A DNA stretch of 34,092 nucleotides from Zetaproteobacteria bacterium CG1_02_53_45 (GCA_001871925.1 MNWZ01000108.1:1-34092); one strand, 5' to 3'; positions 1-34,092 are shown, counted from the first letter of the stretch. The notes: generated by a model not told the origin, from the letters alone. A program made the numbers and translations.

Positions 1-135
1 CAGCTTACTCACAGCAGCTGGCGTATTAGCAATATCGCCATAGCTCGTAACGTCGCCTCTGCCTTCATCGGCTATAGCAACGGATATGAAAGCCTTGTGG
101 ACATCCAAACCAATAAACCTGATTGTTGCTTGCAT
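1..135 (-). mobile_element. IS110-family transposase, N-terminal fragment running off the window start
   Basis: Reverse-strand translation from ATG at 135: MQATIRFIGLDVHKAFISVAIADEGRGDVTSYGDIANTPAAVSKL; the GLDVHK motif is typical of the IS110 DEDD N-terminus. Confidence 0.8.
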
Positions 136-336
136 GGTAACTCACCTCCTTGATTATGGCTCTGCCTTATCAGCAAAGTCCGGTAAGGATAATCCACGCT
201 ACTCAAGGATGGTGAGTTATCCCTTTCCAAGGGGGAGCCATGATGTCTAACGGGGGATCAGTACCCTCGCAAAAAATTCAGTCTTAATGTTTTTTATGCA
301 GAAGTTCCCCGTAAATCCGCGAAGAACCAAAAAAAG

Positions 337-1248
337 CTAGCGTGACACGCGTACGCGAATCACAAAATCCCTTTTACCAATGGACGACTGCCGCGAGAGC
401 AGGGCATTGCCCAGTTTTCCGGCTTCACTCTGTGCTGCAGCAATCGTGACGGTCTGATCCAGCGGCAGGATTAACTCGGTTGCGGCGCCGCTGATTTCCA
501 CGATATCAGACGGTCGCACTTGCGGTGTTGCATTCAAGCGCATGTCGGCCGCATTCGATGGCGGCATGTTCGGATTCCGGGCAGTGCCGAGATCAACCAG
601 CATCTCCTGTCGACCTGTAACCTGTACCGACTTGCGTTGCATCCAGGGCGTAATGCGCACACGCACCTGATCCACTCCGACCGGCCATGCCTGCACCTTG
701 AAACCGGAGGTGATCGGTATCAGCTCGGCGCTGTTCATCGAAACCAGACCGTAACCGGCGAGCCATAAGCGTGTTTCACGGTTCAGTGTCTGCAACGTGC
801 CGACTTCGATGCTGCCGGGTTCATTGGCGGTGATGCGAAGCTGGAAGCTGCTTCTGTTGTTGGAACTGTTGGAGTGGTCGGCCAGCTGAATACGGGCCCA
901 TCCGCCGGGTAGCTGCCCGGCTGAAATGCCGGCCGATGTCAGCGATGCGCCGGAGCTGCTCTCTGAGCGCACATCTTCTATTTCCACTTGGGCCAGAAAC
1001 AGCTGTATCGGTTGATCCAGCTGTTTTATCAGCGCTTTGGCCTGTCTGATATGGCTGACATCATCATCGAGAATAAGGATGCGGCGTGAGGGGATGACGG
1101 CCACCTTGCCCTGCTCTGAAAGCGAGCTTCTGGCGGCATCGGCGGCTTCCTGCATGGGCAGGTAATAGACTTCAATCACTTCGGAAGCGGCAAAAGCAGG
1201 TGTCTGCAGGCAGAGCCACAGTATCAGCCCGGCAAGCAACCGGCTCAC
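337..1248 (-). CDS. Secreted protein resembling secretin short domains (type II/III secretion or pilus NolW-like), no full secretin barrel
   Basis: 303 aa; signal peptide MSRLLAGLILWLCLQTPAFA, then VIEVYYLPMQEAADAARSSL...RRILILDDDVSHIRQAKALIKQLDQPIQLFLAQVEIEDV, a typical secretin N1-like pattern. Confidence 0.6.
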   Translation of the reverse strand: MSRLLAGLILWLCLQTPAFAASEVIEVYYLPMQEAADAARSSLSEQGKVAVIPSRRILILDDDVSHIRQAKALIKQLDQPIQLFLAQVEIEDVRSESSSGASLTSAGISAGQLPGGWARIQLADHSNSSNNRSSFQLRITANEPGSIEVGTLQTLNRETRLWLAGYGLVSMNSAELIPITSGFKVQAWPVGVDQVRVRITPWMQRKSVQVTGRQEMLVDLGTARNPNMPPSNAADMRLNATPQVRPSDIVEISGAATELILPLDQTVTIAAAQSEAGKLGNALLSRQSSIGKRDFVIRVRVSR

Positions 1249-2153
1249 TTTACAAACTCCGCATGAATCTCTTTCAGGCCAGCCGGATCCTCATGGATGA
1301 TGACCTCGCAATCCGGGTATTCTTCCATAATCCGCGCTTCTACATTATCGGCAATGGCATGCGCCTGTCTCAGGCTTAAATGATCATCGAGTTCCAGATG
1401 CAGCTGAATAAATGTTGTGGTGCCGGAGCGGCGCGTACGCAGGTCGTGTAATCCGCGCGTTTCAGGGTGAGCGTTTACAATCGCCTTGATCTGATTACGT
1501 TCTTCAACGGGCAGTTCACGGTCCATCAGCAGATTGAGCGACTCCCGGGCAATATCCCAGGCGCTGTAGAGGATATATCCGGCAATCAGCAGGGCGAAGA
1601 TCGGGTCGAAGCCCGCCCAGCCGTAATAGGCCAGCAGCAGTGCGGCGATGACGCTGCCATTAACCAGCAGGTCGGTTTTGTAATGCAGGCTGTCGGCCTT
1701 GATGGCGGTGGAGCCGGTTTTACTGATCACATGTTTCTGGAACATCAGCAGGCCGATCGTGGCGAGTATGGAGAAGATCATGACGCCGACACCTGTTGCT
1801 ACAGCTTCAACCGGTTTGGGATGCCAGAGGTGCGATATGGCTTCAAGCACGAGAAACAGGGCGGATCCGCTGATGAATGTCGCCTGACCAAGCCCGGCCA
1901 GCGCCTCGGCCTTGCCGTGGCCGAAGCGATGTTCCTTGTCCGCAGGCATCAGTGCATGGCGTACGGCCAGCAGGTTGATGATGGAGGCGGCTGCATCCAG
2001 GCAGGAATCGATCAGCGTAGCCATCAGACTGACCGAACCGGTCAATCCCCAGGCCACGGTTTTGACGATGATCAGCGTCAGGGCGACCAGTGTGGAGGCA
2101 TAGGTTGCCCATCGAAGCAGATTGGCCTTTTGATCCGGCGAAGTATTTCTCAT
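1245..2153 (-). CDS. fieF: Cation diffusion facilitator (FieF-like) divalent metal efflux transporter
   Basis: 302 aa; SLMATLIDSCLDAAASIINLLAVRHALMPADKEHRFGHGKAEALAGL and a C-terminal cytoplasmic domain with HLELDDHLSLRQAHAIADNVE. Confidence 0.85.
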   Translation of the reverse strand: MRNTSPDQKANLLRWATYASTLVALTLIIVKTVAWGLTGSVSLMATLIDSCLDAAASIINLLAVRHALMPADKEHRFGHGKAEALAGLGQATFISGSALFLVLEAISHLWHPKPVEAVATGVGVMIFSILATIGLLMFQKHVISKTGSTAIKADSLHYKTDLLVNGSVIAALLLAYYGWAGFDPIFALLIAGYILYSAWDIARESLNLLMDRELPVEERNQIKAIVNAHPETRGLHDLRTRRSGTTTFIQLHLELDDHLSLRQAHAIADNVEARIMEEYPDCEVIIHEDPAGLKEIHAEFVK

Positions 2154-2252
2154 GAGCTGATTCTGCCGTAATTTTCCATTGAATAAAGTTACAATTCATT
2201 AATGCCATGTTTCGGGCATGACAATGCTGCCGATGTCTACCATGATAAGGCC

Positions 2253-2795
2253 ATGCGACAGCTGATATCACCACACCGGAATGAACGCCCGCAAGGGGTT
2301 GGCGTTGAGCTGATTGTATTGCATGCGATCAGTTTGCCGGCGGGGCAGTTCGAAACAGATTATATTGATGATCTGTTTATGGGGCGACTGGATTGCACAG
2401 CTCACCCGGATTTTGCTTCGCTCAAAGCCCTGCAGGTGTCGGCGCATTTTATCGTCGATCGTCGCGGCAGGATTACACAGTTTGTCGCCTGCGATCAGCG
2501 CGCCTGGCATGCGGGTGTTTCCCTGTGGCAGGGACGCAGCGCTTGTAACGACTTTGCTATCGGCATTGAAATGATCGGTGATGAACAGCAGCCGTTCACT
2601 GCTGCCCAGTATCGTGAAACAGCTCGTCTGTGCCGCGTGCTGATGCGGCGTTACCCGGCGATTACGCCCGACCATATTGTCGGCCATCAGCATATTGCAC
2701 CGGGGCGTAAGTGGGATCCCGGCATACAGTTTCAATGGGACAGGTTTAAGCGCTCGCTGCAGCGCATCAGGCGCCTGGATATGGAGATTTTATGA
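2253..2795 (+). CDS. ampD: 1,6-anhydro-N-acetylmuramyl-L-alanine amidase AmpD
   Basis: RPQGVGVELIVLHAISLPAG...VSAHFIVDRRGRITQFVACDQRAWHAGVS...ITPDHIVGHQHIAPGRKWDPG, typical AmpD zinc-amidase motifs. The provided ORF starts at 2202; internal ATG at 2253 fits family length better. Confidence 0.85.
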   Translation: MRQLISPHRNERPQGVGVELIVLHAISLPAGQFETDYIDDLFMGRLDCTAHPDFASLKALQVSAHFIVDRRGRITQFVACDQRAWHAGVSLWQGRSACNDFAIGIEMIGDEQQPFTAAQYRETARLCRVLMRRYPAITPDHIVGHQHIAPGRKWDPGIQFQWDRFKRSLQRIRRLDMEIL

Positions 2796-3448
2796 CACGT
2801 TTGCTGGATCTGTTTGCATCGATGAATCAACTGCCGCCGCCGGTGGCGCGCGAACTTGCCGGACTCAAGACGATGAAGGTGCCGAAAGGCACCGTGCTGT
2901 TTCGCGATGGCGATGCCTGCCAGGGTTATGTGTTTGTGCTCGATGGTTCTGTGCGGGTGCAGAAGATGGATCCCGAAGGGCGGGAGATTGTGCTCTACCG
3001 CGTGGAGGACGGGCAGACCTGTATGCTGACCACCTCCTGCCTGCTTGGCGGCAAGGCTTACCCGGCTGAAGGTATTGCCGAGGTGGATACGGAGCTGGCC
3101 ATGATTCCGGCCAAACGTTTTGATGAACTGCTGGCTGACAGCGCTTTTCGCAAGTTTGCGCTGGCTATGATTTCCGATCGAATTGCCGATCTGATGGCGC
3201 TGATCGAAGATGTTGCCTTCGGGCGCATGGATGCGCGGCTGGCGCGGCGGCTGATGGAGCTCGATGACGGCAGCCATATACTCAGGCTGACGCATCAGCA
3301 GCTGGCCACGGAGCTGGGCACGGCGCGTGAAGTGATCAGCCGGATTCTGAAAGATTTTGAGCGGCGCAGGCATGTGCTGCTCGGACGCGGTTCGGTGACG
3401 CTGAAAGATCCTGATGCGCTATGGCACATTGCCTCCGTGGATGTGTGA
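2792..3448 (+). CDS. Crp/Fnr-family transcriptional regulator
   Basis: 218 aa; cyclic-nucleotide-binding-like fold (GTVLFRDGDACQGYVFVLDGSVRVQK) and HTH (LTHQQLATELGTAREVISRILKDFERR). 4-nt ATGA overlap with ampD. Confidence 0.85.
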   Translation: MTRLLDLFASMNQLPPPVARELAGLKTMKVPKGTVLFRDGDACQGYVFVLDGSVRVQKMDPEGREIVLYRVEDGQTCMLTTSCLLGGKAYPAEGIAEVDTELAMIPAKRFDELLADSAFRKFALAMISDRIADLMALIEDVAFGRMDARLARRLMELDDGSHILRLTHQQLATELGTAREVISRILKDFERRRHVLLGRGSVTLKDPDALWHIASVDV

Positions 3449-3457
3449 TAATATCAC
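3445..3457. promoter_or_regulatory. Candidate operator palindrome GTGATAATATCAC
   Basis: Perfect 6-1-6 palindrome at the end of the Crp/Fnr gene, about 60 bp before the DUF2892 start; half-sites resemble Crp/Fnr TGTGA/TTGAT sites. Confidence 0.35.
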
Positions 3458-3516
3458 GGTTTAATAATATCTACCGTTCTACAATGCTGACATCAAATAA
3501 CCATAGGAGGTTAGTG

Positions 3517-3714
3517 ATGAAAGAAAATGTAGGTGGTCTTGACCGTTTTTTCAGACTTGCGTTCGGCGCAGTTCTCATTGGATTTGGTACTGTTTTCGGA
3601 CTGTTCGCCCCCTGGTCATACATCGTTGGCGGTGTTCTGGTGGCAACGGCATTGATTGGCTTCTGCCCCTTATACCCCATGATCGGCTTCAGCTCCTGTG
3701 GAGCTGATGACTGA
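3517..3714 (+). CDS. DUF2892 / YgaP-type small transmembrane protein
   Basis: 65 aa from ATG at 3517 behind AGGAGG; MKENVGGLDRFFRLAFGAVLIGFG...LIGFCPLYPMIGFSSCG. Confidence 0.8.
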   Translation: MKENVGGLDRFFRLAFGAVLIGFGTVFGLFAPWSYIVGGVLVATALIGFCPLYPMIGFSSCGADD

Positions 3715-3732
3715 TACACGCGTTTAGGACAT

Positions 3733-3764
3733 ACAAAAAAAGCGCCCTTCAGGGCCGTTTTCTT
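3733..3764 (+). terminator. Probable Rho-independent terminator after the DUF2892 gene
   Basis: aaaaaaagcgcccttcagggccgttttctt: short GC stem with flanking A and T runs. Confidence 0.55.
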
Positions 3765-3834
3765 GTTGCTGACTCGTGCTCAGCTGTAATGTGCTACACT
3801 AAAACCAGCTCTTGATGGACCAGAGGGGGGTGAA

Positions 3835-5025
3835 ATGTCGCTGTTTGAAATACTTGTTTTTTTGGCAGCACTGTCGGTTCCATTGACGATGATGTTTGTC
3901 CATGATTTCCGTATCGCACGTCAGGCCGGTGTGGGCGTTTTCGAGCTGCCCGCCTGGTTTAACCGTTACTGCACCCTGCTTGTGTTGACCACTGTGTATG
4001 GCGGCATCTATTACGTGTTGCTTATGCTTTATATGCATGGTTATCTCGATAATAACCAGAGTGTAAACCTGTATGGGCGCGATGATTTTTTTGTGCCCAC
4101 GGCCTGTATATCGACGCTGAGTATTCTGCTGTTCGGTTATATTTTGCAGGCGGATAACGCCTTTTATCTGGCGTCGTTGCGCTCCGGGGCGGATCAGACG
4201 GTAGCCCGCCGCGATCTGATTTTCAGGACATTCCGCTCGGTCAGTATCGGCCAGATTGCGCCGGGCATATTCTATCCGCTATCTGTCTCGCTTTGGGCGC
4301 TGCATGGAGCATGGCTGTATAATATCTACAATATTGTCATGCGGGCGAGCAATCAGGATCTGATGCCGAGGGTCTTCTTTTCGGGGGCAGTGCGCATGAT
4401 CGCCGTACTGTTCGCCTCTGTGCTGATTTATGCGGTTTATCAGGCGATGTTCAAACCCTATCGGGAGTCTGATGGCGCCAACAGTGAAGCGCTGGTGGTT
4501 GAAAACAGAGGGGCTGCCTCAATGCTGGTGGCGCTGGCGTTGTTAACCGGCTTTTTCCCGATACAGGCTGTTGAGATAACATGGCAGAAACTCAAAAGTT
4601 CAGAGGTGATGGGGGCTGTTTTCACGCCGGAGGCAACACTTTCCATGAGCTATATTCAGGGCATGAACAGCTTTATGCGTGAGCGCCTGTTTGAGGAGGG
4701 GGTGGTTGATATCCACCAGCTGGCAACGCTTGGTAAACGACGCGACCTGCTGCATTCCCGCATACAGAACCTGGTCTCGGATGAACAGCTCAATGACTGG
4801 GTGGATCAGGCGAAGCTGTTGCTGCTGATTCAGCAACCCGAGCTTCTGCTGGCCCTGCGCTCTATGGGTGTTCGTGGTTTGAAGCAGCTGGATCAACTGG
4901 TGAAGCCGGAAAACAGCGCTCAGGTGGAGCAATTGCTTCTGCAGGCTGATGAGAAGTCGGGCCTGCGCACGTTTATTCAGGGATATACTCTGGTGCCCGG
5001 CACTGCTGAGCAGTCAGCTCAGTAG
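3835..5025 (+). CDS. Conserved hypothetical multi-pass membrane protein with cytosolic C-terminal helical domain
   Basis: 396 aa with several hydrophobic segments; RBS-like GAGGGGGG before ATG; no family recognised. Confidence 0.65.
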   Translation: MSLFEILVFLAALSVPLTMMFVHDFRIARQAGVGVFELPAWFNRYCTLLVLTTVYGGIYYVLLMLYMHGYLDNNQSVNLYGRDDFFVPTACISTLSILLFGYILQADNAFYLASLRSGADQTVARRDLIFRTFRSVSIGQIAPGIFYPLSVSLWALHGAWLYNIYNIVMRASNQDLMPRVFFSGAVRMIAVLFASVLIYAVYQAMFKPYRESDGANSEALVVENRGAASMLVALALLTGFFPIQAVEITWQKLKSSEVMGAVFTPEATLSMSYIQGMNSFMRERLFEEGVVDIHQLATLGKRRDLLHSRIQNLVSDEQLNDWVDQAKLLLLIQQPELLLALRSMGVRGLKQLDQLVKPENSAQVEQLLLQADEKSGLRTFIQGYTLVPGTAEQSAQ

Positions 5026-5032
5026 ACGAGCT

Positions 5033-6079
5033 TCAAGCGCTCTTTTTCCGCCGCTTCACAGTTTCTGTTTTCAATTGGCCGCAGGCGGCTGAAATATCAC
5101 GGCCGCGTGATTCGCGAACCACGGCAATGATTGAAGCATCCACCAGTACCTCGCGGAATGCCGATACAGCAGCAGCTTGCGGACTGGCATAGATCGCTCC
5201 CGGATAGGGGTTAAACGGCAGCAGGTTGACGGTACAGCCGAGTCCGGCCACCAGTTCACACAGGCGTCTGGCATCTGCAATGGAGTCATTGACCCCGGCC
5301 AGCATGACATATTCGATCAATACACGTTTGTTGCCGCGCGCCTTGATATAATCACGCACAGCCTGCATCAGCTCGGCGATGGGGTATTTGCGATTGATCG
5401 GAATCACCCGGTCGCGTACTTCATCTGTTGTGGCATTGAGTGACACCGCCAGATTGCACGGTAGTTCATCTTCGATCATGCGGTAGATAGCCGGCACCAG
5501 TCCGGAAGTGGAGAGGGTGAGCCGGTTGGGTGAGAAGGCCATGCCTTTGGGATCGGTAGCGATGCGTACGAACTGGGCTACGTCTGCATAATTATGCAGC
5601 GGTTCGCCCATGCCCATCAGCACCAGATTGCGCACATTGCCATCGCTGAAACGTTGTCCGGCCATGACTTCAGCGACCATTTCCGCGGCAGTCAGGTTAC
5701 GGGTAAGTCCTGCCGTGGCCGTGAGGCAGAACGTGCAGCCGACGGCGCAGCCGACCTGAGTGGAAATGCACTGGGTGAGCCGGCCGGGCCCCTGAATCAG
5801 AACGGTTTCCACCTCTTTTCCATCGGGCATTTTCAGCAGCAGTTTGCGTGTACCGTCCTCAGCCAGTTGCGAGGCAGTGCACTCCGGTTCAAACGTGGAA
5901 ACATGTTCAGCCAGAAAGTTCGCCAGCGCCAGCGGGATACCTTCGATGGCAGTTAAATCCGTATTATGATAGCGAAACAGCGATGCCAGAATTTTCTCGG
6001 CATGCACGGGTTTAGCTCCGGCCTGCAGGCAGAGTTCAATGAGTTGTTCATGGCGTAGGCCGAGGAGTTCTGTTTTCAT
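5033..6079 (-). CDS. rlmN: 23S rRNA (adenine(2503)-C(2))-methyltransferase RlmN (radical SAM)
   Basis: CISTQVGCAVGCTFCLTATAGLTRNLTAAEMVAEV, VLMGMGEPLHNYADV, LAVSLNATTDEVRDRVIPINRKYP, RESRGRDISAACGQL. Confidence 0.95.
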   Translation of the reverse strand: MKTELLGLRHEQLIELCLQAGAKPVHAEKILASLFRYHNTDLTAIEGIPLALANFLAEHVSTFEPECTASQLAEDGTRKLLLKMPDGKEVETVLIQGPGRLTQCISTQVGCAVGCTFCLTATAGLTRNLTAAEMVAEVMAGQRFSDGNVRNLVLMGMGEPLHNYADVAQFVRIATDPKGMAFSPNRLTLSTSGLVPAIYRMIEDELPCNLAVSLNATTDEVRDRVIPINRKYPIAELMQAVRDYIKARGNKRVLIEYVMLAGVNDSIADARRLCELVAGLGCTVNLLPFNPYPGAIYASPQAAAVSAFREVLVDASIIAVVRESRGRDISAACGQLKTETVKRRKKSA

Positions 6080-6101
6080 GATAAGCGTTCAATGCGCGGA
6101 T

Positions 6102-6137
6102 AAAAAAAGCGCATGTGTAGCTGGCCACACATGCGCT
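6102..6137 (-). terminator. Rho-independent terminator of the ferredoxin gene
   Basis: On the - strand: AGCGCATGTGT-GGCCAGCT-ACACATGCGCT followed by TTTTTT; perfect 11-bp stem. Confidence 0.85.
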
Positions 6138-6161
6138 CTGTTATCGATAGGGCGAAGCGGA

Positions 6162-6506
6162 TCAGAGGCCGTATTTCGCCTTGTTGGCGGATACTTCTTC
6201 TGCTGAAGGCGGCGTATGATCTTTAACTACGGCCAGATCAAATGCGTCACGGTCCGTGTCGCACAGCTCATTCAGGACGATGTCGGCATCAAATACTTCC
6301 GGCACATCTTCTTCAGGGTAGATCGCTTCCCAGGGGCATTCCGGCTCACATACAGCACAGTCTATGCACTCCTCCGGAGAGATATAGAGCATATTCGGTG
6401 TTTCGTCGTTGATCTCTTTCGGCTGGTAGAAGCAGTCAACCGGACAAACGGCTACACATGCAGTATCTACACAATCTTTACACAGCTGGGTGACAACAAA
6501 GGCCAT
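6162..6506 (-). CDS. fdxA: 7Fe-type ([3Fe-4S]/[4Fe-4S]) ferredoxin
   Basis: [18 protein letters not shown] and [16 protein letters not shown] cysteine clusters. Confidence 0.85.
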
Positions 6507-6584
6507 GAGCGTTTACCTCACAATTCAAATTGGCGACGGAAGCTAGCAACTGGTTGCAGCAATGGCTACTGCTACCGATTACGG

Positions 6585-8528
6585 TTATTGATTCAGGCTG
6601 ACCTGCTGCTCCCGGTTCAGGCGCGTGATCAGGCTGGACGGCGTTTTTTCCTGCCTCCACTCATACACCGAGACAAAGGCCATCACCTGCTGCACATATT
6701 GGCGGGTTTCATTGAACGGGATGGCTTCGACCCAGGCTTCGGGTGCATCGAACGGCGTGCGCTGCAGCCATGTGTTAACGCGGTGAGGGCCGGCATTATA
6801 GGCGGCGGCAGCCAGTGCCAGGCTGCCAAAACGTTCTTTCTGTTCGACCAGATAGGCAGAGCCGAGCTGAATATTGGTAGCCGGAGAAAAGAGATCGGGA
6901 TGCCGGCTCTTCAGCTTCAGTTTTATGGCCGTGGCTCTTGCCGTTTTCGGCATCAGTTGCATCAGGCCACGGGCGCCGACATAAGAGGTCGCCTGGATAT
7001 TAAATGCCGATTCCTGACGGATGATACTCCAGATCGCCGAGGGACTAAGACCGGTGTCCGTTGATGCCTGTACGACATCTTTTCCATGTGCAAGTGGAAA
7101 ACGGCTCTCCAGCGCATCAAGTCGGTCCGCCTTGAAGGCGGCGCGAATCACCTGATCATGCCATTGCCACGATGCGGCCAGAGTGGCGGCAGTTTCCCAA
7201 GTGTCTTCCTGTGAGCCGGCCAGGGCAAAGTGCCATTCACGACTGGCTTTATTATTATTGCCCAGTTGCAGCCATTCATAAGCACGAATAATCGCCGGTT
7301 TCGAGGAGAGGGCGGTCAGTTCGGCTTCTGAAGCCTGAAAGCTGTCCGACGACATCTGTAGTGGCAGCCCCAGTCGTTCGGCGCTGAGAAAGCTGTAATA
7401 GCCTCGTAAAACGGCAAGTTTAGCATACAGTGGGGCAGCAGCTTCTTTTTCCCCCAGCATTTCCAGCGCCCGGGCTTTCCAGTAGGACCAGTTACTCTCC
7501 TGCTGCTCATTTTGCGGCATGGCATCAATCACCTGCATGGCTTTTTGCCACTCCTGATTGAGAATGTGCAGCCGAGCCTGCCAGGCGCGTGTATCTTCAT
7601 CCTGATCGGCAACAGGCAGTGCATTGAGCCAACCGGCAGCCAGTTGCATATGCTGTCTGGCCGCACGCAGCGCGATGTCTTTTTCTACAAGGCTGTAAAA
7701 TGAGGAGCTGATGCCCTGATCTGCTGTTGTTCTGACCAGTTGCAGGCTGTCCCATGCCTTGACCGGATCTATCCTGGACAGGCGATTCAGTCCGTCTGCT
7801 AGTATCATTCGGGAAGCAGTGATGTTGATGCCGGCCGGCCACTGTGCAAGTTGTTGTTCAGGCTGTTTTTGTACATTTTGCCAGTAATTCAACCATTGCT
7901 GTTGTGCTTTCGGCAGTGCTTTGGCCACTTCTTTTGCCTGTTTCCACTGGCCTTGCAGTGCAAGTCTGTCAATACGTGCCCAGCGCTCCGCCTGAGTGGG
8001 GTGCCCCTGCTTCAACCAGTTCTGCTGCAACGCTTCGGCAAATTCGGAGACCTTATGACCTTTTATCCAGTTCTCCGAGAACTGCTGCAGGGCGCGCTCT
8101 TTGGCACCGTTATGCCAGCTGCTGACCATGAAAATTTCAGGTAAGCGTTTGATATCCGCCGGGTCTTTTTCAAACTGTTGCGAGATTTTTGACCACTGTT
8201 TACGTTTGGCCAGATCTTCTATCCAGGCTACTCGCAGGTTAATGGTTTCCGGCACATCGGCATGCTGCGCAATGACCTTGATCGCCAATGCATCATGACC
8301 CTGTTTAAGTTCTTCACGGGCTTGCCAGATATCGAGGTAAGCGGTGAGCGGGTAATCTGCCAGTTTGGCTTTTAAACCATGGAAGCTTTCCATGTTGTTC
8401 TTGTCCAGAGCGTTGCGGGCTTGTTCAAACCACTGCCGTTGCTGCTCAATGGAGACAGTATTGGCACTAGCCTGTGTCCACGGAACACATGCCAGCATCA
8501 GAACAACCATCATCACAACAAAACGCAT
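6585..8528 (-). CDS. slt: Soluble lytic murein transglycosylase (Slt70-like)
   Basis: Catalytic domain AIWSIIRQESAFNIQATSYVGARGLMQLMPKTARATA...LALAAYNAGPHRVNTWL. The signal peptide MRFVVMMVVLMLACVPWTQA supports a start at 8528 rather than 8702. Confidence 0.9.
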   Translation of the reverse strand: MRFVVMMVVLMLACVPWTQASANTVSIEQQRQWFEQARNALDKNNMESFHGLKAKLADYPLTAYLDIWQAREELKQGHDALAIKVIAQHADVPETINLRVAWIEDLAKRKQWSKISQQFEKDPADIKRLPEIFMVSSWHNGAKERALQQFSENWIKGHKVSEFAEALQQNWLKQGHPTQAERWARIDRLALQGQWKQAKEVAKALPKAQQQWLNYWQNVQKQPEQQLAQWPAGINITASRMILADGLNRLSRIDPVKAWDSLQLVRTTADQGISSSFYSLVEKDIALRAARQHMQLAAGWLNALPVADQDEDTRAWQARLHILNQEWQKAMQVIDAMPQNEQQESNWSYWKARALEMLGEKEAAAPLYAKLAVLRGYYSFLSAERLGLPLQMSSDSFQASEAELTALSSKPAIIRAYEWLQLGNNNKASREWHFALAGSQEDTWETAATLAASWQWHDQVIRAAFKADRLDALESRFPLAHGKDVVQASTDTGLSPSAIWSIIRQESAFNIQATSYVGARGLMQLMPKTARATAIKLKLKSRHPDLFSPATNIQLGSAYLVEQKERFGSLALAAAAYNAGPHRVNTWLQRTPFDAPEAWVEAIPFNETRQYVQQVMAFVSVYEWRQEKTPSSLITRLNREQQVSLNQ

Positions 8529-8619
8529 GCCAGACCCCTGTGTGACTAGCTTAGAATAATATGCTTTTAATACAAGGGGGGTAGTTTTTGCGTGTGACTT
8601 TGTACGACATCTTGTCGGT

Positions 8620-8934
8620 CTAACCCTGATAAAAGGCAAACTTCTCAACGACATTGCCGCCGCGGAAATGCTCTTCAACAATTCGGTCGATGGCTGCTTC
8701 ATTCAAATTGCAGTACCAGACATTGTCCGGGTGCACGACCATGACAGGGCCCTCCATGCATACACCCAGGCAGCCGGCACGGTTAACGCGCACGCAATCC
8801 GGATCGCCAACGGTCAGTCCTGCCCTGGCTACTTTCTCTTTCAGGTAGTTGAGCAGCGGCAGGTTCTCTCCGCAGCTTTTGCCGCAGCACATTATGGCAT
8901 GGCGTTTGAATGGCATCATCATGGGCTTTGGCAT
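8620..8934 (-). CDS. Thioredoxin-like [2Fe-2S] ferredoxin
   Basis: CCGKSCGENLPLLNYLKEKVA...RVNRAGCLGVCMEGPVMVVHPDNVWYCNLNEAAIDRIVEEH. Confidence 0.8.
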   Translation of the reverse strand: MPKPMMMPFKRHAIMCCGKSCGENLPLLNYLKEKVARAGLTVGDPDCVRVNRAGCLGVCMEGPVMVVHPDNVWYCNLNEAAIDRIVEEHFRGGNVVEKFAFYQG

Positions 8935-8937
8935 GGT

Positions 8938-9684
8938 TTAATCCTTCCAGCTTATTCTTTTGCTGACCACATCACCGATAATCAGAATCGATGGTGAACG
9001 TGCGCTTACACTGCCATTGGCCGCCTGTTCAAGCGTGGCGATGGTGGTGCTCTCCTCAGCCAGCGTAGCGGCGTGAATAATGGCGAGCGGCGTCTGTTGT
9101 GCAAGGCCCGCATCCAGCAGTCGGGCGGCAATCTGCGGCAGGTTTTTCGCACCCATATAGAACACCAGCACAGGGAATGCTTCGACAAGGGCTTTCCAGT
9201 CCATGCGGCTCTTTTCACTGGCTTCATGGCCGGTAAGAAAGGCAAGTGAACCATTCACCGAGCGATCAGTAACCGGAATTCCGGCCATGGCCGGGGCCGC
9301 GACACCGGCCGTAATGCCCGGAATGATTCTGAATCGGATGCCGGCGGTTGCCAGAGCGCGCATCTCTTCGCCACCACGTCCGAAAACAAACGGATCGCCG
9401 CCTTTCAGGCGTACCACGCGTTTTCCCTCGTTAGCCAGTTCGATCAGTGTTTCACAGATATCGAGCTGGCTCGCCGATGGTCGGCCGCCGCGTTTACCGG
9501 CCAGAATCAATTCGGCTCCGACTGCGGCCAGATTCAGTACATCCTCAGAGACCAGCGCATCGTAAACAATGACATCGCAATCACCGATCAATTTGGCGGC
9601 CGCCAGTGTCAGCAGGCAGGCATCCCCGGGTCCCGCACCGACGAGGGCGACCTCACCAGTGATCAGAGGCGCATCCAGTTTCAT
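8938..9684 (-). CDS. cobA: Uroporphyrinogen-III C-methyltransferase (SUMT)
   Basis: VALVGAGPGDACLLTLAAAKLI, VIVYDALVS, VRLKGGDPFVFGRGGEEM, PGITAGVAAPAMAGIPVTDR. Confidence 0.93.
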   Translation of the reverse strand: MKLDAPLITGEVALVGAGPGDACLLTLAAAKLIGDCDVIVYDALVSEDVLNLAAVGAELILAGKRGGRPSASQLDICETLIELANEGKRVVRLKGGDPFVFGRGGEEMRALATAGIRFRIIPGITAGVAAPAMAGIPVTDRSVNGSLAFLTGHEASEKSRMDWKALVEAFPVLVFYMGAKNLPQIAARLLDAGLAQQTPLAIIHAATLAEESTTIATLEQAANGSVSARSPSILIIGDVVSKRISWKD

Positions 9685-10307
9685 TGATCCGGCCTCAGGC
9701 AGTCGGCAATCAATGCCGCAAAGCCATCGTGCTCGCTCAAGACCGGTACCAGTGAAATGTTGTTGATGGGGGCCGAATCAATCATGGACTGAACTCTAGC
9801 AAGAGTGTGGCCGCCGAACAGCAGCATCGGTTGTACGGTTACCTGTGTGATGCCATCCTGATGCCAGAGTTGCAGCACAGCGTTCAGGGAAGGCTCGGAA
9901 TGCATCGAAGCCATAGCCACCTTGCTGCAGCGTTTGTTCATGCTGTGAATGGCCGCAGCCAGCGCTTCGAATCCGGCAAATCGGTAAAGTGCAAACAACA
10001 CATTGATGCGTTTGCTTTCGCGCGTCATCTGATCATAGGCCATGGCGGCCAGTTGTTCTGCATGCTCATTGAGTGACGGCAGTAGCGTGCAGCCCGATAC
10101 TTCCACCAGTTTTGGCACATCCTCGGTCAGATGTTTTCCGGCTCCAAGAAACAGCGGCAACACCCGCGCACCGGCAGGCAGTCGCTCGTCGGAAAGAAAG
10201 GCTGAACCGACCTCTTCTTCGAGCAGGTTTGAAACGGTGTAAGCCAGACCATTGACCTGTTCCGCATGGGCTGTGTTCGGTGAACCGTGGGCAAGCAGAA
10301 TGTTCAA
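9681..10307 (-). CDS. cbiX: CbiX-like sirohydrochlorin chelatase
   Basis: MNILLAHGSPN...VLPLFLGAGKHLTEDVPKLV...VTVQPMLLFGGH; 4-nt overlap with cobA. Confidence 0.75.
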   Translation of the reverse strand: MNILLAHGSPNTAHAEQVNGLAYTVSNLLEEEVGSAFLSDERLPAGARVLPLFLGAGKHLTEDVPKLVEVSGCTLLPSLNEHAEQLAAMAYDQMTRESKRINVLFALYRFAGFEALAAAIHSMNKRCSKVAMASMHSEPSLNAVLQLWHQDGITQVTVQPMLLFGGHTLARVQSMIDSAPINNISLVPVLSEHDGFAALIADCLRPDQ

Positions 10308-10349
10308 GTATTGTTCTCCGGTAGCATGTGATTGAAGCTCATTCGAGTA

Positions 10350-11330
10350 TTAACCTTTATTATTGCGGTTGATCAGGTTGATGATCACCTTCACGATGGT
10401 CTCTTTATCCGTTGGCTTGCTTTCGGCGATCAGCAGGGTGAGCGCCACCAGTGCATTGTCAGGGATGCGTTTACCGCCATCGGCGCGGTAGAGCATACCG
10501 TGACCGGCCATGAAATAGATGAAGATAGCGGCAGCGATGCGCTTGTTACCATCGCTGAAGGCGTGATTCTTGGTGATAAAGTAAAGCAGGTGCGCCGCTT
10601 TTTCCTCTACGCTCGGATAGACATCCTTGCCGTCGAAGGTTTGATCAATCGCACCCAATGCGCTCCTGAAACCCTGATCTTTCTCCAGCCCGAACAGCCC
10701 GTCGAATTCACCCTTCATCGATGCCACCACCCCGATGGCCTCTTCATAACTCAGTTGGTAAGCGGTGGTCGGGGAGGTGTTCTCAGTGACCAGGGTGCCG
10801 TGATCATAGCGATCCAGCGTGGTTAGCGCATAGGCATAATCAGAGATGACCTTGAGCAGTCCTTTCGCTTCAACTTCGCCCACGGCCTGGTGTGCCAGTG
10901 TGTTTTCGAGCAGGGCTACGGTGTTGCGCAGATCGCTTAGTTTCTGGTTTTGCTCCTGTAGCGTTTTTTCGTTCAGCGCGTACCCGCGAGTCAGATACTC
11001 TTTCAGTACCCTGTTGGCCCACTGGCGGAAGCGGGTCGCTCGCACTGAATTTATCCGGTAGCCGACAGATATTACTACGTCCAGATTGAAGAATTCGATC
11101 TCACGCGTCACTTCACGTGCACCCTCAGTTTGAACTGTTGCATTTTTTGCAACAGTTGCTGATCGATCAAGCTCTCCTTCTTTGTAAATACTGCGCAGAT
11201 GGCGAGAGACCACTGATTTGTCACGTTCAAATAACTCGCTTAGTTGGGCCAGTGAGAGCCAAATCGTTCCTGTATCAAGGCGAACCTCAACGTTACCATT
11301 TTCTGTTTGATAGATAGTGATTTCATTCAT
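10350..11330 (-). CDS. RhuM-family protein fused to a Fic/Doc domain
   Basis: N-terminus MNEITIYQTENGNVEVRLDTGTIWLSLAQLSELFERDKSVVSRHLRSIYKEGEL...RFRQWANRVLKEYLTRGYALNE (RhuM). C-terminus contains HAFSDGNKRIAAAIFIYFM (Fic/Doc HxFxDGNKR motif). Confidence 0.88.
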   Translation of the reverse strand: MNEITIYQTENGNVEVRLDTGTIWLSLAQLSELFERDKSVVSRHLRSIYKEGELDRSATVAKNATVQTEGAREVTREIEFFNLDVVISVGYRINSVRATRFRQWANRVLKEYLTRGYALNEKTLQEQNQKLSDLRNTVALLENTLAHQAVGEVEAKGLLKVISDYAYALTTLDRYDHGTLVTENTSPTTAYQLSYEEAIGVVASMKGEFDGLFGLEKDQGFRSALGAIDQTFDGKDVYPSVEEKAAHLLYFITKNHAFSDGNKRIAAAIFIYFMAGHGMLYRADGGKRIPDNALVALTLLIAESKPTDKETIVKVIINLINRNNKG

Positions 11331-11378
11331 ACGCTTGCTCCCGAATGCAGGACCAGCATAGCAGTTAGCCGGATCAGA

Positions 11379-11915
11379 TCAAAACTCAATGCCCTGCGTT
11401 GCAGGAATATCAGCTTCAAAGGCGTGTTTGACCATCTTCATCTCGGTGACGGTATCGGCAACCTCGATCACTTCAGCTGCGGCATTGCGGCCGGTGAGGA
11501 TCAGGTGCATCCACTTCGGCTTTGCCTCGCGGATGAACGTCGCAACCTCTTCTCCTGAAATCCAGCCGTAACCGGTGCAGTAGTTGATCTCATCGAAGAC
11601 CAGCATATCGAACTCGTGCGAGCGTACCTTTTCTTTGCACAACTCCCAGATGTCGCGGCTGGTTTTGATATCCTGTTCGGGGTTTTTCGTATCCCAGGTG
11701 AAACCGTCACCGGGCGCATGCCACTCGATATTATCGAACTGCCTGGCCGCCCGCTCTTCGCCGGTTTTCCATTTACCCTTGATAAACTGGATGACGCATA
11801 CCTTCATACCCCAGCCTGCAGCGCGGAAGGTGACCCCGAAGGCGGAGGAGGATTTGCCTTTGCCGTCGCCGGTGTGCACCAGCACGATGCCCTGTCGTTT
11901 GTCGCGTGCTTTCAT
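11379..11915 (-). CDS. cobO: Cob(I)yrinic acid a,c-diamide adenosyltransferase
   Basis: GIVLVHTGDGKGKSSSAFGVTFRAAGWGMKVCVIQFIKGKWKTGEE...LVFDEINYC. Confidence 0.95.
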   Translation of the reverse strand: MKARDKRQGIVLVHTGDGKGKSSSAFGVTFRAAGWGMKVCVIQFIKGKWKTGEERAARQFDNIEWHAPGDGFTWDTKNPEQDIKTSRDIWELCKEKVRSHEFDMLVFDEINYCTGYGWISGEEVATFIREAKPKWMHLILTGRNAAAEVIEVADTVTEMKMVKHAFEADIPATQGIEF

Positions 11916-12646
11916 TTGCAGTCTCCATAGTCGGGAATCAGTGCGCAGCCCTGTTGTGTGAGCGGGGCATCAAACAGTTCAGTCAGTTTCCTGCTCTCGA
12001 ACAGCTTGTGCGCAGCACCGTATTCGGCCCCGCCTTTACTATCAATCAGAATCAGGTGGTCGGCAACGGCCATGGCCTGCTGGAGATCATGCAGCACTGT
12101 CATGATTGCACGACCCTTGTCGCGTTGTGACTTTAGCATCTGAATGCAGTGAATCTGGTGTTTCAGGTCCAGGTGGGCTGTCGGTTCATCGAGCAGCCAG
12201 AGCGGTGTGTCGCGCAGCATCAGTGCGCTGAGCTCTGTTCTCTGGCGTTCCCCGCTGGAAAGCTCTCCCAAGGGTCTTTGCAGAAGCGCTGCAATATCCA
12301 TGGTCGCGGCAGTGGACTCAACATCTTCACCACTTTCGCCTGCAGCAAGTTCTAGGCGCTGCCTGACGGTGAGACCGAACTCGGTTGGCGGCAAATCTCC
12401 CTGCCAGGCAATCTGGGTGGTAAGCTCCATGCGATGGTAGGCTGAGAGTGGTTTGCCATGTAATTCAATGGTTCCCGATGCGGAAATCAATCCGGCCAGT
12501 GCCAGCAGCAGGCTCGATTTTCCAGCTCCGTTGGGGCCGAGCACCACGGTCACTTCACCTGCACGCATGGCGCAGTTCAGCCCGGAAAACAGGGTCTTGC
12601 CGCCACGTGTCACCGTCACATCGGCCAACTTTATAATGGCGGACAT
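11912..12646 (-). CDS. btuD: Cobalamin ABC transporter ATP-binding protein
   Basis: Walker A VLGPNGAGKSSLL, signature LSSGERQR, Walker B LWLLDEPTAHLD; flanked by cobO and btuC. Confidence 0.88.
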   Translation of the reverse strand: MSAIIKLADVTVTRGGKTLFSGLNCAMRAGEVTVVLGPNGAGKSSLLLALAGLISASGTIELHGKPLSAYHRMELTTQIAWQGDLPPTEFGLTVRQRLELAAGESGEDVESTAATMDIAALLQRPLGELSSGERQRTELSALMLRDTPLWLLDEPTAHLDLKHQIHCIQMLKSQRDKGRAIMTVLHDLQQAMAVADHLILIDSKGGAEYGAAHKLFESRKLTELFDAPLTQQGCALIPDYGDCK

Positions 12647-13579
12647 CTAACGGCGCCTCAACAGCAGGAAGAGGAACACCGGCACGCCGATAATGGCCGT
12701 GAGAATGCCGACCGGAAGCTCGGCCGGTGCAATGATCGTGCGGGCCGCCGAGTCGGCCAGTACCAGCAGCAGTCCACCGCCGATGGCGGAAGCGGGCAGT
12801 ACGGCGCGATGCAGGGAGCCGAACAGCAGTCGCATCAGGTGCGGGATCACCAGCCCCACAAAACCGATGGTGCCGGCAGCAGTGACAGCCAGTGCGGTAA
12901 CGGCGGATGCCAGCAGCAGCAGTCGTGATCGCAGGCGTTTAACATCCACGCCCAAGGCTTCGGCATGGCGTTCGCCGAGCAGCAGTTTATCCAGTGAGCG
13001 AGAGAGAATCAGGCCGCAAATCAGCGCAATAACCCACGCCAGCAGCAGCAGGGGGACGGGCAGGTCGGAGTGGGATAGATCACCCATCATCCATGAGAAG
13101 GCGCGGAACAGCCCCTGTTCGGGTAGTAGTGCGAGCAACAGCGCCAGGACGGCCGACCAGAAGGCGGCCAGCACGACACCCGCCAGCAGCATACGGTTCG
13201 GCCCCAGATGCGAGAAAAACATGACGGCAACAATGCCGATCCAGGCACCGATAAATGCACCGGCCGACATAATCCATGCAGATTCGGGCATAAACATCAG
13301 GCCTGTAACAGCACCTGCGGAAGCCGAGCCCGCCACACCCAGCACATAGGGTTCGGCCAGCGGGTTACCCAGCAACACCTGAAACCACGCGCCGGCCAGT
13401 GCCAGCAGGCCGCCGACGGCAAATGCGGTAAGCAGACGCGGGAAACGCAGTTCCCAGAGTATCATGTGTTCCAGCCCGTCACCTGCAGCAAACGGATTGA
13501 TCCACTGCTCGCCTGCGGCAAGTCCCAGCAGCAGGCAGGCGGCAATGGCACAGGCAAGTGCGATCCAGCGTAGCGTCAT
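12647..13579 (-). CDS. btuC: Cobalamin ABC transporter permease (FecCD family)
   Basis: 310 aa hydrophobic; RFPRLLTAFAVGGLLALAGAWFQVLLGNPLAEPYVLGVAGSASAGAV, GTIGFVGLVIPHLMRLL. Confidence 0.9.
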   Translation of the reverse strand: MTLRWIALACAIAACLLLGLAAGEQWINPFAAGDGLEHMILWELRFPRLLTAFAVGGLLALAGAWFQVLLGNPLAEPYVLGVAGSASAGAVTGLMFMPESAWIMSAGAFIGAWIGIVAVMFFSHLGPNRMLLAGVVLAAFWSAVLALLLALLPEQGLFRAFSWMMGDLSHSDLPVPLLLLAWVIALICGLILSRSLDKLLLGERHAEALGVDVKRLRSRLLLLASAVTALAVTAAGTIGFVGLVIPHLMRLLFGSLHRAVLPASAIGGGLLLVLADSAARTIIAPAELPVGILTAIIGVPVFLFLLLRRR

Positions 13580-13595
13580 GTCAACTCTGGCAGAT

Positions 13596-15452
13596 TCATT
13601 TTACCACCTTCGCGCCCCGTTTCAGCCAATCGAGCGCGCCGGGAGTTTTCTCCCACAGGTCGCGGGCGCATTGGCGATAGCTCCACGCCTCATCCTCGCC
13701 GCCGACGGAGGTGTAACCGGGATAGAGGTTTGTCGGCTCCTTCATGCGCTTGCGTAACAAGGCGTCAGGAATATGCGGCGACTGTTGAATTGCTTCAATC
13801 AGCCGTTTATTGGCGGCATGCTCTCTGCCAAGACGGAACAGGGCCAGCGCATGGCCGAAATTGATGCTGACATCGAAATCCTCCGGATAATGCTCACACA
13901 GCGCGACAACATCATCGTTGCGCCCCAGCCGCAGATAGCTGTTGACCACTTCGCTACGCATGCCCTGATTATCGTTGGGATTCAGGCGCAGCAACCACTC
14001 GCGCAACTCAAGTGCTTCCTTTTCACTATTGAGTTCTTCCATGGTATCGGCCAGAAAGCCGATCACGCGCAGTACCGGTCGGTTATCCGTGATTGCCCAG
14101 ATCAGCGGTTGCTTCGGTTGCATCGGGATCAGCGATTTGACCTGAAGCATCGCCAGCATGATTAACGGCTGAAAGGTGATCGCCGGGTTGGGTGCATCAA
14201 GCAGGTAGACCGACTGAATCAGGTCATCGATCACCCCAATGCTGCCGGCCAGTTCAGGATGTTTATCGAGCATCTCAAGCCAGGCATCGGGCTGATCCCA
14301 CATCTCTTCATGTTGCCACATCAGTTCGCGCCACTGCCCAAGCAGTTTGGCGCTCGCGCTGTTTTTGGGCTCGATCCGACAACAATCATCGAAGCTGCAA
14401 ATCTTTTCCATTGCTTTGGGCGGGTTCTTCATCACCTGCTGCAACCATGGAATCAACCTTCCCGCACCCGGCGACAGCTGCTCCAGCAGAGGTGCGAATG
14501 CCGTGGGGCCATCCGAAAGCATCTGTTCGATGTAGTCGATCAAGTCATCGAGTTCACCGTCCCGATTCATGCTGCTCAGTCGTTTGAGCCAGAATTTTCC
14601 GCGCTGCTGCATCTGTTTCAGTTTACCCTGCTGCATCAACAGCAGGATCTCCAGATGACTGAGCGCCGGATTGTCAGGGTCGATGCGTTGCGCTTTCTGA
14701 AAGCAGGCCCATGCCTCGTCGTCATAGCCCTGATCGCCGAGAATCGTGCACAACCGATGCAGCGCTGCCGATTGCAGTGCCTTGTCAGGATGGTTCACCA
14801 TGCGCTCGATCAGCGCTTTTTTCTTTCGCGGCTTATCCAGTGCCGTGCATATCTCGAACATCGTATCGAGCGCCGCCTCGTCGCGATGATCCAGCTTCGC
14901 ATCGCTCTGTTTGAAGATCGGATCCAGCAGAATGAGCGCACGCTTGGCCATGGACTCGCTTTCGCGCGCCCATTTCCCGGCAATATAACCGAGCAACATA
15001 TGTGAAAAGTGGAGGTGAGCCTGTTTCAGTTCAGCCTGCGTAATCAACTCCAGTAGAAAAATCGTGAGCAACTCGGTTGAAATCGGCGGCGTCTCCTCTG
15101 TGTCCAGACGGGCGCAGCACTGTTTGTATTTCCTGCCCGAACCACAGAGGCAGGGATCGTTGCGCCCGGGCAGCGGCAACGGGCGAGGACGGTAGTTGTT
15201 CGATGACAACGGCGTGCCGTTCCATATCTGTATTGCGAATAGCCGCGCAAGGCTGCGCAGTTCATCCTTGCCATCTGTATTCAGGTATCTGAAGAACTCA
15301 AAAAAGTCATCCGTGGCCAGCATGGTATAGAGGTTGATGAACTTCTCGGCATCGGGTTCCGTGTTGATCACAAACTGCACGCTCTGTCGCAGCATCTCTT
15401 CGAATGCCGCGAATGTTTCGCCGGAATCTGAATCTACAGGTTCATCAAACAT
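13596..15452 (-). CDS. SEC-C zinc-motif protein with TPR-like helical repeats
   Basis: 618 aa; GRNDPCLCGSGRKYKQCCARL (SEC-C) then DDEAWACFQKAQRIDPDNPALSHLEILLLM and other TPR-like repeats; AAGGAG RBS lies inside the end of the upstream gene. Confidence 0.75.
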   Translation of the reverse strand: MFDEPVDSDSGETFAAFEEMLRQSVQFVINTEPDAEKFINLYTMLATDDFFEFFRYLNTDGKDELRSLARLFAIQIWNGTPLSSNNYRPRPLPLPGRNDPCLCGSGRKYKQCCARLDTEETPPISTELLTIFLLELITQAELKQAHLHFSHMLLGYIAGKWARESESMAKRALILLDPIFKQSDAKLDHRDEAALDTMFEICTALDKPRKKKALIERMVNHPDKALQSAALHRLCTILGDQGYDDEAWACFQKAQRIDPDNPALSHLEILLLMQQGKLKQMQQRGKFWLKRLSSMNRDGELDDLIDYIEQMLSDGPTAFAPLLEQLSPGAGRLIPWLQQVMKNPPKAMEKICSFDDCCRIEPKNSASAKLLGQWRELMWQHEEMWDQPDAWLEMLDKHPELAGSIGVIDDLIQSVYLLDAPNPAITFQPLIMLAMLQVKSLIPMQPKQPLIWAITDNRPVLRVIGFLADTMEELNSEKEALELREWLLRLNPNDNQGMRSEVVNSYLRLGRNDDVVALCEHYPEDFDVSINFGHALALFRLGREHAANKRLIEAIQQSPHIPDALLRKRMKEPTNLYPGYTSVGGEDEAWSYRQCARDLWEKTPGALDWLKRGAKVVK

Positions 15453-18400
15453 GGTTACTCCTTACACCACTTTGTACACCATCGAGAAGTAGTCTCATTG
15501 CCTTTTCTCGAATTTCCAATTCATTATCATCTCGGAGAACTCTTGACCATTTTTCGATTTGACTCTGCTGCATGTATTTCAAATTCAGAACCCCCATTGC
15601 TGCATATCGAACCTTTGCATCATCCATCGAGAGCAGTTGTATGATTGTCTTGCATTGAGCCTGACTAAACTCAACGGATTGACGGAAAGCCTGAGAAAGA
15701 AGGTTGATTCTCAATTCTCCAAGGCCGACTCTCTCAATGAACTCATCTCTAAGAGGCTCGTCACCATCTAACCGATCAATCAATGATGTTTCAGCTATTC
15801 TCTGCACATCCGATCTTTCGTCGGCCACAAACGATATCAAATCCGAATTTGTTACTGCGTCAACAGAGAGCAAAAGAGAAAGCAGTTCCTCTCTCGGGCT
15901 ATCAGGTATCCTGCCTCCACCCTTTGGATATGGCTCTTCATGAGTCAACCAGTACTGATAGACTTCTTCCATCAAAGGAACCAGCCCTTTAACTTCGGAA
16001 TAACTCAATTTAGCAATCACTTTTGTTGTTTCTTCCGCAGTTAGTGGTCCCGAATTCAGCAGACCGTTTCTCAAAACGCCTTGAATTTCATCGTCCAATT
16101 CAAGTTCTAGCTCACTCAGTTTTCGATACAAATATTGGCACCCAGGCACCAACGGAAGCTTCAGCCTTTCAACAAGAAGCTTCTTCAAATCCATTTTGAT
16201 TTCCTGGGCAATCTGAGCAACAAACCAAAGGGCAATTCCATGCCCCGAAGCAGCCACACGATTTACAATTTCCAGAAGCGAGCTCTTATCTTCCAAATTA
16301 GATAAGAGATAACCGGCTAGCTGCACAATCCACTCCGACTTATGGTGCAGTGCTCGCTCAAGCTTTTGGATATCCAAATTACAGCTATTTACAGCCTTCA
16401 CATCCTCAGCAATATCTACGTGACTTAAACTCATATAAAAACTGTAGTAGCGATCATCGGCTGAAGCAGAGTCCATTCGATCAAGCATCGCCTTCGCCTC
16501 TTGAGAGAGAATTGCTTTATCTATCCCTGCAATTTCTATAATCCCCCGAAATACTTCCCTGACAGCTTCATCATCATGCTCTTCTTGCCAATCCCATATG
16601 TCCGGCAAAGAAACCTGCCAATATGCGCTTGCTTCAAGAAACGCCTCCAACTGAATAAATCGATCTTCTTCAGAAGGTGCTTCAGGAGCGCATAGAGAAT
16701 CCAGCAAATCTTGGTCGACCAAGGCAGAAAGTAGTTTTCTGTGAGCTATATTTTGAGCCGCATTAAATTCGGGGCTGCTAATATGGACTTGAGCACGACC
16801 AAGTGACCCCGCAACTTGCTTCGCCAGTTCTTCCTTTCCAAGCTCTTCAAGTAACCCAACAATATTCGTGCTAAACCCGACAGTTTTCAGCAAGGCATCT
16901 TGAGCAAGAGTATTCAAAACCATGTCCGCTTTATCTACCGGCAGATTTCTTACTATCTCACGAATCGCATTAGCAACAAATGCTTCCCTTATGTCTGAAA
17001 AGCTTTCTCTATTAAGGTTAAACCCTCCAAGCAAACTCTTGAAACCAGATTCAGCCATTTCTGGAAGAGATTCAAATGCAGCGACCAGTTCATTGAAGGC
17101 GTAATAGCTACTCCCTCCGTTTGTAACAAATGCCCATGCTGACAATCTTATCCATGTGTGTTCACTGTTGATCAAACTCTTTGCTAGTTCAGCAACCGCA
17201 TCGGGATATCGTTTGCTCACGGGCAACAAAGCAATCGCAATTCCCTTCGACTGAAAGTACCGAGGTGAATCAATTAAGGTAAATGCGGCATTAAGTACGT
17301 CCGTGAGATATTCCTCTTTGGGCTCAAATTGAGAGTCCGCGAGAAGACTCAGAGCGCGCTTCACCCACTTAATTTCTTCGGCGCTGTTTTTAATCCTTTT
17401 GATAAGCTCCGATGCAATTGATTCGCTCGCACCAAGTGAAGATGCAAATTTCAGCACCTCGGAGTCGGGAGCGTTTGATAGCTCAGAAATGATAACGTCA
17501 TGCTTCTCGTCTTCTGGCAAGGCGACCATATAACGGGCAGCGGCATACTCACCGAATGATTTATGGATAAACGTGACTGTGGCTTCATCGGTATGCCGGA
17601 TGGTTTCTACAAGGCCAGTCTCTTCCCAATATCGCAGAAATACTTCGCATTCGGCGACAGCATTCGTATAAGTAAGATCAAGCTCAGCCATCATGGCCTC
17701 TGCACATTTCTGAAGAGCATTCTCCACGGTAGAAACAGGGTATTTGAATAACACCCAGCCAAGCACGTCAAGAAACCAATTCGCTTTAGCTTTCGATATG
17801 TTTGGCTTATCTGTCCGGCTGGTCGAAGCATCATCAACAAGCTGGAAAAGCCGCTTAAAAAGGTCCACCTTGGAATGACCAAAGGTTATCTTCCGCACTG
17901 CCAGCGATACAGCCAACCCAAGAAGCAGAGGGCTTCTTTCAACCACCTTTCCTGCTTTGTTTTTCTTTAGTTCAGAGCATGCAAAATCAAAGCAATCGTT
18001 GAACTCTGCGGAACCAGATTCATACACTCCTGAAATCAGTTTATGCATATATACGTCGGCTTTATCTTCGATCAGCGGAAGCAGTTCGTAATGACGCCAT
18101 CCCTTCAGAGAATTGGTCGAATAGCCGACTGGCCGAGTTGTTACGACTACGCGACAAAGCGGATTGCTGGCAATGAACTTTTGAAGCCCTTCACATATAT
18201 CATTCTGACTTGCTCCCGTTTCGTCCAAACCATCACAAAGCAATACCCATTCCCGGAGAGCCAGGTTATCAAAGTTTTGCTTTTGCAGTGAAGAGCCATC
18301 CAGCCCAAGAGAGAAAATACCCTCTTCAACACCACTGCCATTCCGCATGCGCGCAGCCAGCGAATTCAGCCTGACTTTGATAACCGGAAACCCTTCACGC

Positions 18401-19449
18401 GCATACACCAAGGCCAGCTTCTTCAGCAATGTGCTTTTGCCCATGCCCGGACCTGAAATGACAACGCAGCGTCTGACAAATCTCCCTATGCTGGTTGGTT
18501 CGATGCTCTTTTCGTCAGAGCTGTACCTTCTATGTTCCCAGTTGTGATAGTGCTCTAAAGCCTCTGAAATCGTTTCTTGCTCAGACGCATCCTCTTTTCG
18601 AACCACTGTTTTCAGCGGCAGCCACGCTTTGTCCAGTGATAGTGGTTTACTGATTCCGAATATCTCGAAGGATGAATTGGTTTCCTTCGTCCATTTACAT
18701 AAGGCCGACAACATCGAAAGCGGGGACTTGGCGCAACCTACTCCGGCAACTGATATGCCCGAGCTTTCCAATGATCGCATGACTGTGGCAACAGTTCTTC
18801 GCCCCTGAAACTCGATCAGCTTTGTTGCATCCTTGTACAGGCAATCCCAAGCATGCTCAATTTGCCCGGAAGCAGAACAGATGTGTCTTAACTCGGAACG
18901 GGCAGAACTAATGTCTGCCGAATCGCGTTCCAAAGCATGAACAGTAATAATTCTGAGGTGCCCGCATACTGTTTCCGGCTCTATATCCAAAGCTCTCAAT
19001 TTGGATACGAACGCCTCTGAGATATCCTTTAGATTATCTGTTCTGCCATCTCCGATATGATGAATATCCTGTGACAAATCTGATCTGATTGACGCGCTGG
19101 ATTCCGGGCAAACAATGAGCAAACCGTGCGTGATGAGTTTGTTATTGATTGCTTTTGCTAACTCAATCAGCGAATCCCAAAGCTTATTTCCTTGCCGTAA
19201 CCCTTTTTTTACCTGAACTTCTGCAACAGATCCATTTCGAAAAAGCGCTTTGATATCATCGCCCGGCCCACCTGTTTCTGCTGAAACCTCAACAGGGATA
19301 TCATCAAGGACACTTTCAAACCAGCCAAGCCTAGAACCATTAGCAATATGAATTTCTACAATGGCAGTAACGGCCGCCTGGAAATTAATTCCGCCACCGG
19401 TTGCGCTTCCACCGGCAATGTTTTTCTTTTGTTTCTTCATATTGCTCAT
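15445..19449 (-). CDS. PD-(D/E)xK-like nuclease - NACHT NTPase - HEAT-repeat protein (bacterial NLR-like antiphage candidate)
   Basis: 1334 aa; N-terminus GGGINFQAAVTAIVEIH...GPGDDIKALFRNGSVAEVQVKKGL; Walker A VVISGPGMGKSTLLKKLA; Walker B EWVLLCDGLDETG; RVVVTTRPVGY; VTFIHKSFGEYAAARYM; long helical-repeat C-terminus. Confidence 0.85.
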   Translation of the reverse strand: MSNMKKQKKNIAGGSATGGGINFQAAVTAIVEIHIANGSRLGWFESVLDDIPVEVSAETGGPGDDIKALFRNGSVAEVQVKKGLRQGNKLWDSLIELAKAINNKLITHGLLIVCPESSASIRSDLSQDIHHIGDGRTDNLKDISEAFVSKLRALDIEPETVCGHLRIITVHALERDSADISSARSELRHICSASGQIEHAWDCLYKDATKLIEFQGRRTVATVMRSLESSGISVAGVGCAKSPLSMLSALCKWTKETNSSFEIFGISKPLSLDKAWLPLKTVVRKEDASEQETISEALEHYHNWEHRRYSSDEKSIEPTSIGRFVRRCVVISGPGMGKSTLLKKLALVYAREGFPVIKVRLNSLAARMRNGSGVEEGIFSLGLDGSSLQKQNFDNLALREWVLLCDGLDETGASQNDICEGLQKFIASNPLCRVVVTTRPVGYSTNSLKGWRHYELLPLIEDKADVYMHKLISGVYESGSAEFNDCFDFACSELKKNKAGKVVERSPLLLGLAVSLAVRKITFGHSKVDLFKRLFQLVDDASTSRTDKPNISKAKANWFLDVLGWVLFKYPVSTVENALQKCAEAMMAELDLTYTNAVAECEVFLRYWEETGLVETIRHTDEATVTFIHKSFGEYAAARYMVALPEDEKHDVIISELSNAPDSEVLKFASSLGASESIASELIKRIKNSAEEIKWVKRALSLLADSQFEPKEEYLTDVLNAAFTLIDSPRYFQSKGIAIALLPVSKRYPDAVAELAKSLINSEHTWIRLSAWAFVTNGGSSYYAFNELVAAFESLPEMAESGFKSLLGGFNLNRESFSDIREAFVANAIREIVRNLPVDKADMVLNTLAQDALLKTVGFSTNIVGLLEELGKEELAKQVAGSLGRAQVHISSPEFNAAQNIAHRKLLSALVDQDLLDSLCAPEAPSEEDRFIQLEAFLEASAYWQVSLPDIWDWQEEHDDEAVREVFRGIIEIAGIDKAILSQEAKAMLDRMDSASADDRYYSFYMSLSHVDIAEDVKAVNSCNLDIQKLERALHHKSEWIVQLAGYLLSNLEDKSSLLEIVNRVAASGHGIALWFVAQIAQEIKMDLKKLLVERLKLPLVPGCQYLYRKLSELELELDDEIQGVLRNGLLNSGPLTAEETTKVIAKLSYSEVKGLVPLMEEVYQYWLTHEEPYPKGGGRIPDSPREELLSLLLSVDAVTNSDLISFVADERSDVQRIAETSLIDRLDGDEPLRDEFIERVGLGELRINLLSQAFRQSVEFSQAQCKTIIQLLSMDDAKVRYAAMGVLNLKYMQQSQIEKWSRVLRDDNELEIREKAMRLLLDGVQSGVRSNHV

Positions 19450-19883
19450 TCGGCTTGCTTGGCGTCACTAAGATAAAACGAGAGGCACTGTCTCCCGTTT
19501 TGAGACTGCGATATGTATATGTGGCGAATAAGCTTGCGATAGTGTGTCCAGCTCAATTCGGTACGCACTGCGTTCCGAATTGGGAAGCTCAGATAAAATG
19601 CACGCATATTGCGAAGATTTCGAACGTCAAAACCTTTACCGAACTGCTCCGTCAGTCTGTTGGAAAGCTCCTGCAGCTTCTGCTTGCCATAGGCTGCGCG
19701 GCTGTTGCCCTGTTGTTCATGTTCGACAATCAGGCAGCCGATTTGCCAATAACTTTGCACCATGGCCTGATTGACAGCCTGCCGCACATGTTGGTGCGCC
19801 TGCTGGATGACTGTTGCGATGTCCTGATAAAGCAGTTGCATATCATCAGAAGGCGGCTGAATGATGTTCTCCGGATTGCTCAA
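19446..19883 (-). pseudogene. Truncated DUF1016/YhcG N-terminal domain (C-terminal nuclease domain missing)
   Basis: 145 aa; IATVIQQAHQHVRQAVNQAMVQSYWQIGCLIVEHEQQGNSRAAYGKQKLQELSNRLTEQFGKGFDVRNLRNMRAFYLSFP...RTELSWTHYR is the DUF1016_N signature; stops where family members continue to a PDDEXK domain. Confidence 0.8.
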
Positions 19884-21336
19884 GCCACACCTCCTGTCCC
19901 TGAACTGATTTTAGGCGCTTTGCCTCCAGCAGCTCGGGCGCAATCGCTTGCTCCAGCGCATCGGCGAGCAGGTCGAGGCTGGTCATGACCCGATGTGCGT
20001 GATCTTCGTCTGACTCTGTCGTCAGGCCCATTTCGGCAAGCCAAACCCTACGAAACTGGCCTGAGGCAAACAGCCCGTGCAGGTAGGTGCCCAGTACCAG
20101 CCCGTCATCGGAGCGATGGGAGAATGGAAACAGGGTTGCATCGGGGTGGTCATCGCCGTAGTGGATTTCATAACCAGTGACCGGCACCTGTTCCGGCCAG
20201 CAGGCCAGGGTCTCAATACGCTTCAATGTTTTCTCAGGCTGCATGCGGGTGGTGATATCGAGCCAGCCGAGCCCCGAAATCGAATCACTATGTTCGACAC
20301 CTGTCTTATCCATGACCTCTTTGCCCAGCATCTGCATGCCGCCGCAGATACCGAGAATTTTACCCCCGTAACGCAGATGTTTTTGCAGGGCTGCTACAAA
20401 CCCATGTTCATGAAGCCAGTCCAGGTCGGCAGCCACATGCTTTGAGCCGGGTAAAATGACCAGATCGGCGGGTTGCAGCTGGTCGGGGCGGTTGATCAGG
20501 CGCAGCGAAACGGACGGCTCATCAAACAGCGGATCGAGATCATCAATATTGCTCAAACAGGGGTAGGCGATAACAGCAATGTTAAAACCGTCAGGCGCTG
20601 GATGCGCGTATCCCGTGGCCAGTCGATAGGGCGCATCCTCTTCAGGCAGATGCAGCGGCAGCCAGGGCACCACACCGGCAACCTTCTTGCCGCTCTGTCT
20701 CTCCAGCCATGTCAGACCATCTTCAAGCAGGGCCAGATGACCGCGGAAGCGGTTAATCAGCAGCGCTTTGACTCTTGCCCGTTCTGAATCCGAAAAAATA
20801 TTCAATGTGCCGGTCAGTGATGCGAAGACACCGCCGCAGTCAATATCGCCAACCAGCCAGACGGGTATATCCGCTGCCTCGGCAAAGCCCATATTGGCGA
20901 TGTCACCGGCGCGCAGGTTCGGCTCGGCGGGCGAACCTGCCCCTTCAACCAGCACCACATCATATTGTGTCTGCAGGATGCTGAATGATTCAAGCACTGT
21001 TTCCAGCCATTGCTGGCGTTCTTCGCGAAAACGGGCTGATCTGAGTGTGCCGACCACTTTTCCTCGCACCACCAGCCGGGCCGTTCCGTGTGCTTCCGGC
21101 TTGAGCAGCACCGGATTCATATGCACGCTCGGCTCGATGCCGCAGGCAAAGGCCTGCAAGGCCTGCGCGCGGCCGATCTCGCCGCCATCAATGGTGACAG
21201 CTGCATTGTTGCTCATGTTCTGCGGCTTGAACGGAGCGACAGATACGCCATTGCGCTCCAGCAGCCTGCACAGCCCTGCGACCAGTACCGATTTGCCTAC
21301 ACCCGATGCTGTGCCCTGAATCATCAGTGCCTTCAT
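19846..21336 (-). CDS. cobQ: Cobyric acid synthase CobQ/CbiP
   Basis: MKALMIQGTASGVGKSVLVAGLCRLL...APFKPQNMSNNAAVT...ILGICGGMQMLGKEV (amidotransferase triad Cys). Confidence 0.95.
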   Translation of the reverse strand: MKALMIQGTASGVGKSVLVAGLCRLLERNGVSVAPFKPQNMSNNAAVTIDGGEIGRAQALQAFACGIEPSVHMNPVLLKPEAHGTARLVVRGKVVGTLRSARFREERQQWLETVLESFSILQTQYDVVLVEGAGSPAEPNLRAGDIANMGFAEAADIPVWLVGDIDCGGVFASLTGTLNIFSDSERARVKALLINRFRGHLALLEDGLTWLERQSGKKVAGVVPWLPLHLPEEDAPYRLATGYAHPAPDGFNIAVIAYPCLSNIDDLDPLFDEPSVSLRLINRPDQLQPADLVILPGSKHVAADLDWLHEHGFVAALQKHLRYGGKILGICGGMQMLGKEVMDKTGVEHSDSISGLGWLDITTRMQPEKTLKRIETLACWPEQVPVTGYEIHYGDDHPDATLFPFSHRSDDGLVLGTYLHGLFASGQFRRVWLAEMGLTTESDEDHAHRVMTSLDLLADALEQAIAPELLEAKRLKSVQGQEVWLEQSGEHHSAAF

Positions 21337-21434
21337 TACTGGACTTTGGATTTGAATTTTAGCCTCACTTATAGTCCTGCACTGGTTGCCTCTTTCTTGA
21401 ATCCTTTCTTAAAAGCATCGATTCTTTCTTAAAT

Positions 21435-23096
21435 TCAGTCGGTTAATTTCCACTCGGGAGAGCTTTTTGAAGCAGTATTGCGGATCACATCATGCATGCG
21501 CAACTTACTGATAATATTGCCGACTTTGTTTTTCTTTTGTGACTCGTCGAGTGCGCTGCTGATCTTGTCCAGCAACAATGCATCAATATCCTTTCTTGAT
21601 GCACTGCCGAACTTTCTTAAATAATCTGTAATTAACTTTGCGTAGTAGTCATCATCTTGTGCCCTGGTCCGGATATAATCAACTTTTCTGGCCGTGGCTT
21701 TGGCGACCGGTACAGAGACATGAAGGTTGGGCTTGCGCCCTTCGATCAGACCATCGCGTCGCAGCCGCTTGATCATAGCATCGGTCAGCGGCAGCCGTTT
21801 TTGAACGCGATCGAGGGCAATAATTTCGTCCAGTGGCAGGTTGGTTTTCTGAATCAGTAATCGGCTGTATGCAGGGTCAACCACGCCACCGTACAATGTC
21901 ATCTTCACTGCATTGGCTTCACTAAAGTCGTAATCAGGCATTGGAAAATAACGGCGGGCTTGACCAATATGAATGGAATGGATGCCATAGCCCATGGTGT
22001 CGATCATATTTAATTCAGCCATAGCCTGGGCCAGAAATGGATTGCGATAGCGGCGCGGTGTTTTGTTGCCGGCAATATAATCATCAGGCCGGCCCTCAAA
22101 AAATGCGCCTTCATTTTCAAAAATCAGACGATCCGGTAACTCTGTTACAATGATGCGTCCATTTCGGGTAAAGTCCTGATGAGCAATGCAGTTGTGCAGG
22201 GCTTCCAAAACGATTCGTTGATCATACTTGGAAACCTCAATAGTCAGCAGTTGGTCATCAGGCAATATGCGCAGCTGTATATTCCGTATCTTTTGATACA
22301 GGACAGTTGTGTTAAGCAGAAAAGGCGGACCGAAATGTTCGTAAGCCCGCTCCGGGCCTTCGAGCTTCCAGGTCATTTGCGCTGGATGTGGCGACAACAG
22401 ATATGTGGACTCAGGCTTGCCAAGCAACAAGAGCGTCGTGCGTGTTATCTGGCCACTCTGGGTTAGTCTGGCGCGATCCAGAAAAGATTCCAAAGGCCAA
22501 TCTATGACCTCTTCTTCCGGAAACCGATTTGAATACTTCCGTGCGTATGACTCGCGAGCTTTTTGCAACGCCTGTTCATCCAGATCCTTCGCAGCAGCTC
22601 CAGAAACCACTTGTGCGGACCAGTCGCTGGACATCGTCTGTTGGCGAATTTCATCTTGCTTGTCGAGCCCAAGGCTTCCAAGGCTTTCGCCGGAACGCGC
22701 GTAGTAATGCCCTTTCCATGCAATCGGCATTCCACGCGGAGTCGCAGGAATCTCAAACAGAACAACGCGACCATCAGGATGCTTGAGTTCATAGATATTA
22801 CGAAAGGTAATACTGGGCTCGGTGTTATCGGCAATTTGCAGCTTTGTACTTTGCAGACGTTCCTGGTCTGAACGATACGCGGAGCCAATTACCTGCCTGC
22901 TTTTATTGTCCACACCAAAGATCAGCCATGCCCTGTCCAATTCTCGCAAATTGGCTTCATTGGACATGGCTGAAAAATAGCGTCCGATCTTGTCTGTAGC
23001 GTAGTCGTTGCCGGCCTGCTTAAACTCCACCACCTCATTTTCCCAGGTGGCAATGAGGCTGTTCAGCAGTGAGAGCAGTTCATGTTGTTTCACCAT
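21435..23096 (-). CDS. AlbA_2/Schlafen-like DNA-binding domain protein with HATPase_c_4-like and winged-helix regions
   Basis: NEVVEFKQAGNDYATDKIGRYFSAMSNEANLRELDRAWLIFGVDNKSRQVIGSAYR (AlbA_2); ALHNCIAHQDFTRNGRIIVTELPDRLIFENEGAFF (HATPase_c_4-like). Start at 23096 has GGAGGTGT RBS. Confidence 0.82.
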   Translation of the reverse strand: MVKQHELLSLLNSLIATWENEVVEFKQAGNDYATDKIGRYFSAMSNEANLRELDRAWLIFGVDNKSRQVIGSAYRSDQERLQSTKLQIADNTEPSITFRNIYELKHPDGRVVLFEIPATPRGMPIAWKGHYYARSGESLGSLGLDKQDEIRQQTMSSDWSAQVVSGAAAKDLDEQALQKARESYARKYSNRFPEEEVIDWPLESFLDRARLTQSGQITRTTLLLLGKPESTYLLSPHPAQMTWKLEGPERAYEHFGPPFLLNTTVLYQKIRNIQLRILPDDQLLTIEVSKYDQRIVLEALHNCIAHQDFTRNGRIIVTELPDRLIFENEGAFFEGRPDDYIAGNKTPRRYRNPFLAQAMAELNMIDTMGYGIHSIHIGQARRYFPMPDYDFSEANAVKMTLYGGVVDPAYSRLLIQKTNLPLDEIIALDRVQKRLPLTDAMIKRLRRDGLIEGRKPNLHVSVPVAKATARKVDYIRTRAQDDDYYAKLITDYLRKFGSASRKDIDALLLDKISSALDESQKKNKVGNIISKLRMHDVIRNTASKSSPEWKLTD

Positions 23097-23132
23097 ACAC
23101 CTCCGGGCAAGTTGAATTCGACTCGACAAAGA

Positions 23133-24317
23133 TTACAGCATTAGCGCATTGATAGCTGCCTGCACATGTGAAAATGCAATCCGCTCCTGCTCAAGGCGAA
23201 CCTGTTCACACAGAACATTGCTACGCATATCATGGTAGAGCGATGCTTCATCCGCAGTCAGGCGAGGTAGATCCCGATGCTCCTGGGCCGGCTCTCGACC
23301 CCATAATGCGCGATGCGTCATCAGGGTCTGCCGATCCATCAGCAGCGACTGAGCGTGCGGAAAACGGGCGCGCAACTGATCCAGAATGGCAAAGCCATGG
23401 GTATCGATATCGCCCCAGTAAAAGAGATCGCAATCAGCCAGCCATACCGCCTGCGCCAGGGCATCAAAGCCATAGCCTGAACCGAAAATAATCAGACTAT
23501 CCGGCACATCGGGGAAGGCCAGGTAATTGATCTCATTCTCGGTGATAAAGACCCGCCGGACAGGGGGCACCATTGCGGTAAAGCTTGCTGCAGTCAGGCT
23601 GACATCCTGATCGCCAGCTGAACAGAGCCAGCGGATAGCCTCATCCAGCGGTCGCATGCGAACAAGCAACGGCTTATCCAGAAATCCATAGCGACGAGCG
23701 AATCCGCTTGTCCCGGTAAACTGCTGATTTACTGCCGTTTCCGGCAGCACAAGATCGAACAGTTCGGCCAGCACACCGCGATGGCGCTCAATAAACTTGC
23801 TATCCAGTCCCGCTGCATCGATCTGTCGCACATAGATGCCCGGTTGCGGATTGGCCAGCATCCACGCCGTCATCGTTAGCAGTTGCGGCCACACCGTAGC
23901 CAGCTCCAGCGCTTTGAGCGGGCGTTTTGCCAGCCATTGGCAGAGCTGCGGCATCGCTGCGGCCGTTGTCTCACACATGCTGCGAAACAGGGCTAGCTCC
24001 CGTGACTTGCCGATCACGGCTGCCGCTTGCCCGGGTGATGCAAACAGCAATGCGCAGGGCAGTTCATTGCGCCCCAGGGTTCGATGACGAACCTCCCGCC
24101 ACTCCAGAGCCAAATCATGGCGTGCGGCCAGCTGCCTGATATCGGCTACCCACGCGCGCATGGCATCAAACTCATCGAGCATCACCCTGGCTGACGGCTG
24201 CTTCAGTGGCAGGCGTAGCGGAAATCGATCAGGTTCGAGTAGAGTCAGACAGAGCTCCCCCTGCTTCCAGAGTTGCAGCAGTTGCTGGCGTATCGACGCA
24301 GCGGTGACCCAGTTCAA
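23133..24317 (-). CDS. jetD: Wadjet JetD (DUF3322/DUF2220, TOPRIM-like nuclease)
   Basis: 394 aa; FITENEINYLAFPDVPDSLIIFGSGYGFDAL...DLFYWGDIDTHGFAILDQLRARFPHAQSLLMDRQTL; gene order after jetC. Confidence 0.88.
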   Translation of the reverse strand: MNWVTAASIRQQLLQLWKQGELCLTLLEPDRFPLRLPLKQPSARVMLDEFDAMRAWVADIRQLAARHDLALEWREVRHRTLGRNELPCALLFASPGQAAAVIGKSRELALFRSMCETTAAAMPQLCQWLAKRPLKALELATVWPQLLTMTAWMLANPQPGIYVRQIDAAGLDSKFIERHRGVLAELFDLVLPETAVNQQFTGTSGFARRYGFLDKPLLVRMRPLDEAIRWLCSAGDQDVSLTAASFTAMVPPVRRVFITENEINYLAFPDVPDSLIIFGSGYGFDALAQAVWLADCDLFYWGDIDTHGFAILDQLRARFPHAQSLLMDRQTLMTHRALWGREPAQEHRDLPRLTADEASLYHDMRSNVLCEQVRLEQERIAFSHVQAAINALML

Positions 24318-27300
24318 GTCAGCGTTCCTTCAAGTTTACGTTTCTCCTGGCGATATGCTTCGATCGTCAGGTTTCTCAAGCGTGATGTCTGGCCCGAATC
24401 ATTGGAGACAAAACCGACATGCTGCACATGCGGTTCAATGATATGGATCTTCTGCAACGGGGTGACAATCAGCAACTGCAATTTGAGCTGCTCAAACAGT
24501 TTCAAACCATATTCCGCCGAATCATCGGAGCCGCGCCCGAAAGCTTCATCAATCACCACAAAGCGGAAGGAGCGCGAGCGCACGGCATTCCATTCCAGTC
24601 CGAACTGATAGGCGAGACTGGCCGCCAGAATCGTATAAGCGAGTTTCTCCTTCTGGCCACCCGACTTGCCGCCGGAATCGGCATAGTGCTCATATTCTGT
24701 ATCATCTTCCCGCCAGCGTTCGGAGGCGGCAAAGCGAAACCAGTTACGCACATCGCTGACCTTGAGCATCCAGCGCTGATCGGCATCGGCCATGCCATCG
24801 CGGCCACGAAAGCGCTCGATAATCTGTTTGACCTGCAAAAATTTTGATTCTGAATACTGATCATCATCCGAACCGGTTACACTGCCTTCCGTGCAGGCGC
24901 GCAACTGCTGCTGAAACGATTGAATCTCCGCATCCACCGCAGCTTGTGCCAACAGTTTGATATAACGCCCCGGCACATAATCAATTTGCGTCAATGACTG
25001 ATTGATATGCTCGATGCGCTCCCTGATTTTTTCACTCTCATGGCGCAGCTGGCTCTGAAAATTGGCAATTTCACGAATGGTATTTTCATTGAGCAGCTCT
25101 TTGAAGCGCGCCTCAAAACGCGGCAGATCATCGGCGTTGAGACTCGCAAGCATGGCCCCGTACTCATGCGCCGAGCGCAAATCGACATCGACCTCCTGCG
25201 TCTCCAGCGCAAACTCCTTCTTGTAATCGCTCATGGCCTTGATGATGGCATCGCGCAGGCGGGCCAGCTTTTTATCCTCATTTTCAATTCGGGCCTGCAA
25301 CCAGTTCCGCAGTCGCTGCTCCTGTCCGTCGCATGACTCCACCGTCGGTTGCCCGGATTCGCCAAGGGCTTCACTGCTGTAGGCTTCCAGTTGGCCAAAA
25401 CAGGATTGATACTCCGCCTCACTCTCCGTGAGCAGAGCCTGCAAAACCGCATAATCATGCTGTGCCGCATCGCGCCGCTCTTCACGTCTGGCGCGGTCAT
25501 CATTGCGATCCTTCAGCAGTCGTTCACTCTCGGCCAGCTCCTGCAGAACCTGTTCGCGCTGGTCGCTGAGCAGGCGCAAACGATCGGATGCTGCCTCCAG
25601 CGCCTCTTTCTCTTGTTGCAGGCGGGCAATCTCCAGCGCCAGCGGCTGCCAGTCGATATCGCGGAAATCACGATACTCATCGAGTTTTCCGAGTGTCTCC
25701 AGCCGCTGTTGATGCGCTTTCAGCGTGCGTTGCAGTGCAGTCACCTGCGTTGCCAGTTCAGTCAGTCTCTGCTGCTGTTGCGTCGCTTCCTTTTGCAGCA
25801 GAGCGATCTTTTCCGCATTGCTCCAGCCAAGCACATAACGACTGCGATCATCAATAGGATGGCGGTCATCCTTCTCATGCCGACCGCCCTTCGCCTTGAT
25901 CTGGCCGGCACGGGTCAGGGCGCGATCCTCGCGCCGGAACTGCTCGGGTGTGTCACAGCAGGCGTAATCAAAGCGATGTGCCAGCTCCTGCTCCAGCCAG
26001 TCGGCAAAGGGGGAGTCGGGTTTAAGCTCAAGCTTGCGGGCCAGCGATTGCGGGTGCAGTTCGGGCAAGCTGTAACGGCTTGCTTCGCGCACGCGAAAAT
26101 AGACCATCCGACCTTTCAGGTGATGCTGATCCACCCATTCCGCCACCCGGGCGTAGTGTTGCTCGGGCACCAGCAGCGACAAGGCAAAATTGTGCAGCAG
26201 TCGTTCGGCTGCCCCTTGCCAGTCCCGCTCCTGCGCATGCACCTGAATCAACTCACCGGCAAACGGCATCTCCGCCTCGGCAAGAGCAAGCGCGTCACAC
26301 AAGCGCGTCCGAATCGCAATCTGTTGTTCACTGATATTGCTCTTCCTCCGCTTCAATCCCTCCAGTTCATGCGCCAGCAGATCATAATCGCGTTTCCCCT
26401 GCACCAGATCGACGCCTCTCTCCTGCAGCCGGTTCTGCGTTTCAGCCTCTGCTACATTCAGTGTCGAATGCAGCAGCTGCGCTTGTTGCCGACCGGCAAT
26501 AAAGGCGTCCACATCCGTTATCGCCGGCAGGTCAAGCAACTGCAGCAGTTCTGCGTAGCGTGTCGCGCGTTGCAGACAACGCTCTTTTTCACCTGACTTT
26601 TCGTGCATCTCTTCTTGCAGGCGGGCGATACGATCACCGCCCTGATCGGCAATGGCGCGCTCCAGCTGGCGCTCCTTTTGCCGCTCTGACTGCACTTTTT
26701 CTTCGAGCTGCATAATACGCTGCTGCAATCGCGCCAGCTCACCATCGAGTTTGCTGATCCGCTCGGCCAGCAATGCCGACTTGATACGAGCAAACCAGAC
26801 CTTGAGCGCCTCACGACAGGCGCGCAGCTGCACAACAGCCAGATCCAGATCGGCATGGCGCTGGCAATCGGCAACCAGTGGCGACAACAACGCCACCTGC
26901 CGCTTGGCTTTAAGCACAGCCTGATGGGCCCGGTTCAAATCATCAAAGTGTGCAATCAAGGCCTCAATGCGCGGGATAACATCAAACGGCTCAAGCATAT
27001 GACCACGCACGAACTCGGTCAGGTTGCCGATCGATTTCATCGATACGGTCTGATGAAACAGCTCCAACGCCTGATCGTTGTCGATGCCGAAGCGACGGCG
27101 GAAATGGCCACCATAGGGTGGGAATGCATCAAACAGGGCAACGCCTTCGCCTTTCAGGCGCTTGCGCAGTTGCAGCATATCACTGCCGAAGGCGCCGAAA
27201 TCATCGGCAATCGAGAGTTCGCGATCCGCTGCAATATAAAAGCGCTCGGGTTGACCCTGTGACTGGCGAAACCAGAACACCTGCGCCAGCGTCACGGTCT

Positions 27301-27691
27301 GATCGAAACCGGCATTGTGAAATACGCCGAGAATGACTGAATAGTGCGTGTGATCACGCAGCGCCACCGGCTTGGCACTGCCGATATGTTCGCTCTGTTC
27401 GGATTTATAATATCCCATGACATAAGAGCGCAGCGTACGCTCTTTCGCAGCCGCACCGGCGGCCTTGTTGTAGGCGATCCGGTGGGCCGGCACCAGTAGC
27501 GTGGTCACTGCATCCACCAGCGTTGATTTGCCCGATCCGATATCGCCGGTAAGCAGGGCATTTCTGCCATCAAGCTGAAAACGCCAGACCTTGCGATCAA
27601 AGGTGCCCCAGTTCAACACCTCCAGCCGCATCAGTCGGAAACCGGTCAGCGCATCATCACGCACAAATTCAAGTTCCAGACTACGATTCAT
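24314..27691 (-). CDS. jetC: Wadjet JetC (SMC/MukB/MksB-like ATPase)
   Basis: Walker A ALLTGDIGSGKSTLVDAVTTLL, long coiled coil, signature SGGKSGGQKEKLAY, Walker B FRFVVIDEAFGRGSDDSAEYGLKLF. ATG at 27691 overlaps the jetB stop (ATGA). Confidence 0.93.
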   Translation of the reverse strand: MNRSLELEFVRDDALTGFRLMRLEVLNWGTFDRKVWRFQLDGRNALLTGDIGSGKSTLVDAVTTLLVPAHRIAYNKAAGAAAKERTLRSYVMGYYKSEQSEHIGSAKPVALRDHTHYSVILGVFHNAGFDQTVTLAQVFWFRQSQGQPERFYIAADRELSIADDFGAFGSDMLQLRKRLKGEGVALFDAFPPYGGHFRRRFGIDNDQALELFHQTVSMKSIGNLTEFVRGHMLEPFDVIPRIEALIAHFDDLNRAHQAVLKAKRQVALLSPLVADCQRHADLDLAVVQLRACREALKVWFARIKSALLAERISKLDGELARLQQRIMQLEEKVQSERQKERQLERAIADQGGDRIARLQEEMHEKSGEKERCLQRATRYAELLQLLDLPAITDVDAFIAGRQQAQLLHSTLNVAEAETQNRLQERGVDLVQGKRDYDLLAHELEGLKRRKSNISEQQIAIRTRLCDALALAEAEMPFAGELIQVHAQERDWQGAAERLLHNFALSLLVPEQHYARVAEWVDQHHLKGRMVYFRVREASRYSLPELHPQSLARKLELKPDSPFADWLEQELAHRFDYACCDTPEQFRREDRALTRAGQIKAKGGRHEKDDRHPIDDRSRYVLGWSNAEKIALLQKEATQQQQRLTELATQVTALQRTLKAHQQRLETLGKLDEYRDFRDIDWQPLALEIARLQQEKEALEAASDRLRLLSDQREQVLQELAESERLLKDRNDDRARREERRDAAQHDYAVLQALLTESEAEYQSCFGQLEAYSSEALGESGQPTVESCDGQEQRLRNWLQARIENEDKKLARLRDAIIKAMSDYKKEFALETQEVDVDLRSAHEYGAMLASLNADDLPRFEARFKELLNENTIREIANFQSQLRHESEKIRERIEHINQSLTQIDYVPGRYIKLLAQAAVDAEIQSFQQQLRACTEGSVTGSDDDQYSESKFLQVKQIIERFRGRDGMADADQRWMLKVSDVRNWFRFAASERWREDDTEYEHYADSGGKSGGQKEKLAYTILAASLAYQFGLEWNAVRSRSFRFVVIDEAFGRGSDDSAEYGLKLFEQLKLQLLIVTPLQKIHIIEPHVQHVGFVSNDSGQTSRLRNLTIEAYRQEKRKLEGTLT

Positions 27692-28314
27692 AGCCCGTCG
27701 CCGGTTGCACATAGACGATTGCGATATTCGGCCAGACGCTGGTCAAAATCGGCCAGCCATTCGGCATCAACAAAGGCTTTGATAATGCGATGCAACTCGA
27801 TCATCTGTTCCTGCCCGTGCAGGCGGCGTACAAAGCCCATTTTGGCAATTTGATTGAGATGGCTCTCCACCTGATCGATCAGACGCACCTCATTGCTGCC
27901 TTCAGGCAGAAAGACGCGAATCATCTCCACCACCTCATCACGTGACAGAATCACCCTCAACTCGCCTCCTGTCGCATCGGATTCCGCCAGTTTCTTGCGT
28001 AGCAAAGCCAGTAACAGGCTCACCGGGAACGAGAGCTGGCGTCTGGCCACCAGGCGTGGCAATGCCACCTGCGCATCTTCATCGCTCGCATCCCGCGAAC
28101 GCAGAAATGCATACCCTTCCGCTTCATCTAGGATGAGTTCCAGCCCCAATACCGCCACATAATCGCGCACGGCGGCCTGCAAACAGAGCAGCATCTGCCA
28201 CAGGCGCGTATCCGCCTCACGATCTATCACTCCCTTAAGCAGCGTGATGACGACCGGTGAAAGCTGCGGCATGGCGGCAAATCCATGGCCCTGATCCAGT
28301 TCCAGTTCTCCCAT
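27688..28314 (-). CDS. jetB: Wadjet JetB (DUF4194, MksE-like)
   Basis: 208 aa; VITLLKGVIDREADTRLWQMLLCLQAAVRDYVAVLGLELILDEAEGYAFLR; located between jetA and jetC. Confidence 0.88.
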   Translation of the reverse strand: MGELELDQGHGFAAMPQLSPVVITLLKGVIDREADTRLWQMLLCLQAAVRDYVAVLGLELILDEAEGYAFLRSRDASDEDAQVALPRLVARRQLSFPVSLLLALLRKKLAESDATGGELRVILSRDEVVEMIRVFLPEGSNEVRLIDQVESHLNQIAKMGFVRRLHGQEQMIELHRIIKAFVDAEWLADFDQRLAEYRNRLCATGDGL

Positions 28315-28316
28315 CT

Positions 28317-29771
28317 TTACCTCACAAACAATATTTGCGGCAGCCGCGCCTGCCTGATACAGCCATCGGACGCCTGCCAGCTGATGATCTCTTCGGCATG
28401 GTCATCAATGACGCTGCGGGGATATTCACTGGCCAGTTGCATCCATACAATCAACTCGGCCAAACCATATTGCAACGGATGCTGTAACAGCAGCGCGCCA
28501 AGCCTGATCTGCGGTTGCTGTTGCAGGGTTTTATGCAACATTCGCTTCAAGCGCATCTTGTCAACCACCACCTGGGTAAACAGGGCACTGGCATCGCCAT
28601 CCTCTTCACCGGCCTGTAGTTCAACTGCCGCAATCGCCGCCTGCAACGGCGGTTGATACATCGGTCGCTCCATAGGTAACTGCAGGGCAACGGCCATCTC
28701 ATCGATCTCCATCACACTATCCTGCGGGGGCGTCGCACGGCAGTCGAGCGCACTGGCCTCAATACCATGCAGAATCTCCATAATGCGCCGATTCTCCAGC
28801 CATGCCTGATCATCCAGAAAGCGGCGCAACTGCCGCGATAGTTGCGCCACGGTGCGCTGGGTATGCTCACCGGCAGCAAGCCAGTCATAATGCACCCGGC
28901 GCAGACGCGAATCCGGCCCTGATTGTGCAATGGCAGACAAGCCCATGACCTTGTCCAGCAGGGTTGTCAGCTCCTCCTGCCTGCTGCTCGACATCAGAAA
29001 GTCCCAGAAGGCGCGAAAGCTTCTGCCCTGATCGGAATCAGTGATCGCGTCACACTCGCCCAGCACATCCGCCAGCAGCGTACCTTTGCCACCGTCCCAC
29101 AACGCAATGCGCTCACGCACCTTGCGATCAAGCAGGCGAAAGTTCTGTTCTACTTCACGAAAATCGCTCAGCAGTTCGCGCGCCATCATGGAAAATTGCT
29201 GGAAGCGATCTTTCACCGCCGTTTCATCGAGCATCGGCATATCACCCGACCTGATCCGGCTGATCTCCTGATCGATCTCCCGCCGCCGCTTGCGCAACTC
29301 CGCGATGCGCACCTCCGGGTCGGTTTCACTGCCCTCAGCCATTTGCCGCAACAGATCAAAGATGGTTAGCAGGCGCGATTCCGTACCGATAAATGTGCGC
29401 TCGGAGAGAGCTGCCAGCCAGCGCACCCCCTTCTCCGTAGCCGGCGTCAGATCATAATGCGGCTCATCGGAATTCGGCGGATAAAACTTGCGCAGCCATC
29501 CCTGCGCATTGTCCGACCAGTCATTCAGATAGTCCTGCGCACTGCGCGGATACTTATCTCCGCCCAGTCGTTCGCGCAGAGCATAGAGTGTATCCTCCAG
29601 CGCTTCGGCCAGATCAGCCTCTGCCAACTCGCGCACATTCGGGGTGATAAACACCTGATGCAGGAAACTCGCCACCAGCGGAGCGGAGTCCGCCCGCAGC
29701 AGCCGCCAGGCAGGGTGATTCATGCGCAATGCATCCAGAGCCTCGTGGCTGAGCGGCGTCGAATCAATCAT
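28317..29771 (-). CDS. jetA: Wadjet JetA (DUF3375, MksF/kleisin-like)
   Basis: 484 aa; HPAWRLLRADSAPLVASFLHQVFI...LTPATEKGVRWLAALSERTFIGTESRLLTIFDLLRQM; first gene of jetABCD. Confidence 0.9.
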   Translation of the reverse strand: MIDSTPLSHEALDALRMNHPAWRLLRADSAPLVASFLHQVFITPNVRELAEADLAEALEDTLYALRERLGGDKYPRSAQDYLNDWSDNAQGWLRKFYPPNSDEPHYDLTPATEKGVRWLAALSERTFIGTESRLLTIFDLLRQMAEGSETDPEVRIAELRKRRREIDQEISRIRSGDMPMLDETAVKDRFQQFSMMARELLSDFREVEQNFRLLDRKVRERIALWDGGKGTLLADVLGECDAITDSDQGRSFRAFWDFLMSSSRQEELTTLLDKVMGLSAIAQSGPDSRLRRVHYDWLAAGEHTQRTVAQLSRQLRRFLDDQAWLENRRIMEILHGIEASALDCRATPPQDSVMEIDEMAVALQLPMERPMYQPPLQAAIAAVELQAGEEDGDASALFTQVVVDKMRLKRMLHKTLQQQPQIRLGALLLQHPLQYGLAELIVWMQLASEYPRSVIDDHAEEIISWQASDGCIRQARLPQILFVR

Positions 29772-29784
29772 AAACCAGTTCTCC

Positions 29785-29808
29785 CATAATCTTCATTCGG
29801 GGATTATG
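29785..29808. promoter_or_regulatory. Hairpin CATAATC(N10)GATTATG just upstream of jetA
   Basis: Perfect 7-bp inverted repeat 14 bp before the jetA start, in the 103-bp btuF-jetA spacer. Confidence 0.4.
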
Positions 29809-29874
29809 CATAGTGATCAGCCAGCATAATTGCTCCGGTGACGATAACTATGCGCTGGGATAAAGTCCTGAATA

Positions 29875-30717
29875 TCATGGAGTTTGCCTTTCCTCTGCGG
29901 CCCTCTGCGTCCCCTGCGGTGAAATGCTTTTGTTCTGTAGTGCCTGTTGCAACAATTCCAGCCCGTCGAGCAGGCGCGGGCCCGGGCGATGCAGCAGGTC
30001 GGGGTTGATGGCGATGAAGCGCACTTTTCCGTGCCCCAGCCACTGCTCCCAGAACGCTTTGCGCGCTTCGATATTACGGTTCTCCAGCGGTATCACGATC
30101 ACTTCCGGTCTGGCACGGATCACCGATTCGACATTGACATGTGGCGACTCGATATCAATAGCCTCGAATACATTTCTGCCGCCGGCCTCATGAATCAACT
30201 GGCTGATGAAGCCGGGGCCGGCGGCGGTCAGCATCGGGTCATGCCACACTTCATAAAATACTGCTGTATCCCTGCGGGGCAGGCTACGCACCTGTTGCAG
30301 ACGACTTTTGAGTTTGCCAACCAGTGCAGCGGCACTCTGGCGGTGTCCGCTCAACTCTCCCAGTTTCAGGATGTCGGAAAACATGGTTGTGAAATCAACC
30401 GGGTTGGAGGTGACGATACGAACACCCATCGCTTCCAGCTGTGCTACACCGCCGACATTACGGTTTAAGACCACGGCTGCATCGGGCTTGAGGCGCAATG
30501 CCGCTTCAACATTGATACGTTCATGGCTGCCAACGCGTGGCAGCTTGTTGGCCTCAGCCGGAAAGTCACAGTAGTCCGCGCTGCCGACCAGCTCTGGGCC
30601 GGCGCCAATGGCATAGAGCATTTCGCAGGCGTGCGGTGAGAGGGCAATGATGCGTTCTTCAGCCCACGCGTTGCCTGCAGCAAACAGGCTCAATATCAAA
30701 CAGATAAGGGCTTTCAC
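29875..30717 (-). CDS. btuF: Cobalamin periplasmic binding protein BtuF-like
   Basis: 280 aa; signal peptide, RIIALSPHACEMLYAIGAGPELVGSADYCDFPAEANKLPRVG, AVFYEVWHDPMLTAGPGFISQLIHEAGGRNVF. Confidence 0.9.
   Translation of the reverse strand: MKALICLILSLFAAGNAWAEERIIALSPHACEMLYAIGAGPELVGSADYCDFPAEANKLPRVGSHERINVEAALRLKPDAAVVLNRNVGGVAQLEAMGVRIVTSNPVDFTTMFSDILKLGELSGHRQSAAALVGKLKSRLQQVRSLPRRDTAVFYEVWHDPMLTAAGPGFISQLIHEAGGRNVFEAIDIESPHVNVESVIRARPEVIVIPLENRNIEARKAFWEQWLGHGKVRFIAINPDLLHRPGPRLLDGLELLQQALQNKSISPQGTQRAAEERQTP
29891..29923. repeat. Dispersed-type repeat CCTCTGCGGCCCTCTGCGTCCCCTGCGGTGAAA overlapping the btuF 3' end
   Basis: Three CTCTGCG-like units with about 10-nt periodicity; resembles the ACCGCAGAGGACGCAGAGG intergenic repeats seen in many bacterial genomes. 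Confidence 0.6.
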
Positions 30718-31319
30718 AGCCGCTTGAACCTCAGGCGAAAGCGATAGCTGCCATCATCAACAGGAAACGGCTGGGCTCTGGAGACAGTCTGCATGGCGGC
30801 CCGGTCAAGCATGGCATAACCCGATCCCTGCAGCACGGTGATCTGATCGGCAGCTCCGTTACGGGTCAGAATAAAGGCCACATCGACATGGCCTTCAATG
30901 CCGCGCTTGCGGGCGCTGGCAGGGTAGAATTTGAAGGATTCAAGGTGGTTCCTGACCAGACTGTTGGTCTGTTCATGTTGATCCGGAGTGCTGGCTTCTT
31001 GCGCTAAAACAGCATGTACGGGTTGGTTTGTTGTGAATTGGGGGCCGGCCTCAGCCAACAGGGCTGCAGGTTTTTCTACAGCGGGGCCTCGGGCCTGAAG
31101 CTCAGCCGGTTTTTTCAGGGCGATTTGTTCGGGCGTTGATGCAGCAATCGTTGTGTGATTGATCGAATCGGAAGTTTTGCTCACTTTCGGCGTTTCAGGA
31201 ATCAACTCAATGCTGACAACTTCCAGTATGGTCTGCTTTTGCGCGGCTGCATTGTTGGTGCTACCGGCCAGATCAAACCAGACGGCAAATAACAGGCCGT
31301 GGATGGCGGCACTTGCCAC
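30714..31319 (-). CDS. tonB: TonB-family energy transducer
   Basis: HLESFKFYPASARKRGIEGHVDVAFILTRNGAADQITVLQGSGYAMLDRAAMQTVSRAQPFP (TonB C-terminal domain). 4-nt overlap with btuF; the true start may be upstream of the GTG at 31319. Confidence 0.85.
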   Translation of the reverse strand: MASAAIHGLLFAVWFDLAGSTNNAAAQKQTILEVVSIELIPETPKVSKTSDSINHTTIAASTPEQIALKKPAELQARGPAVEKPAALLAEAGPQFTTNQPVHAVLAQEASTPDQHEQTNSLVRNHLESFKFYPASARKRGIEGHVDVAFILTRNGAADQITVLQGSGYAMLDRAAMQTVSRAQPFPVDDGSYRFRLRFKRL

Positions 31320-31344
31320 CAGCCACGGCCAGAAGGGTTTGCTT

Positions 31345-33273
31345 CTAGAAATTATAGCTCACTCCACCGCGTGCGCTGAGGGTGGCAGCAGGATAGAGGC
31401 CGAAGGCACCGGCAGGAGAAACAACACCTGTGCTGATATATTTCTTGTTGGTCAGATTATCCAGTCGCACAAATACCTCCACACCCTGCCAACGATAGGC
31501 TGCCGCAGCATCGAGTAAAAAGTAAGATTTCACTTGCGGACGCGTATTCAACTGATCGTTGATCAGGTGTTGGGAACCGACATAGGTGGCATGCAGGGTG
31601 GTGGCGAAACCTTCACTCCAGTCCGACTTCAGATTCATGCCGATGCGGTTTTGCGGCACGCCCGGGATGCGGTTGCCGCTGAAGGCACCGCCCTGGAAGG
31701 TGGCGCGCACCAGAGTGTAGTTGGCACTGACCTGAGCCAGATCATGGGCATGCCAGAAGCCCGCGACTGTGATCAGACGGTGCAACGTCGGGTCAACATA
31801 GTTGCTGTTGGTGCCGAAGAAGCCGACGGTGGGATCCAGATAAATCTCGTTTTTCAGCTTGGCGTGCTGGTAGGACACCTCCAGCCAGGCTGTTTCCGCC
31901 TCGTAGCGCAGGGCGGCATTGTAGTGCTTGCCAGTTTGCGGCAGCAGGTCGGTTCTGAAGCTTGCTGCAAACGTTGGCGGTAGCCACTCGGTGCGTTCAT
32001 CCAGACGCGGAAAACGGATGGAGCTGTTGTGATTCAGGCGCAGGCGAACAGCACCCAGAGCGATTGAGGTACCGATATCGTAAGCATTCAGCCGGTTTGA
32101 AACCGAACTGCTGCCACTGTTCAGCGCATCGTTCACTTTTTCAGAACGCAGGCCACCGGAAACAACGTAGTTGCCGTCGCTATCGGAGGCAGTGAGCTGG
32201 GCGTAGTAACCGCTGCGGTTACGCCTGGCATCAAGGCCTGCAACCGTACCTTTTACCTTGTCGATGTCGGCACCCATAATCAGCTGTGAGCTAATAGCAC
32301 CATGGTCGTGGGTAAGCGTCATTTTCGGGCGCAGGGAAATCGTGCGCAGGGTACTGGTGGCGTTGAACGGGAAGAGACCACCGAAGTGAGCGAGTGTATC
32401 GCGGCGATGGAATGAGGCAGGCAGGTCCAGCTCGACAGGGCCGGCATTGATCAGCAGACCTGAGTTGATGAAGTCATCTGTGCTGCTGCCGTATTCATCC
32501 GGCTTCAGGGTCTGTTTCGGATTGGCAGCCACCTGAGCCTGAGTCAGCCCACCGGGCAGGCCGAAGCGGTCGGTATGGTGGTTGCCGCTGCCGTACCACA
32601 TAAGGGATTCACCAAGGTCGGCCTCAAAGCGGGCACCGGCATCGTAGCGCTCAAATTTACTGTTATCGCGATAACCGTCGGTCTTTTCGCCCGAGAAGTT
32701 ACCCTCCAGACGCACTGTGCCTGCATCGGCGCCAATACGGGCTTTGCCGCTCTGGCTGCCGAAACTGCCGGCGCCGAGCATGATCTGGCCGCCGGATTCC
32801 GGGATACGGGTGATAATGTTGATGACACCGCCGACTGCGCCATCGCCATAGAGTACGGAACCTGCACCATGCAGGATTTCAATGCGCTCAATCTGGTCCA
32901 GCGGGATCTGGGTCCAGTCTGCTTCGGAAAGATCCGGACTGCTGACACGGCGCCCGTCGATCAGTACGACTTTATTGGATGCTGCCGAGTCACCGTAGCC
33001 ACCCAGATCGATGATGGCCTTGGCCCCGGTTCCCGATGTGTCGCGTACGGTAATGCCTGCCTGACCTTTGAACAGGTCGGCGACATTGGTGGCATGGGAT
33101 GCTTCAATTTCGCCACGGCTGATGATGGTGATGGATTTCGATGATTGAATGGATGGGGACTGCACCCTGCTGCTGGTGACATTGAGCTCACCCAGATCCG
33201 CTGTTTGAGCGATCGTGATAGTCGGCATGGCTGCCATAAAGGCTGCCAGCCATAAGATATGTTTCTGTTTCAA
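31345..33273 (-). CDS. btuB: TonB-dependent cobalamin receptor BtuB
   Basis: Plug domain KSITIISRGEIEASHATNVADLFKGQAGITVRDTSG...GAGSVLYGDGAVGGVINIITR and C-terminal GGVSYNF. TTG at 33273 with signal peptide LKQKHILWLAAFMAAMPTITIAQ is preferred over GTG at 33441. Confidence 0.88.
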   Translation of the reverse strand: MKQKHILWLAAFMAAMPTITIAQTADLGELNVTSSRVQSPSIQSSKSITIISRGEIEASHATNVADLFKGQAGITVRDTSGTGAKAIIDLGGYGDSAASNKVVLIDGRRVSSPDLSEADWTQIPLDQIERIEILHGAGSVLYGDGAVGGVINIITRIPESGGQIMLGAGSFGSQSGKARIGADAGTVRLEGNFSGEKTDGYRDNSKFERYDAGARFEADLGESLMWYGSGNHHTDRFGLPGGLTQAQVAANPKQTLKPDEYGSSTDDFINSGLLINAGPVELDLPASFHRRDTLAHFGGLFPFNATSTLRTISLRPKMTLTHDHGAISSQLIMGADIDKVKGTVAGLDARRNRSGYYAQLTASDSDGNYVVSGGLRSEKVNDALNSGSSSVSNRLNAYDIGTSIALGAVRLRLNHNSSIRFPRLDERTEWLPPTFAASFRTDLLPQTGKHYNAALRYEAETAWLEVSYQHAKLKNEIYLDPTVGFFGTNSNYVDPTLHRLITVAGFWHAHDLAQVSANYTLVRATFQGGAFSGNRIPGVPQNRIGMNLKSDWSEGFATTLHATYVGSQHLINDQLNTRPQVKSYFLLDAAAAYRWQGVEVFVRLDNLTNKKYISTGVVSPAGAFGLYPAATLSARGGVSYNF

Positions 33274-33432
33274 AGGTTTCTCCGCGCCCGCCGCGCAATA
33301 TTTATAGTTTTGGCGGTTGTGAGTTTCGGGAGAAGGTGGGGTCGGATGAAGAAGGGGCATGGGTGGCGCCGTCAGCTCCGGCAGCCTACCTCCCTCCGAG
33401 GTCTCAAACCGATGGCATGCTCGTGCGACTGC

Positions 33433-33531
33433 TTTTTTCACTCTGGCGGCGTTGTTGCGCTGCTCAAATGCTCACATATGTTGAGTATGCTCCGCTTTTG
33501 CGCTGCTATCGCCTTGCCAGAGACAAAAAAA
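33433..33531. repeat. About 99-bp imperfect palindromic element (MITE/REP-like)
   Basis: Termini ttttttcactctggc ... gccagagacaaaaaaa are inverted repeats; the interior is also imperfectly palindromic. Confidence 0.6.
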
Positions 33532-33560
33532 TCAATCGCCTCAGTGGTGCAGTCATGCCG

Positions 33561-33751
33561 AGTTTCGGGCCGGTCTCCTGGCTTGCCTTCATCCGCGGCT
33601 GTTCTCCTTCCCAGGTGATCAGTGATCAATTTCCCAGTGGGTTCGAACAACGTTGTCAGGCCTACAGTAGCGGGGGCTGCGCCGGAATTGACTAGTAACA
33701 GTCGCACCGGACTTCCCGTTTCACCCATAGTCTTTCGACTGATCGGGCACC
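33561..33751 (-). ncRNA. Cobalamin riboswitch
   Basis: On the - strand: GGTGCCC...AAACGGGAAGTCCGGTGCGACT...TCCGGCGCAGCCCCCGCTACTGTA...CACTGGG...CTGGGAAGG...GATGAAGGCAAGCCAGGAGACCGGCC, including the B12 box. Confidence 0.95.
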
Positions 33752-33812
33752 CAAAACAGGGCGCACACTAACGTCACTGCGGATATGCGTCTATCTGTGT
33801 CGACGCTCACCG

Positions 33813-34092
33813 CAGGGCAATCGCATTAAAACTGTTACTTTCCCATTAGCAGTTTTTCCAAATAATCATTATCCCATCCAGCTTTAAGCCTTCGATTCTT
33901 AATGCCGATTTTGGATGATGTATCGGCTTTGATCAGATTCAAAGCAATATGCCGAACCACTGCCATATTTGCCGCGCTATTTCCTTTTCGTGCACGGTTG
34001 GAATCTTCATCAAAAGCATAATCCAGCACCCAATGCAGATTGTTTTCAATACCCCAATGTGCCCGAACGATGTAACCAAGTCGTGAGGGATC
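33813..34092 (-). mobile_element. ISAs1-family transposase C-terminal part and probable IS end, truncated by the window end
   Basis: Reverse-strand translation from 34092 to 33835: DPSRLGYIVRAHWGIENNLHWVLDYAFDEDSNRARKGNSAANMAVVRHIALNLIKAD...GIKNRRLKAGWDNDYLEKLLMGK. CAGGGCAATCGCATTAAAACTG at 33813 resembles an ISAs1-type terminus. Confidence 0.85.

What the first reader, a model, noticed from the sequence alone, without database searches (positions are those of the whole stretch)
13596..19883. Candidate undescribed defence unit: DUF1016N' + nuclease-NACHT-HEAT + SEC-C/TPR with overlapping genes
Stop and start overlap by 4 nt (ATGA at 19446-19449) between the DUF1016 N-domain ORF and the NACHT gene. 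An 8-nt overlap joins the NACHT gene to SEC-C (15445-15452), with the SEC-C RBS inside the NACHT coding end. The tight coupling suggests co-translation. NACHT proteins with effector domains are known antiphage factors. A fixed pairing with a SEC-C/TPR partner is not one I recognise as a named system.
Basis: partly seen in the sequence, partly recalled or inferred. Interest (0 to 1): 0.8.

Follow-up and report, generated by a model that had tools for sequence, protein, structure and literature searches.

The report
Defence NACHT gene inside B12 operon
The window holds a bacterial immune-receptor gene (a DNA-cutting enzyme fused to a NACHT switch and a helical sensor) dropped into a vitamin B12 operon; its two overlapping neighbours are a broken gene remnant and a gene that usually lives without it, so this is one more stand-alone NACHT defence gene, not a new three-gene system.

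Summary
The three ORFs, both overlaps and the SEC-C ribosome-binding site are exactly as described. Four full-length relatives of the NACHT protein (30-37% identity) in other genera stand alone, with no SEC-C or DUF1016 gene nearby. In the only same-genus relative the SEC-C gene is reduced to 22 codons. SEC-C/TPR relatives occur in at least 18 genomes without this NACHT: in two related families they sit mostly in the cobalamin operon, in another mostly between a topoisomerase and an MFS gene. The DUF1016 ORF is a truncated YhcG; five of five copies of that subfamily at this locus are broken, in different ways. The NACHT protein itself is a credible STAND immune receptor: Cap4/Avs3-like PD-(D/E)XK nuclease, NACHT ATPase, HEAT-like solenoid. 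It is a new member of a known kind. More interesting is the setting: a riboswitch-headed B12 directon that, across this family (probably Mariprofundaceae), repeatedly carries co-directional cargo, much of it defence-type (Wadjet, YhcG, RhuM-Fic, SoFic, nSTAND3, SNF2). Whether the riboswitch controls that cargo is untested.

The parts
15445..19449 (-). Stand-alone STAND/NLR-like protein, 1334 aa: Cap4-like PD-(D/E)XK nuclease (about 13-115; D65, E77-x-Q79-x-K81), NACHT (about 328-472; Walker A GPGMGKS 333-339, Walker B LLCDGLDE 403-410), C-terminal alpha-solenoid (HEAT-like) sensor
   Evidence: Pfam NACHT 4e-9; conserved residues in an alignment of four relatives; predicted alpha-beta-beta-beta-alpha-beta core, Foldseek to Cap4 and Avs3; NLRC4 and HEAT solenoids
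13596..15452 (-). SEC-C (C101-x-C103-x8-C112-C113) plus TPR-solenoid protein, 618 aa; recurrent gene of the cobalamin operon in relatives, not a fixed NACHT partner
   Evidence: Pfam; 11-sequence alignment with invariant cysteines; cob-operon position without NACHT in relatives; 20 of 399 genomes
19446..19883 (-). DUF1016_N remnant: YhcG truncated after about residue 119, C-terminal nuclease domain missing; run-on tail of about 25 codons into the NACHT start
   Evidence: Pfam covers only profile positions 1-104 of 137 and no YhcG_C; homology to the G007 copy stops at LIR; other copies also broken
19846..21336 (-). cobQ, upstream flank of the insert; its C-terminus beyond about residue 470 is not shared with relatives
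   Evidence: Pfam and NCBIfam; relatives match to about residue 471
12647..13579 (-). btuC, downstream flank of the insert; directly abuts or overlaps cobQ in the empty sites of G026 and G003
   Evidence: Pfam FecCD; empty sites
33551..33769 (-). Cobalamin riboswitch heading the co-directional BtuB-to-CobA directon in which the insert lies
   Evidence: Rfam RF00174, 102 bits, E=1e-24; conserved in relatives

Best explanation
The NACHT gene is a self-sufficient STAND immune receptor. Its helical C-terminal solenoid senses infection, ATP-dependent NACHT oligomerisation switches it on, and the N-terminal Cap4-like nuclease then cuts DNA and stops the phage or the cell. It was inserted, as one of several interchangeable cargo genes, between cobQ and the SEC-C gene or btuC of a B12 operon. 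The DUF1016 ORF upstream is what is left of an earlier cargo gene (yhcG). The SEC-C/TPR gene downstream is a separate gene found at this operon, probably a metal-binding adaptor or chaperone-like protein. The gene overlaps keep translation continuous along the directon and do not mark a complex. Shown: architecture, conserved motifs, neighbours and remnants. Inferred: phage defence, the activation steps, DNA as target and the SEC-C function.
For: Predicted nuclease core with Foldseek best hits Cap4 (6vm5, E=1.3e-4) and Avs3 (8dgc, 5.9e-4). Conserved D65, E77, Q79, K81 and Walker A in four relatives. The rest of the protein matches NLRC4 and HEAT solenoids. bNACHT25 and bNACHT32 have the same plan and need their nuclease residue D48 for defence (PMC12169576). 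The four relatives outside the genus have no SEC-C or DUF1016 gene in reach. G022 keeps the same 8-nt overlap but only 22 SEC-C codons, then btuC. SEC-C without NACHT: G010, G014, G002, G005, G028, G033, G067, G076 and others. Five of five copies of this DUF1016 subfamily are broken. Empty cobQ-btuC junctions in G026 and G003. Cargo ORFs between cob genes: 48 co-directional against 2.
Against: No activity data. The nuclease model is only moderately confident (mean pLDDT 60) and global TM-scores are low (about 0.3). The G022 copy shows that NACHT and SEC-C were adjacent before the two copies parted, and the NACHT of window and G022 is less diverged at synonymous sites (dS 0.78) than btuC (1.32) or cobQ (2.49), so NACHT and at least the 5' end of SEC-C may have travelled together. 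SEC-C is preceded by defence-type genes in several genomes (NACHT, nSTAND3, PDC-S62), so an accessory role is not excluded.
Confidence: 0.78

Rival explanations
1. NACHT and SEC-C/TPR form a real two-gene system in this lineage: SEC-C/TPR acts as a metal-binding adaptor or chaperone that presents phage proteins to the NACHT solenoid or keeps it inactive.
For: 8-nt overlap with SEC-C ribosome-binding site inside NACHT, shared with G022; low dS of NACHT between window and G022; another STAND gene (Mrr-nSTAND3) just upstream of SEC-C in G002; bNACHT25 needs a host chaperone, DnaJ (PMC12169576).
Against: Only one intact pair found; G022 lost SEC-C and kept NACHT; four distant NACHT relatives lack it; most SEC-C relatives have no STAND gene beside them.
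Confidence: 0.12
2. All three genes work together, the DUF1016 N-domain acting as DNA-binding or antitoxin part.
For: 4-nt overlap at 19446-19449; the DUF1016 N-domain codons show an old purifying signal (dN/dS about 0.07-0.24).
Against: The nuclease domain is absent, the tail after residue 119 is non-homologous run-on, and copies in G010, G028, G007 and G002 are broken in other ways and without NACHT. The substitution signal may simply predate truncation.
Confidence: 0.03
3. The locus is decaying: NACHT is inactive or silent, kept only by linkage to the B12 operon.
For: Neighbouring cargo is often broken (DUF1016; SEC-C in G022, G059 and G076).
Against: NACHT is a full-length open frame with catalytic and Walker residues intact and dN/dS about 0.21 against G022.
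Confidence: 0.07

Closest known systems
bNACHT25 / bNACHT32 (clade 6 bacterial NACHT proteins)
   Same: Single protein: N-terminal PD-(D/E)XK DNase, central NACHT, C-terminal sensor (PMC12169576)
   Different: No sequence comparison could be made here; NCH1 domain not tested; this protein's nuclease is closest to Cap4/Avs3 by fold; host and locus differ
Avs3 (AVAST STAND receptors)
   Same: N-terminal Cap4-like nuclease (8dgc among the best Foldseek hits) and STAND logic
   Different: No Avs model matched among PADLOC hits; about 1330 aa against about 2000; NACHT rather than the Avs-type ATPase; HEAT-like rather than the Avs3 C-terminus
Cap4 of CBASS
   Same: Nuclease fold (6vm5 and others)
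   Different: NACHT plus solenoid in place of the SAVED sensor; no cyclase gene recognised among the neighbours
PADLOC candidate PDC-M54A
   Same: First about 89 residues alike (E=2e-7 window, down to 1e-9 in relatives)
   Different: The rest of the 1621-aa model does not match
YhcG / DUF1016 nuclease (PADLOC PDC-S02)
   Same: The 19446-19883 ORF is its N-domain
   Different: Nuclease domain missing; a remnant
Defence island GI-23 in classical Vibrio cholerae, inserted in the cobalamin riboswitch upstream of btuB (PMC12409358)
   Same: Defence genes at a B12 locus with a cobalamin riboswitch
   Different: There a 25-kb island interrupts the riboswitch; here single cargo genes lie co-directionally inside the operon, riboswitch intact

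Membership tests
Bacterial NACHT (bNACHT) receptor | Central NACHT module with Walker motifs | tested here: met
   PF05729 37 bits against cut-off 26.7; Walker A/B conserved
Bacterial NACHT (bNACHT) receptor | N-terminal effector domain | tested here: met
   Predicted PD-(D/E)XK core, Foldseek Cap4/Avs3; by prediction only
Bacterial NACHT (bNACHT) receptor | C-terminal sensing domain | tested here: met
   Alpha-solenoid predicted, HEAT proteins as hits; Pfam HEAT_2 below cut-off; that it senses anything is inferred
Bacterial NACHT (bNACHT) receptor | Antiphage activity | not testable with these tools
   No experiment
Avs (AVAST) | Match to Avs models | tested here: not met
   PADLOC scan shows only PDC-M54A and PDC-S73 weakly
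CBASS Cap4 | SAVED domain and neighbouring cyclase | tested here: not met
   No SAVED or cyclase match in the proteins scanned
YhcG / DUF1016 | DUF1016_N plus YhcG_C nuclease in one protein | tested here: not met
   Only DUF1016_N positions 1-104 of 137
Proposed three-gene unit | Conserved co-occurrence of NACHT with SEC-C | tested here: not met
   One intact pair; NACHT without SEC-C and SEC-C without NACHT

The most novel reading that the evidence does not exclude
In this lineage the B12 operon works as a defence site whose cargo (Wadjet, NACHT, Fic and others) is transcribed from the riboswitch-headed operon, so immunity is tuned by cobalamin supply; cells short of B12, and so expressing the BtuB receptor, raise their defences at the same time.
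Probability: 0.1. Interest if true: 0.65.

Novelty: new member of a known kind. Interest (0 to 1): 0.3.

Why it matters
It shows how tightly overlapping genes can mislead: the overlap comes from cargo dropped into an operon where about half of all junctions overlap. It also points to a vitamin B12 operon that repeatedly acquires co-directional defence-type genes downstream of a cobalamin riboswitch, which could be tested for vitamin-dependent immunity.

Tried and rejected
Viral contigs scan with the NACHT protein found no relative. PDB sequence searches gave nothing useful for the nuclease and only weak NLRC4 for the whole. Idea that p184 in G010 is a recognisable STAND gene: no family in Pfam or PADLOC and no relative in 80 genomes, dropped. 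Idea that SEC-C is tied to SNF2-SWIM helicases (G028): not repeated elsewhere. PMC searches returned no paper evidently about defence cargo inside B12 operons; full texts were not read beyond the Vibrio cholerae example, and the library holds only open-licence papers. The genome-contig scan used only two peptide patterns, so more NACHT relatives probably exist than were found.

Full report
Observation. The window carries, all on the minus strand, a 145-aa ORF (19446-19883), a 1334-aa ORF (15445-19449) and a 618-aa ORF (13596-15452). The ATGA overlap and the 8-nt overlap are there, and AAGGAG precedes the SEC-C ATG inside the NACHT coding end. Pfam gives DUF1016_N, NACHT, and SEC-C plus TPR. 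It is less special than it looks: by coordinates, about 8 of 17 junctions in the surrounding directon overlap, including ordinary B12 gene pairs.

Setting. The three ORFs lie between cobQ and btuC in a co-directional run BtuB-TonB-BtuF-JetABCD-SLFN-CobQ-DUF1016N'-NACHT-SECC-BtuC-BtuD-BtuR-RhuM/Fic-CbiX-CobA headed by a cobalamin riboswitch at 33551-33769 (conserved in relatives). The contig lengths of two related single-contig genomes (2,537,610 and 2,301,665 bp) match the 2.54 and 2.30 Mbp of Mariprofundus aestuarium CP-5 and M. ferrinatatus CP-8 (PMC5513912). I therefore infer, without proof, that the genus is Mariprofundus.

The NACHT protein. Four full-length relatives were found outside the genus: a Rhizobium plasmid (35%), Thiocapsa, Azospirillum and a Syntrophaceae MAG (30-37%). 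D65, E77, Q79, K81 and the Walker A and B residues are conserved in the four-sequence alignment. The predicted N-terminus has the PD-(D/E)XK order alpha-beta-beta-beta-alpha-beta; its best PDB fold matches are Cap4 and Avs3. The remainder is a NACHT domain followed by an alpha-solenoid; hits are NLRC4 and HEAT proteins. Confidence of the models is moderate (mean pLDDT 60 and 67). This is the plan of bNACHT25, whose nuclease is required for defence (PMC12169576).

NACHT without SEC-C. No SEC-C relative lies within the fetched flanks of the four distant loci. One weak TPR-type hit in Azospirillum (best domain E 0.04) is not one. No DUF1016 gene is there either. In same-genus G022 (73% identity over the C-terminal 423 aa, contig edge before that) the same 8-nt overlap is followed by only 22 SEC-C codons and then btuC.

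SEC-C without NACHT. A profile search hit 20 of 399 genomes, while the NACHT profile hit only G000 and G022 in a sample of the same size. In the window's family and one neighbour family the SEC-C gene is in or near the B12 operon, for example cobQ-cbiB-aminotransferase-SECC-cobU in G067 and G076, and aminotransferase-SECC-cobU in G033. Exceptions are G005, which has a second divergent copy elsewhere, and G028, where it lies about 10 kb downstream of cobQ. In another family (f28) most copies are a syntenic chromosomal gene, with a topoisomerase and an MFS transporter on either side where annotated. SEC-C is under purifying selection (dN/dS 0.13-0.16), so it is a working gene with its own life.

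DUF1016. The ORF ends its homology after residue 119 (LIR) and runs on for about 25 codons into the NACHT start. The same subfamily is truncated and frameshifted in G010, split in G028, internally deleted in G007 (YhcG_C positions 116-156 only) and a fragment in G002. It is a remnant. The genome holds no second YhcG by this search.

Cargo site. Empty cobQ-btuC junctions exist in G026 and G003. Other genomes carry, between cob genes, Wadjet (G028; also just upstream of cobQ in G014, G021, G022), RhuM-Fic (seven genomes with the window), YhcG and Mrr-nSTAND3/PDC-S73 (G002), SoFic and an unclassified 1446-aa P-loop protein (G022), an SNF2-SWIM helicase (G022), an ERCC4 nuclease (G007) and SLFN/AlbA_2 (G014). 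Of cargo ORFs counted between cob genes 48 are co-directional and 2 are not. The count includes SEC-C and unidentified ORFs and was not corrected for shared ancestry. About half of the same-genus operons examined carry no such cargo.

A caution. NACHT differs less at synonymous sites between window and G022 (dS 0.78) than btuC (1.32) or cobQ (2.49) do. That hints at exchange between lineages of a block including NACHT and the SEC-C start, so a local partnership cannot be excluded. Codon-usage effects could also lower dS.

Verdict. A new member of a known kind (NACHT/STAND nuclease receptor) as cargo in a B12 operon. The proposed unit is not supported.

Noticed in passing
33551-33769 (-): Cobalamin riboswitch (RF00174, E=1e-24) upstream of btuB, heading the directon that carries Wadjet, NACHT and RhuM-Fic.
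   Followed up: partly
23133-29771 (-): Complete Wadjet JetABCD between btuF and cobQ; Wadjet also next to cobQ in G014, G021, G022 and G028.
   Followed up: partly
21435-23129 (-): AlbA_2/Schlafen-type protein following JetD, also in G028 (81% over a short stretch); role unknown.
   Followed up: no
10350-11330 (-): RhuM-Fic fusion (PADLOC PDC-S23) between btuR and cbiX, at the same place in G010, G013, G026 and G011; in G015 it follows btuR at the contig edge, and in G005 it lies before cobQ.
   Followed up: partly
19475-19501 (-): Inverted repeat AAAACGGGAG-ACAGTGC-CTCTCGTTTT (9 of 10 pairs) just upstream of the NACHT start, in the run-on part of the DUF1016 ORF.
   Followed up: no
L044:4996-9336: 1446-aa P-loop protein in the G022 B12 operon with no significant Pfam or PADLOC family; possible new STAND-type receptor beside a SoFic gene.
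   Followed up: partly
L032:6123-8453: Mrr-nSTAND3 protein (PADLOC PDC-S73, E=3.5e-155) directly before SEC-C in G002.
   Followed up: partly
L030:10904-11458: 184-aa ORF overlapping SEC-C by 4 nt in G010, no family; its last part shares a leader of about 115 bp with the G002 SEC-C gene.
   Followed up: yes
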